From Halopenitus malekzadehii (lineage in GTDB: Archaea; Halobacteriota; Halobacteria; Halobacteriales; Haloferacaceae): 64,000 nucleotides of DNA. Positions 1 through 64,000 of the stretch are shown here, piece by piece (the first letter of the stretch is position 1; every line of letters begins with the position of its first letter). Where the stretch lies: positions 248,001-312,000 of the forward strand of contig NZ_FNWU01000002.1 of assembly GCF_900108505.1 (NCBI RefSeq), in the 5' to 3' direction. Below the pieces are notes generated by a model. That model worked only from the letters and a program-made list of their open reading frames with translations. It did no database searches and had not been told where the DNA came from. The position numbers were made by a program, and so were the translations under genes.

Positions 1-158
1 GCACCCAACGGGAACCAAGCATCCACGGGGACCGGAGACCGCGACTCGGGATGACGCGGTTTTAATAGATCGACGCCGCTTGTCGAGACAACGCTCGTCG
101 ACCGGTCGGACCGCCGCGGCGTGTCCGCCGGTCGACGTCGAACCGACCTCGATCCACC

Positions 159-1181
159 ATGCAACAGTACCTCGATCTCGTCGACGAGACCCTCTCGGAG
201 GGCGTTTATAAGCCGAACCGCACGGGCGTGGACACGATCGCGAACTTCAGCGGCGGGTACACCGTCGATCTGGCGGAGGGGTTCCCGCTGTTGACCACCA
301 AGAAGCTGGACGGCTACCGATGGAACTCGCTCATCCACGAGGTCCTCTGGTACCTCTCGGGTGAGGAACACGTCCGAAACCTTCGAGAACACACCGCGAT
401 CTGGGACGCCTGGGCCGACGAGGAGGGGCGGCTCGACACGGCCTACGGACGGTTCTGGCGGCGTTATCCGGTTCCCGAGGACGGGCTAGCGGGCGAGAGT
501 TGGCCCGAGGACGCACACCGGTGGGTGACCGTCGAGGAGGACGTCGACGGGACCCGTCACCGGACGTTCGACCAGATCCAGTACGTCCTCGACACCCTCG
601 AGGAGAACCCGCACTCCCGCCGAATGGTCGTGAACGCCTGGCACCCCGCCAACGCGGCCGTCTCGACGCTGCCGCCGTGTCACTACACGTTCGTCGTGAA
701 CGTCCAGGGCGGCCGGCTCAACCTCCATCTCACCCAGCGGTCCGGCGACATCGCGCTCGGCGTCCCGTTCAACATCGCCGCCTACTCGTTGCTGGCGACG
801 GCGATCGCTCAGCGGACGGGCTTCGAGGTCGGGGAGTTCGGCCACAGCATCGTCGACGCGCACGTCTACTGCGGGGAGGGCGATCGCGGCGCGTGGTACG
901 CGGACAACCTCGACCGGCTGCAGGACCGGCTCGCGGACGTCGGGACGACCGACGACTACCGTGAGGTGAAGCGATGGCTCGAGGGAGTCGCACCCGACGA
1001 ACCCGCCGAGAAGGAGGGCTACGACCACGTTCCGGGCCTCCTCGAACAACTCTCCCGGGAGCCGCGGTCGCGGCCACGCATCGAGATCGCCGACAAGCCG
1101 CTCGACGAACTCGCCTTCGACGACGTCGAGCTTCACGACTACGACTCCGCGGACGGGATCACGTTCGCGGTCGCGGAATGA
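159..1181 (+). CDS. thyA: Thymidylate synthase (ThyA)
   Basis: This 340-residue protein makes dTMP from dUMP using methylene-tetrahydrofolate, which is oxidised to dihydrofolate. The catalytic cysteine lies in the family motif LPPCHYTF (Cys174), followed by the QRSGDIALGVPFN block at about residues 193-206. It is longer than the 264-residue bacterial enzyme, with acidic insertions at about 105-135 and 265-290, as is usual in haloarchaea. Its stop overlaps the start of the dihydrofolate reductase gene (ATGA), so the two steps of the thymidylate cycle are translationally coupled. A TTTTAATAG box at about 60-68 may be the promoter, giving a short leader. Confidence 0.96.
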   Translation: MQQYLDLVDETLSEGVYKPNRTGVDTIANFSGGYTVDLAEGFPLLTTKKLDGYRWNSLIHEVLWYLSGEEHVRNLREHTAIWDAWADEEGRLDTAYGRFWRRYPVPEDGLAGESWPEDAHRWVTVEEDVDGTRHRTFDQIQYVLDTLEENPHSRRMVVNAWHPANAAVSTLPPCHYTFVVNVQGGRLNLHLTQRSGDIALGVPFNIAAYSLLATAIAQRTGFEVGEFGHSIVDAHVYCGEGDRGAWYADNLDRLQDRLADVGTTDDYREVKRWLEGVAPDEPAEKEGYDHVPGLLEQLSREPRSRPRIEIADKPLDELAFDDVELHDYDSADGITFAVAE

Positions 1182-1735
1182 GCGACCGACCCAACGCCGA
1201 CGCGACGACTGACGGACCCGACGTCGACGTTCCCGACGACCTCACGATCTCCCTCATCGCCGCGGTGGCCGAGAACGGCATCATCGGCGATTCCGGCGGG
1301 ATGCCCTGGCACTATCCGGCAGATCTTGAGCACTTTAAAAGGACGACGACGGGGCATCCCGTAACCCTCGGCCGGCGGACCTACGAGAGCATCGCGGCCC
1401 AACTCGGAGGACCGCTTCCCGACCGGGTCAACGTCGTCCTCTCGCGGTCGGATCTCGATCTTCCGGACGGCGCCGTCGGCGCCGACGGGGTTCAGGACGC
1501 GCTCGACCGTGCCGCCGCGGCTGCCGCCGACCTGGGCGTCGAAACCGTCTACGTCGCCGGTGGCGCGACGATCTACGAGGCATTCCTCCCGCTGGCGGAC
1601 GAGCTAGTGCTCACGGAGATCAACGAGTCCTACGCGGGTGACACGCACTTCCCGGAGTGGGACCCCGATGAGTGGACGGAAACGGACCGTGACGAGCGCG
1701 ACGAGCTCACGTTCCGGACGTACCGTCGCCGGTGA
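1178..1735 (+). CDS. folA: Dihydrofolate reductase
   Basis: This 185-residue NADPH-dependent enzyme reduces dihydrofolate to tetrahydrofolate, regenerating the cofactor consumed by ThyA. Family features are the N-terminal sheet ISLIAAVAENGIIG, the MPWHYPADLEHFK helix, the TLGRRTYES motif and the GGATIYEAFL motif. About 25 acidic residues precede the domain. The ATG at 1178 overlaps the thyA stop codon, and an upstream in-frame extension would lie wholly inside thyA, so this start is clear. The thyA-folA pairing is common in haloarchaea. Confidence 0.95.
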   Translation: MSDRPNADATTDGPDVDVPDDLTISLIAAVAENGIIGDSGGMPWHYPADLEHFKRTTTGHPVTLGRRTYESIAAQLGGPLPDRVNVVLSRSDLDLPDGAVGADGVQDALDRAAAAAADLGVETVYVAGGATIYEAFLPLADELVLTEINESYAGDTHFPEWDPDEWTETDRDERDELTFRTYRRR

Positions 1736-1859
1736 GCCGAGTCCAGCACGGACCACGAACGCCCGCCGAACTCCCCCACCTCAGATCGGGCGTACAGTCG
1801 TAGGGGGCTCCGACAGCCTTCCTGTGCTTATTTATGCCACGACTCGATAGCGTGCCGTG

Positions 1860-2924
1860 ATGACCCCGCTTGAGCTGTCGCTCCGACTGATCGCCGGCGT
1901 ATTACTCATCCTGACGAACGGCTTCTTCGTCGCGATCGAGTTTGCGCTGACCCGGGCGCGACAGTTCAGCGAGCAGGAGTTCATCGATGGCACCCCGGCC
2001 CTCGAACGGGCCTGGGAGATGACGAACAACTTGGAGATCTATCTCACGACGTGTCAAGTCGGGATTACCGCGTCCAGCATCGCAGTCGGGATCGTCGCTG
2101 AACCGGCACTAGCTGCGCTGTTCGAGCCGTATTTTGCGACGACCCCGCTTGCGTCGATCGGTGCGGGGGCCATAATCGCATTCGGAATCATCAATCTCCT
2201 GCATCTCACCCACGGCGAACAGACGCCGACCTACCTCGGCGTTGAGCGATCCCGGCTGGTGTGCCGGTACGGAGCGACGCCGCTGTACTGGTTCAACCGG
2301 CTCATCTCCCCGCTCATTACGCTCGGTGACTGGATCGCCAAAGCCACGCTCAAGCTGTTCGGGATCGAGATGACTGGGGCGTGGCTGGAAACCGAAGAGG
2401 AAATCCTCGAATCACGAGCCCAACTCCGAAACCAGTTGCACTCGCTTCTAGAGGAGGGCGAACTCCCGGAGGAGCGCCGCGACGAGGTCCTCGCGGCGCT
2501 CGATATCGACGAGCTCGCGGTCAGCGAGATACTGGTCCCGGCGAACGACATTATTGCCCTCTCAACCACCCGCACAGTCGAGGACAACTTCGACCACATC
2601 CGAAACACGCCTCACACCCGATTTCCGCTGGTGGGTGAGGAGCTGACGACGTTTCACGGGGTCGTGTACGCACCGTCGATCATCGACCACTACGAAGATC
2701 TCATAGACGGAACCATCTCCTTCACCGAGATCGCAGCACCCCCAATGACGCTCGCGGCAGAGACGAACGTCAGCGACGCGTTCGATCAGTTCCAAACCGA
2801 GGATCAGGAGCTCGCACTCGTCCTCGAGGACGGTGCAGTCGTGGGGCTCCTCACGGCGACGGATGCCCTCGAAGCGGTGATGGGCGAACTCGAGGACCCG
2901 CTCGACCGACAGTCGTCGACCTGA
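1860..2924 (+). CDS. CNNM (DUF21)/CBS-domain membrane protein, CorC/HlyC type
   Basis: A 354-residue membrane protein. The N-terminal half is a CNNM transmembrane domain with LTNGFFVAIEFALTRAR near residue 20, the hallmark of this Mg2+/divalent-cation transport-associated family, and more membrane helices up to about residue 180. A pair of CBS modules follows at about 215-345. The C-terminal CorC/HlyC domain of full-length (about 430-residue) relatives is missing. A GTG lies directly before the chosen ATG. The gene stands alone. A role in divalent cation efflux or homeostasis is inferred from the family; substrate unknown. Confidence 0.85.
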   Translation: MTPLELSLRLIAGVLLILTNGFFVAIEFALTRARQFSEQEFIDGTPALERAWEMTNNLEIYLTTCQVGITASSIAVGIVAEPALAALFEPYFATTPLASIGAGAIIAFGIINLLHLTHGEQTPTYLGVERSRLVCRYGATPLYWFNRLISPLITLGDWIAKATLKLFGIEMTGAWLETEEEILESRAQLRNQLHSLLEEGELPEERRDEVLAALDIDELAVSEILVPANDIIALSTTRTVEDNFDHIRNTPHTRFPLVGEELTTFHGVVYAPSIIDHYEDLIDGTISFTEIAAPPMTLAAETNVSDAFDQFQTEDQELALVLEDGAVVGLLTATDALEAVMGELEDPLDRQSST

Positions 2925-3123
2925 ATCAGCACCGACGTATCCACCCACTGCAGCGATACCGACCACGATCACGGCTATTGAACTCGAAGTCGTCGAGGCC
3001 GAGCGTCGAGTGTGTCCACTTCGTGTTGGCGACAGTGCATCCCAATAGGGAGGGTTTTTCCCCGCCGAGACGCTATCGAGAGGTAATGATCGACGACGGA
3101 GTGCAGCGACGAGGTGGGCACCG

Positions 3124-3969
3124 ATGAGGGGTAACGACCAGCAGGCGTACGACCGCGGAACCTCGCTGTTCTCCCCGGACGGTCGGATCTACCAGGTCGA
3201 GTACGCCCGCGAGGCGGTCTCGCGCGGCGCGCCGAGCGTGGGTATCCGCACCGCCGAGGGGATCGTTCTGGCCGCGATGAGCCGGACCTCCTCGCCGCTG
3301 ATGGAGGCCGAAAGCATCGAGAAGCTCCACAAGCTCGATGACCACGTCGCGACGGCCTCCGCCGGCCACGTCGCCGACGCACGCAAGCTCATCGACCTGG
3401 CGCGTCAACAGACCCAGGTCAACCAGCTGCGGTACGGCGAGCCGGTCGGCATCGAGACGCTGACGAAACACGTCACCGACCACATCCAGGAGAACACCCA
3501 ACTCGGGGGCACGCGCCCGTACGGCGCCGCGCTGCTCATCGGCGGGATCGAGAACGGCGAGCCGCGCCTGTTCGGCGCCGATCCCTCCGGAACCCCCCAC
3601 GAGTGGAAGGCGACCGTGATCGGCGACGGCCGCGAGGAGATCCAGTCGACGCTCGAGGAGAACTGGACCGACTCGCTGACCCTCGAGGACGGCATCGAAC
3701 TCGCGGTCACGGCGCTCGGCGAGTACGCCGACGACCTGACGGCGGCCGACCTCTCGATCGCGACCATCACCGAGGCGGACGGCTACCGGGTCGTGTCCGA
3801 GGAGGACATCGCGGACGTCGTGCCGGACCTGCCGGCCGACGCGGACGCCGTCGACGACGAGGAGGAGACGGCGGACGAGACGGATCCCGACGGCGCGGGC
3901 GACACCGGGACTGAAGAGGACGCCGACGACGAACCAACGGACGACGACGAACCGACGAACGACGAGTAG
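3124..3969 (+). CDS. psmA: Proteasome subunit alpha (alpha2-like)
   Basis: A 281-residue alpha subunit of the 20S proteasome; alpha rings gate the entry of unfolded substrates and dock the AAA ATPase (PAN). The N-terminal signature YDRGTSLFSPDGRIYQVEYA is diagnostic, and GHVADARKLIDLARQ and GGTRPYGAALLIGG follow. The RGNDQQAYDRGTSLF start resembles the second haloarchaeal alpha subunit (alpha2, PsmC) more than alpha1. About 50 highly acidic residues form the C-terminal tail. A GAGGTG ribosome-binding site lies 7 bases before the ATG. The start also overlaps the stop of a 13-codon upstream reading frame (3086-3127). Confidence 0.93.
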   Translation: MRGNDQQAYDRGTSLFSPDGRIYQVEYAREAVSRGAPSVGIRTAEGIVLAAMSRTSSPLMEAESIEKLHKLDDHVATASAGHVADARKLIDLARQQTQVNQLRYGEPVGIETLTKHVTDHIQENTQLGGTRPYGAALLIGGIENGEPRLFGADPSGTPHEWKATVIGDGREEIQSTLEENWTDSLTLEDGIELAVTALGEYADDLTAADLSIATITEADGYRVVSEEDIADVVPDLPADADAVDDEEETADETDPDGAGDTGTEEDADDEPTDDDEPTNDE

Positions 3970-4059
3970 CCCGGACCATCGCCGGACGGTCCCGAAGATC
4001 GGAGAGGGCCGACTGCGGGACGCAAGCGCTTTTACTCGCGGGCGAGCCCTTCCGAACGA

Positions 4060-5682
4060 ATGCGGCGATCAGTCGCGATCGGCATCGGCTGCTGTTTCGT
4101 CCTGCTCGTTGCGGGACTCACCGGAGCTATCGCTCCAACGGCTGCCGAGGGAGGCACGCCCGCCGCCGGTGGAGACGTAACCGCCGCCGCCGTCGTGGGA
4201 GGGACCGATCCCACGGGGACGACGGCGATCGGGCCGACACCCCACGATCCGCAGATCGATTCGGGCGGGTTCGAGCGGAGCGTCTTCGAGATAACGGTTC
4301 ACCGTGACGGGCGCGGCGTGTGGACGCTGCGGTACGAACGCGTGCTCGAATCCGCGGACGAACGGGATTCCTTCGAGACGTTCGCGGAACGGTTTCGCAC
4401 GGATGAGACCGATCTCTACCGAAACTTCCGAGCCGATGCGACCGGGCTCGTTGACGCCGGCCAGAACGCGACCGACCGGGAGATGGCCGCCGACGGATTC
4501 AGCCGTGACGCGTTCGTCCGGTCGACGATCGGCAACGACATCGGCGTCGTCGAGTTGCGGTTCACCTGGCACGGGTTCGGCGTGGTCGGGGACGGAACGG
4601 TCACCGTCGGCGACGTCTTCGAGGGCGGCTTCTACGTCGGCCCCGATCAGGAGCTCGTCTTCAAGCCGGGCGACTCGACCGCCTTTCAATCCGTCGAGCC
4701 ACCTGGGACACGGTCGAACCCCGATGCGTTGACCGACAGCGTGTCCGTCACCTGGGAGGGTGAGCGCCAGTTCACCGATCGACGGCCGTGGGCGGTCTTC
4801 GCGGCCGAGAACGCGACCGATTCCGGCGAGGGGACGGCGTCCGGCGGAAGCGACGCCCCCGACTCCCCGACGATCGGAACCGAGCGGTCGAGAAACGACT
4901 CGGGATCCGGAACCGGATCGGAGGGCGGGATGACGACTGGGCCGGCCGGCGGACCCGAGGAGATGGACGACGGCGGCACCGGATGGGTGCCGATCGTGGC
5001 GGCTCTCGGCGTCGTCGGACTGCTCCTCGGCGTCGTCATCCGACGCCGTCTCCACGACGACCCGTCCGGCACACCGGCGACGACCCCGTCGGTGACCGAC
5101 CGGAACGTGGGCGGCAAGGGTCCAGCCACAACCCGGACTGCCGACGGCCTCGAGGACCCCGACCATATCGGCGGGCCGGACGATACGACCGCCGATCCGG
5201 ACGGGGACACTGCCGATCCGAACGGGGACACTGCCGATCCGAACCGACGATCCCACGCGCGGGAGACGACCGCCGGTGGGTCACCGGCACCCGAAGCCGA
5301 AGCCGACGACCACGATGTTCCGACCGAGACGGACGCGGAGCCGGCCGCGACGACGCCATCGATCCCCGACGAGGAGCTCCTCTCCGACGACGATCGAGTC
5401 ATCCGGATCCTTCGGGAGCACGGCGGCCGGATCAAACAATCCCGGATCGTCGACCGAACGGAGTGGTCCAAATCGAAGGTAAGCGTGCTTCTCTCCGAGA
5501 TGACCGACGAGGGAACCGTCTCGAAGCTTCGGGTCGGTCGCGAGAACGTCGTCAGCCTCGAGGGTCACGAACCCGACATCGCGGGGTCACCGTTCGACGA
5601 TGACGGTGCGGAGACATCGACCGACGAGTCGGCGTCCGAGGAGGGGACAGACGACGGGGAATCGAACGCCGACGGGAAGTGA
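4060..5682 (+). CDS. Membrane-anchored winged-helix protein with exported N-terminal domain
   Basis: A 540-residue haloarchaeal protein. Residues 1-30 look like a signal peptide. An exported domain of about 200 residues starts with FEITVHRDGRGVWTLRYER. A low-complexity linker leads to one membrane helix at about 309-328 (VPIVAALGVVGLLLGVV). A cytoplasmic linker follows, with a 21-base in-frame repeat (ADPDGDT, ADPNGDT, ADPNR) near residues 377-395. A winged-helix domain lies at about 444-502 (RVIRILREHGGRIKQSRIVD, SKSKVSVLLSEM). The layout suggests a one-component transmembrane sensor and transcription regulator. The signal sensed is unknown. Confidence 0.8.
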   Translation: MRRSVAIGIGCCFVLLVAGLTGAIAPTAAEGGTPAAGGDVTAAAVVGGTDPTGTTAIGPTPHDPQIDSGGFERSVFEITVHRDGRGVWTLRYERVLESADERDSFETFAERFRTDETDLYRNFRADATGLVDAGQNATDREMAADGFSRDAFVRSTIGNDIGVVELRFTWHGFGVVGDGTVTVGDVFEGGFYVGPDQELVFKPGDSTAFQSVEPPGTRSNPDALTDSVSVTWEGERQFTDRRPWAVFAAENATDSGEGTASGGSDAPDSPTIGTERSRNDSGSGTGSEGGMTTGPAGGPEEMDDGGTGWVPIVAALGVVGLLLGVVIRRRLHDDPSGTPATTPSVTDRNVGGKGPATTRTADGLEDPDHIGGPDDTTADPDGDTADPNGDTADPNRRSHARETTAGGSPAPEAEADDHDVPTETDAEPAATTPSIPDEELLSDDDRVIRILREHGGRIKQSRIVDRTEWSKSKVSVLLSEMTDEGTVSKLRVGRENVVSLEGHEPDIAGSPFDDDGAETSTDESASEEGTDDGESNADGK

Positions 5683-5775
5683 CCACGGCCCCATCGATCC
5701 CCGAACCCTGTCCCCAGGCCCCACACCACGCGTCGTCTCGCGCCGCTTTTAGGCCCCGAGCGTCCATCGCGGATA

Positions 5776-6978
5776 ATGAGTTATCGGATCGGTCTGGTCG
5801 GCAAGCCCTCGGTGGGCAAATCGACCTTCTTCAATGCGGCGACGATGAACGACGTTCCCGAGGGTGCCTACCCGTTCACGACGATCGACCCGAGCGTGGG
5901 CGAGGCGTACGTCAGGGTGCCGTGTGCGGCGCCGGAGTTCGATGAGACCTGTACGCCGAACGTCGGCGTCTGTCGGTCGGGAACGCGCTTCGTCCCGATC
6001 CGGCTCGTCGACGTCGCCGGGCTCGTTCCGGGCGCACACGAGGGGCGCGGCCTCGGGAACCAGTTCCTCACCGATCTGAACGAGACGGACGTGCTGGTCC
6101 ACGTCGTCGACTTCTCAGGGACGACCGACATCGAGGGCGAGGCGACCGAGGGACACGACCCCCGCGAGGACATCGACTTCCTCGAGGAGGAGCTCGACCA
6201 GTGGTACCTCGACGTCCTCGAGAAGGGGATCGACAAGTACGAGACACGGTACCACGGTTCGGAGGCGGCGATCGAGGTCGAACTCGCAGAGCAGCTCTCC
6301 GCGTTCGGGATCACGAAGGACGGGGTCAAGCAGGTGATACTTGCCGAGGGACTCGAACTCGACCCCGAGACGTGGGACGACGCCGACCGTGAGGAGCTCG
6401 CGCGGGAGATCCGCAAGCGGACCAAGCCGATGATCGTCGCGGCCAACAAGATGGACACGCCGGCGGCACAGGACAACTGGGAGGCGATCACGACCGATCC
6501 CGACTACGACCACCTCACGTTCGTCTCGACGAGCGCTCACGCGGAGAAGGCGCTCAAGAACGCCGACGAGTCCGGCGCGATCGACTACACCGCGGGCGAC
6601 GACGGCTTCGAGGTGCTCGCGGACCTCGACGACGAGCAGGCCGCCGGCCTCGACCGGATCGCGGAGTTCCTCGATGAATACGGCGGTACCGGCGTTCAGA
6701 CGTCGCTCGAGGCCGCGGTCTTCAACGTGCTCGGCTGCATCGCGGTCTTCCCCGGTTCGGCGAACGGGCCGACCGACGAGAAGGGCGTCTTCCGGGACTG
6801 CTTCATCCTCCCGGAGGGGTCGACGACGGAGGACTTCGCCTTCCACATCCACTCGGACATCGGCGAGGGACTTCTTCACGGGCTCGACTGTCGGGCGGAC
6901 AGACAGGTATCGAAGGATCACGAACTCGAACATCGCGACGTGATCGAGCTGGTCTCCACGAAGCAGGCCGCACCGTAG
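5776..6978 (+). CDS. ychF: OBG/YchF-family translation-associated GTPase
   Basis: A 400-residue P-loop NTPase of the archaeal Obg/Ola1/YchF group. The G1 motif GKPSVGKST is at residues 9-17, the G3 motif DVAGLVPGAHEGRGLG at 79-94 and the G4 motif NKMD at 224-227. Coiled-coil insertions and a C-terminal TGS domain (about 330-395) follow. Family members bind ribosomes and act in translation or stress responses; the exact role in archaea is not settled. The gene is preceded by a TTTTAGG element near 5749 and followed directly by a 17-base tandem duplication. Confidence 0.93.
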   Translation: MSYRIGLVGKPSVGKSTFFNAATMNDVPEGAYPFTTIDPSVGEAYVRVPCAAPEFDETCTPNVGVCRSGTRFVPIRLVDVAGLVPGAHEGRGLGNQFLTDLNETDVLVHVVDFSGTTDIEGEATEGHDPREDIDFLEEELDQWYLDVLEKGIDKYETRYHGSEAAIEVELAEQLSAFGITKDGVKQVILAEGLELDPETWDDADREELAREIRKRTKPMIVAANKMDTPAAQDNWEAITTDPDYDHLTFVSTSAHAEKALKNADESGAIDYTAGDDGFEVLADLDDEQAAGLDRIAEFLDEYGGTGVQTSLEAAVFNVLGCIAVFPGSANGPTDEKGVFRDCFILPEGSTTEDFAFHIHSDIGEGLLHGLDCRADRQVSKDHELEHRDVIELVSTKQAAP

Positions 6979-6980
6979 GT

Positions 6981-7014
6981 CCTGAAGACCCCGAGACCCT
7001 GAAGACCCCGAAGA
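6981..7014. repeat. Tandem duplication after ychF stop
   Basis: Two near-identical copies of a unit of about 17 bases built on CCTGAAGACCCCGA start two bases after the ychF stop codon. No function can be read from them. They are one case of a pattern seen after several genes here. Confidence 0.75.
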
Positions 7015-7057
7015 CGGTCCCGGGAAGTTCTTAACCGGCGGGGACGAAGCCGGCGGC

Positions 7058-7309
7058 GTGCAACCGGTCGAACGGTCCACGGTCGAAGGCGTCGATTACG
7101 GCTGGGTGATGCAGACGACGTTCGTCGTCACGATCCTCGTCGGCGCCCCGATCGTCGCGCTGGCGTCCACGCAGGTCGCGCTTCCGACGTGGGGCGCCCG
7201 CGTCGCCTTCGCGATCCGCGTCGGCGCACCAGTCTGGTTCGTGACAGCGATCGCCGTCTACACGTACGCGAAACGGACGAAGGCCGGCGACGTCGTCGAC
7301 GCTGACTGA
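7058..7309 (+). CDS. Small two-helix membrane protein (DUF5822-like)
   Basis: An 83-residue protein starting with GTG. Two hydrophobic segments are visible, about 18-38 (QTTFVVTILVGAPIVALAS) and 46-68 (ARVAFAIRVGAPVWFVTAIA), joined by a short polar loop, with a basic then acidic C-terminus. It matches my recollection of the haloarchaeal DUF5822 family; no function is known. It sits between ychF and pccA on the same strand, with a strong hairpin 13 bases after its stop. Confidence 0.75.
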   Translation: MQPVERSTVEGVDYGWVMQTTFVVTILVGAPIVALASTQVALPTWGARVAFAIRVGAPVWFVTAIAVYTYAKRTKAGDVVDAD

Positions 7310-7321
7310 TCGGCGTCGATG

Positions 7322-7340
7322 TCGTTTGGGAGCCAAACGA
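7322..7340. promoter_or_regulatory. Perfect 8-bp inverted repeat between DUF5822 and pccA
   Basis: TCGTTTGG-GAG-CCAAACGA is a perfect inverted repeat with 8-base arms and a 3-base loop. It lies 12 bases after the stop of the small membrane protein and 78 bases before pccA. It could be a terminator-like hairpin or a dimeric regulator site for pccA; the sequence alone does not decide. Confidence 0.6.
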
Positions 7341-7417
7341 TTTCGACGATCGTCGACCTACACTTCCACGATGAACCGATAGAATGAGGTGTCGGCTGGG
7401 GAAATGGCCGGACAAGG

Positions 7418-9355
7418 ATGTTCGACAGGGTTCTCGTGGCGAACCGCGGAGAGATCGCGGTTCGGGTGATGCGCGCGTGCGAGGAGCTGGGGATCGAGAC
7501 CGTCGCGGTCTACAGCGAGGCCGACGCCGACGCCGGCCACGTCCGGTACGCCGACGTCGCCTACACCGTCGGGCCCGCGCGGGCGGCCGACTCCTACCTC
7601 GATCAGGAGGCGATCCTCGAGGCGGCTCGCGCGGCCGACGCGGACGCGATCCACCCAGGATACGGCTTTCTCGCGGAGAACGCGGCCTTCGCCGAGCGCG
7701 TCGAGGCGGCCGACGGGATCACGTGGATCGGCCCGTCGGCGGCCGCGATGGAACGCCTCGGGGAGAAGACCCAGGCCCGTCGCGTGATGCAGACGGCCGA
7801 CGTACCGATCGTCCCCGGAACCACCGAACCGATCGCGGACGCGGACGCGGTTCGTGCGTTCGGTGAGGAGCACGGCTACCCCGTTGCGGTCAAGGCCGAG
7901 GGCGGCGGCGGCGGACGCGGGATGAAGGTCGTCGAGAGCGCCGACGAGGCCGACGACCAGCTGGAGTCGGCAAAACGGGAGGGTGAAGCCTACTTCTCGA
8001 ACGACTCCGTCTACCTCGAGCGATATCTCGACTCCCCACGACACGTCGAGGTACAGATCATCGCCGACGGCGACGGAACCGTGGTCCATCTCGGCGAGCG
8101 GGACTGCTCGCTCCAGCGCCGCCACCAGAAGGTGGTCGAGGAGGGGCCCTCCCCCGCGCTCTCGCCTGCACTCCGGGCCGACATCGCCGAGGCGGCGCGA
8201 CGCGGCGTCGCCGCCGCTGACTACACCAACGCGGGGACCGTCGAGTTCCTCGTCGAGGAGAATCCCGACCGCGACCCCGACGAGCCGCTCGGACCCGACA
8301 CCGACTTCTACTTCCTCGAGGTGAACACCCGGATCCAGGTCGAACACACCGTGACCGAGGCGCTCACCGGGGTCGACATCGTGGCCGAGCAGATCCGCGT
8401 CGCGGCCGGCGAGGGCCTCTCGATCGACCAGGACGACGTCGACCTCGACGGCCACGCGATCGAGTTCCGGATCAACGCGGAGAACGCCGCCGACGAGTTC
8501 GCGCCGGCCAGCGGCGGTCGGCTCGAAACCTACGACCCGCCCGGCGGGATCGGCGTCCGCGTCGACGACGCGCTCAGGCAGGGTGACGAACTCGTCACCG
8601 ACTACGACTCGATGGTGGCGAAGCTGATCGTCTGGGGGTCCGACCGTGAGGAGTGTCTCGATCGGTCGCGACGCGCGCTCGCCGAATACGACGTCGAGGG
8701 CGTCACCACGATCATCCCGTTCCATCGGCTGATGGTCGAGGACGACCGCTTTCGCGACGGGACTCACACCACGACCTACCTCGACGAGTCCCTCGATCCC
8801 GACCGGATCGACGCGGCCCAGGACCGCTGGGGCGATGGGACGCCGGTCGAGGACGCGGACGCGGACACGACACCCGATGCGGACGACGTCGAGACCAGCG
8901 AGCGCGAGTTTACCGTCGAGGTGAACGGCAAACGCTTCGAGGTCGCCCTCGAGGAGCGGGATGCCCCCGCCATCCCCGCGATCGAGGACCTCGCGGACGC
9001 CGGCGCGACCGCATCCGGTGGCCGAACCGGCGCCGGCGGACCCGGTCGCCCGCCCCACGTCGGCCCCAGTGACGCCGATGGCTCGTCCGGGGCCGGCGGC
9101 GACACCGGAACGACGGACGACGCGGTCGAGGGTGTCGAGGGCGGCGAGGCGATCGACGCCGAGATGCAGGGAACGATCCTCTCGGTCGATGTGACCGAGG
9201 GCGATGCGGTTGCCGCCGGCGAGGTCGTCTGCGTGCTGGAGGCGATGAAGATGGAGAACGACGTCGTCGCCGAGCGCGGCGGCACGGTCGCGAGCGTGCA
9301 CGTCACCGAGGGGGACAGCGTCGATATGGGCGACCCCCTCGTCGTGCTCGAGTGA
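7418..9355 (+). CDS. pccA: Acyl-CoA (acetyl/propionyl-CoA) carboxylase, biotin carboxylase and carrier subunit
   Basis: A 645-residue protein that joins ATP-dependent biotin carboxylase to a biotin carrier. Residues 1-450 form the biotin carboxylase: [16 protein letters not shown], the ATP-grasp glycine loop [11 protein letters not shown], and [18 protein letters not shown]. After an acidic glycine-rich linker, the C-terminal biotinyl domain carries EAMKMEN with the biotinylated lysine at 611. It carboxylates biotin for transfer to acetyl- or propionyl-CoA by a separate carboxyltransferase (PccB), which is not in this window. Haloarchaea use this enzyme in propionyl-CoA metabolism and polyhydroxyalkanoate precursor supply. 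Confidence 0.93.
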
Positions 9356-9418
9356 GACGCCGGCGAGGGCGTCGACGCCACTCCGACTCCACCCCCGGCC
9401 ACGTCCCTGCTCGGTCCC

Positions 9419-9814
9419 CTACTCGACCCCGGACCGATCGCCGGTGAGCCGGTCGAGTTCGGTGAGGTACTCCTCACGGGGGACCTGGTACGGCTCGTGG
9501 TAGTCGACCGCGCCGTCGGCGAACCCCGCCGCGAGGTCGACGAGCGCGTCGACGGCCGCCTCGCGATCGTCGTACGTCTCGGCGGTGACCTCGACCTCCG
9601 GCTCGAGGAACAACACGATGTGCCACTCGTCGGTCTGGTACTGGCCCGCTCCGGGACGGGGGTCGCGCGAGCCGTTGGTCAGGTAGATCGTCGGCAGACA
9701 CGCGGCCGGAAAGTCGTCCTCGGTGAACACGTCGGGCCGAAACGCGACGATCGCGCGCCCGTTCGGCTCCTCGTTCCAGACGCGCCAGCCATCGGGGAGA
9801 TCGGGAAGACTCAT
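9419..9814 (-). CDS. Conserved haloarchaeal protein (DUF5820-like)
   Basis: A 131-residue soluble acidic protein. The start is taken at the ATG giving MSLPDLPDGW; upstream codons lie in a spacer without protein-like sequence. A conserved-looking core includes WHIVLFLEPEVEV and a C-terminal YHEPYQVPREEYLTEL. No catalytic motif is recognised. It resembles the haloarchaeal DUF5820 family from memory. It is transcribed toward the end of pccA (convergent), downstream of dsbB. Confidence 0.7.
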   Translation of the reverse strand: MSLPDLPDGWRVWNEEPNGRAIVAFRPDVFTEDDFPAACLPTIYLTNGSRDPRPGAGQYQTDEWHIVLFLEPEVEVTAETYDDREAAVDALVDLAAGFADGAVDYHEPYQVPREEYLTELDRLTGDRSGVE

Positions 9815-9908
9815 ACTGCCCGTTGATCGCGAACGGTTGAAAGCCCCGCGTTCGCCAGAGTACGTCCGTCGCGATCGGTCACCGACGCGAACGCCCGGCA
9901 CCGGCCGG

Positions 9909-10343
9909 TCATCGATCCACACCGATCCGAGCCGGGTCGACGATCCCCCGATCGGCTAGCGCCAGGGCGCCAAGCCCGATCGTCACGAGCAGGAACGCGA
10001 GCAGCGACAGCCGAGGGATCGTGAAGACGCCGAGCCCACGCCACTGGACCGCGGTACAGGCCCCGTCGAGCCCACAGGTCGCACTCGGAGCCAGCTGGAG
10101 CCAGACGTGGGACGCCGACACGCCGATCCCGAGGACGGCGATCGGAAGGGTGGTCCGCCACGTTCCGACCCGACCCTCGAGGGTGCCGACGCCGAGGATC
10201 ACGACGAGCGGATACATCAGGATCCGCTGGTACCAACAGAGTTCGCAGGGCACGAGTCCCAGTCCCTCGCTGAACCAGAGGCTGCCGGTCGTGGCGACCA
10301 CGGCTACGATCGCACAGCCGCCGAGGACGGAGCGGGTGCGCAT
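9909..10343 (-). CDS. dsbB: Disulfide bond formation protein DsbB
   Basis: A 144-residue four-helix membrane protein. The first periplasm-facing loop carries the redox pair C33-E-L-C36 just before WYQR, and the second carries C90 and C96, the complete DsbB cysteine set. It would reoxidise a DsbA-like thioredoxin and pass electrons to quinone. A GTG two codons upstream is an alternative start. No DsbA partner is seen nearby. Confidence 0.9.
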   Translation of the reverse strand: MRTRSVLGGCAIVAVVATTGSLWFSEGLGLVPCELCWYQRILMYPLVVILGVGTLEGRVGTWRTTLPIAVLGIGVSASHVWLQLAPSATCGLDGACTAVQWRGLGVFTIPRLSLLAFLLVTIGLGALALADRGIVDPARIGVDR

Positions 10344-10418
10344 ATCCACGATCGAACCGGCGTCGGCATAAAGGATCCAGAACGCCGCCGCCGACCGTCG
10401 CGATCTCCACAGAAGAAT

Positions 10419-10492
10419 GCTCGGTCAGGGATTTGAACCCTGGTCGTCGGCTCGAAAGGCCAACATGATTGGCCGGACTACACCAACCGAGC
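10419..10492 (-). tRNA. tRNA-Glu (UUC)
   Basis: Read on the minus strand, a 74-nt cloverleaf starts with GCTCGGT and ends with ACCGAGC, a perfect 7-bp acceptor stem. The anticodon stem TTGGC/GCCGA holds the loop CTTTCGA, giving anticodon UUC (Glu). The T arm is CAGGG-TTCAAAT-CCCTG. No intron is present, and CCA is not encoded. Confidence 0.95.
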
Positions 10493-10521
10493 GTCGGCAT
10501 TCGGAGGGAATGGCGGGACCC

Positions 10522-10529
10522 TAATAAAT
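10522..10529 (-). promoter_or_regulatory. TATA box of tRNA-Glu
   Basis: ATTTATTA on the minus strand is centred about 33 bases before the tRNA 5' end, as expected for an archaeal TATA element with a few bases of leader. Confidence 0.55.
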
Positions 10530-10621
10530 CCCTTCAATCGCGTTCGCCGTGTGGGTTGGACACAGCCCTTCGACGACGCCCTCACGACGCCGACGGCCCG
10601 GAACGATTCCGGCGGCGCTCG

Positions 10622-12604
10622 TCACTTGCCCTCGAACTCGGGTTCCTCGTCGCTCATAAAGGCGGTCATTCCGGTCATCACGTCCTCCGTGCTCATCAGC
10701 TGGCCGAACGCCTGTGCCTCGACGGCCAGTCCGGCCTCGGCGTCGGTGCGTCCCGCGTGGATCGCTCGCTTCGTGTACCGCTGTGCGATCGGCGGGCCGG
10801 CGGCGAGGTCGGCGGCGAACGCGATCGATCGGTCCTCGAAGTCACCGGGGTCGACGACCTCGTTGAGGAAGCCGTATTCCGCCATCGTCTCGGCGTCGTA
10901 TCGGTCGGCCGTGAGTATGATCTCCTTCGCCCGCCCCTCACCGACGATCCGGGGGAGTCGCTGGGTTCCACCCCATCCGGGCATAATCCCGAGGTTGTGC
11001 TCGGTCTGCCCGAACTCCGACCCCGCCGACGCGATCCGGATGTCCGCGGTGGCTGCCAGCTCCATCCCGCCGCCGAGACAGTACCCGTCGATCCCGGCCA
11101 CGACCGGCATATCGATCCGCTCGAGTCGACCGAAGACTTCCTGACCCCGCTTCGAGAGTTCCGTGATCTCGATCGGGTCAGCCCCGCCCGCGGCGATGCT
11201 CTGGACGTCCGCGCCGGCCGAGAAGGCCCGATCGCCGGCACCGGTAACGAGGACGGCGCGTGCGTCATCGTTCGCGGCCAACTCATCGATCGCGGCGTCG
11301 AACTCGGTCAGCAGGTCCTCGGTGATCGTGTTCATCCGGTGGGGACGGTCGATCGTGACTCGGCCGACGCCCTCGTCGGTGACGCGAACGTCGAGCGTCT
11401 CGTAGTTCGTCCCCGGATCGGGATCGGCCGCGTCATCCGAGTTCGCGTAAAAACCCCCTCGATCGGCGGTCTCGATCAACTCGTCGGTCGGCCGGTATCG
11501 GTCGGCGCCCGTCTTCTCGTACCGATCTCGCAGGACTTCGAGCACCATCCCGATACCTGCCTCGTCGGCCAGCCGTGCCGGTCCCTGGGGAAAGCCGGCC
11601 CCGAGCGTGACCGCTTCATCGATCGCCTCGACATCGGCGACGTCGCGTTCGATCAGCCCGGCAACCTCGTTGGCCATCACCGCAAGCAGCCGGTGACGGA
11701 TCGTGTCGTCACCGGCGTCGGCGGGGATCGTGGCACCGTCGTTCTCGTAGTCGTAGAAGCCGACGTCCGACTTCCTGCCGAGTTCGTCGGCCTCGACCCG
11801 CTCGACGATCAGCGGAGACGGCCGATACGCGTCGCCAAGTTCCTCCTGGAGGTATTTGAGAACGTGATAGGCGACGTCGATGCCGATCCGATCCGCGAGC
11901 TCGAAGGGCCCCATCGGAAGCCCGATGTCGAACGTCGCCGTCGAATCGACCGCCGCCATCGTCGCGTCGCCGTCGTTGACGATCCACGCGGCCTCGTTCA
12001 ACAGCGGCACGAGGACCCGGTTCACGATGAATCCGGGACTGTCCTTGCGAACGCGGACCGGCGTCTTCCCGAACGACTCCGCGAGTCCCTCGATCAGTTC
12101 GAGAACGTCCGGATCCGTGTGTGCGCCGGCGATCACCTCGACGAGTTCCATCCGAACGGGCGGGTTGAAGAAGTGCATCCCGCAGAACCGCGCCGGTCGG
12201 TCGGTCAGTTCCGAGAGATCGGTGATCGAAATGCTGGAGGTGTTCGACGCGAAGACGGCGTCCTCGGGCGCGTATCGTTCGACCTCCGTGTAGACGTCCG
12301 TTTTGATCTCCAGCGTCTCGGGCACCGCCTCGATCACGACGTCGGCGTCTTCGACGGCCGCCTCCACGTCGACGAGCGGCGTGACCCGGTCGAGCGCCGC
12401 CTCGGCCTCGGCGTCGGTGAGACGGTCCTTCTCGGCCAACTTCCCGAGCGACCACTCGATGCGCTCGTAGCCGTTGTGAACGAACTCCTCGGTGATGTCC
12501 CGCATCCGGACCTCGTAGCCGGCCAGCGCGGCCAGCTCGGCGATCCCGTGCCCCATATTCCCCGCACCGAGAACCGTCACCTGATCGACGTCGGCGAGTC
12601 GCAT
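10622..12604 (-). CDS. Bifunctional 3-hydroxyacyl-CoA dehydrogenase / enoyl-CoA hydratase
   Basis: A 660-residue fusion catalysing two steps of fatty acid beta-oxidation. Residues 1-390 are the NAD-dependent dehydrogenase: Rossmann motif VTVLGAGNMGHGIA at 8-21, then SNTSSISITDLSE and MHFFNPPVRMELVEVI. Residues about 405-660 are a crotonase domain with the oxyanion-hole regions AFSAGADVQSIA and GYCLGGGMELA and a C-terminal trimerisation helix. The order dehydrogenase then hydratase is the reverse of bacterial FadB and typical of archaeal fusions. The start is the ATG before RLADVDQ, matching where the family fold begins. Confidence 0.93.
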   Translation of the reverse strand: MRLADVDQVTVLGAGNMGHGIAELAALAGYEVRMRDITEEFVHNGYERIEWSLGKLAEKDRLTDAEAEAALDRVTPLVDVEAAVEDADVVIEAVPETLEIKTDVYTEVERYAPEDAVFASNTSSISITDLSELTDRPARFCGMHFFNPPVRMELVEVIAGAHTDPDVLELIEGLAESFGKTPVRVRKDSPGFIVNRVLVPLLNEAAWIVNDGDATMAAVDSTATFDIGLPMGPFELADRIGIDVAYHVLKYLQEELGDAYRPSPLIVERVEADELGRKSDVGFYDYENDGATIPADAGDDTIRHRLLAVMANEVAGLIERDVADVEAIDEAVTLGAGFPQGPARLADEAGIGMVLEVLRDRYEKTGADRYRPTDELIETADRGGFYANSDDAADPDPGTNYETLDVRVTDEGVGRVTIDRPHRMNTITEDLLTEFDAAIDELAANDDARAVLVTGAGDRAFSAGADVQSIAAGGADPIEITELSKRGQEVFGRLERIDMPVVAGIDGYCLGGGMELAATADIRIASAGSEFGQTEHNLGIMPGWGGTQRLPRIVGEGRAKEIILTADRYDAETMAEYGFLNEVVDPGDFEDRSIAFAADLAAGPPIAQRYTKRAIHAGRTDAEAGLAVEAQAFGQLMSTEDVMTGMTAFMSDEEPEFEGK

Positions 12605-12709
12605 ACTCGGTCGGTCGCTCCGTGCTCGGTTCAACGTTTTCCCTCGACGGGCGACGGCAGCGAGGCACGGACGAAACCGTGATGCGCGCCGAGCGACTAC
12701 CACGCGCTT

Positions 12710-13315
12710 GTGAATTCGGATCCACTTCCGTCGGCGGTGGAGGAGACGCTCCGGGCGGACCCGGTCGTGAGCCAGCTCATCGATCGCCACGGGCCGTTAC
12801 ACGTTACGCCCGCCGAGGAGCCGTTTCGGCGGCTCTGTACATCGATCATCAACCAACAGCTCTCGACGGCCTCCGCCGACGCCATTCGAACACGGACGTT
12901 CGACGTGCTCGGGGGTGCCGTCACGCCGGAGACGGTGCTGGCGGGTGACGAGGAATCGCTCCGAGAGGCGGGGCTGAGCGCGACGAAGGTCGAGTACCTC
13001 CGGTCGGCGGCCGAGGCGTTTCGTGATCGCGATCTCACGCCGTCAGGGCTCGCGGACGCGACTGACGAGGATGCGATCGCCGAGCTCACCCGGATCCGCG
13101 GAGTCGGGGACTGGACCGCGCGGATGTACTGCATCTTCGTGCTCGGGCGCGAGGACGTGCTGCCGCTCGGGGACCTCGCCGTGCGGAAGGGGATCGAGCA
13201 GCTGTATGCGGACGGTGACGACCTCTCGCGAGGGGAGATGCGGGAGATCGCGGAGCCGTGGCGACCCTACCGGAGCTACGGGACGCGATACGTCTGGGCA
13301 TCCTACGAACGGTGA
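12710..13315 (+). CDS. alkA: DNA-3-methyladenine glycosylase (AlkA/HhH-GPD family)
   Basis: A 201-residue base-excision repair enzyme removing alkylated purines. The HhH-GPD core is clear: PFRRLCTSIINQQLSTASAD, then the helix-hairpin-helix LTRIRGVGDWTARM and the catalytic aspartate in LPLGDLAVRKG. It lacks the N-terminal extension of E. coli AlkA, as do other archaeal members. It starts with GTG. It is divergent from the beta-oxidation fusion gene and convergent with the RimK-protease gene. Confidence 0.88.
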   Translation: MNSDPLPSAVEETLRADPVVSQLIDRHGPLHVTPAEEPFRRLCTSIINQQLSTASADAIRTRTFDVLGGAVTPETVLAGDEESLREAGLSATKVEYLRSAAEAFRDRDLTPSGLADATDEDAIAELTRIRGVGDWTARMYCIFVLGREDVLPLGDLAVRKGIEQLYADGDDLSRGEMREIAEPWRPYRSYGTRYVWASYER

Positions 13316-13465
13316 AGCGAACAGCCGGTATCGGGGGTCTGGACGTCGCCGGGCCAGAGATCACACGCGACGCCGGACCAGGAACCACACGCGACGGGGA
13401 TACCGGACACCCGCGATCCGTCGCGCGACGACGGCTAGGTCACGCGGCGGCGTGTGTCGTGATCG

Positions 13466-13475
13466 GGTATATACC
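13466..13475. other. TATA-like palindrome GGTATATACC between convergent genes
   Basis: A perfect 10-base palindrome with a TATA-box core lies in the 225-base gap between alkA and the RimK-protease gene, where both genes end. No start codon follows at promoter distance on either strand. The rest of the gap shows only a weak direct repeat of CACACGCGACG. It could start a non-coding or antisense transcript. Confidence 0.4.
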
Positions 13476-13540
13476 TACGTCCCAGCGACGGTTCGAACGG
13501 TCGCGTTACGTGAGGGGACGGGGCGAACGCGAACGTCGAG

Positions 13541-14890
13541 TCACTCCTCGAGGAGCTCGGGATCCTCGGCGTCGGATCGGTCGTCGTCGACGCGCTTGCG
13601 GACGTCGACCCGGTAGTGTTCGAGGATGTCGCGACCGAGCAGCAGCGGGTACTCCATATGGCCGCGATCCTCGACGCTTGCCGTGACGGTGTGCTGGGTG
13701 CCGCCGATCCCGATCACCAGATCGACGACCGGGCGCGCCTTGCCGGATTTGTTGCTGCCGGATTTGACCCGCGTCATACTCTTTATCGGGCCGGCGCCGA
13801 TCTCGGCGGCCAGCGAGGTGTCGATGCTCGTTCGGGTGGCGCCGGTGTCGGACTTGGCGAGCGCCTGGACGGATCCCGACGTCCCCGTGGCGACGACCTC
13901 CTCGATGTAGCCGATGATCGGCGTGTCCTCGAAGAGGGATTTCGACACCGGCGGTGCACACGAGGGACGGGAATCGTCGAGGGTGCCGGCGAGCATCTCG
14001 ACTCGGTCCTCGTCGACGGTGCCGCCGACCTTCTCGATCGCAAGTTTGGCGATGTGGGGGGCCGGCGAGACGCCGGTCGCTTCGAACAGTCCTTTGAATC
14101 CGGCGGTCGGATTCACTTCGAGGACGTACCAGCCGTCGTATCCCTCGATGAGGTCGACGCCGGCGTAATCGAGCCCCATCACCTCGGAGGCATAGAGGGC
14201 CATCTCGGCGGCTTCATCGGGCATATCATCGAGTGCGTTCTCGACGTCGCCGCCGAGGGCGACGTTCGTTCGCCAGTCGCCCTCCGGGGCGTACCGGTAC
14301 ATCGCGCCGACGATCTCGTCGCCGACGACGTAGACGCGGAGGTCACGATGGTCCTCGTCGTCGCGCTCGATCAGGCGTTGGAGGAACGCCTGCCGGTTTC
14401 CGACCTTGGGGTTGACCGGTTCGGTCAGGTCTACCTTCCAGGTGCCGCCGCCGTGAGTGCCGATCGCGGTCTTGTAGACGCCGACGTCGCCGAACCGCTC
14501 GCGGCCCTGGTTGAGCCGTTCGTTCGAGAGCGCGAGCAGGGCGTCCGGAACCGGCACGTTCCAGTCGGCGAGCGTCGCCGCGGCCGCGAACTTGTGTATC
14601 GCGGCGAGGACGGCATCGGGCTCGTTCAGCATCGGCCGGATGCGCTCGAAGGTGGTCGCAAGCCCCAGGTGTTCGGCGGGCTGATCGGTGTTCGAGAGCA
14701 ACAGCCGGTTGAGGACCACGTCGACGTCGGGCTCGATGCTGACGTGCCCGTCGGTGACCTCGATCGCGGTGTTCTCCTTGCGCAGCCAGAACGGCTCGTG
14801 GCCGAGGTCCTCGATGGCGTTCAGGATCGCCTTCGTCTCCTTGCTGTTGTGTAACGACAATACCCCGACGCGAGCGGTGTCCCCGGTCAT
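13541..14890 (-). CDS. rimK: RimK-type ATP-grasp ligase fused to a retropepsin-like (RimB/DUF785) domain
   Basis: A 449-residue two-domain protein. Residues 1-290 are a RimK-like ATP-grasp amino-acid ligase: VGVLSLHNSKETKAI at the N-terminus, VYKTAIGTHGGGTWKV at 138-153 and the metal-binding LEVNPTAGF at 257-265. Residues about 322-432 are a retropepsin-like domain of the so-called ATP-dependent zinc protease family, with active-site DTGAT at 348-352 and LLLGRDILEHY at 416-426. The two domains are often separate neighbouring genes in bacteria. It probably ligates an amino acid to a protein or small molecule and processes the product; substrate unknown. TATA-like GTTTTTA 30 bases upstream suggests a leaderless transcript. 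Confidence 0.88.
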   Translation of the reverse strand: MTGDTARVGVLSLHNSKETKAILNAIEDLGHEPFWLRKENTAIEVTDGHVSIEPDVDVVLNRLLLSNTDQPAEHLGLATTFERIRPMLNEPDAVLAAIHKFAAAATLADWNVPVPDALLALSNERLNQGRERFGDVGVYKTAIGTHGGGTWKVDLTEPVNPKVGNRQAFLQRLIERDDEDHRDLRVYVVGDEIVGAMYRYAPEGDWRTNVALGGDVENALDDMPDEAAEMALYASEVMGLDYAGVDLIEGYDGWYVLEVNPTAGFKGLFEATGVSPAPHIAKLAIEKVGGTVDEDRVEMLAGTLDDSRPSCAPPVSKSLFEDTPIIGYIEEVVATGTSGSVQALAKSDTGATRTSIDTSLAAEIGAGPIKSMTRVKSGSNKSGKARPVVDLVIGIGGTQHTVTASVEDRGHMEYPLLLGRDILEHYRVDVRKRVDDDRSDAEDPELLEE

Positions 14891-14916
14891 CGATCGATTG
14901 GTCGGCGGGATCCGGG

Positions 14917-14923
14917 TAAAAAC
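14917..14923 (-). promoter_or_regulatory. TATA box of the rimK-protease gene
   Basis: GTTTTTA on the minus strand is centred about 30 bases before the ATG, consistent with a leaderless mRNA. Confidence 0.5.
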
Positions 14924-15077
14924 ATCCGGTATCAATCGTGATATCGGAGTGGTCGCGAAGGCGGAGTATCGTGGCGATTCGTCGCATCGCACCATCGAGG
15001 CGCCCGCAAAACGTGCTCTCGAAACGTTCTGGGGGACGTCGAGAACGGGGTCGGCACGATGACGTCTCCACGACGGC

Positions 15078-15088
15078 ATATATATACC
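15078..15088 (+). promoter_or_regulatory. TATA box of the M14 deacylase gene
   Basis: ATATATATACC is centred 27 bases before the ATG at 15110, so transcription should start at the start codon. Confidence 0.65.
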
Positions 15089-15109
15089 GCCGCCGGCGCT
15101 CGGGGACGT

Positions 15110-16135
15110 ATGAGCGACGACGAAGCCTTCACCTATAACGGGGGGCGAGTCGGGTCTGGCGAGCGGCAGAACATCCGGTACGGGATCAGCGAAACCTATC
15201 TCGGGGACCCCGTCCGCATCCCCGTCACCATCATCAACGGTGCGGATCCCGGCCCGACGGCGTTCCTGTCGGCTGCGGCCCACGGTGACGAGCTCAACGG
15301 CATTGAGGTCGTCCGCGAGGTCGCAAACGAGTGGGACCTCTCGGAGTTGGCCGGCACGCTCGTGTGTCTCCCGGTGTTGAACGTCCCCGGGTTCCTCGCC
15401 CAACAGCGGTATCTCCCGGTCTACGACCGCGACCTCAACCGGTCGTTCCCGGGCAAGGAGGGATCGACGAGCTCGAAGCGGATGGCCCACCGTATCTTCA
15501 CGAACTTCATCGAGCCCTGCGATATCGGGCTCGATTTTCACACCTCGACCCGCGGACGGACGAACATGCTTCACGTGCGCGCGGACATGGCCGATCCGGA
15601 CGTCCACCGACTCGCGCTGTCGTTCGGATCGAACGTCGTGATCGACAGTGAGGGCCCGAGCGGGACGCTCCGCGGAGAATCGACCGCTGCCGGGATCCCG
15701 ACGATCACGATCGAGATGGGGGAGGCGCATCGGTTCCAGCGGGGCTTGATCGACGAGGCGCTCGCGGGCGTCGATTCGACGTTCGCCGAGTACGGCCTCC
15801 GTGAACGGTCCGCGGTTCGCTGGCCGGGCTGGCGCACGATCATCTCGGGGTCAGACGAGAAGACCTGGATACGAGCTGACGACGGGGGGATCGTGGATAT
15901 GCACTACGAGCGCGGATCGTTGGTCCACGAGGGGGACCGGATCGCGACGATCACCAACCCGTTCAAGGATGACGACGCCACCGTCGAGGCGCCGTTCACG
16001 GGGCTGCTCGTCGGGATCCTCGAAAACCCCGTCGTGTATCCCGGAAACCCGCTGTGTCATCTCGTCGAACTCGATGCCGGCGTCCGCCGGGTTATCAAAC
16101 GAGAGCAGTCGGTCGCGGACGGGGCATCATCGTGA
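15110..16135 (+). CDS. Succinylglutamate desuccinylase/aspartoacylase-family (M14) zinc hydrolase
   Basis: A 341-residue zinc-dependent amidohydrolase. The zinc ligands and catalytic residues are intact: HGDELNGIEV (H and E), the substrate-binding RDLNRSFPG, DFHTSTRG (third zinc ligand) and IEMGEAHRFQ (catalytic Glu). The C-terminus (about 255-325) has the beta-barrel seen in AstE and ectoine-pathway DoeB relatives (GGIVDMHYERGSLVHEGDRI). It would release an acyl or amino-acid group from an amide. It is divergent from the RimK-protease gene across a shared 219-base region, which suggests they act on the same modification. The specific substrate cannot be read. Confidence 0.85.
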   Translation: MSDDEAFTYNGGRVGSGERQNIRYGISETYLGDPVRIPVTIINGADPGPTAFLSAAAHGDELNGIEVVREVANEWDLSELAGTLVCLPVLNVPGFLAQQRYLPVYDRDLNRSFPGKEGSTSSKRMAHRIFTNFIEPCDIGLDFHTSTRGRTNMLHVRADMADPDVHRLALSFGSNVVIDSEGPSGTLRGESTAAGIPTITIEMGEAHRFQRGLIDEALAGVDSTFAEYGLRERSAVRWPGWRTIISGSDEKTWIRADDGGIVDMHYERGSLVHEGDRIATITNPFKDDDATVEAPFTGLLVGILENPVVYPGNPLCHLVELDAGVRRVIKREQSVADGASS

Positions 16136-16235
16136 GACGATCGTCCCTCGCCGTGCGCCGATCGACGGCCCCCGCGATCGCCGCATCCACCCCCCGACGC
16201 GGGATTTATACGCTCCGATGACGTACCGCGGATCA

Positions 16236-17378
16236 ATGGCAGACAGCGAGGACGTGGACCCGACTCCCGTCCCGCGACCCGAGGAACTCGAGACGTTCTT
16301 TCACCTAGTGGAGGTCCGCCGTGACGGTGAGACGATCCGGTACGTCGGCGAATCACTCGTTCCGGAGCGTGCGTTCCTCGATCGCGTCGCGCCGGCGTTC
16401 TACGAGGCGGGCTACGAGATCGACATCCGGCAGGTGGAGGGCGGTCACGTCCTCCTCGCGCGGCCGATCGGAACCCGTCCGGACGGGATCCCGTGGACCA
16501 ACCTCGGACTCCTGATCGCGACGGTCCTCACGACGCTGTTCGTCGGTGCCTACGGGTGGTATTACGTCCCGCTGTCGACGATCCGGTCGGATCCCCTCAC
16601 GGTCCTGCAAGCCTGGCCGTTCACCGCGGCGGTGCTCGGTGTGTTGTTGACCCACGAGCTCGGCCACTACGCCGCCGGTCGGTATTACGACGTCAACGTC
16701 TCGTTGCCGTACGTGATCCCCTTCGTCTTCCCGTTCGGAACGCTCGGCGCGATCATCCGGATGAAGGGGCGGATCCCCTCCCGGCGGGTGCTCTTCGACA
16801 TCGGGGCCGCCGGGCCGATCGCGGGCCTGCTCGCGACCGTCGTGGTGACCGCGATCGGGTTGTCGCTCGATCCGATCACCGTTCCGGAGTACGTGCTCCA
16901 GCGGTCCGGTGAGGTCATCGTGTTCAACGACCCGCCGTTGCTCTCGTGGATCGCTGACGCAATCGGCCGACCGACCGGGTACGAGGACCCGACGAAGGCG
17001 GTGCATCCGGTCGTGATCGGCGGCTGGGTCGGGATGTTCTTCACGCTGTTGAACCTGCTTCCCGTCGGTCAGCTCGACGGCGGCCATATGGCCCGGGCGA
17101 TGCTCGGCGAGCGCCAGGAAACGGTCGCTGCCCTGGTTCCCGGCGCGTTGTTCTCGATCGCGGCATACCTCTACCTCGTCCTCGACTACGGGATCAACGA
17201 ATCCGTGGGACTGTGGGCCTTCTGGGGACTGTTCGCCACCGCGATCGCCTTCTCGGGACCGGCGACGCCGCTCGACGAATCGGAACTCGGCTGGCCCCGA
17301 CTGCTCGTCGGAATCGTGACCTTCCTCGTCGGCGCGACCTGTTTTATGCTCGTGCCGGTCCAGATAGTCGCGGCCTGA
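16236..17378 (+). CDS. Site-2 protease family (M50) intramembrane metalloprotease
   Basis: A 380-residue polytopic membrane protease. The zinc motif HELGH is at 140-144 within a membrane helix, and the second motif QLDGGH at 279-284 supplies the aspartate ligand. Six or so hydrophobic helices are visible. An N-terminal cytoplasmic domain of about 85 residues is added. Family members cleave membrane-bound regulators. An ATG six codons upstream (16218) is an alternative start; the chosen one gives an acidic haloarchaeal N-terminus. Monocistronic between the M14 gene and thiL. Confidence 0.88.
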   Translation: MADSEDVDPTPVPRPEELETFFHLVEVRRDGETIRYVGESLVPERAFLDRVAPAFYEAGYEIDIRQVEGGHVLLARPIGTRPDGIPWTNLGLLIATVLTTLFVGAYGWYYVPLSTIRSDPLTVLQAWPFTAAVLGVLLTHELGHYAAGRYYDVNVSLPYVIPFVFPFGTLGAIIRMKGRIPSRRVLFDIGAAGPIAGLLATVVVTAIGLSLDPITVPEYVLQRSGEVIVFNDPPLLSWIADAIGRPTGYEDPTKAVHPVVIGGWVGMFFTLLNLLPVGQLDGGHMARAMLGERQETVAALVPGALFSIAAYLYLVLDYGINESVGLWAFWGLFATAIAFSGPATPLDESELGWPRLLVGIVTFLVGATCFMLVPVQIVAA

Positions 17379-17400
17379 GAGCGTCAGAGGGGGCTAGTCG

Positions 17401-18294
17401 CTACGCTCGCTCGTCGCCGTGGGTATAGCCGCGGTCCGGAAGCGGGTCGCCGTCGACGGAGACGCCACGATCGGCCGGAACGACGGAGCCGATCCGCGTG
17501 AGGTCGACCGGACAGCGATCGATGGCGGTCTCGAGGGCCGTCTCGGGGATCGTACAGACGAGTTCGAAGTCCTCGCCGAACCGTGTCCCCGCCCGCCAGC
17601 GGTCCTCTGGCGTGTCCGTGACGTCGTCGACCGCGGGATCGATCGGCACGGCCGGTCGGTCGATCTCGACGCCGACGTCGCTTGCGGCCGCGAGCTGATG
17701 GAGGGATCGAGCCAACCCGTCCGAGGAATCCATCATCGCCGTCGCGTGAGCGGTGAGGGTGCGGCCGGCTTCGACCCGCGGCGGAAACCGGAACAGTTCG
17801 TTCGCGCGTTCGAGGCGCTCTTCGGCCTCGAACAGTTCGAGTGCGGCGGCGCTCCGGCCGAGCGTTCCGGTGACACACACCGTCTCTCCGGGGCGAGCGC
17901 CGGACCGTCGGACCGGCGCGTCGGTCTCGCCGATCGCGGTCGTCGCGGTCGTGAACTCGGTGTGCTGATCGAGATCCCCACCGACGTATCGCGCACCGAC
18001 CGATTCACAGACATCCACTGCGCCGTCGATGAATGCCTCGAACGTCGCCGGATCGAACTCGACGTCGGCGTAGACGGCCACCGCGGCGGTCGCGTCCGCA
18101 CCCATCGCCGCGACGTCGGAGAGAGACGCCCCGACTGCCCGCCAGCCCGCCGTGTACCGGGTCGTTCCCGCCGGAAAATCGGTCCGGTCGTGGAGCATAT
18201 CCGTCGTTATCACGGTTGACCCAACGACGGCAGCGTCGTCGCCAGCGTCCGGCAGGCTCGCCGCGATCCGGGACAGCGCCTCGCGTTCGTCCAT
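17401..18294 (-). CDS. thiL: Thiamine-monophosphate kinase
   Basis: A 297-residue kinase that phosphorylates thiamine monophosphate to the active diphosphate. The N-terminal ERE-ALSRI and DDAAVV stretch, the TTDMLHDRTDF metal-binding segment, the WRAVGASLSDVAAMGA motif and MDSSDGLARSLHQLA match ThiL of the AIR-synthase-like fold. It converges on the M50 protease gene and is divergent from rps19e. Confidence 0.92.
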   Translation of the reverse strand: MDEREALSRIAASLPDAGDDAAVVGSTVITTDMLHDRTDFPAGTTRYTAGWRAVGASLSDVAAMGADATAAVAVYADVEFDPATFEAFIDGAVDVCESVGARYVGGDLDQHTEFTTATTAIGETDAPVRRSGARPGETVCVTGTLGRSAAALELFEAEERLERANELFRFPPRVEAGRTLTAHATAMMDSSDGLARSLHQLAAASDVGVEIDRPAVPIDPAVDDVTDTPEDRWRAGTRFGEDFELVCTIPETALETAIDRCPVDLTRIGSVVPADRGVSVDGDPLPDRGYTHGDERA

Positions 18295-18317
18295 CGGGTT
18301 TCCCTCCGGTTCCGCCG

Positions 18318-18325
18318 TTTAAAAA
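18318..18325 (-). promoter_or_regulatory. TATA box of thiL
   Basis: TTTTTAAA on the minus strand is centred 28 bases before the thiL start codon, which fits a leaderless transcript. Confidence 0.55.
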
Positions 18326-18437
18326 GGTTCGACGGCGTCGACGGCATACCGCTCCGTCTCGATCGATGACGTGAGTGTCCCGGTGGCCGGAACCGGGAGT
18401 GAAACCGCTTCACACGGCGGCTTCTCGAGACGATGCC

Positions 18438-18444
18438 TTTAACC
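18438..18444 (+). promoter_or_regulatory. TATA box of rps19e
   Basis: TTTAACC is centred 28 bases before the ATG at 18469. This spacing supports that ATG over the in-frame ATG at 18433, which lies ahead of the box. Confidence 0.5.
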
Positions 18445-18468
18445 CTAACAGGGAAGAATCACTCCCCA

Positions 18469-18924
18469 ATGGTAAGTCTCTACGACGTCCCGGCGGACGC
18501 CCTCATCGAGGAGGCGGCCGACCGACTCGCGGACCGCATCGACGAGCCCGAGTGGGTTCAGTTCACGAAGACCGGCGCCGACCGCGAGCTGCCCCCCGAG
18601 CAGGAGGACTTCTGGTTCGTCCGCTCGGCGAGCCTGCTCCGCAAGGTGGCGACGAACGAGCCGATCGGTCTCGAACGCCTCGCGACCGAATACGGCGGCA
18701 AAAAGCGCGGATCGAACCGCTACGTGGTCTCCCCCGGTGCACACACCGGCGGCTCCCGAAAGATCATCCGCACCTCGTTGCAGGCTCTGGAGGAGGAGGG
18801 ACTCGTCGAAACCGCCCAGGGCGAGGGTCGCCGCGTCACCGACGAGGGCCACACCTTCCTCAACGAGGTCGCCGAGTCGGTCTTCGAGGACCTCGACCGC
18901 CCCGAACTCGAGCGATACGCCTAA
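18469..18924 (+). CDS. rps19e: 30S ribosomal protein S19e
   Basis: A 151-residue archaeal/eukaryotic small-subunit protein needed for 40S/30S maturation in its family. Recognised by VSLYDVPADALIEEAADRLA, VRSASLLRKVA, the glycine-lysine block YGGKKRGSNRYVV and GGSRKIIRTSLQALEEEGLV. The ATG at 18469 gives the family N-terminus MVSLYDVP; an earlier ATG at 18433 would add 12 non-conserved residues and precede the likely transcription start. A 39-residue membrane protein gene follows nine bases after its stop. Confidence 0.94.
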   Translation: MVSLYDVPADALIEEAADRLADRIDEPEWVQFTKTGADRELPPEQEDFWFVRSASLLRKVATNEPIGLERLATEYGGKKRGSNRYVVSPGAHTGGSRKIIRTSLQALEEEGLVETAQGEGRRVTDEGHTFLNEVAESVFEDLDRPELERYA

Positions 18925-18933
18925 CTCCGTGCT

Positions 18934-19053
18934 ATGAACGTCGGAAAGGTACTCGAAGGGGAGGCGCTCACGCCGCGACAGATGGGGATCATCTGTGTCG
19001 TCTGGCTCGCGATCGTCATCGTGACCGCGGTCGGGCTGGCCTTCTTCGTCTGA
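18934..19053 (+). CDS. 39-residue single-helix membrane protein downstream of rps19e
   Basis: A very short reading frame: a polar N-terminus (MNVGKVLEGEALTPRQ) then one hydrophobic helix of about 20 residues ending at the C-terminus (IVIVTAVGLAFFV). It starts nine bases after the rps19e stop on the same strand, so the two are probably co-transcribed. Clean codon use and a well-formed membrane segment argue that it is real. I do not recognise a family or function. Confidence 0.65.
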   Translation: MNVGKVLEGEALTPRQMGIICVVWLAIVIVTAVGLAFFV

Positions 19054-19173
19054 TCGGACGGCTGGCCGACACGGCGGACACGATCGGATCGACGCGGTCG
19101 GCAACCACGTATTCTCACCGCTGCCGGATCGATCGGTCACGGTCCCTGTGTACTCGATCGTCGTCGACGTCGC

Positions 19174-19180
19174 AAAAAAA
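19174..19180 (-). terminator. Oligo-T terminator downstream of glnA
   Basis: Seven consecutive T on the minus strand lie about 65 bases past the glnA stop. Archaeal RNA polymerase stops at such T tracts without needing a hairpin. The rest of the 190-base spacer (19054-19243) shows nothing else. Confidence 0.5.
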
Positions 19181-19243
19181 CGGAGCGCCAAAGAGGAACG
19201 GTCCCGATAGTCGCACCACCGACTCTGAGCCGGGGTCACCCGG

Positions 19244-20611
19244 TCAGAACGTCTCGAGGTACCGGTCCTCTTCCCACTGGGAGACCTGCGTCAGGTATTC
19301 GCTGAACTCCTGATTCTTCGCCTCGGGGAACTTCTCGGCGGTATGGGGTCCGAGCGCGTCGAGGACGACGTCGTCGTCCTCCAGCGCTTCGACGGCCCGT
19401 CCGAGGTTCGGCGGGAGCGTCTCGATCCCGTACTCCTCGCGCTTCTGTTCGTCGAACTCGTAGATGTCCTCACGGACCGGGTCGCCGGGGTCGGCGTCGT
19501 TTTTGATCCCGTCGAGCCCGGACGCGATGAGCGTCGCGAGCGCGAGGTAGGGGTTACACGACGGATCGGGACTGCGAACCTCGAAACGCGCGGAGACGCC
19601 GGCGGCGTCCGGAACGCGGATCAGCGCCGAACGGTTCGTGTCCGACCAGGCGACGTAGATCGGCGCCTCGTAGCCGGGGACGAGCCGCTTGTAGGAGTTC
19701 ACGGTCGGGTTCGTCACGGCCGTGAACGCGGGGGCGTGGTTCAGGAGTCCGCCCATAAACTGGTAGGCCGTCTCGCTCAGATTGAACTCGTCGGCGTCGT
19801 CCGCGAAGGCGTTGTTGCCGTCCTCGTCGAACAGCGAGATGTGGGTGTGCATCCCGGAGCCGTTGATCTCCGCGATGGGCTTCGGCATGAAGGTCGCGTG
19901 CAGGTCGTGCTGTTCGGCGACCGCACGGACGACTGCGCGGAACGTGACGATGTTGTCCGCCGTCGAGAGCGCGTCGTCGTACTTGAAGTTGATCTCGTGT
20001 TGTCCCTCGGCGACCTCGTGGTGGCTCGCCTCGATCTCGAAGCCCATCTTCTCGAGGGTGAAGATGATCTCCTTGCGGACGTCGGAGGCAAGGTCCTTGG
20101 GTGCGAGGTCGAAGTAGCCGCCGTTGTCGTGGGGGATCGTCGTCGCGTTCCCCTCGTCGTCCTTCTCGAACAGGAAGAACTCCGGCTCGGGGCCGATGGA
20201 AACGGAATATCCCATCTCTTCGGCCTCCGCAAGGACCGACTTGAGAACCTGCCGCGGTCCGCCGATGAAGGGCTCGCCATCGGTATCGACGATGTCGCAG
20301 ACGAGCCGGGCGGCGCCGCCGTCGCCATCGTTGCGCCAGGGGAGCACCGCGAACGTCTCCGGATCGGGAATGAGCCGCATATCGGACTCCTGGATCCGGA
20401 CGAAGCCCTCGATCGAGGAGCCATCGAAGTAGATCCCCTCGGTCAGCGCCTTCTCGGCCTGATGGGCCGGGATGGAGACGTTCTTGACGACGCCGAGGAT
20501 GTCGGTGAACTGGAGCCGGAGGAAGTCGATGTCCTCCTCGTCGATGCGGTCGAGGACTGCCTGGTCGTCGGCGGAGAGGCCGCCGTCGGGCGTAGTGTGT
20601 TCGTCCGTCAT
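19244..20611 (-). CDS. glnA: Glutamine synthetase type I
   Basis: A 455-residue enzyme making glutamine from glutamate and ammonia with ATP. Family motifs: [19 protein letters not shown] near the N-terminus, FDGSSIEGF, the metal-binding [37 protein letters not shown] and NRSALIRVP. The C-terminal stretch shows no adenylylation-site motif that I can assign. It is divergent from an lrp-type regulator, an arrangement known for haloarchaeal glnA, where Lrp influences its expression. Confidence 0.96.
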
Positions 20612-20639
20612 TTTCTGGACACCCCAACCGAATATCCCT

Positions 20640-20649
20640 AGTATAAAGG
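20640..20649 (-). promoter_or_regulatory. glnA TATA box in the glnA-lrp divergent region
   Basis: CCTTTATACT on the minus strand lies about 30 bases before the glnA ATG. The 126-base divergent region also holds GTAAAGTTCTAA at 20701-20712, about 31 bases ahead of lrp, and two CCTAG-type elements (20636-20640 and 20717-20721) that could be Lrp contact sites (inference). Confidence 0.55.
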
Positions 20650-20737
20650 TCTTGTCGATTGGTGCATAACCCGCCGACCCGCGATCGGAATTGGATATTC
20701 GTAAAGTTCTAATCCCCCTAGGACGTGATACGGTGTA

Positions 20738-21196
20738 ATGACGTACGAAAACCTCGATGCCAAGCTGATAAACGCACTCTTGGGCAACGGTCGGGCAAGC
20801 CTGCGAAGCCTCGGCGAGGATCTCGACGTGTCCGTCACGACCGTCTCGAACCACCTCAACGACCTCGAGGACGAGGGCGTCATCGACGGCTACACGCCGA
20901 TCGTCGATTACGGAAACCTCGGCTACGACGTCACCGCGATCGTGCAGCTCAAGGTCGAAGGGGATGCGCTTCCGGAGATCACCGAGCGACTGCGAGCGGA
21001 GAAACGGATGATCTCCGTCTATGAGGTCACCGGCGACTACGACGTCATCGCGGTCGGTAAGTTTGAGGACACCGACGGGATGAACGATCAGATCAAGTCG
21101 CTGCTCACGGACGCGGACATCCGCGAGTCGAACACGTCCGTCGTGTTGAACGCGGTGACCGAGAACGAACAGTTCGAGCTCAAGCTGAACGACTGA
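20738..21196 (+). CDS. lrp: Lrp/AsnC-family transcriptional regulator
   Basis: A 152-residue regulator. The N-terminal AsnC-type helix-turn-helix is at about 5-55 ([20 protein letters not shown], then [19 protein letters not shown]). The C-terminal RAM ligand-binding domain follows at about 65-140 with [16 protein letters not shown]. It probably senses amino acids such as glutamine and controls glnA and itself; the head-to-head position supports this. Confidence 0.92.
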
Positions 21197-21212
21197 ACGA
21201 CTGGCTAGTGAA

Positions 21213-22358
21213 CTACGCTACCGCGTCGTCGTCGGGAACGTCATCACCGGCATCCTCGGGAGCAGCATCGTCGACGCCGTCGAAATCGTCCTCGAAGACG
21301 AACGTTCCGTTCCGCTGAATCACCTCGCCGTCGACCTCGAGGGTCGAATCTTCGCTCATATCGACGATCATATCGACGTGTTCGGCGGACTCGTTGACCT
21401 CGTTCCCCTCGCCGACGCAGTCGTCGTAGGCCGACCCGACCGCCATATGGACGGTGTCGCCCATCTTCTCGTCGAAGAGCATATTGTACGTGAACCGATC
21501 GATCTGTCGGTTCATCCCGATCCCGAGCTCGCCGAGCCGCCGCGACCCCTCGTCGGTCTCGAGGATCGCGGTCAGCAGGTCCTCGTTGCGCCCCGCCGAG
21601 TGGTCGACGACGCGGCCGTCCTCGAAGGTGAGCCGGACGTCCTCGATCTCGCGGCCGTACCGGTACAGCGGGAGGTCGAAGTGGACGTGGCCGTCGACGC
21701 CATCGGGGACGGGTGCTGTGAAGACCTCCCCGCCGGGGAGGTTCGCCTCGCCGTAGTCGTTGAGTGCGGTGTTTCCGGCGATCGATAGCGTGATGTCCGT
21801 CTCCTCGCCCGACCGGATCCGTACCGTCTCGGCGTCGTCGAGGATCTCGACGAGATTCGACTGGAACTCGCGCTGGGCCGCCCAGTCGAGCGAGACGGCG
21901 TCGTAGACGAAGTTCTGGTACCCCTCCGTGCTCATTCCGGCGAGTTGGGCGTGTCCCGAGGTCGGCACCTGCGTGAGACACCACGTCTTCGAGAGCCGCT
22001 CCTCCTTGATCGCCTTCCGGGCGCGGTTGTAGGCCGCGTTGGTCTCGGGGTCGACGTCGGCGCCTTCGGTGACGTTGGCACCGCCACGGGCGATGATGAA
22101 GACGTCCGTCTCCTCGTACATCGCGAGTTCGTGGGCCGCTTCCTCGAACCCGTCGGCCGCGCGCTTGAACGCGCGGCTGAACCGCTCGGCGTTCGAGATC
22201 CAGACCGGCTGTGCGCCGCGGTCCCCGCACAGTTCGGCCAACGCGACCGCGAGGTCCTCGGCCTCGGGCGGCAGCTGGATCACGACGGTGTCGCCCGACT
22301 CGATCCCCGTTGAGTGGTCGACGATCGTCTCGGCGTGTTCGCGGATCCGTGGGTCCAT
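21213..22358 (-). CDS. M29-family (thermophilic-type) aminopeptidase
   Basis: A 381-residue metallo-aminopeptidase related to AmpS/aminopeptidase T. The catalytic region holds [19 protein letters not shown] near the C-terminus, [19 protein letters not shown] with the histidine and aspartate ligands, and the glutamate in [12 protein letters not shown]-type contexts. It frees N-terminal residues from peptides. The acidic tail is typical of the host. It is convergent with lrp and follows uppS on the same strand. Confidence 0.85.
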
Positions 22359-22406
22359 ACCCCCGATGGCGGCTCCGATCGAATACCGGTTTCGGGTCGG
22401 TCCACC

Positions 22407-23336
22407 TCACTCGGCCGATTCCGGATCGTGGCTCGATAGCTCCGCGGGGAGGTCGCTCGCCTCGCCGCGGGAGAGATGGTCCCGCAGCCGGCGCGCGACG
22501 GCACGGGCCTCGACGACCTCGACCTCGGCGACGGCACGGACCAGCGCGGCGGCGCGGTCGGTTCGCGCCCGCTGCCAGGACTCCTCGCGCGATTCGTAGG
22601 TGCGAACCGCCCGCAGGAAGTCGACGCGGGAGAACTCGGGCCAGTAGGGGGCACAAAAGTAGACCGCGGCCTCGTTGCCGTTGGCGTGCCACGGCAGGAA
22701 GTTCGAGGTTCGTTCGTCACCGCCGGTCCGAACGATCAGATCGACGTCGCGGACCGGTTCGCGGTAGAGCCGGGATTCGACCTCCCGGACGTCCACCTCA
22801 TCGGGGGCAAGCGACCCGCTTGCGACGTCGGTGGCGACGTCCCGGGCCGCCGTGAGCAGCTCGTTGCGGCCGCCGTAGGCGATGGCGACGTTGAGCCGGA
22901 AGCCGTCGTTGGTGGCCGTCCGGCGCTCGGCGTACTCGACCGCGCGTCTGACGCGGGTCGGGAGGCGGTCGACGGCGCCGATCGCGTGAATGCGGACGCC
23001 CTCCTCGTGAACCCGATCGGCGTCGGCGAACTCCCGGAGCTTCTCGGCCAACAGGTCGAACAACGGTTCGAGCTCCTCGTCCGGGCGGTCGAAGTTCTCC
23101 GTGGAGAACGCATAGAGTGTGAGCTCCTCGATCCCGAGGTCGCCACACCACTCCAGCACCTGTTCGGTCGTCGAGGCGCCCGCGCGGTGGCCCTCGGGGG
23201 CGTCGGCCCCGTGTTCGCGGGCGTATCGGCGGTTTCCGTCCTGGATGATCGCGACGTGTGTCGGGGTGTCGCCGATCTCGCGGCGGAGCAGCCGCTCGTA
23301 GGTCCCCTCGATCCACGATCGGGCTCGCTGCAGCAC
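22407..23336 (-). CDS. uppS: Cis-prenyl diphosphate synthase (UppS family)
   Basis: A 309-residue cis-prenyltransferase that builds long polyprenyl diphosphate, precursor of the dolichol carrier for glycosylation. The catalytic motif HVAIIQDGNRRYARE holds the key aspartate; GHRAGASTTEQVLEWC, TLYAFSTENFDRP and DLIVRTGGDERTSNFLPW follow. The GTG at 23336 (MLQRARSW) fits the usual haloarchaeal N-terminus; another GTG at 23393 would add 19 residues. The C-terminus has an arginine-rich extension. Divergent from the pterin dehydratase gene. Confidence 0.9.
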   Translation of the reverse strand: MLQRARSWIEGTYERLLRREIGDTPTHVAIIQDGNRRYAREHGADAPEGHRAGASTTEQVLEWCGDLGIEELTLYAFSTENFDRPDEELEPLFDLLAEKLREFADADRVHEEGVRIHAIGAVDRLPTRVRRAVEYAERRTATNDGFRLNVAIAYGGRNELLTAARDVATDVASGSLAPDEVDVREVESRLYREPVRDVDLIVRTGGDERTSNFLPWHANGNEAAVYFCAPYWPEFSRVDFLRAVRTYESREESWQRARTDRAAALVRAVAEVEVVEARAVARRLRDHLSRGEASDLPAELSSHDPESAE

Positions 23337-23422
23337 GTTCGAGACAACACGTCCGGGTGATATGTGTCTTTTGAGTGACGTGCGCGCGAACACTTAACAG
23401 ACCGGAGACGAACGGATCAAGT

Positions 23423-23698
23423 ATGTCCGATGTCCTCTCAGACGAGGAAGTCGAGCGGGGTCTCCCGGATGGATGGGAACGCGACGGCGACGAGATCGTC
23501 CGCGTCTATGAGTTCGACGACTATCTCGACGGGATTTCCTTCGTCGCCAACGTCGGCGAAGTCGCCGAGGAGGAGTTCCATCACCCGGAGATCCGGATCG
23601 GCTACGGGGAGGTCGAGGTCCGGTTTACCACCCACGAAGCCGACGGGATCACCGACAGCGATCTCCGACTCGCCGACCTCGTGAACGACGAGTACTGA
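23423..23698 (+). CDS. phhB: Pterin-4a-carbinolamine dehydratase
   Basis: A 91-residue member of the PCD/DCoH family. It contains the LPDGWERDGDEIVRVYEF strand, then FVANVGEVAEEEFHHPEI with the histidine pair of the active site, and a C-terminal THEADGITDSDLRLA. It dehydrates 4a-hydroxytetrahydropterin; in archaea the physiological partner is unclear and a molybdopterin-related role has been proposed. The next gene starts 11 bases after its stop. Confidence 0.9.
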   Translation: MSDVLSDEEVERGLPDGWERDGDEIVRVYEFDDYLDGISFVANVGEVAEEEFHHPEIRIGYGEVEVRFTTHEADGITDSDLRLADLVNDEY

Positions 23699-23709
23699 GC
23701 GCCTGGCGA

Positions 23710-24132
23710 ATGGCCGATCGTGATCACGGGACGGGTCCCACCGACGAGACTCGCGCCGCGTACGTCTTCGGCGTCACGTTACAGTTCGATCCGCCCGCAG
23801 CGACCGTCTCGCCCGACCGGATCGAGACGATCGTCCGGATCCCTGCACCCGATCCGGGACGCGAGGGATGGCTCCTGTTTCGCGATCGGCTCTGGCACGG
23901 CGAGGTAAGCGACCCCGAACGGTTTCGCCGTCCCCTCCGGGAGCGGCTCGGGCTCGAGGATGCGCCCGGGATCGAGATCGTCGACGCCTCCTTTCGCGAG
24001 CTCCGGACGGACGCGTCGTACCTGCGTGACCTGCGGGACGCCGTCGAGTCGGACCCGACTCCGTTCGCGGACGACGATCCGGACGCCGTCCTGCACGCGT
24101 ACCTCGGGTCCTCGATCCACGTCCGTGAGTGA
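23710..24132 (+). CDS. LWR-salt-type haloarchaeal protein
   Basis: A 140-residue acidic soluble protein. The core has AAYVFGVTLQFDP and WLLFRDRLWHGEVSDPERFR at about 54-73, which resembles what I recall of the LWR-salt family (here LWH). No enzyme motif is visible. It follows the pterin dehydratase with 11 bases between, so the two are probably co-transcribed. Its last codons and stop are part of a 24-base tandem duplication. Confidence 0.65.
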   Translation: MADRDHGTGPTDETRAAYVFGVTLQFDPPAATVSPDRIETIVRIPAPDPGREGWLLFRDRLWHGEVSDPERFRRPLRERLGLEDAPGIEIVDASFRELRTDASYLRDLRDAVESDPTPFADDDPDAVLHAYLGSSIHVRE

Positions 24133-24157
24133 TCCTCGATCCGCGTACGTGAGTGAT
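24110..24157. repeat. 24-bp tandem duplication spanning the stop codon
   Basis: Two 24-base copies differing at two positions (GATCCACGTCCGTGAGTGA versus GATCCGCGTACGTGAGTGA). The first copy contains the stop of the LWR-type gene, and the second repeats the stop context just after it. Confidence 0.8.
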
Positions 24158-24297
24158 CGTCCCCAATCCGATGCGCGGGCCATCCGCGACGGGCGTGATG
24201 ATCCGGCCACCCCGTGGGTCCGTCACCAACGTGTCATCGATCCGGTCTCACCACAATACTGATACCGACTCGCGTCGATCGCCTACCCGGTCCCTCC

Positions 24298-25191
24298 ATG
24301 AACCTCCAGATCGACGGCAGCAAGGTCCTCTACGCGCTCGGCGTGCTCTTCGCGCTCGGCGCGTTCGCCTACTTCGTCCGCGACGTGGTGTTCGGACTCT
24401 CGATCACGGTGAAGGCCGTCCTCCTGTTCCTCGCGTTCCTCGCGTTCCTGCTCGTGGGGCTGTGGATCGACCGTGACGCGCTCGACGTGGTCGCGTACGC
24501 GATCGCGTCGCTGGCGTACGTCGTCTGGGTTGCGTACCTGGTCAGCCGGTACGACCTCGCCGAGACCGGCGTGTTTCTCCTGCTTGCCGTCTCGGCCGGC
24601 CTGTTCGTCGCGCTCGGGTACGTGGTGCGACAGGAGCCCGACGTGGTCTCGACCCGAACGGTCCGATACGGACTGGTCGGCGTGCTCGCCGTCGCCGTCC
24701 TGTTCGTCGGGGCGGACGTGGCCACCGCCGGCGTCACCGCCGACGCGACCCTCGACGGGGAGGCGACGCTCACCGTTCCCCCGGATGCGACCGAGGCCGA
24801 GCCGGATGCGATCGTTCCGGCCACCGGCCAGGTCGGGACGATGACCGTTCACAACGATGGGCCGTTCACCCGACCGGTCGATCTCCCGTCGCTGCAGGGC
24901 TGTGTCGTCGGCGTCGACGAGTCCGATGGGGTTCTCGCGACCGACCGGGGCGCCGGAGTGCGGTACGAACCACGGAGCTACCAGCGGTCGGACCGGCTCG
25001 CCGGCGGCGGGGAGCGGACCCACGCCATCACCGCCGAGCTGCCGGTTCGCGCGAACGCGACCCGGTCCGGATCCGTCACGATCACCGTCGAGCGCGCCGA
25101 GGGATGCGACGTCTCCCGGTCGGAGCCGACGCTCCTCGTGGTCGTCGGCGGGGACGCCACCGGCAGCACGCCGCCGGTCGCCGTCGACTGA
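24298..25191 (+). CDS. Haloarchaeal membrane protein with exported C-terminal domain
   Basis: A 297-residue protein. Five hydrophobic helices cover residues 1-145 (for example VLFALGAFAYFV, AVLLFLAFLAFLLVGLW, GVLAVAVLFVGADVA). The C-terminal half (about 150-297) is hydrophilic, beta-rich and likely outside the cell, with two cysteines at LQGCVVG and EGCDVS that could pair. No enzymatic motif is seen. It may belong to a haloarchaeal DUF family such as DUF1109, but I am not certain. It converges on cinA with three bases between. Confidence 0.7.
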   Translation: MNLQIDGSKVLYALGVLFALGAFAYFVRDVVFGLSITVKAVLLFLAFLAFLLVGLWIDRDALDVVAYAIASLAYVVWVAYLVSRYDLAETGVFLLLAVSAGLFVALGYVVRQEPDVVSTRTVRYGLVGVLAVAVLFVGADVATAGVTADATLDGEATLTVPPDATEAEPDAIVPATGQVGTMTVHNDGPFTRPVDLPSLQGCVVGVDESDGVLATDRGAGVRYEPRSYQRSDRLAGGGERTHAITAELPVRANATRSGSVTITVERAEGCDVSRSEPTLLVVVGGDATGSTPPVAVD

Positions 25192-25194
25192 CCG

Positions 25195-25761
25195 CTATCG
25201 GAGTTCCCGCACCGCCGCGAGCAGGACGGCAAGCGCGGAATCGACGCTCTTGTGTTTCACCGCGGTCCGGTCGCCGTCGAATCGAAACCGGACCGCCTCG
25301 ACGAACGACTCCTCGGTCCCCCACTCGGCGGCATAGGCGACGCCGACGTAGACGAGTCCGACCGGCTTGCCGTCCCGGCCGCCGCCGGGCCCGGCGATCC
25401 CGGTGGCCGAGAGCCCCCACGTGGTGTCGGCCCGATCGCGTGTCCCGCGCGCCATCGCCTCGGCGACCGGTCTGCTGACCGCGCCGTGGGCGTCGAGCGC
25501 CTCCCGCGGGACCGCCAGCTCCTGGCGTTTGGCGTCGTACGCGTAGGTCACGAACCCGCGGTCGAAGTAGTCGCTCGATCCGGGAACGTCCGTGATCGTC
25601 GATCCGATCAGACCGCCGGTCAACGACTCCGCGGTGGCCAGCGTGTCTTCCCGTTCCCGAAGCAGCTCGCCCACGATGGCCTCGATCGGGTCCTCGCCGG
25701 TCCATCGACCATCGACGAGCGCGTCCGGGAGTTCGCGGTCGGTCGGCGCGTCGGCGTCCAT
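25195..25761 (-). CDS. cinA: CinA C-terminal-domain protein (nicotinamide-nucleotide amidase type)
   Basis: A 188-residue protein made of the CinA C-terminal domain only. The family signature appears as ATAESLTGGLIGSTITDVPG followed by GLSATGIAGPGGGRDGKPVG. Bacterial homologues deamidate nicotinamide mononucleotide in NAD salvage. The common cysteine of AESCTGG is leucine here; the serine is kept. Acidic N-terminal extension of about 30 residues. Confidence 0.88.
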   Translation of the reverse strand: MDADAPTDRELPDALVDGRWTGEDPIEAIVGELLREREDTLATAESLTGGLIGSTITDVPGSSDYFDRGFVTYAYDAKRQELAVPREALDAHGAVSRPVAEAMARGTRDRADTTWGLSATGIAGPGGGRDGKPVGLVYVGVAYAAEWGTEESFVEAVRFRFDGDRTAVKHKSVDSALAVLLAAVRELR

Positions 25762-25798
25762 ACCCCTGCTCGCTCGCGATCGACCTTAAACCTCGGCG

Positions 25799-26413
25799 CT
25801 AGAACTGTGGGCCCAGCCCGGAAAGCGCGCCACCGTTCGCGATGGCGTCGTCGAGTTCGACCGTCGCGCGCCCGAGGTCGGCCAGCCGATCACGGACCCC
25901 GTCGTCGGCGATCGCGTATCCGTCGTCATCGGTCGATTCGAAGTGGTCATCGTTCGCGTAGACGCTTCCGCCGACCGTGTGGGCGCCGAAGAAGCCGAAT
26001 ATCGGGCGCAGCTCCTGGTCGATCGCGAGGTAGTGGTGGTTCGTCGCACCGGTCGCGACGAGCGCGACCGCGGCGTCCTCGAAGGGGGCGACATCGGCCT
26101 GCCACATCCCGCGGGGAACCATATCGAACAGGTTCTTGAGCGCGCCGGAGAGGGACCCACGATAGATCGGCGTGCCGACGACGTAGGCGTCGGCCTCGAC
26201 GATCGCCTCGAGGGCCGCAGCGGTGTCGCCCTCGTAGGCATCGAGCGTCCGCCCGTCGGCGGTGACGAGGTCGTGGTCGGCGAGCCGGAGCGTCTCGGTC
26301 GTGATGCCCTCCCGATCCGCGGCGGCCGCGAGCGCGGCGTCGACCGCAGTCGCGGTCTTGGAGGGGTCCGAGACGCTCCCGACGATCCCGAGAACGGTTC
26401 GGTTCGCCGTCAT
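25799..26413 (-). CDS. NADPH-dependent FMN reductase (SsuE/MsuE-like)
   Basis: A 204-residue flavodoxin-fold reductase: VLGIVGSVSDPSKTA binds the FMN phosphate and GTPIYRGSLSGALKNLFDMV is the family signature. Its start codon directly abuts the stop of the SfnG-like monooxygenase upstream (26413/26414), so it very likely supplies reduced FMN to that enzyme as a two-component system. Confidence 0.9.
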   Translation of the reverse strand: MTANRTVLGIVGSVSDPSKTATAVDAALAAAADREGITTETLRLADHDLVTADGRTLDAYEGDTAAALEAIVEADAYVVGTPIYRGSLSGALKNLFDMVPRGMWQADVAPFEDAAVALVATGATNHHYLAIDQELRPIFGFFGAHTVGGSVYANDDHFESTDDDGYAIADDGVRDRLADLGRATVELDDAIANGGALSGLGPQF

Positions 26414-27568
26414 CTATCGGGCGACCTCCGCGCCGCCGATCGACTCGACGTCCTCGTCGATCACGTCGTCGACGTCGGTCGGGTCAAGGGGGTCGGCCTC
26501 GCGGACCGCGGGGATTATCTCCTCGCCGAACTGCTCGAGTTCGGTGTCGTAGTGGAGGAAGCCGGCGAGGACGATGTCGATCCCGATCGCGTCCAGCTTC
26601 CGGATGCGCTCGACGATCTGTTCGTCCGTGCCGATGAGTCCGGTCTTGAAGCCGTCGTTGTACTGGACCAGGTCCTCGAAGTCGGAGTCGTCCCACATCC
26701 CTTCGCCCTCGGCGGAGGACTGGCCAGCCTGCTTGACCTGCTCGCGGAAGGCCTCGACGGCCTCGTCGGTCGCGTTCTCGATGATCCCCTCGAGCGTCTC
26801 CTTGGCTTCCGCCTCGGTGTCGCGCTGGATGACGAAGCCGTTGGCGGCGAACCGCGGCGGCTCCGTGCCGAACTCCTCGGCGTAGGACTCGACATCCTCG
26901 ATGATCCCGCGGATCTTCTCGAGGCTGCCGCCGTTGATGAACAGCACGTCGGCCTGCCGGGCCGCCATCTTCCGCGCGGCCTTCGAGTTCCCGCCCTGGA
27001 AGACCTGCGGGTACGGATCCTGGACCGGCTTCGGCTGCATCGGGGCGCCGTCGAAGCCGTCGATGTCCCTCCCGATCGTGTAGAATCGGCCGTCGTAGGT
27101 GGCGTACTCCTCGGTCCACAGCGCCTTCAGGACCTCGATGAACTCCTCCGAGCGCGCGTACCGTTCGTCGTGAGCAAGCCACGGCTGTCCGAACCCGGTG
27201 AACTCGCCTTTGAACCAGCCGCTGACGACGTTGATGGAGAACCGGCCGTTGCTGATCCGGTCCGCCGTCGCGATGAAGTTCGCGAGCGGGCCGGGTTCCC
27301 AGAGGCCGGGGTGGACGGCGCCGATGACGTGGAGGTCCTCGGTCTGTGCGGCCAAGGCGTTGGCAACCGATAGTGCCTCGAGCTGTCTGTCCGCGCCGTA
27401 GCTTCCGAAGAACCGTGCCTGCGCGAGCGCGTACTCGAACCCGACGTCCTCGGCCGTCCGCGCGAGGTCCAGGTTGTACTCGTAGGTCCAATCCGTATCC
27501 ATCTCCCAGTCGGAGACGACGAGGCCCCCGCTGACGTTCGGCACCCAGTAGGCGAACTCCGTGTCCAT
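26414..27568 (-). CDS. sfnG: SfnG-like FMNH2-dependent dimethylsulfone monooxygenase (LLM class)
   Basis: A 384-residue luciferase-like monooxygenase. Several blocks match SfnG rather than SsuD: FAYWVPNVSGGLVVSDWE at the N-terminus, RFSINVVSGWFKGEFTGFGQ, WLAHDERYARSEEFIEVLKA, FQGGNSKAARKMAARQADV and DLVQYNDGFKTGLIGT. SfnG oxidises dimethylsulfone to methanesulfinate, feeding sulfur assimilation. The downstream FMN reductase completes the system. A run of TTAATATATATG lies 9 bases upstream, closer than a normal TATA box. A related sulfone or sulfonate substrate is possible. Confidence 0.85.
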   Translation of the reverse strand: MDTEFAYWVPNVSGGLVVSDWEMDTDWTYEYNLDLARTAEDVGFEYALAQARFFGSYGADRQLEALSVANALAAQTEDLHVIGAVHPGLWEPGPLANFIATADRISNGRFSINVVSGWFKGEFTGFGQPWLAHDERYARSEEFIEVLKALWTEEYATYDGRFYTIGRDIDGFDGAPMQPKPVQDPYPQVFQGGNSKAARKMAARQADVLFINGGSLEKIRGIIEDVESYAEEFGTEPPRFAANGFVIQRDTEAEAKETLEGIIENATDEAVEAFREQVKQAGQSSAEGEGMWDDSDFEDLVQYNDGFKTGLIGTDEQIVERIRKLDAIGIDIVLAGFLHYDTELEQFGEEIIPAVREADPLDPTDVDDVIDEDVESIGGAEVAR

Positions 27569-27693
27569 AACGGGTGTTAATATATATGCGACCGACTTAT
27601 GCAGGTGGTTTATGGCGATTCCTGTCCCTGCTCGATCAAACCGGCAAGACGTGTCAGTGTCCCGGACGCGATCCGGAACCGGCGATCGACGGG

Positions 27694-27700
27694 TAAAAAC
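27694..27700 (+). promoter_or_regulatory. TATA box of the MoaD-like gene
   Basis: TAAAAAC is centred 28 bases before the GTG at 27725 and supports that start. The remaining spacer back to 27569 shows no gene. Confidence 0.5.
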
Positions 27701-27724
27701 CGATCACGACCGTATGCATCCCCA

Positions 27725-28063
27725 GTGCAGGTCGAATGTCGATTCTTCGGACCGTTCCGGGAGGAGGTCGGCGAGCGGTCGGTCGAGATCACGACCGACG
27801 CGGAGACGTACGGCGACCTCCTTGCGGAGCTGGAGGACCGGTATCCCGGACTGTCCGGACGGCTGATCGCCGACGGATCGTTGGTCGGCGAGATCGCGGT
27901 CACCCGTAACCGGAAGAACATCCGGCACCTCGAGGGACCCGACACGCGGCTGACCGACGGTGACGTGGTCCGACTTACGCCGTCGGTCTACGGCGGGTGT
28001 GTGAACGCCGATCCGGATCGGCAATTCCTTCCGGTATCGGGTGCTCGCCGCGACATCGTGTGA
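27725..28063 (+). CDS. MoaD/ThiS-like ubiquitin-fold protein (SAMP-type) with a tail after GG
   Basis: A 112-residue beta-grasp protein. Residues 1-92 follow the SAMP/MoaD pattern: VECRFFGPFREEVGERSVEI, LLAELEDRYPGLSGRLI, NRKNIRHLEGPDTRLTDGD and VYGG. Such proteins carry sulfur for molybdopterin or tRNA thiolation, or are attached to lysines, and need a free C-terminal GG. Here GG is followed by 22 more residues (CVNADPDR through ARRDIV). Either a protease trims it or a frameshift removed the original stop: after GGCGGG comes TGTGTGA, and removing TGTG would restore GG-stop. Starts with GTG. Confidence 0.78.
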   Translation: MQVECRFFGPFREEVGERSVEITTDAETYGDLLAELEDRYPGLSGRLIADGSLVGEIAVTRNRKNIRHLEGPDTRLTDGDVVRLTPSVYGGCVNADPDRQFLPVSGARRDIV

Positions 28064-28075
28064 CTCCCGTCGGTC

Positions 28076-28127
28076 GGATCCAACGATCGGATCCAACGAT
28101 CGGGTCCATCGATCGGACTCATCGGGC
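28076..28127. repeat. 13-bp tandem repeat, four copies
   Basis: GGATCCAACGATC occurs twice exactly and twice with changes, starting 13 bases after the MoaD-like stop codon. Confidence 0.8.
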
Positions 28128-28158
28128 GCTTTTTGTCCACTGACCGCCTACCACACGT

Positions 28159-28431
28159 ATGCGCCGCCATATCGAACTTCTCGTCGGACTGGTCGGACTG
28201 GTCGAACTCCTGTGTCCCCGGACCGTGGTCGCCGTGGCGACCCGGCTGGCGTATCGGACGCCGGAGGACCTCGAGGTCCGGGAGTGGGTCTACACCGCCG
28301 CGCGGCTGGAGGGCGCCGTCCTCGTGCTGCTCGGACTCGTCGGCCTGTATACGACCGCCGGATCCACGGGATCGGCGGCGACCGACGCCGCCGACGCAAA
28401 CCCCGGAACCGCCGCGCGCGACAACGCGTAA
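28159..28431 (+). CDS. Small membrane protein of unknown function
   Basis: A 90-residue protein with hydrophobic segments at about 5-25 (IELLVGLVGLVELL) and 47-64 (ARLEGAVLVLLGLVGLY), and a polar alanine- and aspartate-rich tail. The spacing of charged residues between the helices (RLAYRTPEDLEVREW) looks conserved rather than random. I do not recognise the family. Confidence 0.6.
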   Translation: MRRHIELLVGLVGLVELLCPRTVVAVATRLAYRTPEDLEVREWVYTAARLEGAVLVLLGLVGLYTTAGSTGSAATDAADANPGTAARDNA

Positions 28432-28467
28432 CCGTCTCGTCTACGGTCAGTTTCGCTCGCAAGCAGC

Positions 28468-28554
28468 TGGCCACCGGCCCGCGTCTGCGTCGAGGTCTCC
28501 CGGCTTCCGGACGACGTCGACGTCGAGATGGACGCCGTCGCGTCGCTCGGGTGA
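28468..28554 (+). pseudogene. RidA (YjgF/UK114) C-terminal remnant
   Basis: One frame reads PPARVCVEVSRLP, then DVDVEMDAVASLG and a stop. This is the C-terminal signature of the RidA enamine/imine deaminase family (PxRxxVEVxxLPxxxxVExxAVA, with the substrate-binding arginine). Upstream codons in the same frame do not continue the family, and no start is present, so about 100 N-terminal residues are missing. It lies 80 bases before an AbgA-like gene. Recognition rests on a short match. Confidence 0.6.
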
Positions 28555-28634
28555 CCACTCGGCTGGGGGGAGCATCTGGGGCTGGATCGACTGCGCACCG
28601 TTAAGTAGTTCCACGGCCAATCGCTGTCAGATCG

Positions 28635-29915
28635 ATGTCTCACGACGTACGCAACCGTCTGTCGGGGATCCGGCGGGCACTGCATCGCCATCCTGAGCCG
28701 GGGTGGCGGGAGTTGCAAACGACCGAACGGGTCGTCGAGGAGATCGAACGGATCGGCGTCGACGAACTCGCGATCGGTCGCGACGCGCTCGCGAGCGATC
28801 ACCGGATGGCGGTTCCCGACGACGAGGAACTCGCGGCGTGGCTCGATCGGGCTCGCGAGGCCGACGTCCGTGAGGACGTCCTCGAGAAGACGGCGGCGGG
28901 CCACACCGGCTGTGTCGCCGTTCTCGAGTGCGGTGAGGGGCCCACGGTCGGCCTGCGGGTCGACCTCGATGCGGTCTCGATGACTGAATCCGACGAGCCG
29001 GGTCACGGTCCCGCGGACGAGGGGTTCCGGTCGGAGCACGAGGGATATATGCACGCCTGCGGGCACGACGCACACCCGACGATCGCCCTCGGCGTGCTCG
29101 AGGGGATCAAACACGGCGACTTCTCGGGGACGTTCAAGGTGTTCTTCCAGCCGGCCGAGGAGATCTCCGGCGGCGGCAAGCCCCTCGTCGAGGGCGGCTA
29201 CGTCGACGACGTCGACTACCTGCTCGCGATGCACGTCGGCCTCGGGAACCCGACCGGAACGATCGTCTCCGGGGTGCGAAAGCCTCTCGCGATGGCGCAC
29301 CTGACGGCGACCTTCGAGGGGGCAAGCGCCCACGCGGGGACGGCGCCGAACGCCGGCGCGAACGCGATGCAGGCGGTCGCGACCGCGATCCAGAACGCGT
29401 ACGCGATCCCGCGTCACGCCGACGGAATGACCCGGGTGAACCTCGGCCGGATCGAGGGCGGCACGGCGAGCAACGTCATCGCCGAGGAGATCACCATCGA
29501 CGGCGAGGTCCGCGGGGAGACGACCGCGCTGATGGAGTACACGCGGACCGAACTCGAGCGCGTGCTCTATGCGGCCGCAGAGATGCACGACTGTGACGTG
29601 ACGTTGCGGGTCATCAGCGAGTCCCCCCGCATCGACAGCGATCCCGAGTTGCGGGACCTTATCGGGGCGGTAGCACGCGGGATCACGAGCGTCGATACGG
29701 TCGTTCCCGAGCGGGAGTTCGGGGGGAGCGAGGACGTGACCTACCTGATGGAGCGGGTGCAGGCGAACGGCGGGCTCGCCGCCTACCTGCTCGTGGGCAC
29801 CGACCATCCGACGGACCACCACACGCCGACCTTCGACGTCGACGAGCGCAGCCTCGACATCGGCGTCGAGGTGATCGCGGAGGCCGCCTCCGAGATCGCT
29901 CGACGACGGCCGTGA
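28635..29915 (+). CDS. abgA: M20-family amidohydrolase, AbgA-like
   Basis: A 426-residue metallohydrolase. The N-terminal ALHRHPEPGWRELQTT, RMAVPDDEEL and HACGHDAH (C142, H144) match p-aminobenzoyl-glutamate hydrolase subunit A better than general M20 peptidases. The dinuclear metal site is completed by FQPAEE (175-176) and AMHVGL (H200), with HHTPTFDVDE near the end. It hydrolyses an N-acyl amino acid; the true substrate may be p-aminobenzoyl-glutamate or another aryl amide. The partner AbgB is not seen. A paralogue lies at 38594-39898. Confidence 0.82.
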   Translation: MSHDVRNRLSGIRRALHRHPEPGWRELQTTERVVEEIERIGVDELAIGRDALASDHRMAVPDDEELAAWLDRAREADVREDVLEKTAAGHTGCVAVLECGEGPTVGLRVDLDAVSMTESDEPGHGPADEGFRSEHEGYMHACGHDAHPTIALGVLEGIKHGDFSGTFKVFFQPAEEISGGGKPLVEGGYVDDVDYLLAMHVGLGNPTGTIVSGVRKPLAMAHLTATFEGASAHAGTAPNAGANAMQAVATAIQNAYAIPRHADGMTRVNLGRIEGGTASNVIAEEITIDGEVRGETTALMEYTRTELERVLYAAAEMHDCDVTLRVISESPRIDSDPELRDLIGAVARGITSVDTVVPEREFGGSEDVTYLMERVQANGGLAAYLLVGTDHPTDHHTPTFDVDERSLDIGVEVIAEAASEIARRRP

Positions 29916-30067
29916 CCGCGATCGGCGGATCGAAGTCCGGGACGGATCACCGATGGCAGCTATCCGACGGCCGATCTCGGCGATGTCGGCGGAACGAGGG
30001 TGGTGATCCCAAAGAAACGAGGGTCAGACCCCAAAGGATTAATCCGCACCCTCCACGTACCCCGGGT

Positions 30068-30718
30068 ATGAGCGAGGACGTACCGGAGTCGCTGCGGACG
30101 GCAGCCGACGCTGACCGCCCGCGCGGGATCTTGACCCCGTCGGACCGCGATTTCCTCCTCGGTCGCAAGACCGACTACACCGAACACTCCAAGAAGCAAA
30201 AGCGCAACCGCATCCGGCGTCGGATTCGAAACGCGGTGATCGACTTTTCGATCCTCTTTGAACACCTCGAACAGCGCGACCGCGAGACGGTCTTCGATCC
30301 CAAAGACGAGGATCGGGAGGCGTTCACACAGGGGGTCATCGACATGCTCGCGTTCCTTCATCTCGGCTCGATGGGCTATCACACGCCGTTCAAGGAGATG
30401 CTCGCCGAGGGCGTCGGCAAAGCCGAACAGCGGCTCGCCGGGTCGGATTTCCGGATGGTCAACGTGGAGTTCAACGTCGACCCCGTGGGCCAGATCGACG
30501 TCGACGAGGTGATCGAGAAGATCGAAAACGACGAGTTCGCCCAGCTGACCGACGAGGAGCTGCGAGCGTTCGTCCGGCTGCTCTCGATGTCCGAGGAGTT
30601 CTCACCGAGCGAGACCCGCGAGACGATCAAGGACAACGTCGGCGACTTCGTCCGGAAGGTCAACGAGAGCGAGGCCGAACGCGAGCGCGCCGTCGAGGAA
30701 CTGACGAACCAGCCCTGA
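30068..30718 (+). CDS. Conserved haloarchaeal protein (GILTPSDRDFLLG family)
   Basis: A 216-residue soluble protein. The N-terminus RGILTPSDRDFLLGRK, a basic stretch KKQKRNRIRRRIRNAVIDFS and LFEHLEQRDRETVFDP form a pattern shared by a haloarchaea-specific family (I recall DUF5806). A middle hydrophobic segment MLAFLHLGSMGYHTPFKEML and an acidic helical C-terminus follow. The basic helix could bind nucleic acid, but function is unknown. Monocistronic. Confidence 0.75.
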   Translation: MSEDVPESLRTAADADRPRGILTPSDRDFLLGRKTDYTEHSKKQKRNRIRRRIRNAVIDFSILFEHLEQRDRETVFDPKDEDREAFTQGVIDMLAFLHLGSMGYHTPFKEMLAEGVGKAEQRLAGSDFRMVNVEFNVDPVGQIDVDEVIEKIENDEFAQLTDEELRAFVRLLSMSEEFSPSETRETIKDNVGDFVRKVNESEAERERAVEELTNQP

Positions 30719-30839
30719 TCGTCGAGCCGTTCCGCCCGTCCGAATCGTTCTCACCCGTGTCCTGAGCCAGCGCGTCGCACTGTTCAAGCGTCGACTACCC
30801 GTCACCGAACGGGGGTGATCCGGTTCCGATCCGTGAGAG

Positions 30840-30861
30840 TGTATACATAATTCGTGGATGG
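30840..30861. promoter_or_regulatory. Operator-like TGTATACA element upstream of the BCCT gene
   Basis: TGTATACA followed after ten bases by ATGG. The same arrangement, 18 of 22 bases identical, occurs at the start of the class III aminotransferase gene. It includes ATACATAATTC, also found at 39930-39940 with one change. The surrounding 302-base spacer (30719-31020) has no convincing gene. Confidence 0.5.
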
Positions 30862-30882
30862 CACTAACGAATATGGGGAAAC

Positions 30883-30897
30883 GTTTATGTGATAAAC
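30883..30897. promoter_or_regulatory. Inverted repeat GTTTAT-GTG-ATAAAC upstream of the BCCT gene
   Basis: A perfect 6-base-arm inverted repeat in an AT-rich island 124 bases ahead of the transporter start. It could be a dimeric repressor site or a small hairpin in a long 5' leader. Confidence 0.5.
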
Positions 30898-31020
30898 ATC
30901 CTATGAGTTGGGTATGCCATCACTCGACACGATGGATGAACGGGGGCGAACACGGCGTATCGATCCGTCGTCTCACGGGACCGAACGGCCCACGCGGTTC
31001 GGTGGCGGGGGTGGTCGGCG

Positions 31021-32655
31021 ATGAGCGACGTCGACGGAACCGGCGAACCCGACGGCGCGATCGGTCGGTTCCGCGAGGAGCTCGATCCGGTCGTGTTCCT
31101 GTTCGGTGCCGGGTTGACGCTCGGATTGATCCTGTTGTACTTCTTCGATCCGAACCTCGTGCAACGGGGCATCGCGGCCGGAGAAACGGTGATGTACTCG
31201 TATCTCAACTGGGCGCTTTTGGCCATCGTCTTCCTCGTCGTTACCTTCCTCGTATACCTGATCCTCGGGCCGTGGGGGCGGCTCCGATTCGGCGAGGAAC
31301 CGCCGGAGTACAGCTTCTTCTCCTTTTTCGCGATGTTGTATTCGGCCGGCTTCGCCGCCGGCGTCGTCTTCTGGGGACCGACCGAGGCCCTGTTCTACTA
31401 CGCGGACCCCTCGCCGCTGTTCGACGTGGAGGGTGGCACCGCGGAGGCGATGACGATCGCCGTCCAGCAGACGCTGTTCCACTGGGCGATCCCCCAGCTT
31501 GCGGTCTTCACGATTATGGGGATCGGGATCGGCTACTACGCGTACAACTACGAGGACGTGCCGCTGCGTGTCTCCTCGGCCCTGACGCCGCTTTTGGGCC
31601 GGGAGAACCTCGACGGTCCGATCGCGAAGGTCGTCGACGTGATGGCGGTCTTCGCGACGATCGGCGGCGTGGCGACCTCGCTCGGGTTCATCGGCAGCCA
31701 GTTCATCGAGGGGCTCCGCTACCAATGGGGGATCGATCTGGGGACGACTGGGATCATCCTCGTGGTGACCGCGATGACGCTCGCGTTCACGGTCTCGATG
31801 GTTCTCGGGGTCGATCGGGGCATCCGTCGGCTCTCGAACTTCAACATGATCCTGTTCGTGATCCTGATGGTCGCGACGCTGATCGTGGGTCCGACGGCGT
31901 TCCTCGTGTTGATGGGCACGCAGGCGCTCGGCGGAATGTTCAACGACTTCGTCGCGATGAGCCTGTTCACCGGCGCGGGCACCGACGGCGGGACCACATG
32001 GATGAACACCTGGACGGTCTTCTACTGGGCGTGGGCGCTCTCGTGGTCCCCGTTCGCCGGTCTGTTCATCGCGCGGATCTCGAAGGGTCGGACCGTCCGT
32101 GAGGTGGCCTTCACCGGCATCGCCGCGACCTCGGCGGCGTCGATCCCGTGGTTCATCTTCGTCGGCGGCACCGCGGTCTGGAGCCACCACAACGGGATCG
32201 CCGACTTCGGCGCGGTCATCGCGGGTGAGGCCGGCGCCGAGGTCTCCGGGTTCATCCTCTTCGAGACGTTCCCGCTCGGGACCGTCTTCATCCTCGCGTT
32301 CATGATCCTGGTGACGACCTTCTTCATCACCTCCGCGGACTCCTCGACGCTTGCCGTCTCGATGATGACGACCGGCGGTAAGGCCCAACCCTCGAACATC
32401 AACCGGGTCTTCTGGGGCGTCCTCCTCGGAATGATGGCAGCGATCCTGATGACGCTGGGCGGCGTGAACGCGCTGCAGTCGGCGGCGATCATCACCGGCA
32501 CTCCGTTCGCGTTCGTCTGTCTGTTCACGATGATCGGCCTCATCCGGGAGTTCGTCTCCGACGGCAGCCGGGTGCTGTTGCAGGAGGACTCCTGGCTGTT
32601 CGGTTCCGGTCCGAAGGATGAACCCTCGGCGGCTGAGCTGAGCGATGACGACTGA
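31021..32655 (+). CDS. BCCT-family transporter (betaine/carnitine/choline)
   Basis: A 544-residue, 12-helix secondary transporter. The family signature FYWAWALSWSPFAGLFIARI is followed by SKGRTVREV; FSFFAMLYSAGFAAGVVFWG and the tryptophan-rich WMNTWTVFYWAWALSW form the substrate region. Members take up glycine betaine, choline, carnitine or ectoine with Na+ or H+. It lacks the long C-terminal osmosensing domain of BetP. The next gene on the same strand is a class III aminotransferase, and the promoters share a motif, so the imported solute may be metabolised rather than only stored. Confidence 0.92.
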   Translation: MSDVDGTGEPDGAIGRFREELDPVVFLFGAGLTLGLILLYFFDPNLVQRGIAAGETVMYSYLNWALLAIVFLVVTFLVYLILGPWGRLRFGEEPPEYSFFSFFAMLYSAGFAAGVVFWGPTEALFYYADPSPLFDVEGGTAEAMTIAVQQTLFHWAIPQLAVFTIMGIGIGYYAYNYEDVPLRVSSALTPLLGRENLDGPIAKVVDVMAVFATIGGVATSLGFIGSQFIEGLRYQWGIDLGTTGIILVVTAMTLAFTVSMVLGVDRGIRRLSNFNMILFVILMVATLIVGPTAFLVLMGTQALGGMFNDFVAMSLFTGAGTDGGTTWMNTWTVFYWAWALSWSPFAGLFIARISKGRTVREVAFTGIAATSAASIPWFIFVGGTAVWSHHNGIADFGAVIAGEAGAEVSGFILFETFPLGTVFILAFMILVTTFFITSADSSTLAVSMMTTGGKAQPSNINRVFWGVLLGMMAAILMTLGGVNALQSAAIITGTPFAFVCLFTMIGLIREFVSDGSRVLLQEDSWLFGSGPKDEPSAAELSDDD

Positions 32656-32663
32656 GGACAGGT

Positions 32664-32707
32664 AGTCGTCGTCGGTCGCCGGCGACCATACCGCCGGCGT
32701 CGACGAC
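32664..32707. terminator. GC-rich nested inverted repeat after the BCCT gene
   Basis: AGTCGTCG and CGACGACT form the outer arms, and GGTCGCCGGCGACC is an internal perfect palindrome. It starts nine bases after the stop codon. It may fold at the 3' end of the mRNA; no T tract follows. Confidence 0.4.
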
Positions 32708-32762
32708 TGCGGGCCGTCGATGTCGATACGCCGTTCGATCGATACTAACATTTAATGTACGC

Positions 32763-32784
32763 TGTATACACTATTTGTGTATGG
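32763..32784. promoter_or_regulatory. Inverted repeat ATACAC-TATTT-GTGTAT over the aminotransferase start
   Basis: A perfect 6-base-arm inverted repeat (32766-32782) overlaps the ATG, with TGTATACA at its left edge. A TATA-like ATTTAATG lies at 32750-32757, 27 bases before the ATG, so a protein bound here would cover the transcription start (inferred repressor site). Confidence 0.55.
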
Positions 32785-34148
32785 ATAGGGATACTGCCGA
32801 ACCCGACGCGGACGCGCTGCCGGGGCCGAACGCCGAGCGCTGGGTGAATTTCCACGGGGAGCACGCGGCACCGAGCGAGTATTCCCACGAGTTCGTCTGG
32901 GACGTCACCGCGGAGGCCGACGGACCGTTCGTGACCGACGTCGACGGAAACGTCCTGCTGGATTTCACCTGTCACATCGGGGCTGCGCCGCTGGGGTACA
33001 ACAACGAGAAGGTGCTCGGCAAGCTCCGGGAGTTCGACCTCGTCGAGCCGATGAAGATCGCCGGCCAGGACATGTACTTCGGGTCGGGGCCCGACCCCGA
33101 GGACGCGCCAATCCCCGGGTCGAGCCACCTGATGGCGAAGTTGACGGAGGTCTCGAGCCAGTACGGGATGGACACGGTCTTCCTTTCGAACTCGGGCGCC
33201 GAGGCGGTCGAGAACGCGATGAAGATCACCCACGACGCGACCCCGGCCGCCAAATACGGCTACGCCTTCACCGGCAGCTTCCACGGGCGGACGCTCGGGA
33301 CGCTCTCCGTCACCCGGTCCAAGGACGTCTACACCCGCCACTATCCGGAGATCGCCGGCATCCGGACGGTCCCGTTCTGTGCCGACCGCGACTGCTCGCC
33401 GGCAACCTGTGAGTGTGGGTTCTTCACCGGTGATGGCGCGGAGTCACAGCTTCGGAACGCGCTCGCGCCGGAGGGCGGCCACGTCGATCCCGCCGAGATC
33501 GCGTTCCTGATGCTTGAACCGATCCAGGGCGTCGGCGGCTATCGGTTCCCCAGCGAGGCGTTTATGGCGGAGGTCGGCGCCGTTAGCGACGAGTACGACA
33601 TCCCGCTCGTCGTCGACGAGATCCAGTCGGGGATCGGGCGGACCGGCGAGATGTGGGCCATCGACCACTATCCGGTCGAACCCGACGTCATCGCGAGCGC
33701 GAAGGCGCTGCGCGTGGGCGCGACGATCTCCCGGTCGGACGTCTTCCCGAGCGAGAAGAACCGCCTCGGATCCACCTTCGGCGGCGGCGACGTGCTCGCC
33801 TCGATGATGGGCACCTTCACCCTGGAGGCGATCGCGGACCACGACCTGCTCGCGAACGCGACCGACCGCGGCCGACAGGCGACGGAGCTGCTTGGGGACG
33901 GTGCACCCGAAACCGTCGTTGACGTCCGCGGCAAGGGTCTGATGCTCGCGGTGGAGTTCGACACCGCCGACCGCCGCGACGCCGTCGTCGCCGAGGCGCT
34001 CGAACGCGGCCTGCTCACGCTCGGCTGCGGGAAGAAGACGATCCGGCTGCTCCCCCCGCTGGACGCGACCGAACGCGAGATCGAACTCGGCGTCTCCATC
34101 TTCCTCGACGCCGTCGAAGCCGCAGGAACGACCGCCGCTGCCGCGTAA
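32781..34148 (+). CDS. Class III PLP-dependent aminotransferase with a cysteine cluster
   Basis: A 455-residue omega-aminotransferase (GABA, lysine-6 or diaminobutyrate type). Fold-type I motifs: SNSGAEAVENAMKI, FTGSFHGRTLGTLSVT, LVVDEIQSGIGRTG and the PLP lysine K308 in SAKALRVGA. A segment FCADRDCSPATCECGFF (about 199-215) places four cysteines (200, 205, 210, 212) in 13 residues, like a metal site; this is not part of the common family core. The exact amino donor cannot be read. It follows the BCCT transporter. Confidence 0.88.
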   Translation: MDRDTAEPDADALPGPNAERWVNFHGEHAAPSEYSHEFVWDVTAEADGPFVTDVDGNVLLDFTCHIGAAPLGYNNEKVLGKLREFDLVEPMKIAGQDMYFGSGPDPEDAPIPGSSHLMAKLTEVSSQYGMDTVFLSNSGAEAVENAMKITHDATPAAKYGYAFTGSFHGRTLGTLSVTRSKDVYTRHYPEIAGIRTVPFCADRDCSPATCECGFFTGDGAESQLRNALAPEGGHVDPAEIAFLMLEPIQGVGGYRFPSEAFMAEVGAVSDEYDIPLVVDEIQSGIGRTGEMWAIDHYPVEPDVIASAKALRVGATISRSDVFPSEKNRLGSTFGGGDVLASMMGTFTLEAIADHDLLANATDRGRQATELLGDGAPETVVDVRGKGLMLAVEFDTADRRDAVVAEALERGLLTLGCGKKTIRLLPPLDATEREIELGVSIFLDAVEAAGTTAAAA

Positions 34149-34179
34149 GGGATCGTTCGCGGACGACGGCAGAAGGTGG

Positions 34180-34195
34180 CGTTCGTCGGCGAACG
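34180..34195 (+). terminator. Hairpin after the aminotransferase gene
   Basis: CGTTCG-TCGG-CGAACG, six perfect pairs around a four-base loop, 31 bases after the stop. No long T tract follows. Confidence 0.4.
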
Positions 34196-34201
34196 GCCGT
34201 G

Positions 34202-34243
34202 ATTTATAAGATGATCTACCTTTCTTCGGCGTCCATTTATAAG
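34202..34243. repeat. Paired ATTTATAAG motifs 33 bp apart
   Basis: Two exact copies of ATTTATAAG start at 34202 and 34235 in the 214-base gap between the aminotransferase and a secreted protein gene. No start codon with a credible gene lies at promoter distance. Similar pairs occur inside and after the methyltransferase gene. Confidence 0.6.
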
Positions 34244-34362
34244 TCGATCGGCGTTCGGAGTTGGGTTTCAGGTGGTGCGAATCGCGGGAGACCGCAACGG
34301 CGTCGGGCCGTCGTTAAGCCGGTCTCCAACGAGCCGAACCGTAACTCATCTGCCCCGTGGCC

Positions 34363-34926
34363 TCACGCGACCTGCTCGCTGTTCCGGAACGTGACCGTCG
34401 TGTCGTCCGACTCCACGGTCGTTTGGATCGTGATCCAGCCGTCGTTCCGATCGACCTTTCGTGCTCCCTGGAACGAGAGCTCGACGCGCTCGGTCGTCGT
34501 GTGGGACGCGCCGGCCTCGAGCGTGCCGACGTCAACGGTCCCCTCCCAGACGACGTCGTCCGTGTCGGTGTTGTTCTCGCCGGCGAAGATCCGGATGTAC
34601 GTGGTGATGCCGGTCGCGGTTTCGTCCTGCTCGTTATACAGCGTCGCGGTGACGTCCCGACAGGTCGTCCCACACTCCTCGGTCTCGTCGATCGTGAACG
34701 AGAACGGCTCCGTGTCGGGGGCCGACGTCGTCGTCGACCCGTCGTTACTCCCGGATTCCTCCGCGGAGGACTCCGCGGTGGAAGGCTCCTCCGTGGGGAA
34801 CTCCTCGATGGACTCGCCCGAATCACCACCGGGGGCGGGGCCGACGCCGGTATACGCCATCGCTCCGACGGCGAGGGCCAGAGCGAGCACGACGAGTCCG
34901 ACGGCGATGCCGTGTTTTCGGTTCAT
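34363..34926 (-). CDS. Secreted or membrane-anchored protein of unknown function
   Basis: A 187-residue protein. Residues 7-27 form an N-terminal membrane segment (IAVGLVVLALALAVGAMAYTG) that is either an anchor or a signal peptide. A serine-, threonine- and glutamate-rich linker with repeated ES/AE units leads to a beta-rich domain (about 75-187) with a close cysteine pair in EECGTTCRDV. Asparagine-rich sites such as NNTD could be glycosylated. Its gene lies 21 bases after the DUF4382-like lipoprotein gene on the same strand. Confidence 0.65.
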   Translation of the reverse strand: MNRKHGIAVGLVVLALALAVGAMAYTGVGPAPGGDSGESIEEFPTEEPSTAESSAEESGSNDGSTTTSAPDTEPFSFTIDETEECGTTCRDVTATLYNEQDETATGITTYIRIFAGENNTDTDDVVWEGTVDVGTLEAGASHTTTERVELSFQGARKVDRNDGWITIQTTVESDDTTVTFRNSEQVA

Positions 34927-34947
34927 TTTGGGCTCACGCTCCGGGTT

Positions 34948-35589
34948 CTATTCGGCCTCGTAGTCGACGGTGATCCCGTCGGGAACGGGCTGGAGGAGGT
35001 ACTCGCCGGTTCGGCCACGGCGGACCGGGGTGAAGTCGGCGGTGAAGACCGTGCGGGTGTCCGCTCGGATCTCGAACTCCTCGTTGAAGGTGAGCGGCGC
35101 CTCGCCCGGAACCTCGACGGTGGCCGAATCGCCCCCCTCGAGCGTCGCGTCGACGCCATCGGTGTCCAGCTGGATGTACTCGTAGGTCGCGACGTCGAGT
35201 TCGCGCTCGTCGACCAACTGTGTGTTGTCATTCTGCAAGTCGACGAGATCAGCTTCCTGCGGCTCCTCGAACTCGTAGTACTCGCGGCCGGACTCCTCGT
35301 CCGCGTCGTCCGATTCCTCGGATTCGGTGTCCTCTGTTCCGGCGTCCTCTGTTCCGGCGTCCTCCGTTCCGGCGGTTTCAGTTCCGGCGTCACTGGGGCC
35401 GAGCCACATCCCGACGATGGTAACGACGCAGGACTCGAAGTCCGCGATGTCGCCCGGCTGGTCGGTGACCTGCGCCGCGAGCGTCCCCGTTTCGCCACCG
35501 CCGCCGCCGAGACAGCCCGCGAATCCGATCGTTCCGGCCGTCGCCGCGCCCGTGAGATACGTCCGTCTGTTCATTGGTAACTCAGTCAT
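34948..35589 (-). CDS. DUF4382-like twin-arginine lipoprotein
   Basis: A 213-residue surface lipoprotein. The N-terminus has the twin-arginine signal RRTYLTGAATAGTIGFAGC with a lipobox ending in cysteine. The domain that follows (TGTLAAQVTDQPGDIADFES, then a long acidic insertion and YEYIQLDTDGVDATLEGGD) resembles DUF4382, a beta-sandwich found on archaeal and bacterial surfaces. The insertion contains AGTED repeated from a 15-base DNA unit. An ATG five codons downstream (MNRRTY) is an alternative start. Confidence 0.75.
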   Translation of the reverse strand: MTELPMNRRTYLTGAATAGTIGFAGCLGGGGGETGTLAAQVTDQPGDIADFESCVVTIVGMWLGPSDAGTETAGTEDAGTEDAGTEDTESEESDDADEESGREYYEFEEPQEADLVDLQNDNTQLVDERELDVATYEYIQLDTDGVDATLEGGDSATVEVPGEAPLTFNEEFEIRADTRTVFTADFTPVRRGRTGEYLLQPVPDGITVDYEAE

Positions 35590-35628
35590 AGTATGTTCTG
35601 TGGTTATCTTATATGAGGGGATGAAGCG

Positions 35629-36147
35629 CTATGCCGTCTCCTCGGCGTCGTCACCTTCGTCGCTCTCGGTGGCGTCGTCAGCGTTCCCGTCGGCCGCATC
35701 GTCACCCGACAGCAGGTCACTCAACGAGTCGCCGAGCCCGTCGATCGATCCGTTTCGGAACGAATCGATGGTGTCGTGGATCTCACCCACCCGGTCGGGA
35801 ACCTGTTCGGGCAGGCCGCCGCTCGGCCCGACGCCGTCGGCGTTATCAGCGCGTTCGTCGGCGTTCCCCGCACGTTCGTCAGCGTTCCCTGCGCGTTCGT
35901 CAGCGTTCCCCACGCGCTCGTCGGTCACGTTCTCACCGTCGTCGTCGCGTTCCTCAGCGTCGGCCGCCGTCTCGTTCTCGTCGCCTGCCGTCTCGGTCGG
36001 CGTGGCAGCGTCAGCTGCCGTCCCGTTCGATGCGTTGGTCGCGTGCTGATCCGCCGCGTCGGCCGGATTGGCGGCACCGACCGCCGCCACGCCGCCGATC
36101 AGGAACATCGCTGCGATCGCGATCGTGATGGGTCGTTTCACGTTCAT
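35629..36147 (-). CDS. Secreted acidic repeat protein
   Basis: A 172-residue protein with a cleavable signal peptide (residues 1-27, ITIAIAAMFLIGGVAAVGAA). The mature part is nearly all Asp, Glu, Ala, Asn and Thr, with four tandem copies of a seven-residue unit (NADERAG/NADERAD) encoded by 21-base repeats. A short helical segment (VPDRVGEIHDTIDSFRNGSI) follows. It belongs to a run of four exported-protein genes on this strand. Function unknown; the low complexity suggests a surface or matrix role (inference). Confidence 0.6.
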   Translation of the reverse strand: MNVKRPITIAIAAMFLIGGVAAVGAANPADAADQHATNASNGTAADAATPTETAGDENETAADAEERDDDGENVTDERVGNADERAGNADERAGNADERADNADGVGPSGGLPEQVPDRVGEIHDTIDSFRNGSIDGLGDSLSDLLSGDDAADGNADDATESDEGDDAEETA

Positions 36148-36345
36148 TGCACTCGCCGCTCGGACGGCCACCCAGATAAGGAGGTGAAGACGTGAACCCG
36201 ATTTTAGGCGGTTGCGGGACCTTTTATGCCGAATTAAGCCGGATAAAAACGAATGAACTGGCGCCATCTCGGCCGCCCCGGTTGTCGACGGTCTGCCGAG
36301 CGACTGGGCCGTTGCGCGCGCGCCCAGCCTTCGATCCACCCGGGG

Positions 36346-37116
36346 TCACTGCCCCCAGAAGTCCGTACAGGAAACCAGCTCCGCCACCGCCTGTGGTTCC
36401 GGTCGAACGCCTTCCGGCCCGACGACGACGGTCGCGAGCGGGTCGCGGTGCTCCTCCTCGCGCCACGTGATCGGCCCGGAGACCGACCCTGCCTCGACCG
36501 TCGCCCGATACTCCCCGAGCCGCCGGTCGAACTCGCCGAGCGTCGGCTGCTCGTCGGGGGAGATCGACCGGCTCGCCTCGAGGACCACCTCGTCGGTCGG
36601 TCGGTACGTGACCTGCACGTCGACCGAGACCGACTCGTCAAACCGGTTCTCGACCGAGAGCGGATGCGGACCCATCGAGGGGGTCGCCTCGGCCAGCGTC
36701 AGTCGCGTGGTCGAGTTCCGGTCGTCGATCGTGGCTCGGTAGTACGCGTCGTCGTTTCCACCCCCGGCCTCCAGGTACGACGCCTCGGGATCGAGCACGT
36801 GCGGGAGGACGAGCTCGCCGTCGGTTTCGTACGCGCCCTCCGCGAGCGCGGTCTCGACCTCCCGACGCGCCGGCTCCGGGAGCTCCCCGATTCCGATCAC
36901 CAGGCGGGGACACCGGTCGTACGTGTCGGGATCCGGTTGATCGTCGGGAGTCCCGGATGCGGTGGAGGTTCCGGATGCGGTGGATGTTCCGGTTTCCGGA
37001 TCGGTCGTATCCGGGTCCGACGTTTCCGACCCGCCGGTTTCCGGCCCGGCGAGACAGCCACCGAACCCGCCCGAAAGCGCGATCGTCGCAGCCGCGAGCA
37101 CCGATCGTCGGCGCAT
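36346..37116 (-). CDS. Secreted lipoprotein of unknown function
   Basis: A 256-residue lipoprotein. MRRRSVLAAATIALSGGFGG ends in a lipobox cysteine (position 21); the arginines suggest Tat export. A threonine- and serine-rich linker with an 18-base repeat (ASGTST) follows. The domain from about 65 starts with CPRLVIGIGELPEPARREVE and contains two further beta-rich halves and a single late cysteine (VSCTDFWGQ at the end), which may pair with the early one. No family recognised. Confidence 0.65.
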   Translation of the reverse strand: MRRRSVLAAATIALSGGFGGCLAGPETGGSETSDPDTTDPETGTSTASGTSTASGTPDDQPDPDTYDRCPRLVIGIGELPEPARREVETALAEGAYETDGELVLPHVLDPEASYLEAGGGNDDAYYRATIDDRNSTTRLTLAEATPSMGPHPLSVENRFDESVSVDVQVTYRPTDEVVLEASRSISPDEQPTLGEFDRRLGEYRATVEAGSVSGPITWREEEHRDPLATVVVGPEGVRPEPQAVAELVSCTDFWGQ

Positions 37117-37212
37117 AGGTCGTGTCGTTGATCGACCGATAAGGTCTTTCTGGCCGGTCGTACTCGCCAGAACGCTGAGCTGCGAACCGGGCGCGGCTCC
37201 GGGATCGCGGCT

Positions 37213-37282
37213 CTCGGCTAACGAACCTCGGCTAACGGCTCTCGGCTAGCGTCCCTCGGCTAACGGCTCCCGACTAACGGCT
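37213..37282. repeat. 14-bp tandem repeat, five copies, across the ilvA stop
   Basis: CTCGGCTAACGGCT and four variants in perfect 14-base register. The array starts 47 bases beyond the threonine dehydratase stop and runs into its last codons, so the TAG stop itself (CTA on the plus strand) is within a repeat unit, and each unit carries the same CTA. Confidence 0.85.
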
Positions 37283-38597
37283 CGCGGTCAACCAGCGACT
37301 CGTCCGCCACCTCGACCGCCTCCAGGGCGGCGAGCTCGTCGAAAACCTCCCGTAGGTGTTCGGGGCCGCTCCCCTCGATGCCGACCGTCACGGGAACGCG
37401 GTTGGGGTGGTCGCCCGCGCTCCGGTCGTCGCGTTCGAGGCCGTCGAGCTCGGCGCCGTGAGACTCGATCGTCTCGGCGACGTCGGCGATCGTGGTGGGC
37501 CAGCCGTCGACGTGGAGGCGCGCCTCGGCGTAGCGCCCCAGCTCGATCAGTCCGGTGCGCGTCAGTTCGGCGTGTTCGGTGAGGTTGACGTTCCCGCCCG
37601 AGACCACCGCCGCGACGTGCTCGTCGGTCACGTCGAGGGCATCGGAGAGCAGCGCGGCGACCGGGGCGGCGCCGGCCGCCTCCGCGACCGTCTTGGCGCG
37701 CTCGGCCAGCAGGGTGACGGCGACGGCGATCTCGTCGTCGGAGACGGCGACCACGCCGTCGACGCGGTCCCGGAGCACGGCCCACGTCTTCTCGAGGAGC
37801 CGGGTATCGGCGATCCCCTCCGCGACCGTATCCACGTCCGGCAGCTCGTGGATCTCGTCGCGCTCGAGGGAGGGCTTGGCGTGGAGCGCCCCCTCCGGCT
37901 GGACGCCGATCACGCGGACGTCGTCGTCGAGGGCCGCCGGCAGCGCGGTGGTGATCCCGGAGATCAGCCCGCCGCCGCCGATGGAGACGAGGACAGTGTC
38001 GACGTCGGGCATCTGCTCGGCGATCTCCAGGCCGACCGTGCCCTGCCCGGCCATTATCGCGGCGTCGTCGAAGGGATGGACGAAGGTGCGGCCGGTCTCC
38101 TCGGCACGCTCGAGCGCGTGCTCGTAGGAGCGCTCGTAGATGTCGCCCTCGATGATCACCGTCGCGCCGTATCCCCGTGTCGCCTCGATCTTGGAGGCGG
38201 GCGTCACCTCCGGGACGACGATCTCCGCGTCGATCCCCAGCAGGTCACCCGCGAGCGCGACGCCCTGCGCGTGGTTGCCCGCGCTGGCGGCGATGACGCC
38301 CGCCTCGCGCTCGTCGGGCGACAGCTGGGCCATCGCGTTGTACGCGCCGCGGATCTTGAACGACCCCGTCCGCTGGGTGTTCTCGAGTTTGACTCCGACC
38401 GACGCGGCGCCGCTGGCATCGGCGAGCGTGGTCGAACCGTCGAGCGGCGTCCGATGCACCACGTCGGCGATCCGGTCGTGAGCTGCACGGATATCCCCTG
38501 CCGTGAGGACGTCCCTTGCCGTGAGGACGTCCGCAGTGGTGGCGTCGTCCGCGGCGGTGGGGCCGTCCGTGGCGGGTGTCACTCCCTCGTCGGTCAT
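37260..38597 (-). CDS. ilvA: Threonine ammonia-lyase with ACT domain
   Basis: A 445-residue PLP enzyme converting threonine to 2-oxobutanoate and ammonia. PLP lysine K81 lies in TGSFKIRGAYNAM; ASAGNHAQGVAL and the glycine loop VSIGGGGLISG are complete. A C-terminal ACT domain (about 360-445) suggests allosteric control. The first 36 residues include an 18-base in-frame repeat (DVLTARDVLTAGD). The gene overlaps the downstream AbgA-like gene start by four bases. The product passes through a reactive enamine normally cleared by RidA. Confidence 0.9.
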   Translation of the reverse strand: MTDEGVTPATDGPTAADDATTADVLTARDVLTAGDIRAAHDRIADVVHRTPLDGSTTLADASGAASVGVKLENTQRTGSFKIRGAYNAMAQLSPDEREAGVIAASAGNHAQGVALAGDLLGIDAEIVVPEVTPASKIEATRGYGATVIIEGDIYERSYEHALERAEETGRTFVHPFDDAAIMAGQGTVGLEIAEQMPDVDTVLVSIGGGGLISGITTALPAALDDDVRVIGVQPEGALHAKPSLERDEIHELPDVDTVAEGIADTRLLEKTWAVLRDRVDGVVAVSDDEIAVAVTLLAERAKTVAEAAGAAPVAALLSDALDVTDEHVAAVVSGGNVNLTEHAELTRTGLIELGRYAEARLHVDGWPTTIADVAETIESHGAELDGLERDDRSAGDHPNRVPVTVGIEGSGPEHLREVFDELAALEAVEVADESLVDREPLVGSR

Positions 38598-39898
38598 CGA
38601 TCGCCCTCGCCGGCGAACGCGTCCTCGACGCCGCGGATCGCCTCGGTCAGCACGTCGGTTCCGATCCGGAGGCTGCGCTCGTCAATGTCGAAGGTCGGCG
38701 TGTGGTGGCCCGTCGGATGGTCCGTCCCGACGATCAGGTAGGACGCGAGCCCGCCGTGTTCCTGCACCCGCTTCATCAGGAACGTTGCGTCCTCGCTCGC
38801 GCCGAAGTCGGCGGTGGGGACGACCTCGGTGACGCCGTCGATCCCGTCGGCCACGTTCGCGACGTGGTCGACGAGCGCCGGGTCGCTGTCGGCCCGTGGC
38901 GACTCGCTTCTCACGTCGATGTCGACCGAACAGCCGTGCATCGAGGCGGCGCTTCTGAGGGTCCGTTTCAGCCGGCCCTTCATGTATTCCATCAGTTCCG
39001 TCGTCTCCCCGCGCGCTTCGGCCTCGAGGTGTGCGCGATCCGCGATGACGTTGCTCGCCGTGCCCGACTCCGCCCGGCCGATGTTCACTCGAGTCATTCC
39101 GTCGGCGTGGCGAGGGATCGCGTACGCGTTCTCGATCGCGGCCCCGAGCGCCTGCATCGCGTTGTCGCCCTCGTTCGGCGTCTTGCCGGCGTGCGTCGAG
39201 GTCCCCTCGATCATGGCGTCGACGTGGCACATCGCCAGCGGGCGCTCGATCCCGGCGACCACGCGCCCGGTCGGGTGGTCCAGCCCGACGTGGACCGCAA
39301 AGAGGTACTCGAGGTCCTCGATGTAGCGGCTCTGAGCCATCGGGTGGCCGCCGCCGCCGGCCTCCTCGGCCGGCTGGAAGAAGACGACGAGCCGGCCCGA
39401 GAAGTCGCTCGCCTTGATGGCCTCGATCGTCGAGAGGCCCCAGGTCATGTGCGCGTCGTGCCCGCAGGCGTGCATCGTCCCGTCGATCTCCGACCGGAAC
39501 CCCTTCTCGGCGGGAGCGTGATCCGGATCGTCGGATTCGGTGATGAACAGGCCGTCGATGTCGACCCGGAGGCCGACCGCGGGCCCGTCCCCACACTCGA
39601 GGACGGCGATACAGCCCGTGATGCCGCCGGCGGTCTTCTCGAGGATCTCCTCGTCGGCGCCGCGCTCCCGGGCGCGGTCGGCCCACTCCGCGATCGAGGC
39701 CTCCTCGGGCACGGCCATCCTGTCGGCGGGGTCGTAGGCGTCGCGACCGATCGCGAGCTCGTCGACGCCGATCTCGCGGAGCTCCTCGACGAGCCGGTGG
39801 GTCGTGTAGAACTCCCGCCAGGCGGGTTCCGGATGGCGGTGGAACCAGCGGCGCAGCGAGACGAGTTCGTCGATGGCGTCGGTGGCGTCGGTGGACAT
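38594..39898 (-). CDS. abgA: M20-family amidohydrolase, AbgA-like (paralogue)
   Basis: A 434-residue paralogue of the enzyme at 28635, clearly similar along its full length (shared GVDELAIGRDA, EKTAGG-ITGC, FRSEIDGTMHACGHDAHMTW, AYAIPRHADGMTRVN and TPTFDIDERSL). Metal ligands are intact. Its stop overlaps the ilvA start (ATGA), giving an abgA-ilvA operon. The upstream divergent region carries ATACAC-AATTC and ATACATAA motifs shared with the BCCT promoter. Confidence 0.82.
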   Translation of the reverse strand: MSTDATDAIDELVSLRRWFHRHPEPAWREFYTTHRLVEELREIGVDELAIGRDAYDPADRMAVPEEASIAEWADRARERGADEEILEKTAGGITGCIAVLECGDGPAVGLRVDIDGLFITESDDPDHAPAEKGFRSEIDGTMHACGHDAHMTWGLSTIEAIKASDFSGRLVVFFQPAEEAGGGGHPMAQSRYIEDLEYLFAVHVGLDHPTGRVVAGIERPLAMCHVDAMIEGTSTHAGKTPNEGDNAMQALGAAIENAYAIPRHADGMTRVNIGRAESGTASNVIADRAHLEAEARGETTELMEYMKGRLKRTLRSAASMHGCSVDIDVRSESPRADSDPALVDHVANVADGIDGVTEVVPTADFGASEDATFLMKRVQEHGGLASYLIVGTDHPTGHHTPTFDIDERSLRIGTDVLTEAIRGVEDAFAGEGDR

Positions 39899-39929
39899 GG
39901 GTGAGTCTACCACGTGAATGAACTTAATA

Positions 39930-39965
39930 ATACACAATTCCCGTTGACGGAGAATACATAAAAGG
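39930..39965. promoter_or_regulatory. Divergent promoter with ATACACAATTC and ATACATAA motifs
   Basis: Lies between abgA (minus) and the 2-hydroxyacid dehydrogenase (plus). ATACACAATTC differs at one base from ATACATAATTC in front of the BCCT gene, and AATACATAAAAGG follows 20 bases later. Probable shared regulator sites (inference). Confidence 0.45.
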
Positions 39966-40012
39966 ATAAGTCGACCCCCACGGGATCGATACGTACCCGA
40001 CCCGAATCCAGT

Positions 40013-40984
40013 ATGACCGAGGAACCAGATGTCGTCGTCCTCCGCGAGGGGACCGAAGGACTGTCAATGGAATCGTACGCCGAAACGATCCGCGAACGCC
40101 TGCCCGAGCGCACGGTCGCGCTCGCGCGAACGCCGGCCGAAGAGCGGGAGCTGATCACGCAGGCACGCGTCGTCACGGGGATCTCGATCGACGAGGACCT
40201 GCTCGAACGGGCCGACCGGCTGGAGCTGTTCGCGTGCACGTTCGCCGGCACCGACCACGTTCCGATGGCCGCCCTCGCCGAACACGGCGTGGCGGTGACG
40301 AACGCCGGCGGGATCCACGCGCCCGGCATCGCCGAGCAGGCGATCGCCAACATGCTCGTGTTCGCCCGCCGCCTCCACGAGGGCTGGCGTCGGAAGTCGA
40401 ACGGCGAGTGGCGCCACTTCCAGTCCCACGAGTTCACCGACAGCACGGTGACGATCGTCGGGCTGGGGTCGATCGGGCAGGCGGTCGTCCGGCGCCTGCA
40501 GGGCTTCGAGGTCGAGACGATCGGCGTGCGCTACACGCCCTCGAAGGGCGGTCCGACCGACGAGGTCGTCGGTTTCGAGAACGAGGCGATCCACGACGCG
40601 TTCTCACGGAGCGACTACGTCGTGATCGCCTGCCCGCTCAACGACCTCACGCGCGGGCTGGTCGGTCCGGACGAACTCGCCACGCTGCCGCCGAACGCGG
40701 TCGTCGTCAACGCCGCCCGCGGCGGGATCGTCGACACCGACGCGCTCGTCTCGGCGCTGCAGTCGAGCGGGATCCGCGGGGCCGCCCTCGACGTCACCGA
40801 CCCCGAACCGCTCCCGAGCGACCACGTCCTCTGGGACCTGGAGAACTGCCTCATCACGCCCCACACCGGGGGCCACACCCCGAAACACTGGGACCGGCTC
40901 GCGGACATCGTCGCCGCGAACGTCGAGGCCCTCGAGACCGGCGGCGACCTCACGAACCGCGTGCGAACGCCGGATCCGGAGTAG
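40013..40984 (+). CDS. D-isomer-specific 2-hydroxyacid dehydrogenase
   Basis: A 323-residue NAD(P)-dependent dehydrogenase. The Rossmann motif VTIVGLGSIGQAVVRRL is near 146-162, and ALDVTDPEPLPSDHVLWD and ITPHTGGHTPKH hold the catalytic glutamate region and histidine. GIHAPGIAEQAIANMLVFAR is the family N-terminal block. The substrate may be glyoxylate, hydroxypyruvate or a branched 2-oxoacid. It is divergent from the abgA-ilvA operon, whose product 2-oxobutanoate it might reduce (inference). Confidence 0.9.
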   Translation: MTEEPDVVVLREGTEGLSMESYAETIRERLPERTVALARTPAEERELITQARVVTGISIDEDLLERADRLELFACTFAGTDHVPMAALAEHGVAVTNAGGIHAPGIAEQAIANMLVFARRLHEGWRRKSNGEWRHFQSHEFTDSTVTIVGLGSIGQAVVRRLQGFEVETIGVRYTPSKGGPTDEVVGFENEAIHDAFSRSDYVVIACPLNDLTRGLVGPDELATLPPNAVVVNAARGGIVDTDALVSALQSSGIRGAALDVTDPEPLPSDHVLWDLENCLITPHTGGHTPKHWDRLADIVAANVEALETGGDLTNRVRTPDPE

Positions 40985-41088
40985 AACGCCGCTCGTTCAC
41001 CCGCCTCCGGTGCGGGCTGCGGTGGGCGCGAGCCGTGGCCGCCGCGACCGCTGCGGGGTTTTTATTCGGCCCGCTCCGATCGACGAGC

Positions 41089-41973
41089 GTGCGGACCTTC
41101 AGAACGCTTCCCGCGGACCGTCCGGATCCGGACACCCTGCCCGACTGGTGCGACGTCGACGTCCGGTCGATCCCGGCGGTTCCGGAGTGGTGCATCGAGA
41201 CCTTCAGCGACCCCGGGGACGCCGTGATCGACCCCTTCGCGGGCTTCGGCACCACGATCGCCGCCGTTGACCGACTCGACAGGGACGGCTACGGCATCGA
41301 ACGCGACCCGCGCCGCGTCGCGTACGTCCGCGATCGTGTCGAGCATCCCCGTCGCGTCGTGGTCGGGGACGCCCGCGACGGCCGGTCGGCATTTATAACC
41401 GATGCGTCGGCGGATCGGGAGGGATTTATAAGCAGCGACGGGAGCAAGCGGAAATCGCTTATAAATGGTGACGACGATGAGGAGGATCACGAGGGCGGCG
41501 GCGTCGATCCGCCGTCGTTCGACCTTTGTTGTACCGCGCCGCCATTCATGCTCGACTGGATGGACACCGACCCCTTCGAGGGATACGACGCCGACGGCTC
41601 CTACGAGGCCTACCTCGATGACGCTACCGTCGCCTTCGAGGCGATCGCCGACCTGCTCGCACCCGACGCCGTCGCGGCGGTCGAGGTCTCGAACGTCCGG
41701 TTCGGCCCCGGGGTGAGCACTCTCGCGTGGGACCTCGCGGACGCGGTCGACGACGCGGACGGCCTCCGGTTTCGGACCGAGATCGTCCTCGGATTCGAGG
41801 ACGGCGACGGTAGAGTCGAGGATGACGTCGACCGCGACGATGGGAGCCGGGTGGATGCTGGAAACCGGGCTGTCGACGCGGCCGACGACGACCGGACGTG
41901 GAGTCCCGAAACCGGGCGCTACGGCTACGGCTACGACCACTGTTACTGTCTCGTCTTCGACCGCGACGCGTGA
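41089..41973 (+). CDS. Methyltransferase-fold protein with a permuted-looking motif order and APPF site
   Basis: A 294-residue Rossmann-fold methyltransferase related to N4/N6 DNA methylases. The SAM motif VIDPFAGFGTTIAAVDRLDR is at 46-65, followed by IERDPRRVAYVRDRV. The catalytic-type motif is CCTAPPFM (150-153 = APPF), where DPPY, NPPF or SPPY is expected. An acidic insertion at about 100-142 contains AFITD, GFISS and SLING, encoded by TTTATAA-rich DNA. No endonuclease or target-recognition domain is seen, so it may be an orphan DNA or RNA methylase. Starts with GTG. Confidence 0.7.
   Translation: MRTFRTLPADRPDPDTLPDWCDVDVRSIPAVPEWCIETFSDPGDAVIDPFAGFGTTIAAVDRLDRDGYGIERDPRRVAYVRDRVEHPRRVVVGDARDGRSAFITDASADREGFISSDGSKRKSLINGDDDEEDHEGGGVDPPSFDLCCTAPPFMLDWMDTDPFEGYDADGSYEAYLDDATVAFEAIADLLAPDAVAAVEVSNVRFGPGVSTLAWDLADAVDDADGLRFRTEIVLGFEDGDGRVEDDVDRDDGSRVDAGNRAVDAADDDRTWSPETGRYGYGYDHCYCLVFDRDA
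41391..41466. repeat. Three TTTATAA motifs 33-35 bp apart inside the methyltransferase gene
   Basis: ATTTATAA at 41391 and 41424 and TTATAAAT (reverse) at 41459, all within the codons of the acidic insertion of a very GC-rich gene. The spacing matches pairs at 34202/34235 and 42002/42034. Confidence 0.6.
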
Positions 41974-42001
41974 CCGAGCGCTGAAGGCCGCATCGATGTT
42001 C

Positions 42002-42043
42002 GTTTATAAACAATGCGGGACAGCGTCGACTCGGTTTATAAAC
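42002..42043. repeat. Paired palindromes GTTTATAAAC 32 bp apart
   Basis: Two perfect 10-base palindromes GTTTATAAAC start at 42002 and 42034 in the 87-base gap between the convergent methyltransferase and AOR genes. A protein binding both would sit on one face of the helix about three turns apart. Confidence 0.65.
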
Positions 42044-42060
42044 ACGACCGCCGAGCCCGA

Positions 42061-43764
42061 TCAGTCGTCGGCCGGCGAGGCGGCGGCGCCGTCGCCGGCT
42101 CCGAGGTCGGTCGCGACCGGTTCGATCCGGTCATCGGGAAGGGTGCCGTCCTCGCGGAGTCCGCGCGCCTCGTAGTACTCCTGAATGGCTGCCTCCAGGT
42201 CCGGAATCTCGTAGGGGAGGGCGTCGGCGTCGGCGTCGATCCCGCGCCGGTTGTTGAAGTGACGTTCGCGCTCGATCGTCCGCGCGCCGACCGCGAGCAG
42301 CTCCTCGTAGTCGGTCTCCAACAGCGCGGCGAGGCGCTCGTCGGTGATGTGACCGCTCGCGAAGGCGCAAACGACCGCGGAGTCCCGGATCGCGTTGCGG
42401 TTCTCGTGTTCGACGAGGAGGTCGGCCTTGCCGAGCGTCCCTTCGGGGTCGATCTCGCCGGCGTACTCGGGCGAGAGCAGCCCGCCGTACATGTGGTCGG
42501 CCCCGCGGTTCGCGACCGCATACGAGAGGCCCTGTCCGTGCAGCACGCGACCGTCGTGGGCAGCGAACTCCATCCCCTTGACGGTGTAGTCGTCGACGCC
42601 GAGCTGGTCGTGCACACGGTGCACACCCTCGGCAAGGTCGTCGCCGATCCCCTCGCGGTGGGCGATCTTCTCGACCGTTTCGCGGGCCAGCTCGGCGTTT
42701 CCGAACTCGTCCTCGCTCGCGAGATAGGCCGCGACGGTGACCCCCGCGGAAATGGTGTCAAGTCCGAACCGGTCACACAGTTCGTTCGCCTTCATCACGT
42801 CGACGATGTCGCCGACGCCCTGGTTCGACCCGAACGCGTAGACCGTCTCGAACTCCGGTCCCTCCGTCTCGAAGCCGGTCTCCTCGTCGCGGGTCGGCAG
42901 CTTGCAGGCGTAGGCACACCGCGAGCACGCGCCCTTCTTGTACTTCTTCTCCTCGACGGCGTTTCCGCCGATGTCGGCGGCCGACTCGAACTCGTACTCG
43001 GAGAAATAGCGCGTGGGCAACGAGAAGTTCTCGTTGATGAACTCCGTGTTGCCGGTGGTCCCCTGCCGGCGCATCAGGTCGTCGGAGGTGGCCGCCTCCC
43101 GGTGGATCTCCATCTCCGGCGGGTCGGGGATCTCGATCTCGGGGGCCGAATCACCCTCGAAGGTGACCGCCTTGAGGTTTTTCGACCCCAGCACCGCGCC
43201 CAGTCCGCCGCGCCCGAACGCCCGGGAGTCGAAGGTCATCACCGACGCGAACCGGACCCGGTTCTCGCCGGCGGGGCCGATCGCGATGCAGTTCTCCGGA
43301 CCGAGATCCCGCGTTTCGGCGACGTGATCGGAGACCTCGGGTACCGTGGCGCCGGCGAGTTCGGGAACCGGCTCGAACTCGACCCCCTCGTCGGTGACGT
43401 GGGCGATCAGGAGCTCGTCGCTCGCCCCCGTCACCTCGAGCGTCGAGATGCCCGTCGCGGCGAACTCCCGGGAGAGGAAGCCGCCGGCGTTCGTCGAGAC
43501 CAGCCCGTCGGTCAACGGCGAGAGGCCGGTCATCGAGAGCCGCCCGGTGAAGGACGTGCTCGACAGCTGCAGCGGGCCGGTCGCGAGGTACGCGCGGTTC
43601 TCCGGCCCGAACGGGTCGGCGTCGAACGGGATGCGGTCGTGGGCGAGCGCGGTCGCGACGCCGCGGCCGCCGATGAACGACTCGAGGACGTCGTCGATCG
43701 GCGTTCTGGTTGCCGAACGCTCGGTCAGGTCGATGGTGAGCAGTGGGCCCTCCGCGTGAAGCAT
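42061..43764 (-). CDS. aor: Aldehyde:ferredoxin oxidoreductase (tungsten-pterin type)
   Basis: A 567-residue enzyme oxidising aldehydes to acids with ferredoxin. The [4Fe-4S] cysteines are C280, C283 and C287 (CSRCAYAC), with C466 (AVVCAF) as the likely fourth. The pterin-binding GRGGLGAVLGSKNLKAV is at 185-201, and the N-terminal LTIDLTERSATRTP and FIGGRGVATALA are typical. It would need a tungsten or molybdenum bis-pterin cofactor. The C-terminal tail is acidic. Physiological substrate unknown; it stands alone between a methyltransferase and cbiA. Confidence 0.92.
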   Translation of the reverse strand: MLHAEGPLLTIDLTERSATRTPIDDVLESFIGGRGVATALAHDRIPFDADPFGPENRAYLATGPLQLSSTSFTGRLSMTGLSPLTDGLVSTNAGGFLSREFAATGISTLEVTGASDELLIAHVTDEGVEFEPVPELAGATVPEVSDHVAETRDLGPENCIAIGPAGENRVRFASVMTFDSRAFGRGGLGAVLGSKNLKAVTFEGDSAPEIEIPDPPEMEIHREAATSDDLMRRQGTTGNTEFINENFSLPTRYFSEYEFESAADIGGNAVEEKKYKKGACSRCAYACKLPTRDEETGFETEGPEFETVYAFGSNQGVGDIVDVMKANELCDRFGLDTISAGVTVAAYLASEDEFGNAELARETVEKIAHREGIGDDLAEGVHRVHDQLGVDDYTVKGMEFAAHDGRVLHGQGLSYAVANRGADHMYGGLLSPEYAGEIDPEGTLGKADLLVEHENRNAIRDSAVVCAFASGHITDERLAALLETDYEELLAVGARTIERERHFNNRRGIDADADALPYEIPDLEAAIQEYYEARGLREDGTLPDDRIEPVATDLGAGDGAAASPADD

Positions 43765-43825
43765 ACGTGTAGCCTCGCGGTAGATCCCCAAATAGCCTTG
43801 CCTCGCGGGACGAACGTCGGCCTCG

Positions 43826-45286
43826 CTATCGACGTTCGGCCCGCGCCGCAGCCACCAACCGATCGACCATCCCGGAATCGACGTGACGGTGTGCGTAGGT
43901 GCCGACGGTGCGATACGCGGTCAGCCCGTCGTGGTCGCCGTCGATCCCGTCGCCACGACGGACGTCGAAGGCGAACCTGGCGTCGACGTCGGGATCGATC
44001 GTGTGCTCGGAGTAGTGAAACTCGTGGCCGCGATGCGTCTGGCCGTCGGTCGCCGCGGGCGTTCCCCGGACGGCCCGAAGCTCGACGTGGTCGAGCGCCT
44101 GATACCGGTCGTGCATTCGGACGTCGCCGGGCAACACGCCGGCCATCGGGTACGTCTCCCCGCCGGCGGTGGTCAACGACTCCGAGAGAGCCATCAAGCC
44201 GCCGCATTCCCCGAGGATCGGGAGCCCGTCCGCGGCCCGATCGGCGATCGTCGACAGCGCCGGCGAGTCCGACAGCGCCTCGGCGTGCAACTCCGGATAG
44301 CCGCCGGGCAGATAGACCGCGTCGCAGTCGGGCAGGTCGTCCCCGGCGGCCGGCGCGAACGGTTCGATCGTCGCGAGCGCCGCGAGTCGTTCGCGAACCC
44401 CCGGATAGAGGAACCGGAACGCGGCGTCCTCGGCGACCGCGATCGTGGGCTCGTCGCCCTCGGTACCTGTCGCCGCTGCCGACGCACCCGGACGCTCCGG
44501 ATCGGTGGCGGAACGCGTTCCGGAACCGGACTGCGCCTCGAGATCGGAGACGGACCCTGCCGATCGACGGGCGACCGACAGGAGGCGATCCACGTCGAGG
44601 GCCGACGCGGCGGTCGTGAGAACGTCCGGATCGATCGGGTCCTCATCGCCCATTCGCAGGCCGAGATGCCGGTCGGGGATCTCGAGGTCCTCCGTCGGCG
44701 GGATCCGACCGAGGTAGGCGATCCCGTCCGGCAGTGACTCCCGAATTCCGTCCGCGTGCCGACCCCCGTGAGCGCGTTGGGCGATGACGCCGGCGACGTC
44801 GAGGGACGGGGGATCACCGTCGAACGCCGTTCGAACGTCCTCCGGGAGCGGGCTATGCGCGGCATACTCACGGAACCCGAGCGCGGTCGCGCCGACGCTT
44901 TGCATTCCGGCGCTCGCGTCGACGACGAGGACGACCGGGAGATCGAGGGCGGCGGCGGTGGCTGCGGTCGAGGTGACGCTGCCGTCGTACAGCCCCATCA
45001 TCCCCTCGATCACGGCGACGTCCCCGTCGGCACGCGCGATCGAACGACGGACGCCGTCGACGCCCTGCATCCAGGTGTCCAGGGTTCGTGAGGGGGTCCC
45101 GGTCACGGCGGCGTGGTGGCTCGGATCGATGAAGTCAGGGCCGGCCTTTGCCGGAACCGGGTCGTACCCGGCGTCGTCAATGGCCTGGAGGACCGCAAGC
45201 GTCACGACCGTCTTGCCGACGCCGGAGGCGGTGCCGCCGATGACGATCCCGGCTTCGGGGGCGGTCGTCGGACGAGTATCAACCAT
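43826..45286 (-). CDS. cbiA: Cobyrinate a,c-diamide synthase
   Basis: A 486-residue enzyme amidating cobyrinic acid side chains a and c with glutamine and ATP. The P-loop GGTASGVGKTVVTLAVL is at 17-33, and KAGPDFIDPSHHAAVTG and VIEGMMGLYDG are family blocks. The class I glutaminase domain carries the nucleophile in LPILGECGGLMALSE and the histidine in GHEFHYSE. A low-complexity linker at about 240-280 separates the halves. With CobT (60.9 kb) it indicates cobamide synthesis or salvage, though the genes are not clustered. Confidence 0.92.
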   Translation of the reverse strand: MVDTRPTTAPEAGIVIGGTASGVGKTVVTLAVLQAIDDAGYDPVPAKAGPDFIDPSHHAAVTGTPSRTLDTWMQGVDGVRRSIARADGDVAVIEGMMGLYDGSVTSTAATAAALDLPVVLVVDASAGMQSVGATALGFREYAAHSPLPEDVRTAFDGDPPSLDVAGVIAQRAHGGRHADGIRESLPDGIAYLGRIPPTEDLEIPDRHLGLRMGDEDPIDPDVLTTAASALDVDRLLSVARRSAGSVSDLEAQSGSGTRSATDPERPGASAAATGTEGDEPTIAVAEDAAFRFLYPGVRERLAALATIEPFAPAAGDDLPDCDAVYLPGGYPELHAEALSDSPALSTIADRAADGLPILGECGGLMALSESLTTAGGETYPMAGVLPGDVRMHDRYQALDHVELRAVRGTPAATDGQTHRGHEFHYSEHTIDPDVDARFAFDVRRGDGIDGDHDGLTAYRTVGTYAHRHVDSGMVDRLVAAARAERR

Positions 45287-45456
45287 AGGAAATCGTTCGC
45301 GAGGAACGGGTTCATCCTTCCGGTGGCCGCCGATCCCTCCCCCCGGGCGTCTCGCGGGACGTCTCGCCGATCGTCGCGCGAGGAGCGTGGGCGGGGTGGA
45401 TCGACCAGAGACCCGCCGATCGACCATCGGTCCGCCGGTGAGAACACGGGAATCGA

Positions 45457-45528
45457 GTGAACGAAGAAATGCTCTTAGAAACCGTTATGAAGAATCTAAG
45501 AGCATCTCAGGCGTTTCTAAAACGTTAG
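45457..45528 (+). other. AT-rich region with hairpin and possible 23-codon frame
   Basis: In the 364-base gap 45287-45650 an AT-rich island holds the perfect 11-base inverted repeat ATGCTCTTAGA / TCTAAGAGCAT (45469-45479 and 45495-45505, 15-base loop). The same DNA reads as a GTG-started frame of 23 codons (NEEMLLETVMKNLRASQAF, then LKR and stop). CGTTT-CTA-AAACG and CCTTT-TG-AAAGG hairpins follow within 40 bases. It may be a leader, small RNA, operator region or gene remnant. Confidence 0.45.
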
Positions 45529-45601
45529 GGTGGCCTTTTGAAAGGTCGTAAAACGTCGCGAGTCGGCGTTAATCGACGTGAATCTGCGCTAACGCTCGTC
45601 C

Positions 45602-45611
45602 TATTATATAC
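45602..45611 (+). promoter_or_regulatory. TATA box of the 45651-46165 operon
   Basis: TATTATATAC predicts a transcription start near 45632, past the in-frame ATG at 45627. This supports the ATG at 45651, which has GCAGGTGA five bases ahead. Confidence 0.6.
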
Positions 45612-45650
45612 TCCTGTGGACCAGTGATGAAATCGAGGCAGGTGACACAG

Positions 45651-45917
45651 ATGTCGAACCACTCCCTCCGACCCAACACGACGCTTCCCACGCGGCTCCG
45701 CCGGAGCACCGGCCGACGGCTCCGAGCGGTGGCCTTCTGGGCAGCGGTGTTGCTCCCGCTGACGTACCTCCCGGTCCTGCACGGGATCGTCATCGACGCG
45801 AGCGCGGAGCTGTTCCTGCTCCTGCTGGCGTCGAACGTCGTGGCCGCATACGTCGGTCACGACTACAGTCCCCGCACTGACCACGAATCGACCGCCAGGA
45901 ACGCACACAACCTATGA
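45651..45917 (+). CDS. Small membrane protein preceding the DUF7123-like gene
   Basis: An 88-residue protein with an arginine-rich N-terminus and two hydrophobic segments (VAFWAAVLLPLTYLPVLHG and AELFLLLLASNVVAAYV), then a polar histidine-containing tail. The start is set by a good ribosome-binding site and the TATA box. Its stop overlaps the next start (ATGA), so the two are translated together. Family and function not recognised. Confidence 0.65.
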   Translation: MSNHSLRPNTTLPTRLRRSTGRRLRAVAFWAAVLLPLTYLPVLHGIVIDASAELFLLLLASNVVAAYVGHDYSPRTDHESTARNAHNL

Positions 45918-46165
45918 GCACCAACACCACCAGCACGGACGGATCGTACGGCTCCCCGAAGGCACGGCGACTCGCGGATTTCCTCCGCGAGGAGGCCAAG
46001 AACGGCGAAGTGTACATCAAGGGGAAGTTCATCGCCGACGACGTCGACCTCTCGCCGAAGGAGATCGGTGCGCTGATGCTCCAGCTCCAGGGCTCGCTCC
46101 CCGACCTCGAGATCGAGAAGTGGTCCTACACCGGCGCGACCACCTGGCGCGTCCAGTCGCAATAG
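45914..46165 (+). CDS. DUF7123-like conserved haloarchaeal protein
   Basis: An 83-residue protein. After a serine- and threonine-rich N-terminus, the sequence KARRLADFLREEAKNGEVYI then KGKFIADDVDLSPKEIGALM looks like a small winged helix (helix, strand, recognition helix), ending in the strand WSYTGATTWRVQ. It is widespread in haloarchaea as far as I recall (DUF7123). Regulation or nucleic-acid binding is possible but unproven. It overlaps the membrane protein gene upstream by four bases. Confidence 0.72.
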   Translation: MSTNTTSTDGSYGSPKARRLADFLREEAKNGEVYIKGKFIADDVDLSPKEIGALMLQLQGSLPDLEIEKWSYTGATTWRVQSQ

Positions 46166-46261
46166 CGACCGGGTACCCCGTCGATCGTCACCGCATCGCG
46201 GTTCGGTTTTCGATCGCCGTAACCAACGCACATTTACGCCTGCTCGTCCGAGAACCGGTGA

Positions 46262-46969
46262 ATGAGCGCGGACCCGAGCACGGCCGAAGAGATCATGGCC
46301 GGCGTCCATCACGCCCTGCGTGAATACGGGTACGCGGACCTCACGATGCAGGACATCGCCGACGCCTGCTCGAAGAGCAAGTCGCTGTTACACTACCACT
46401 ACGACACGAAGGAGGATCTGCTCGTGGCGTTCCTCGACCACCTCATTACGACGTTCGAACGGTGTGTCGAGGCCGGACGGGACCGTCCTGCGACCGAGCG
46501 ACTCGTCGAGTTCATCGCCTGGTTCGGCTTCGATCCCGACGAAACCGACCGGGAACACTTCCACATCGCGCTGTTGGAGTTGCGGTCACAGGGACCGTTC
46601 AACGACCGGATCCGCTCCCGGCTCCAGCGGAGCGACCGGGTCTTTCGGGACACGGTCGCGGAGATAATCGAGCAGGGCATCGAGGAGGGCGTCTTCGAAC
46701 CGGTCGACGTCACCGAGACGGCCGCACTGCTCGTTGCGACGCTCGACGGTGCGCGGACGAGACAGATCACGCTCGGAGAACTCGACGTCGACGGCGACAC
46801 CTACACCCGGACGGTGGCACGAACCCTCATCGACAGGGTCGTCGACCCGATCCTCGTCGACGGGGTGGAACTCCCCGACGTCTCGAGCGTCGAGGTGCTG
46901 CTCCCCCGTGACGAGCCGGTCGCGGTTCCGGCGGTCGACGACTCACCCTCAACCGGCGACGACCGGTGA
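46262..46969 (+). CDS. TetR/AcrR-family transcriptional regulator
   Basis: A 235-residue repressor-type protein. The N-terminal helix-turn-helix is at about 10-55 (IMAGVHHALREYGYADLTMQ, SKSKSLLHYHYDTKEDLLVAF). The C-terminal ligand domain resembles the BetI/TetR_C_6-type fold with FHIALLELRSQGPFNDRIRS. About 40 disordered acidic residues end the protein. No dedicated target gene is next to it on the plus strand; the downstream genes are on the other strand. Confidence 0.87.
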   Translation: MSADPSTAEEIMAGVHHALREYGYADLTMQDIADACSKSKSLLHYHYDTKEDLLVAFLDHLITTFERCVEAGRDRPATERLVEFIAWFGFDPDETDREHFHIALLELRSQGPFNDRIRSRLQRSDRVFRDTVAEIIEQGIEEGVFEPVDVTETAALLVATLDGARTRQITLGELDVDGDTYTRTVARTLIDRVVDPILVDGVELPDVSSVEVLLPRDEPVAVPAVDDSPSTGDDR

Positions 46970-46970
46970 C

Positions 46971-47100
46971 GATAGTCGTCGGTCGTCGTTGATAGTCGTC
47001 GGTCGTCGTTGATAGTCGTCGGTCGTCGTTGATAGTCGTCGGTCGTCGTTGATAGTCGTCGGTCGTCGTCGATAGTCGTCGGTCGTCGTCGATAGTCGTC
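46971..47100. repeat. 20-bp tandem repeat, 6.5 copies
   Basis: GATAGTCGTCGGTCGTCGTT repeats in perfect 20-base register from the base after the TetR-type stop codon. The later copies end in C instead of T. The array separates the TetR gene from the convergent DUF7521-like gene. There are no spacers, so it is not a CRISPR. Confidence 0.95.
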
Positions 47101-47140
47101 GATCGACGCCCCGAATTCGTCGGAGCCGATCCGGACCGCC

Positions 47141-47425
47141 TCACTCGATGTATAACGAGTAGACGATCACGCCGAACCCAAACGCGGTTAGGACGCTGTT
47201 TATCGCGATCCCGATCGCGAGATCGAGGTTGAGTACCTGATGGGAGATCCCGCCGAGCATCGCCCCGACCGTCACGACCCCGAAGCCGATCGACAGGGCA
47301 CGTAACGAGGGATCCCCGGTGCGGCGGTACGCGCGCCCCGCGTAGTACGTGATGCTGCCACCGAGCAGTAGGATGGCGGTCTTCGCGGCGATGATGAGCA
47401 GGTTGATGTACACGTCAGTAGCCAT
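47141..47425 (-). CDS. DUF7521-like three-helix membrane protein
   Basis: A 94-residue protein with three hydrophobic helices: INLLIIAAKTAILLLGGSIT, LSIGFGVVTVGAMLGGISHQ and GIAINSVLTAFGFGVIVYSL. It lies 36 bases after a winged-helix regulator gene on the same strand. This regulator plus small-membrane-protein pairing recurs in haloarchaea (family recalled as DUF7521). Function unknown; it may sense or respond to membrane state. Confidence 0.7.
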   Translation of the reverse strand: MATDVYINLLIIAAKTAILLLGGSITYYAGRAYRRTGDPSLRALSIGFGVVTVGAMLGGISHQVLNLDLAIGIAINSVLTAFGFGVIVYSLYIE

Positions 47426-47461
47426 TGGTTGGTCCTCCGTGTGCGGGTGTCGTGGGTCGAT

Positions 47462-47839
47462 TCATGTTTCCTCTCTGACCTGTGACCAGAGGGCGGCGAG
47501 CCGTTCGTCCGTCGCCCGCTCGGGTCGCGAGAATTCGATCGACAGCGTGTTGTCCTCGTCCAGTTCGACGGTGACCGAATCGAAGGCGACGTCGTACCGC
47601 GTCGTATGCTGGCCGTCACGGCGGATCTCCGTCGATTCCTGCAACAGGTCGGCCTCGGTCAGTCGTTCCAGCTTCCGATAGGTGGTCGACAGCGGGATGT
47701 CACACTCCTCGGAGAGCTCGCTCGCGGTTTTCGGCGCGTCGAGCGCGGCGATGATGTCGACGGCGTCGTCGTCGCTCAACGCCGACAGCACCGCCTGCGG
47801 GTCGGGCGGTTCCTCGTGCCGTGACGGGTCCCGCACCAT
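47462..47839 (-). CDS. Winged-helix transcriptional regulator (ArsR-like)
   Basis: A 125-residue protein. The helix-turn-helix region is VLSALSDDDAVDIIAALDAP then ASELSEECDIPLSTTYRKLE with the wing LQESTEIRRDGQHTTRYDV. A C-terminal strand pair (SVTVELDEDNTLSIEFSRPE) may form the dimer interface. It is co-directional with, and probably co-transcribed with, the three-helix membrane protein. Confidence 0.85.
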   Translation of the reverse strand: MVRDPSRHEEPPDPQAVLSALSDDDAVDIIAALDAPKTASELSEECDIPLSTTYRKLERLTEADLLQESTEIRRDGQHTTRYDVAFDSVTVELDEDNTLSIEFSRPERATDERLAALWSQVREET

Positions 47840-47885
47840 ACACGGGCCTTCCGCTCGGATCGGTTAAAGGCACCCGATCCATCGC

Positions 47886-47954
47886 GTGGAAGTCGTCCTG
47901 AAGACGGCGCCGTGGAACTCGTCCTGGGGACGGCGCCGTGGAACTCGTCCTGGA
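47886..47954. repeat. 26-bp tandem repeat, about 2.7 copies
   Basis: GTGGAACTCGTCCTGGGGAC plus GGCGCC and variants, 32 bases beyond the stop of the HypE-like gene (minus strand). Confidence 0.85.
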
Positions 47955-47986
47955 ACACCATCACTCGACGTCGAGACTCTCGATCC

Positions 47987-49039
47987 CTACTCCCTCCCGG
48001 AGCCGGACAGCCGAGCGTACACTGGCCAGGAGGAATCGCCATCCGGCGGACTCGTCTCCTCGCCGTCAATGACGACGCGGACGCTTCCGTCGTCGCCGTT
48101 CTCATCGGAATCTCGACGCACCTCGCCGACGATCGCAGCCGGGGTCCCTCGGTCCTGAAGCGCCGCCACGACGTCGCCGGCGACCGATGGGGAAACCGCA
48201 GCGAGGAGGGTGCCGGCGGTCGTGGCCCGCCAGGGGTCCATCCCGAGCGCGGTGCAGGTCTCCTTGACTCCGGGTTGCCACGGGACGTGATCGGTGTCGA
48301 CGCGAAGCCGGACGTTGCCGGCGCTCGCCAGTTCGTGGACCGCGCCCAGCAGACCGCCCTCGGTCGCGTCGTGCATCGCGTGGATTCCATCGTGATCAGC
48401 GATCACCATCGCGTCCTCGACGAGTCGAACATCGTCAAGGCGCCGCTGGGCAGTCGCAACCGTTTCGGCCGACAGGCCATCGAGCGCCTCGGGATACAGC
48501 GAGGCGAACAGGCCGGTCGCCTCGACGGCCGGGCCCTTGGTCACCACGATCCGGTCGCCCGGGCGCGCGCCGTCCGGACGCACGATCCGGTCGGGATCGC
48601 CCCGGCCGATCGCCGTCGCGGCCCCGACCCAGGGAAACGTGCTTCCCGGATACCGCGCGGTGTGGCCGGTCGTCACCGCGATCCCGAGATCGGTACACTC
48701 CTCGTGGATCGCGGTCCAGACTCCGTCGAACGCCTCGTCGGTCATTTCCCCGGGCAGCGAGAAGGCGATCGACAGGTGGCTCGGGGCGATCCCCGAGACT
48801 GCGACGTCCGAGAGGACGATGTGTAGCGCGAACCGGCCCGCGCGCTCGAACCCGAGATCCGGCAGGATCGAGATCGGGTCCGTCGCGAGCACGGTCGCGG
48901 TCTCCTCCTCGGGGCCCCGGATCACCCCGAAGTCGCAGCCGTGTTTCGGTCCGAGCCGGACGTCCTCGCGGTCGGCCCCGAGCCGGGTCGCAATGTGGCG
49001 CCGGAAGAACGTCTCGGAAATCTTCCCGTCAGCCGGCAT
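47987..49039 (-). CDS. AIR-synthase-fold protein, HypE-like
   Basis: A 350-residue ATP-dependent enzyme of the PurM/HypE/SelD/ThiL fold. Blocks: GCDFGVIRGPEEETATVLAT, LHIVLSDVAVSGIAPSHLSI (core dimer motif) and MHDATEGGLLGAVHELASAG (HypE/AIRS signature). HypE matures [NiFe]-hydrogenases, but no hydrogenase or other hyp gene is seen here, so another ATP-dependent dehydration or phosphoryl step is likely. A GTG three codons upstream is an alternative start. Divergent from the DUF4013-type gene. Confidence 0.75.
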   Translation of the reverse strand: MPADGKISETFFRRHIATRLGADREDVRLGPKHGCDFGVIRGPEEETATVLATDPISILPDLGFERAGRFALHIVLSDVAVSGIAPSHLSIAFSLPGEMTDEAFDGVWTAIHEECTDLGIAVTTGHTARYPGSTFPWVGAATAIGRGDPDRIVRPDGARPGDRIVVTKGPAVEATGLFASLYPEALDGLSAETVATAQRRLDDVRLVEDAMVIADHDGIHAMHDATEGGLLGAVHELASAGNVRLRVDTDHVPWQPGVKETCTALGMDPWRATTAGTLLAAVSPSVAGDVVAALQDRGTPAAIVGEVRRDSDENGDDGSVRVVIDGEETSPPDGDSSWPVYARLSGSGRE

Positions 49040-49091
49040 TCCGGTCACCTCGCGCGCCGACGCGTTGCATACGGGATCGTTGCCAGGAACT

Positions 49092-49101
49092 ATTTATAAA
49101 C
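49092..49101 (+). promoter_or_regulatory. TATA box ATTTATAAAC of the DUF4013-type gene
   Basis: Centred about 24 bases before the ATG at 49120, in the divergent region with the HypE-like gene. Confidence 0.55.
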
Positions 49102-49119
49102 GCGGCGAGACGTGTCGAT

Positions 49120-50340
49120 ATGCTCCGCGAGGCGATCGCGACACCCGGCCGCGGCCCCGACGTCGTGGCGACGGTGCTCGCCGGAACGGCCCTCCTCGTT
49201 CTCGGTCGGATCGCTGCCCTGGCCTGGTTCGTCGGCGTCGCCGTCGATCCCCGTGTCGTGGCCCTCCTCCCGATCGCCGGCGCACCGCTGTTCATCCTGC
49301 GCGGCTACGACGTCGCCGTCGTTCGGGCCGGGATCGAGGGCGATCCCGGCGCACCCGCGTTTCGAAATCTTCCGTCGCTGTACGTCGACGGCGTCAAGTC
49401 GATCGTGCTTTCGATCGGGTATGCGCTCCCGGTGGCACTCGTTCCCGTGATCGGGATCGCGGCGGTGACCGTTCAGTCCGCCCGCGAGTCGGGCGTCCCG
49501 GTCGGTGATGCGCTCGTGTGGCCACGATTCGCAGGCTCCGGCGTGTTCGGAGGCGGGGCGGAGGTCACCCCGATCGGAATCGTGCCGGGGCTGATCGAGG
49601 GACTGTGGTCCCTCGCCGTCGCGATCCTCTCCCTCGTTCCCGATCCGGGGAGCGCATCGGTCATCACGATCGCGATCGGCGTCGTGACGATCGCCACGAC
49701 GTGCAGCGCGGCTGCGGGGGCCATCTACCTCCAGCCGGCGGGGATCGCCTGCTTCGCCGCGACCGGCCGCCTTCGTGACGGACTCCGTCCCCGCCGCATC
49801 CTTCGCGTCGCCGGCTCCGGGGAGTACGTCGTCGGCTGGCTCCTGGAGGCGGTCGTTGGCATCGTCGGCACGGCGGCGGCGATTGCGCTGTCGCCGTTCC
49901 TCGTCGGAATCGCCGGTCTGTTCGTGGTTCGGGTAGTGACCCGGTCGCTGTACGGTCGCGGTGCCGCCCCCGCGCTCCGGCCCGATGGCGGCGGTAGCGG
50001 GGGCGGTAGCGGCGGCGTCGACAACGGCGATGGCGGTGATGATCACGATGGTGACGATGGCGGTGATGGTGACGATGGTGGCAATGACGCTGATCGCAAC
50101 GACGACGACCGACCTCCAGCGGACGACCGTGTCGCGATCGAACCCGATGATCGGGCGGAGCTCCCGGTCGGTCGCGAGACGGACCCGGCGATCCAGGTCG
50201 GACGCCGCGTCGGTCCCGTCGATGCCGGTGGGTCGGACGATGAGTCGGCCGATGGGTCGAGCGGTGAGTCGGCTGACGAGTCGGCCGACGGATTCGTCTG
50301 GGGTGCCGGCGGGACGACGGACCGAGAAGCCAAGCGTTGA
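49120..50340 (+). CDS. DUF4013-like membrane protein
   Basis: A 406-residue protein. Residues 1-290 contain about six hydrophobic helices with the DUF4013-type pattern (ILRGYDVAVVRAGIEGDPGA then FRNLPSLYVDGVKSIVLS, and a glycine/alanine-rich YLQPAGIACFA segment). Residues about 290-406 are a cytoplasmic, almost wholly Gly/Asp/Ser/Glu tail coded by short repeats (GDGGDD, DESADGSS). Function unknown; homologues are common in archaea. Confidence 0.75.
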   Translation: MLREAIATPGRGPDVVATVLAGTALLVLGRIAALAWFVGVAVDPRVVALLPIAGAPLFILRGYDVAVVRAGIEGDPGAPAFRNLPSLYVDGVKSIVLSIGYALPVALVPVIGIAAVTVQSARESGVPVGDALVWPRFAGSGVFGGGAEVTPIGIVPGLIEGLWSLAVAILSLVPDPGSASVITIAIGVVTIATTCSAAAGAIYLQPAGIACFAATGRLRDGLRPRRILRVAGSGEYVVGWLLEAVVGIVGTAAAIALSPFLVGIAGLFVVRVVTRSLYGRGAAPALRPDGGGSGGGSGGVDNGDGGDDHDGDDGGDGDDGGNDADRNDDDRPPADDRVAIEPDDRAELPVGRETDPAIQVGRRVGPVDAGGSDDESADGSSGESADESADGFVWGAGGTTDREAKR

Positions 50341-50364
50341 TACCTCGGCGGGCGAACCGTCGGT

Positions 50365-51432
50365 ATGCGAATCACGGAGCGCGGCCACGGGGAGGAGGGA
50401 CGCGAGCGGATCGCCCTCGTCCCGGAGACCGTCGACGACCTCTGGCACCTCTCACACGTCCTCGAACCGGGTGACCGCGTCGAGGGGGACACGACGCGGC
50501 GGATCCAGCGAACCGACGACCGAATGCGGGACACCGGCGGGGAGCGGGAGCACCTGTTCGTCACGCTCGCGGTCGAAACGGTCGAGTTCGCCCGGTTCGC
50601 CAACCGACTGCGGGTCGGGGGCGAGATCGTCGGGTGCTCGCGGGAGGACCAGCTCGGACAACACCACACGATCAACGTCGAAGAACACGACGAGATAACC
50701 GTCGAGAAACGGTTCAAACCGGACCAACTCGACCGGATCGAGGAGGCGACGGAGGCCGCGGAGAACCCCGACGTCGCGATCGCGACCGTCGAGGAGGGGG
50801 CGGCGTTCATCCACACGGTCGAACAGTACGGCACCGAGGAGTACGCCTCCTTCACGCGGCCGACCGGGAAGGGCGAGTACGCCCGCCCGCGGACCGAACT
50901 CTTCGAGGAACTCGGGTCCGCGCTCGTCCACCTCGACGCCGACGCGGTCATCCTCGCGGGACCGGGATTCACGAAACGGGACGCACGCGAGTACGTCGCC
51001 GAGGAGTTCCCCGAACTGGACGCGTCGATCCGCGTCGTCGACACCGCGAGCGTGGGCGACCGCGGCGTTCACGAGGTCCTCAAGCGGGGCGCCGTCGAGG
51101 AGGTACAGACCGAAACCCGGATCGCACGGGAGGCTGAACTCATCGACGAGCTGACCGAACGGATCGCCGAGGGCGCGAAGGCAACCTACGGCCCGGCGGA
51201 CGTCGCCGAGGCGGCCGAGTTCGGCGCGGTGGAGACGCTGTTGGTCGTCGACGACCGGCTCCGGACCGAGCGACAGGGCGAGGGCGACTGGCCGATCGAC
51301 GTCAACGACGTGATCGAGTCGGTCGAACAGCAGGGCGGCGACGTCGTCGTCTTCTCGAGCGAGTTCGCCCCCGGCGAGCAGCTCCGCAACCTCGGCGGGA
51401 TCGCCGCGATCCTTCGGTATCGACTCGAGTGA
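50365..51432 (+). CDS. pelA: mRNA surveillance protein pelota
   Basis: A 355-residue archaeal pelota (Dom34) that frees stalled ribosomes with aEF1A or ABCE1. The N-terminal Sm-like domain starts [20 protein letters not shown] and includes [10 protein letters not shown]. The eRF1-like central domain holds [20 protein letters not shown] and [20 protein letters not shown]. The C-terminal L7Ae-like domain ends with [19 protein letters not shown]. Length fits the family. It starts 25 bases after the DUF4013-type gene. Confidence 0.95.
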
Positions 51433-51466
51433 AGCCTTCCGGGACCGACAACCCGTCTACGCGCGC

Positions 51467-52477
51467 CTATCGCCCCGTGAGCGCCTCGCTGCCGGGCGAT
51501 AGGGAGATCGTCTCTCCACGCCCCCGATCGACGGCGCGTTCGTACAGGAGGTGCGCCGCCGCGACGGTCTCGATCCCGGTGCCGCCGGAGTCGAAGACGG
51601 TCACCGCCTCCGGGTCCGTGCGACCCGGCGCCGATCCGACGATGATCTCGCCGAGTTCGGCGTGGACGTGTGCCTCCGGGTCCGCCTCGTCGATCAGCCC
51701 CGCGTCGATCGCCGCGAGGAACGACCCGGCGTCTTGCATGACACGGTCGCGGAGGTCGGGCACGTAGGTGGCCCGGGCGACCGTCTCCGGCGGCAGTTCG
51801 TTCTTGCCGGGCGTGTACTGTCCCATCGCCGTGATGTGGGTCCCGGGCTCGACGTCGGCGTCGTCGATCACCGGGTCCGAGGCGTTCGTCGCCGTGATCA
51901 CGACGTCGGCGCCCGCAAGCGCCGCGGTGGACGAGTCGACCGCCTCCACGGGAATCGACACCGTTTCGGTCATCTCTGCGGCGAACGTCTCACGGCTTTC
52001 GGGGGTCGGCGAGTACACCCGGACGGCCTCGAAATCCCGAACCGTGGCGGTCGCCCGGAGCTGGCCACGGGCCTGTGCGCCGGCCCCGATGACGGCGACC
52101 TCGGTGGCATCGTCGCGCGCGAGCGTGTCCACGCCGACCGCGCCTGCCGCCCCGGTCTTGAAGGGGTTCATCGACGCGCCGTCGATGAGCGCAAGCGGCT
52201 CGCCCGAGTCGGCGTCGAACAGCGGCGTTATGAACCAGACGTCCTGCTCGCCGAAGCCGGCCGCGTACATATACCCACCCATCGCGCCGGTTTCGGGGAG
52301 GATCGCGGCGTAGGTGGTCAACATCCCCGCCGGGTCCCGGTTCACGAGTTTCGTTCGCGGCTCGGCGGGCGCACCCTCGCCGACCTGCCGGTAGCCGTCA
52401 CGGACGGCGTCGACGTACTCGGCCGGCTCCGCGAGCCCCGCGACCTCGTCGCTAGTGAGAAACAGTGTCTCTGTCAC
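51467..52477 (-). CDS. Ornithine cyclodeaminase/mu-crystallin family protein
   Basis: A 336-residue NAD(P)-dependent enzyme. Motifs: PAEPRTKLVNRDPAGMLTTY, LIDGASMNPFKTGAAGAVGV and the Rossmann segment VAVIGAGAQARGQLRA. Archaeal relatives act as alanine dehydrogenase or as imino-acid reductases; bacterial ones convert ornithine to proline. The assignment between these cannot be made from sequence alone. A (GAGATTC)10 array lies 36 bases upstream of its start and may lie within its promoter. Confidence 0.87.
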   Translation of the reverse strand: MTETLFLTSDEVAGLAEPAEYVDAVRDGYRQVGEGAPAEPRTKLVNRDPAGMLTTYAAILPETGAMGGYMYAAGFGEQDVWFITPLFDADSGEPLALIDGASMNPFKTGAAGAVGVDTLARDDATEVAVIGAGAQARGQLRATATVRDFEAVRVYSPTPESRETFAAEMTETVSIPVEAVDSSTAALAGADVVITATNASDPVIDDADVEPGTHITAMGQYTPGKNELPPETVARATYVPDLRDRVMQDAGSFLAAIDAGLIDEADPEAHVHAELGEIIVGSAPGRTDPEAVTVFDSGGTGIETVAAAHLLYERAVDRGRGETISLSPGSEALTGR

Positions 52478-52513
52478 ACTCGTCGTTCGGCGGCAAGCGA
52501 TAAAACGGTTATC

Positions 52514-52583
52514 GAGATTCGAGATTCGAGATTCGAGATTCGAGATTCGAGATTCGAGATTCGAGATTCGAGATTCGAGATTC
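52514..52583. repeat. Heptanucleotide array (GAGATTC)10
   Basis: Ten perfect tandem copies of GAGATTC, 70 bases in all, between the start of the ornithine-cyclodeaminase-type gene and the stop of the upstream small membrane protein gene. Perfect identity suggests recent expansion. Confidence 0.97.
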
Positions 52584-52607
52584 GAGACCGAGCGATCGTG
52601 GACGACC

Positions 52608-52880
52608 TCAGTCCGCGTTCTGTGCGGACATCCCGGAGTTACCTGTGGGCGTCCGTGCGGCGTGATCGACGCCGGCGGCGCCGCGACCGTCCCGGTCGAT
52701 GGAGGGCGTCTCGGGGACTGGACCCTTCACGAACATCGCGTGGCCCATCAACCCGATCGCGACCGTCGCGCCGGCGGGAACCGCCGACACCACGGGGAGG
52801 CCCACGAGGGTCAACGCGAGAGTGATCCCGATAAGCGTCGCGGGGATGAGGCCGAGGATGTAGTCGTAGTATCCAGACAT
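52608..52880 (-). CDS. Small two-helix membrane protein
   Basis: A 90-residue protein. Hydrophobic helices at about 6-35 (ILGLIPATLIGITLALTLVG) and 38-52 (AGATVAIGLMGHAMFV), then a polar tail with Pro, Arg and Asp. A TATA box GGTATATAATTG lies about 31 bases upstream, so it is transcribed on its own. It matches a conserved haloarchaeal small-protein type; no function known. Confidence 0.65.
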   Translation of the reverse strand: MSGYYDYILGLIPATLIGITLALTLVGLPVVSAVPAGATVAIGLMGHAMFVKGPVPETPSIDRDGRGAAGVDHAARTPTGNSGMSAQNAD

Positions 52881-52905
52881 AATACATCAGATGGTACGTG
52901 AAATG

Positions 52906-52917
52906 GGTATATAATTG
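52906..52917 (-). promoter_or_regulatory. TATA box of the small membrane protein
   Basis: CAATTATATACC on the minus strand, centred 31 bases before the ATG at 52880. Confidence 0.55.
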
Positions 52918-52963
52918 TTTCCCGTGACACCTATATCACAGCTGTATTGTATTTTTATACTAT

Positions 52964-52980
52964 TCTCATAACTTATGAGA
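52964..52980. promoter_or_regulatory. Inverted repeat TCTCATAA-C-TTATGAGA
   Basis: A perfect inverted repeat with 8-base arms in an AT-rich 184-base divergent region between the small membrane protein and the MFS transporter. A TATA-like GATAAAC near 53034 lies between it and the transporter start. Probable dimeric regulator site. Confidence 0.6.
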
Positions 52981-53064
52981 TCGCCGCGACGGACGGCGAC
53001 CGCGATCGACGACCACGGCCGTGGATCGGTGCGATAAACAGTCCCCGCCACGGAGCTACCGGGC

Positions 53065-54450
53065 GTGAACCGCAACGATCGATCCATCACCGCCGTCGTG
53101 GTGCTGGGACACGGGATGGTCCACACCTACGAGCTCGCGATCCCGATCTTCGTCACGATCTGGCTGACGAAATTCTCGGTCATCGACCTCGGCGTGGTGA
53201 CCCTCGAGGTGACGACCGCGACCCTCGGCGTCGTGGTGACGATCGGCTACGGCCTGTTCGGGCTCGGCGCGCTTCCGGGTGGAATCCTGGTCGACCGCAT
53301 CGGATCCCGGCGGCTCATCACGTGGTGTCTGGTCGGGATGGGCGTCTCCTTCGGCCTGCTCGCGCTCGCTCCAAGCGTGGTGGTGATCACGCTGGCGCTC
53401 GTCGTGTGGGGACTCGCCGCCTCGGTGTATCACCCCGCCGGCCTCTCGCTCATCTCGAAGGGGATCGAGGAGCGCGGCACCGGCTTCGCGTATCACGGCA
53501 TCGCCGGCAACCTCGGTATCGGTCTCGGGCCCCTCATCGCGGCCACGCTGCTTTTGGTCCTCGACTGGCGCGTCGTCGCGGGGGTCCTCGCGATCCCGGC
53601 GCTGTTCGCGGCGGTATACGCCTTCCGGGCGAACATCGATCCGGCGGCTGCCGTCGAAACGGACGGAAGCGACGGCGCGGGCGACGCGACGGACGACGAC
53701 GAAGCGGGCGACGGTACCGAGGACGGCGGCGCGGACGACGCGACGGACGACGACGCCGCGGCGACCGCCGGCGTCGAGTCGCTTGCGGCGTTCCGGTCGG
53801 AGTCACGCGCGCTGTTCGCGGGGAGCTTCGCACTCGTCTTCCTGGTCGTGATGTGTTCGGGACTCTACTACCGTGGCTTCCTCACGTTCCTCCCGGAGCT
53901 GCTCGGACGTCTCGAGGGGTTCGAACCGATCGCGGTCGCGTCGCTGCTCCCCGAGACCCTCCACGGTCCGCTGGGGATCGACCCGAGCGACGGGAACACG
54001 CTCGCGCCGAGCGACTACTTCTACTCCGGGCTGTTGCTGGTCGGCGTGATCGGCCAGTACGTCGGCGGCAAGTTGACGGACCGCCTGCCGGTGGAATACG
54101 GGATCGCGGTCGGATTCGGCGGCCTCACGGTGCTTGCGCTCGTCTTCCTTCCAGCGGCCGGGATGGGACTCGTGCCGCTTGCGATCGTCGGGGCGTTGAT
54201 GGGCGTGTTCCTCTTCGTCGTCCAGCCGCTGTATCAAGCGACCGTCGCGGAGTACACGCCCGCCGGCACGCGCGGGCTCTCGTACGGCTACACGTATCTC
54301 GGCGTCTTCGGCGTCGGGGCGCTCGGCGGCGCGATCGCAGGGACCATCCTCGAGTACGCCACCGAACCGACGCTGTTCATCGTCCTCGCCGGATTCGCGG
54401 CCGTCGCGTCGATCACCGGGATCGTCCTCGGTCGTCGAAACGCGGCGTAG
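53065..54450 (+). CDS. Major facilitator superfamily transporter
   Basis: A 461-residue, 12-helix transporter. The MFS motif between helices 2 and 3 appears as GALPGGILVDRIGSRRLITW. Between helices 6 and 7 the cytoplasmic loop contains about 40 residues of Asp/Glu/Ala/Gly repeats (DDDEAGDGTEDGGADD). The second half has a long extracellular loop between helices 7 and 8. Substrate unknown. The start is GTG. An inverted repeat upstream suggests regulation by a ligand-binding repressor. Confidence 0.85.
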   Translation: MNRNDRSITAVVVLGHGMVHTYELAIPIFVTIWLTKFSVIDLGVVTLEVTTATLGVVVTIGYGLFGLGALPGGILVDRIGSRRLITWCLVGMGVSFGLLALAPSVVVITLALVVWGLAASVYHPAGLSLISKGIEERGTGFAYHGIAGNLGIGLGPLIAATLLLVLDWRVVAGVLAIPALFAAVYAFRANIDPAAAVETDGSDGAGDATDDDEAGDGTEDGGADDATDDDAAATAGVESLAAFRSESRALFAGSFALVFLVVMCSGLYYRGFLTFLPELLGRLEGFEPIAVASLLPETLHGPLGIDPSDGNTLAPSDYFYSGLLLVGVIGQYVGGKLTDRLPVEYGIAVGFGGLTVLALVFLPAAGMGLVPLAIVGALMGVFLFVVQPLYQATVAEYTPAGTRGLSYGYTYLGVFGVGALGGAIAGTILEYATEPTLFIVLAGFAAVASITGIVLGRRNAA

Positions 54451-54490
54451 CGCGGCCCCCACGCGACGACGGCGGAGCAGTCCGTCGTCG

Positions 54491-55642
54491 TCAGCCCTCG
54501 TACCCCGCGTACTCCATCAGGTCGGCGAAGATGTCGGTATCCATCGCGTCGCGGTAGACGATCGCCGAGAGCATCCCGCCGGGATAGACGCTCCCGTTCA
54601 TCACGTGGTCGACCTTGTGACAGTGCATCGGGTAGATCCCGGGATCGGCGTCCGCCGTGAACTCGACGGTGTGTCGCTCCGCCGGCGCGACGTTACAGAC
54701 GTCCATCTCGTGGCGCGCGGCCTCCGGGATCGTGCCGCCGTCCTTCTCGGTCCGCGTGAACCGGTGGTTGTGGATGTGCAGCGGGTGGCTCATGTAGCCG
54801 GCGTTGACCCAGTGGAGCCGGACCGTGTCGCCGTGGTCGACGATCATCGGCGAACCGTCCTCGGGGTGGAACGTTCGGGGAGCGACCTTGCCGTTGACCG
54901 TAAAGACGTCGGGGTTTCGGTTTCGCGGGCTGTAGGAGACGTCCTCGCCGGCCATCATCCGGTTGAGCCGGGAGTCCCAGTCCTTCACCGTCATGAAGTA
55001 CTCCCGGTCGGCCGGCTCGTAGCCCGCCGGATCGACGCGGAAGACCCCGTACATTCCCATGTCGATGTGCCGCTGGGTCTGGAAGTGGCAGTGGTAGAAG
55101 TGCGTGCCGGGGACGTTGGCCGGGATCTCGTAGGTGTGCGTCTCGCCAGGTGCGACCGTGACCCCCGTCGTCGTCGGGACGCCGTCGTCCTTCCAGGCCT
55201 TCTGCGAGCCGTGGAAGTGGATCGTGTGGGGTAGGTGGCCGTCGGTGTTGTCGAGGGTGACCTCGATGTCCTCGCCCTCCGTCGTCCGGATGATCGGCCC
55301 CGGCACGCTCGGGTCGCCGTCGTCAGCCTGAAACGCCCACACGCGGGGCAGCTCGACGGGGCCGCCCATCGAGTCGAGCGGGTGTGCGGCGTGGACCGCC
55401 GGCTGGGTCGACAGCGTCACCGAGCCGCCCTGCTCGTCGACGTCGACGACCTCGGGCGGGCTCGTCCGCGGCAGCGACTCCTCGGACGTCTGTGCCGGCG
55501 TCGAGTCGGTCACCGCCTTCGCGCCGCCGCCGTTCGAGGGCGCCTGACAGCCCGCCAGCAGCGCGGATCCGACGCCGCCGGTCGCAGCCAGGAATTCGCG
55601 TCGCGACACGTCCGATCCGGGGGCACCGATGCGGTCGTTCAT
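54491..55642 (-). CDS. Two-domain multicopper oxidase, exported by Tat
   Basis: A 383-residue copper oxidase. The N-terminus has SRREFLAATGGVGSALLAGC, a twin-arginine signal with a lipobox cysteine. Copper ligands: PHTIHFHGS, GTHFYHCHFQTQRHID, SHPLHIHNHRF and YPMHCHKVDHVMNG. The two cupredoxin domains place it with copper nitrite reductase or small laccase relatives rather than three-domain laccases. Substrate not determinable. TATA box CATAAATAGG on the plus strand sits 28 bases upstream. Confidence 0.87.
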   Translation of the reverse strand: MNDRIGAPGSDVSRREFLAATGGVGSALLAGCQAPSNGGGAKAVTDSTPAQTSEESLPRTSPPEVVDVDEQGGSVTLSTQPAVHAAHPLDSMGGPVELPRVWAFQADDGDPSVPGPIIRTTEGEDIEVTLDNTDGHLPHTIHFHGSQKAWKDDGVPTTTGVTVAPGETHTYEIPANVPGTHFYHCHFQTQRHIDMGMYGVFRVDPAGYEPADREYFMTVKDWDSRLNRMMAGEDVSYSPRNRNPDVFTVNGKVAPRTFHPEDGSPMIVDHGDTVRLHWVNAGYMSHPLHIHNHRFTRTEKDGGTIPEAARHEMDVCNVAPAERHTVEFTADADPGIYPMHCHKVDHVMNGSVYPGGMLSAIVYRDAMDTDIFADLMEYAGYEG

Positions 55643-55665
55643 CACGAGTGGAACGAAGAGACCGT

Positions 55666-55675
55666 CATAAATAGG
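55666..55675 (-). promoter_or_regulatory. TATA box of the multicopper oxidase gene
   Basis: CCTATTTATG on the minus strand is centred 28 bases before the ATG. The 264-base spacer to 55906 also contains ATAAAG (55734) and CTTTAT (55760) facing each other, possibly regulator half-sites; no gene is seen in it. Confidence 0.55.
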
Positions 55676-55906
55676 GGGAAAGCAGGTTCCCGACCCGCGA
55701 GAAGGGCGGCGAACGTATTCGACCGGATCCACATAAAGAACGGAACGTGTTCGACGTCGCCTTTATGTATCAATGCGGAACAACCGACACGACCGTCCAC
55801 GTGACGACTCCGGTCGACGGAACCCGATCGTCGTGACCGGTCCCGAGCCGAACGTGGAACCCACACCGCGGATCGACGTCGATCTCGGGTCCGGCGAGTC
55901 GCACCG

Positions 55907-56320
55907 TCACCTGACCTTGAAGTAGAGGGTCCGCCAGACGGCGAGCGCGACCGCACCGGTCACGACCATCACGACCACGAAGATCGCCTGCACGCCGCCG
56001 TGGAAAAACGGGGTCGCTCGGAGCCCGAGCCCGATCAGCGCGGCGGGCACCCACGACCGAACGACGAGCGGAACCGACGCCTTCGCTGACTCGATGGCAC
56101 CCGGCGAGTACGCGCCGATCAGCGGCGCCACGAGCACCCACCCGATCAGGAAGGGTGCGTAGATCCCGAGCAGATACAGCGGGTTCTCGATCAGGAAGTC
56201 GGTCGGATTGTGCTGGTTCGCGCCGATCGTCAACACGATCACGATCGCGACGATATCGCCCACGGCCAGGGGGATCGCCGCCCGGTCCAGGCGGGTCTCG
56301 AGGAACGTTTCGACGTCCAT
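55907..56320 (-). CDS. DUF3054-like membrane protein
   Basis: A 137-residue protein with four hydrophobic helices. The N-terminal AIPLAVGDIVAIVIVLTIGA, the central FLIGWVLVAPLIGAYSPGA and the last helix match the DUF3054 family seen in actinobacteria and haloarchaea. Function unknown. The spacer before it (56321-56472) contains a 27-base tandem repeat. Confidence 0.8.
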   Translation of the reverse strand: MDVETFLETRLDRAAIPLAVGDIVAIVIVLTIGANQHNPTDFLIENPLYLLGIYAPFLIGWVLVAPLIGAYSPGAIESAKASVPLVVRSWVPAALIGLGLRATPFFHGGVQAIFVVVMVVTGAVALAVWRTLYFKVR

Positions 56321-56403
56321 ACCCTCGATCCGGACGGGGGGCCCTTGGGTCGTGCGGATCGTCGTCGCGGATCCCCCCGTGCGGATCGTCGCCGAACGAA
56401 TCT

Positions 56404-56472
56404 CGCCGCAGCGGTCGACGTACGCGGCCCCGCCGCAGCGGTCGACGTACGCAGCCCCGCCGCAGCGGTCGC
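56404..56472. repeat. 27-bp tandem repeat, about 2.5 copies
   Basis: CGCCGCAGCGGTCGACGTAC plus GCGGCCC, repeated with one change, ending at the base next to the stop codon of the methyltransferase gene (minus strand). Confidence 0.85.
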
Positions 56473-57078
56473 TCAGCGGTCGGCGTCACCGCGCTCCGGA
56501 ACTTGCCCGACGACAGTGTAGGTGAATCCCCGGTCGAGAACGGTCGCGTCGAACCCGGTCGTCTCGAGATCGCTGCGGAGGTCGTCGGGCTCGAGGAACG
56601 TCGAGTCCATCCCGATCGCTCGTTCCCCGACCGCCAGGACGCGCCCAAGCGGGTGGGACGGATCGAACTCGCGAACCACGACGACGCCGCCGGGACGTAT
56701 CGCCCGAGATAGTTCCGTGAACGCTCCGGGCACGTCGGGGAAATGGTGGAGCGCGTCGACGATCACGGCCGCGTCAACCGCGTTCGAGTGGACCGGGAGC
56801 CGCGCCGCATCGCCGCGAACGGCGCCGAACCCGCGGTCCTGAGCCCGTGTGAGCATCCCGGCGCTCGCGTCGACCACGACCGGTCCGTCGGCGTCCAGGC
56901 CGGCGGGCAGCGCTGCGGACGCGCGTCCCGAGCCGCCCCCGACGTCGATCACGCGTCGAACCGGCCCGGTCGCGACCGCAAGCGCGTCCGCGAGGACGTC
57001 CGGATCGGCGCCGGGCATCAGAATATCGTACAGCGGGGCAACGAGGTCGAAAAAGTTGACGTCGCCGGGGCCGAACAT
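56473..57078 (-). CDS. SAM-dependent methyltransferase (class I)
   Basis: A 201-residue methyltransferase. Motif I is VIDVGGGSGRASAALPAGLD (about 42-61), motif II includes VVVDASAGMLTRAQDRGF, and VDALHHFPDVPGAFTELSRA then IRPGGVVVVREFD are post-I motifs of the UbiE/BioC-like group. Substrate unknown. Six bases separate it from the GNAT gene upstream, so they form an operon, possibly with ileS further upstream. Confidence 0.88.
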   Translation of the reverse strand: MFGPGDVNFFDLVAPLYDILMPGADPDVLADALAVATGPVRRVIDVGGGSGRASAALPAGLDADGPVVVDASAGMLTRAQDRGFGAVRGDAARLPVHSNAVDAAVIVDALHHFPDVPGAFTELSRAIRPGGVVVVREFDPSHPLGRVLAVGERAIGMDSTFLEPDDLRSDLETTGFDATVLDRGFTYTVVGQVPERGDADR

Positions 57079-57084
57079 CGGCGG

Positions 57085-57567
57085 TTAAGAGAGGCGTTCG
57101 ACCGGAGCAACGAAGACGATCTCCGTCCCGGCCGGTCCCTCCCGACTCGTCTTGTGGTTGAACCCGTTCGCCCGGTAGAACTCCCGGCTCGTCGGGTCGT
57201 CGTGTGGAACCGTCGTGCGGATCGCTTCCACCCCGTCACGGGCCAGCGAGCGCGCGACGTTGCCGAGCAAGGTCGTTTCGACGTCGTCGGTCGCGTGGTC
57301 CGGATGGACCCACAGCGCGAGCAACTCGGCCTCGGATCCGTCGGCATCCGGATGGGCGAGCGCCACGCCGATCGGCTTGCCGTCCGATTCGACGAGGAAC
57401 GAACAGTCGGCCGTCGCCGCGGCCTCACGAACCCCCGCCGCGGAGACGTCGAGCATCGGTGCACCGAAATCGTCGAACACGGCTGTCTCGCCCGCTCGCG
57501 AAACCGCCGCCCGTAGTGCCTCGGCATCGCCGGGACACGCCGGTCGGACGTGCATCGTACTGATCAT
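57085..57567 (-). CDS. GNAT-family N-acetyltransferase
   Basis: A 160-residue acetyltransferase. The acetyl-CoA region includes LLALWVHPDHATDDVETTLL and the C-terminal REFYRANGFNHKTSRE. The pyrophosphate-binding loop (usually Q/RxxGxG/A) is poorly kept, so activity or substrate type is uncertain. An in-frame ATG four codons later (57555) is an alternative start; a GATATTC element near 57590 fits either. It lies between ileS and the methyltransferase. Confidence 0.82.
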   Translation of the reverse strand: MISTMHVRPACPGDAEALRAAVSRAGETAVFDDFGAPMLDVSAAGVREAAATADCSFLVESDGKPIGVALAHPDADGSEAELLALWVHPDHATDDVETTLLGNVARSLARDGVEAIRTTVPHDDPTSREFYRANGFNHKTSREGPAGTEIVFVAPVERLS

Positions 57568-57635
57568 CACGGCCGACGACTTCGAATATCTTTCGGAGGG
57601 TCGGTCGTCCGGATCGTCCGGATGGATCCGGCTCT

Positions 57636-60600
57636 TCAGACGCGGTCGATCCCGATCGTGACGGCGATGCCCTCGACGTCCCACTCCTCGTGGGCGTCGG
57701 TCGCGGCGTCGGGATCGTCGAGCCACTCGGTCGCACGGGTCTCCTCGGCGATGAGGTCGCGGTGCTCGTCGACCAGGTCGGCGACGCGGTCGTCGTCGAT
57801 CGTGACGCCGAGCCGGATGCTCGCGTCGACGTCGAGGTCGAGGTCCTTGCGCATCTCCTGGACGCGGCGGATGACGTCGCGGGCGTATCCCTCGGCCTCG
57901 ATGTCGTCGGTGAGCGTCGTGTCGACGTAGACCGTGCCGTCCGCGAACGGGGCCGCGCTCACGCCCGCCGGCGGAGTGGCCTCGTACTCGACCATCTCCG
58001 GCTCGAGGTCGATCGGCTCGCCGTCCACGGTGACGTCGCCGTTCTCGACCGCGGAACGGGACGCGCCCTCGACGGCAGTCATCACCTCCTGCGCCTGGCC
58101 GCCGAAGGCGGGCCCGATCTCGGCCATCTCCGGCTGTGCGAGCTCCTCGAGCTCCGCGAACCGCTCGGTCACCACGAGCGACCGTGCGTTCACGCGGTCG
58201 AGGATCAGGTCCTCGAGCGCCGCGACGGCGTCGGCGACGTCGTCGTCCTCGGTCTCGACGATTACGCGCGAAACCGGCCAGCGGAGCTTCCGGCCGGCCT
58301 GCTGACGCGCCGTCGCGGCCGCCTCCTCCACCTCGCGCATCACGGCGACATCGTGTTCGAGGTCCGGATCGTGGAGCTCGTCGTCCGCCGTCGGGAACGG
58401 AAGCGCGTGGACCGTCGTCGCCTCGCCGTCGAGCGTTCGGTACATTCGCTCCGTGAGGTAGGGCGCGATCGGGGCAAGCATCCGGATCGTCTCGTCGAGG
58501 ACGGTGGCGATCGTGGCGTACGCGCCGCGTTTGGAGGCCGAGTCCGCCTCCTCCCACATCCGGTCGCGCACCGCCTTGATGTAGAATCGGGAGACGTCCT
58601 GGGTGACGAACTCGATCAGCGCGTTGACGGCGTCGCTGACGCGGTACTGGTCCCACGCCTCCGCGACCTCCTGTTCGACCGACTGGAGTCGCGAGAGGAT
58701 CCACTCGTCGACGAGTTCGAGCTCGCCGTCCTCGAGGGACGCCTCGGCGGGGTCGTAGTCGTCGAGATCCATGTACGGCAGCGGGAACCGGAACGTGTTC
58801 CAGAGGATGTTGAGTTTGCCCTGGATCTCGCCGAGCCCGTCCCACTCGAAGGAGAGGTCGATCCCCTGCTGGTCGTGGCTCAACAGATACGTCCGGAGGG
58901 GGTCGCGGCCGGCGCGCTCGATCGCCTCCTCTGGCGTGACGATGTTGCCGACCGACTTCGACATCTTGCGGCCCTCGCTGTCGTTGACGAACCCGTGCAT
59001 CAACACCTGCTCGTAGGGCGTCTCGCCGAAGGCGGCCGTCGCCATCCCGAGCTGGGACCAGAACCAGCCGCGGGTCTGGTCGTGCGCCTCGACGATCAGG
59101 TCGGCGGGCCACAGCTCCTCGAAGGCCTCGGTCTCGCCGGGGTATCCGATCGTCGCCCAGGAGGCCACCGAGGAGTCGAGCCAGACGTCGAAGACGTCCT
59201 CGACGCGCCGGTAGGTGGTTTCGTCCTCGGTAATCGTGAGGTCGTCGACGGTCGGCCGGTGGAGATCGACCTCGGTCGGGTCGATCGACTGGTCGACGCG
59301 CTCGGCGAGCTCCTCGCGCGTGCCGACCACGATCATCTCCTCGTCGAAGGACTCGGGGTCGGCGTCCTCTGGCACCCAGATCGGGATCGGGATGCCCCAG
59401 TAGCGCTGCCGGGAGACGTTCCAGTCCGGCGCGTCCTCGATGAAGTCCCGGAACCGCTGGTCGCGGGCCCAACTCGGGAACCACTCCGAGTCGGTCATGT
59501 TCTCGAGGAGGTCGTCCTTGACGTCGGTGATCGAGATGAACCACTGGTCGGTGACGAGCTGGATGATCCCCGTGTCACACCGCCAGCAGTGGCCGTAGCT
59601 GTGCTCGACCGTGCCGTGGGCGAGCATTCGACCGTCCTCGATCAGGTCCGCGATGATGTCGTCGTTCGCGTCGCGGACGAACTGCCCAGCGTACTCCCCC
59701 GCGGCGCCGGTGAACTCGCCGTTCGGCTCGACCGGGCAGGCGATCTCCAACCCGAGCTCGCGGCCGCGCTCGAAGTCGACCTCACCGTGGCCGGGCGCGG
59801 AGTGGACGAGACCGGTTCGGTCCGCCTCCACGTAGTCGGCGGCATATACCTGCCCGGCGCCCTCGAAGTCGGGATACTCGGCGAGGTGGTCCGCGAGCGG
59901 GTGGTCGTACGCCCAGCCGACGAGCTCGGCACCCGACAGCTCCGCCTCGATCTCGTAGTCGTCGTAGCGGCCCTGCGTGAGGACGTCCTCGACGCAGTCG
60001 GCGGCGACGTACAGCAGGTCCTCGCTCGCCGCCTCGCCCCCGTCGCCGTCCGTGGTCGCGCGGACCGCGTTGTAGGTGAGCTCCTCGTCGACCGCGACGA
60101 AGGTGTTCGCGGGGATCGTCCACGGCGTCGTCGTCCAGATGACGAGGCTCCCCTCACGACCGCTCAGGGGGAATTTTACGTAGATGGACGGGTCCTCGAC
60201 GTCCTCGTACTCGACCTCGTTGTTCGCGAGGCCGGTCTCACACCGGGGACACTGCGAAATCGACCGCTTGCCGCGCTCGACGAGGCCGCGGTCGGCGACC
60301 TCCGAGAACGCCCACCAGGCGGACTCCATATACTCCGGATCGATCGTCTTGTAGGGGTCGTCCCAGTCCATCCACGCGCCGATGGACTTGAAGTCCTCGT
60401 CCATCGCCTCGCGGTTGGACTCGGCAAACTCCATACACTCCTCGATGAACGCCTCCATCCCGTATTCCTCGATCTCGGTCTTGGAGTCGAACCCGAGCTT
60501 CTCCTCGACTTTCACCTCGATCGGGAGCCCGTGCATGTCGTACCCCGGCCGGTCAGTCACCCGATGGCCGGTCATCCGCTTGTACCGGATGATCGCGTCC

Positions 60601-60791
60601 TTCAGCGTCTTGTTCCAGGCGGTTCCGAGGTGCATCTGCCCCGAGGTGTACGGCGGGCCGTCGACGAAGAAGAACGGCGGATCGTCGGCGTGGGCCTCCG
60701 TTGCCGCCTCGTAGGCGTCGGCGTCGTCCCAGTACGACTCGACCGTGGACTCGACGTCCGCGGGAGTATACTGGTCGTCGATCTGCTCCAT
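57636..60791 (-). CDS. ileS: Isoleucyl-tRNA synthetase
   Basis: A 1051-residue class Ia synthetase charging tRNA-Ile. The nucleotide-binding motif appears as HLGT in PPYTSGQMHLGTAWNKTL, the form usual in archaeal IleRS, and the second is GRKMSKSVGNIVTP. The editing (CP1) domain has TTPWTIPANTFVAVDEELTY. The anticodon and C-terminal domains end with a halophile-type acidic tail. Start at the ATG before EQIDDQYTPADV; earlier codons lie in an arginine-rich spacer. Confidence 0.96.
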   Translation of the reverse strand: MEQIDDQYTPADVESTVESYWDDADAYEAATEAHADDPPFFFVDGPPYTSGQMHLGTAWNKTLKDAIIRYKRMTGHRVTDRPGYDMHGLPIEVKVEEKLGFDSKTEIEEYGMEAFIEECMEFAESNREAMDEDFKSIGAWMDWDDPYKTIDPEYMESAWWAFSEVADRGLVERGKRSISQCPRCETGLANNEVEYEDVEDPSIYVKFPLSGREGSLVIWTTTPWTIPANTFVAVDEELTYNAVRATTDGDGGEAASEDLLYVAADCVEDVLTQGRYDDYEIEAELSGAELVGWAYDHPLADHLAEYPDFEGAGQVYAADYVEADRTGLVHSAPGHGEVDFERGRELGLEIACPVEPNGEFTGAAGEYAGQFVRDANDDIIADLIEDGRMLAHGTVEHSYGHCWRCDTGIIQLVTDQWFISITDVKDDLLENMTDSEWFPSWARDQRFRDFIEDAPDWNVSRQRYWGIPIPIWVPEDADPESFDEEMIVVGTREELAERVDQSIDPTEVDLHRPTVDDLTITEDETTYRRVEDVFDVWLDSSVASWATIGYPGETEAFEELWPADLIVEAHDQTRGWFWSQLGMATAAFGETPYEQVLMHGFVNDSEGRKMSKSVGNIVTPEEAIERAGRDPLRTYLLSHDQQGIDLSFEWDGLGEIQGKLNILWNTFRFPLPYMDLDDYDPAEASLEDGELELVDEWILSRLQSVEQEVAEAWDQYRVSDAVNALIEFVTQDVSRFYIKAVRDRMWEEADSASKRGAYATIATVLDETIRMLAPIAPYLTERMYRTLDGEATTVHALPFPTADDELHDPDLEHDVAVMREVEEAAATARQQAGRKLRWPVSRVIVETEDDDVADAVAALEDLILDRVNARSLVVTERFAELEELAQPEMAEIGPAFGGQAQEVMTAVEGASRSAVENGDVTVDGEPIDLEPEMVEYEATPPAGVSAAPFADGTVYVDTTLTDDIEAEGYARDVIRRVQEMRKDLDLDVDASIRLGVTIDDDRVADLVDEHRDLIAEETRATEWLDDPDAATDAHEEWDVEGIAVTIGIDRV

Positions 60792-60859
60792 ATCCGAGCG
60801 TGTTGGGCCGTGTATTTGAATACGACGGAGTCGCGGTCCGCGTCGCCGTCGCGGTCTCC

Positions 60860-60943
60860 ACCCCCGCTCACGGGTCGCCGTCGTGGTGCCTGCAGTCCCC
60901 ACCCCCGTTCACGAGCCGCTGTCGTGGTGCCTGCAGTCCCTCA
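60860..60943. repeat. About 41-bp tandem duplication reaching the cobT stop
   Basis: Two copies of a unit containing GTCGTGGTGCCTGCAGTCCC and a partial third. The partial copy (TCACGGATCGCCGTCG) runs into the 3' end of cobT, with the stop at 60941-60943. The rest of the 149-base spacer to ileS has no gene. Confidence 0.8.
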
Positions 60944-62113
60944 CGGATCGCCGTCGAGCCCGATGTCGTCGAAGGTCGCCATCTCCCGGTGGGTCGCACA
61001 GGCCGATCGATAGATCGGCAGTGCCAGACAGGCGCCGGTTCCCTCGCCCAACCGGAGGTCGTACGCGAACAGCGGGTCGAGGCCGAGCGCGGCAAGTTGG
61101 ATCGCGTGTGCGGGCTCCGCGCCCGCGTGTGACGGGAGCAGGAAGGGGCGGACGGCGGGATCGAGCGCGTTCGCGACGAGGGCGGCGGCCCCGCTGATGA
61201 CGCCGTCGACGACGACGGGAGTTCGATCGGCTGCACAGCCCAGCGCGACGCCGGCAAGCACACCGACCTCGAACCCGCCGACGCGAGCAAACGCGTCGAT
61301 GGGATCTGGCGCGTCGGTGGGGTCAGACGCGTCTGATGGCGACGGGGAGTCCTCGACGGCTGTAGCCCCAGGATCGTTCGCTGTGGAGGCCGCGAGACCG
61401 TTCGTCGCGAGCGCGTCCTCGACGACGGCCACCTTTCGTTCGAGCGCCTCGTCGTCGATCCCGGTTCCGTATCCGGTCGCCTCGGCCGGGGCGGCGTCGG
61501 TCAGCGCGGCCGTGATCGCCGCTGCGATCGTGGTGTTCCCGATCCCCATCTCGCCGAGCGCGACGACGTCGGCGTCCGCAAGCTCCGATCCCGCGATCCG
61601 AACGCCGGCCTCGATAGCCTCGATCGCGTCGGCCCGGGACATCGCCGGGCCGCGGGACGCGTCGTTCGTTCCGGCGTCGATGCGAACCGAGAGTGCTCCC
61701 GGAACCGGATCGCCCGCGATCCCGGCATCAACGACGAGCGTCTCGACGCCGACGGCGTCAGCAATCGCGTTGACCGCGGCGCCCCCGTTCAGGAAGTTCT
61801 CGAGCATCGCCCGCGTGGCGGCCTGCGGGTACGCGGAGACGCCGCGATCGACGACGCCGTGGTCGCCGGCCGCGACCACGACGGTCGCGTCGTCGAGGGT
61901 CGGTTGGGGATCGCCGGTGACCCCGGCGAGCGCGACCGCGAGGTCCTCGAGCCGGCCGAGGCTTCCGGGCGGCTTCGTGAGCGTCGGCTGTCGCTCGAGC
62001 GCGGCACGTTCAGCCGTCCCGTCGATCGACGGGATCTCCGGGCGGTCGAGATCGTGGGGTGACGGCTCGTCGTCGACGGCGTGGGTGACGCCGTCAGGAT
62101 GGTGCCCCACCAT
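60941..62113 (-). CDS. cobT: Nicotinate-nucleotide:dimethylbenzimidazole phosphoribosyltransferase
   Basis: A 390-residue enzyme making alpha-ribazole phosphate for the lower ligand of cobamides. Motifs: [73 protein letters not shown] and the C-terminal RLGEGTGACLALPI with the catalytic glutamate. An acidic low-complexity insertion (about 245-275) is host-typical. It starts three bases after the stop of an upstream unknown gene. Confidence 0.93.
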   Translation of the reverse strand: MVGHHPDGVTHAVDDEPSPHDLDRPEIPSIDGTAERAALERQPTLTKPPGSLGRLEDLAVALAGVTGDPQPTLDDATVVVAAGDHGVVDRGVSAYPQAATRAMLENFLNGGAAVNAIADAVGVETLVVDAGIAGDPVPGALSVRIDAGTNDASRGPAMSRADAIEAIEAGVRIAGSELADADVVALGEMGIGNTTIAAAITAALTDAAPAEATGYGTGIDDEALERKVAVVEDALATNGLAASTANDPGATAVEDSPSPSDASDPTDAPDPIDAFARVGGFEVGVLAGVALGCAADRTPVVVDGVISGAAALVANALDPAVRPFLLPSHAGAEPAHAIQLAALGLDPLFAYDLRLGEGTGACLALPIYRSACATHREMATFDDIGLDGDP

Positions 62114-62116
62114 CGG

Positions 62117-62578
62117 TCAGGCGTCGAAGTCCGGAAGGTCGTCCGGCGCCTCGTAGTCGGCTTCCCAGTCGATGTACTCCGCTTTGAGCGTCTCACAGAC
62201 GATCTGACCGAGCTCGGTCAGGCCGGCGTTGATCCCGGAGACGGTCCCCCACGAGTCGAGGTCGGGGTGGAGATCACGCTCCCGCCAGTCCTCGGGCAGA
62301 CCGGGAGCGTGGTAGCCGACGCGGTCGGCAAACGAATCCCAGAAGAAGTCGAATCGGGAGACGAGATCGAGGTCGCGAACGATCTGCCACTCGGCCTCGT
62401 CGAGGTCGCTCGTCGCCGCCCACTCCTCGAAGGCGTCCGCCCACGCACCCTCCCGGAGGAGGGCTTCGATCTCCTCACGCTTGTACTCCGAGTCTCCGGC
62501 CACGTCGGCGTCCTCGTACTCGTTCGGATCGATCGCCGCGAGTTCCGGCGAGTCGGGAACCGGCACGTCGAGAGTCAT
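62117..62578 (-). CDS. Acidic protein of unknown function upstream of cobT
   Basis: A 153-residue, very acidic soluble protein. It is rich in Trp (EEWAATSDLDEAEWQIVRDL, FDFFWDSFADRV, EYIDWEADYEAP) and largely helical. The ATG at 62578 gives MTLDVPVPDSPEL; an upstream in-frame ATG at 62644 is followed by spacer-like sequence. It is separated from cobT by three bases and so probably co-transcribed with it. No family recognised. Confidence 0.7.
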   Translation of the reverse strand: MTLDVPVPDSPELAAIDPNEYEDADVAGDSEYKREEIEALLREGAWADAFEEWAATSDLDEAEWQIVRDLDLVSRFDFFWDSFADRVGYHAPGLPEDWRERDLHPDLDSWGTVSGINAGLTELGQIVCETLKAEYIDWEADYEAPDDLPDFDA

Positions 62579-62714
62579 ACACTGGTATTGGGGCGGCGAC
62601 CGAAAAGACCCGTCGACTCCGGCGGTCGGGACGGACCCCGGCAACCGAGGCGAGGGATTCGATCGATCTACCCGGCTTCCGGGGACTTAACGGGCCGCCG
62701 ATCGATCCCGACGT

Positions 62715-63779
62715 ATGCAACGAACGCGACGGGAGTTCCTCGGGCTGCTCGGCGGCGGCGTCGCGGCCGGTTCGACGGCGGGCTGTGTGGCTCCGGCACG
62801 CAACGATCCGGTCGGTGAGCGGCGGTTCGCGATGCTCTACGAGGACGTCGCACCCTCGGTGGCGCGCGTCCAGACGACGGCGGACGGCCGAACCGGACAG
62901 GGGTCCGGGTTTCGATACCGAACGGGACTCGACGATGACTCCTACGTCGTGACGAACCAGCACGTCGTCGGGTCCGATCCCGATGCGGTCCGGATCCAGT
63001 ACGCCGACGGCGAGTGGGTCGAGGTCGCGGTCGTCGGAACCGACCCCTACAGCGATCTCGCGGTCTTAGATCCGGGTGCGGACATCGGCTCGGAGCCGTT
63101 GCCGCTCCGGGAGACCGTGCCGCCGATCGGCACCGAGGTGCTCGTCGTCGGATCGCCGCTCGGCTTCTCGGGGAGCGCGAGCCAGGGGATCATCAGCGGG
63201 CGCAACCGGAGCATTCCCGCGGCGGGGAACTACACGATCGCGGACGCGATACAGACCGACGCCGCGTTGAACCCCGGAAACAGCGGCGGCCCCATACTGA
63301 CGCTCGACGGCGACGTCGTCGCGGTCGCGACCGCCCGCGCGTCCGGAAGCGACAACGTCGGGTTCGGCGTCTCCGCCCCGTTGACCGGCCGCGTCGTCCC
63401 GTCGCTGATCGAGAACGGCCGGTACGACCACTCGCATATGGGCGTCGCGATCCGGGACGTCGGACCGTTGCTCGCCGAGGCGAACGGCCTTCCCGCGGCC
63501 CGTGGGGTCTACGTCACGGCGACCGAGCCCGGTGGACCCGCAGATGAGGTACTCCAGGGATCGACGGACGAGACGATCGTCGACGGGACGCCGGTTCCGA
63601 CCGGCGGCGACGTCATCGTCGGCCTCGAGGAGACGTCGATCGACACCCAAAGCGCGCTGTCGCGGTACCTCGCGCTCGAGACGGCCCCAGGAGACGTCCT
63701 CGACGTCCGGATCCGGCGGGAGGGGTCCGAACGGACCGTCCAGCTCGAGCTCGGGACGCGACCCGATCCCCCGGCCTGA
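62715..63779 (+). CDS. HtrA/DegP-like serine protease, Tat lipoprotein
   Basis: A 354-residue exported trypsin-like protease. RTRREFLGLLGGG with a lipobox cysteine at 24 directs twin-arginine export and lipid anchoring. The catalytic triad is complete: H83 (NQHVV), D114 (SDLAVL) and S190 (NPGNSGGP). One PDZ domain follows at about 240-345 (GVYVTATEPGGPADEVLQGS, then GGDVIVGLEETSI). It would degrade or refold damaged surface proteins. Monocistronic and divergent from the cobT operon. Confidence 0.93.
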   Translation: MQRTRREFLGLLGGGVAAGSTAGCVAPARNDPVGERRFAMLYEDVAPSVARVQTTADGRTGQGSGFRYRTGLDDDSYVVTNQHVVGSDPDAVRIQYADGEWVEVAVVGTDPYSDLAVLDPGADIGSEPLPLRETVPPIGTEVLVVGSPLGFSGSASQGIISGRNRSIPAAGNYTIADAIQTDAALNPGNSGGPILTLDGDVVAVATARASGSDNVGFGVSAPLTGRVVPSLIENGRYDHSHMGVAIRDVGPLLAEANGLPAARGVYVTATEPGGPADEVLQGSTDETIVDGTPVPTGGDVIVGLEETSIDTQSALSRYLALETAPGDVLDVRIRREGSERTVQLELGTRPDPPA

Positions 63780-63969
63780 TCGAGGGGTCCGCAGGAGGCC
63801 CGACCGAGACGTTCATCCGGGCCCCGCCGAAGGCGTCCGACCCGGTATGCGATCGCAAAACACCGTCAGTACACATCCGTGACGTTTAAGTATCGATGAC
63901 GGGTTCCTCAACACGCACGTACTGCAGGGGCGCGGCGCCCCGAGTCCGGAAGGGCGACGATACACGCGG

Positions 63970-64000
63970 GTTGCGGTAGCCAAGTCTGGCCCAAGGCGCA
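63970..64000 (+). tRNA. tRNA, probably tRNA-Ser, 5' part only (cut by window end)
   Basis: GTTGCGG (acceptor strand), TA at 8-9, then the D arm GCCAAGTCTGGCCCAAGGC. The large D loop and this 5' half match class II haloarchaeal tRNAs, best tRNA-Ser. Anticodon and 3' half lie outside the window, so the identity is not proven. A TTTAAGTA element at about 63885 may belong to its promoter. Confidence 0.6.

What the first reader, a model, noticed from the sequence alone, without database searches (positions are those of the whole stretch)
27725..28063. MoaD/SAMP-like protein with 22 residues after the GG, and a TG-repeat at the lost stop
SAMP and MoaD proteins act through a free C-terminal GG. Here the frame reads on past YGG to a 22-residue tail. 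The DNA after GGC GGG is TGTGTGA: removing two TG units would give GGG TGA and end the protein at GG. Either the protein is a precursor cleaved by a JAMM-type protease, or slippage in the TG tract switched it off or made it slippage-controlled.
Basis: partly seen in the sequence, partly recalled or inferred. Interest (0 to 1): 0.55.

Follow-up and report, generated by a model that had tools for sequence, protein, structure and literature searches.

The report
Tail-blocked sulfur carrier linked to AOR
A small ubiquitin-like sulfur-carrier protein of a salt-loving archaeon has lost the stop signal after its working end, so it is probably made as a blocked precursor that a protease must trim, as several of its sister proteins in the same cell also seem to be.

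Summary
The ORF is real: a 112-residue ThiS/MoaD protein (GTG start at 27725) with Gly-Gly at residues 90-91 and 21 (not 22) residues after it. Two sister species (genus Halopenitus) keep the same frame past GG with an 8-residue tail; the window species then lost that second stop (TGA to CAA, 28022-28024). The TG tract is at chance frequency and does not vary in length, so slippage is rejected. The core is under purifying selection. In other haloarchaea the orthologue lies near an aldehyde ferredoxin oxidoreductase (AOR) gene in 32 of 40 evaluable loci; the window's own AOR orthologue is 14 kb away. Of 41 orthologues, 33 end exactly at GG and 8 have varied tails. In this genome the SAMP1-like protein ends GG-Ser, SAMP2 is fused in frame to a peroxiredoxin, the SAMP3-like protein has a second domain after GG, and two JAMM metalloproteases carry their catalytic motif. 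Best reading: an AOR-type MoaD whose stop was lost and whose tail is removed by JAMM; the trimming is inferred, not shown. A new variant of a known kind (capped sulfur carriers, MoaD-MoaE fusions).

The parts
27725..27997 (+). beta-grasp core of the MoaD-like protein, residues 1-91, ending Gly-Gly
   Evidence: PF02597, NCBIfam SAMP1 and moaD_arch; dN/dS below 0.3 in three species pairs
27998..28060 (+). 21-residue tail after Gly-Gly; first 8 codons in register with the tails of G001 and G002
   Evidence: pLDDT under 50 for residues 90-111
27998..28004 (+).
28022..28024 (+). CAA where both sister species have TGA: second stop loss
28061..28063 (+). present stop codon TGA
42061..43791 (-). aldehyde ferredoxin oxidoreductase, orthologue of the AORs that flank this MoaD in other haloarchaea
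   Evidence: PF01314 and PF02730; identities
26414..27568 (-). luciferase-like monooxygenase upstream (context only)
   Evidence: PF00296
25799..26413 (-). NADPH-dependent FMN reductase (context only)
   Evidence: PF03358

Best explanation
This is the AOR-associated MoaD paralogue of haloarchaea: a beta-grasp sulfur carrier expected to be adenylated and thiocarboxylated at Gly-Gly by the cell's single ThiF/UbaA-like E1 and to serve the pterin (tungsten) cofactor of AOR. In the ancestor of Halopenitus the stop directly after GG was lost (most simply TGA to TGY, which gives the Cys after GG), adding 8 residues; in the window species the next stop was lost too, making 21. The protein is thus made as a blocked precursor, and most likely a JAMM/MPN+ metalloprotease of the HvJAMM1 type cuts after GG. 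Shown: family, frame shared by three species, purifying selection on the core, orthology of and linkage with AOR, E1, MoaE and two JAMM genes in the genome, low-confidence (probably disordered) tail in the model. Inferred: the cofactor role and the cleavage.
For: Same frame with tail in three species; dN/dS 0.22-0.27 (NG86) and 0.10-0.13 (YN00); AOR within the fetched flank in 32 of 40 evaluable loci and AOR orthologue in 9 of 9 genomes where it was not seen next to MoaD; E1, MoaE, JAMM genes; SAMP1-like ends VSGG-S in G000, VSGG-SRIADR in G001, VSGG in G002; SAMP2 fused to a peroxiredoxin. Precedents read as passages: HvJAMM1 cuts a linear SAMP1-MoaE fusion after the last Gly in vitro and in vivo (PMC4443979); DRJAMM and the natural MoaD-MoaE fusion of Deinococcus (PMC8832034); GG-MV and GG-C carriers PtmS2 and PtmS3 (PMC6006322).
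Against: No cleavage data. The JAMM genes are on other contigs than this gene (C24 and C27 against C26). C-terminal change is not rare in this window: 2 of 15 other genes compared with H. persicus differ by 9 or more residues. A redundant carrier could gain a tail without being trimmed. 33 of 41 orthologues keep the exact GG end, so the bare end is usually favoured.
Confidence: 0.6

Rival explanations
1. Relaxed redundancy: the tail blocks thiocarboxylation, the protein no longer works as a sulfur carrier, and other MoaD/SAMP proteins supply AOR.
For: Carriers are partly redundant for the tungsten cofactor in Thermococcus kodakarensis (PMC11323500, passages); tails are more frequent where AOR is not adjacent (5 of 8 against 3 of 32, Fisher p 0.0038).
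Against: Purifying selection on the core and intact GG in all three species; the association does not survive the tree; other carriers of the genome are also blocked.
Confidence: 0.22
2. The tail is removed by another peptidase (carboxypeptidase or general protease), not by JAMM.
Against: Known cases read here use JAMM, and JAMM genes are present.
Confidence: 0.1
3. TG-tract slippage switches the gene on and off.
For: Taking out two TG units would restore GGG TGA; a four-base insertion cannot be told from a substitution as the original event.
Against: Three units only, chance frequency, interrupted in G001, same length and frame in three genomes.
Confidence: 0.03
4. The tail has gained a function of its own (for example the Cys after GG, or a binding segment).
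For: CV and a later Arg or Lys are shared by the three species in the first 8 residues.
Against: Outside Halopenitus the tails share no motif; TGA to TGY gives Cys without selection; 8 codons are too few for a test of selection.
Confidence: 0.05

Closest known systems
AOR-linked MoaD genes (Iyer et al. 2006, PMC1779556; Makarova and Koonin 2010, PMC2948915; passages read)
   Same: MoaD-type beta-grasp protein whose orthologues sit next to AOR
   Different: GG is internal, and in Halopenitus AOR is 14 kb or more away
Capped sulfur carriers QbsE, PtmS2 and PtmS3 (PMC6006322, passages; the GGCF end of QbsE is recalled)
   Same: residues after GG must be removed to activate the carrier; Cys directly after GG also in PtmS3
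   Different: longer tail, no JAMM gene beside it, carrier expected to serve a cofactor and not a natural product
SAMP1-MoaE linear fusion cut by HvJAMM1 (PMC4443979, passages) and the MoaD-MoaE fusion of Deinococcus (PMC8832034, passages)
   Same: peptide bond after the last Gly of a MoaD domain, opened by JAMM
   Different: a short disordered tail in place of MoaE; the Haloferax fusion was engineered
HVO_2177 of Haloferax volcanii, PDB 2m19
   Same: closest solved structure by sequence and by fold
   Different: the deposited chain ends at VAGG; here SVYGG plus tail

Membership tests
ThiS/MoaD beta-grasp family | sequence profile and fold | tested here: met
   PF02597 50.6 bits over cut-off 22.5; Foldseek best hits HVO_2177 and SAMP1
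SAMP (protein modifier) | C-terminal Gly-Gly | tested here: not met
   GG at 90-91 is followed by 21 residues in the encoded protein; a mature form could still meet it
SAMP (protein modifier) | UbaA-dependent conjugation to lysines | not testable with these tools
   an E1-like gene is present, nothing more
AOR-linked MoaD | gene adjacent to AOR | tested here: inconclusive
   true for orthologues (32 of 40 evaluable loci within the fetched flank); in the window 14 kb apart, same convergent orientation
AOR-linked MoaD | serves the tungsten cofactor of AOR | not testable with these tools
   proposed in print
Capped sulfur carriers matured by JAMM (QbsE/PtmS type) | residues after GG | tested here: met
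Capped sulfur carriers matured by JAMM (QbsE/PtmS type) | JAMM gene next to the carrier gene | tested here: not met
   JAMM genes are on contigs C24 and C27, the carrier on C26
Capped sulfur carriers matured by JAMM (QbsE/PtmS type) | cleavage after GG | not testable with these tools
   needs protein and protease

The most novel reading that the evidence does not exclude
Halopenitus makes nearly all its beta-grasp ubiquitin-like proteins as C-terminally blocked precursors (AOR-type MoaD with 8 or 21 extra residues, SAMP1-like with 0, 1 or 6, SAMP2 fused to a peroxiredoxin, SAMP3-like followed by a second domain), as eukaryotes do with ubiquitin. JAMM trimming has become the obligatory first step of both cofactor sulfur transfer and protein tagging, and stop codons after GG drift freely because the protease restores the end.
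Probability: 0.35. Interest if true: 0.62.

Novelty: new variant of a known kind. Interest (0 to 1): 0.4.

Why it matters
If JAMM trimming is general in these cells, it explains how a C-terminus thought essential can repeatedly lose its stop codon (at least 6 changes of tail state on the tree of 43 orthologues), and gives a natural test of whether archaeal JAMM proteases mature ubiquitin-like precursors and do not only remove them from targets. It also warns annotators that a GG away from the end does not rule out a carrier.

Tried and rejected
TG-tract slippage and sequencing error: rejected on three genomes. A first DNA alignment and a first translation treated minus-strand loci as forward; both were discarded and redone. 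A scan for TTYGGNCCNTTYMG over 170 genomes was not specific and was not used. The association of tails with AOR separation (Fisher p 0.0038; counts entered by hand, later matching; L049 and L079 left out because their contigs or matches end too early) was not upheld with the tree. Adjacency depends on the flank held: L068 has about 3 kb and L047 about 6 kb downstream. The upstream monooxygenase and FMN reductase were considered as a sulfur-assimilation context; of the nearby upstream genes only CinA recurred in 4 of 42 compared loci, so this was dropped. Whether the first event was TGA to TGY or a four-base insertion was not decided, because I found no outgroup 3' region that lines up.

Full report
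What is there. The window is G000:C26:248001-312000, a haloarchaeal genome of 41 contigs. The ORF 27725-28063 (+) gives 112 residues. It matches ThiS PF02597 and the NCBIfam models SAMP1 and archaeal MoaD above their cut-offs. The closest solved protein is 2m19, HVO_2177 of Haloferax volcanii, by sequence (E 2e-18) and by fold. Gly-Gly is at residues 90-91 and 21 residues follow. The AlphaFold2 model from 43 sequences has mean pLDDT 76.4, with residues 90-111 under 50: a folded core and a probably disordered tail.

The tail is not a strain accident. Two genomes of the same genus hold orthologues (84% and 81%). In both, the frame runs past GG in the same register as in the window: GG-CVTTDPRR and GG-CVTTGSKR. 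The window reads GG-CVNADPDR and then CAA where the others have TGA. So there were two steps: a stop lost directly after GG in the genus ancestor, and a second stop lost in the window species. Codons 2-91 are under purifying selection in all three pairs (NG86 ratio 0.22-0.27, YN00 0.10-0.13, ratios taken from the values). TGTGTGA is at chance level and does not vary in length.

What it is. A scan of named genomes with an alignment of nine orthologues gave 42 loci. Of 41 with a readable end, 33 stop exactly at GG and 8 have tails of 1, 2, 2, 8, 8, 10, 12 and 26 residues without a common motif (one of the 8 is H. persicus). AOR lies within the fetched flank in 32 of 40 evaluable loci, 31 of them convergent, 21 of the 31 with 55 bp or less between the two genes. 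The window's own AOR (42061-43791, minus; PF01314 and PF02730) is about 70-79% identical to those AORs, about 94% to the other Halopenitus copies and 85% to the Haloparvum copy; the next paralogues are at about 59-63%. In all 9 of 9 genomes where AOR was not seen next to MoaD (L049, whose contig ends early, included), the orthologue is elsewhere at 75-94%. In Halopenitus the two genes are still convergent on one contig, 14 kb apart here and about 17-19 kb in G001 and G002. AOR-linked MoaD genes were described by Iyer et al. 2006 and Makarova and Koonin 2010 and proposed to serve the tungsten cofactor (passages); that role is carried over here by orthology and context and is not tested. In Aromatoleum the MoaD-like genes aorD and aorE lie in the AOR operon (passages).

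How it can work. The genome has one ThiF/UbaA-like E1, one MoaE and two JAMM-family proteins, both with an HSHP...S..D motif (that this is the catalytic motif is recalled). G001 and G002 have JAMM genes too. Other carriers of the same genome are also blocked after GG. The SAMP1-like protein ends VSGG-S in G000, VSGG-SRIADR in G001 and VSGG in G002. SAMP2 (PF21965) continues in frame into an AhpC/TSA peroxiredoxin in G000, and likewise in G001 and G002, G015 and G021, while in G022, G039 and G031 a stop follows GG. The SAMP3-like protein has GG after its beta-grasp domain and then a second domain ending RAGG in all three; that this second domain is the TBP-like GG family is my inference. A fifth protein ends FCC, a kind already noted (arCOG00539, passages). 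So in G000 and G001 none of the four GG-type proteins ends at its beta-grasp GG; in G002 one does. HvJAMM1 cuts a linear SAMP1-MoaE fusion after the last Gly in vivo and in vitro (passages), so the simplest account is that JAMM trims these ends and tails are therefore tolerated. In the mixed set of 30 loci, which includes paralogues, 17 of 30 have residues after GG by my reading of that output (4 of them two-domain proteins; the three Halopenitus proteins are among the 17).

What speaks against. Nothing here shows cleavage. A relaxed, redundant carrier would also gather tails, and carriers are partly redundant in Thermococcus (passages). C-terminal change is not rare: 2 of 15 other window genes differ by 9 or more residues from H. 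persicus. Tail presence goes with AOR separation in a plain count, but the tree (14 of 40 inner branches starred) leaves too few independent pairs.

Novelty. Searches of the open-access library for SAMP/JAMM/C-terminal extension/diglycine, QbsE/HcyS/JAMM, SAMP2/peroxiredoxin/fusion, SAMP processing/HvJAMM1, Halopenitus with ubiquitin-like/SAMP/MoaD and haloarchaea/sulfur carrier/JAMM/C-terminal tail listed no paper, judged by title and start of abstract, on tailed AOR-type MoaD or on a SAMP2-peroxiredoxin fusion. Most subscription papers are not held, so this is no proof of absence. Makarova and Koonin report peroxiredoxin genes as neighbours of ubiquitin-like genes in Thermococcales (passages). 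The kind (blocked carriers that need JAMM) is known; recurrent stop loss across the ubiquitin-like set of one archaeal genus is a new variant.

Noticed in passing
L092:1501-2187 (G000:C27:323447-324133); also L125, L126, L127, L128: SAMP2 is fused in frame to an AhpC/TSA peroxiredoxin in three Halopenitus genomes, Haloparvum (G015) and G021; in other haloarchaea the two are often neighbouring genes with a stop after KGG.
   Followed up: partly
L034, L097, L098: The SAMP1-like protein of Halopenitus has 1, 6 and 0 residues after VSGG in three species.
   Followed up: partly
L009, L015, L016, L021, L026, L029, just after the matched gene: In several SAMP3-like genes the short cap after GG ends in a stop that overlaps an ATG (ATGA or TGATG), which may be the start of the next gene, so translational coupling may explain such caps (DNA).
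   Followed up: no
window 28022-28040 and the same place in L002 and L003: A stretch like ATTCCTTCCGGTATC just after the ancestral stop is nearly unchanged in three species, while the following bases differ.
   Followed up: no
window 28070-28120 and the same intergenic stretch in L002 and L003: Short tandem repeats of different units follow the gene in each of the three species (sequence).
   Followed up: no
L037 (G000:C12:28982-29260): A ThiS-like protein ending FCC, the double-cysteine kind already noted in Halobacteria.
   Followed up: no
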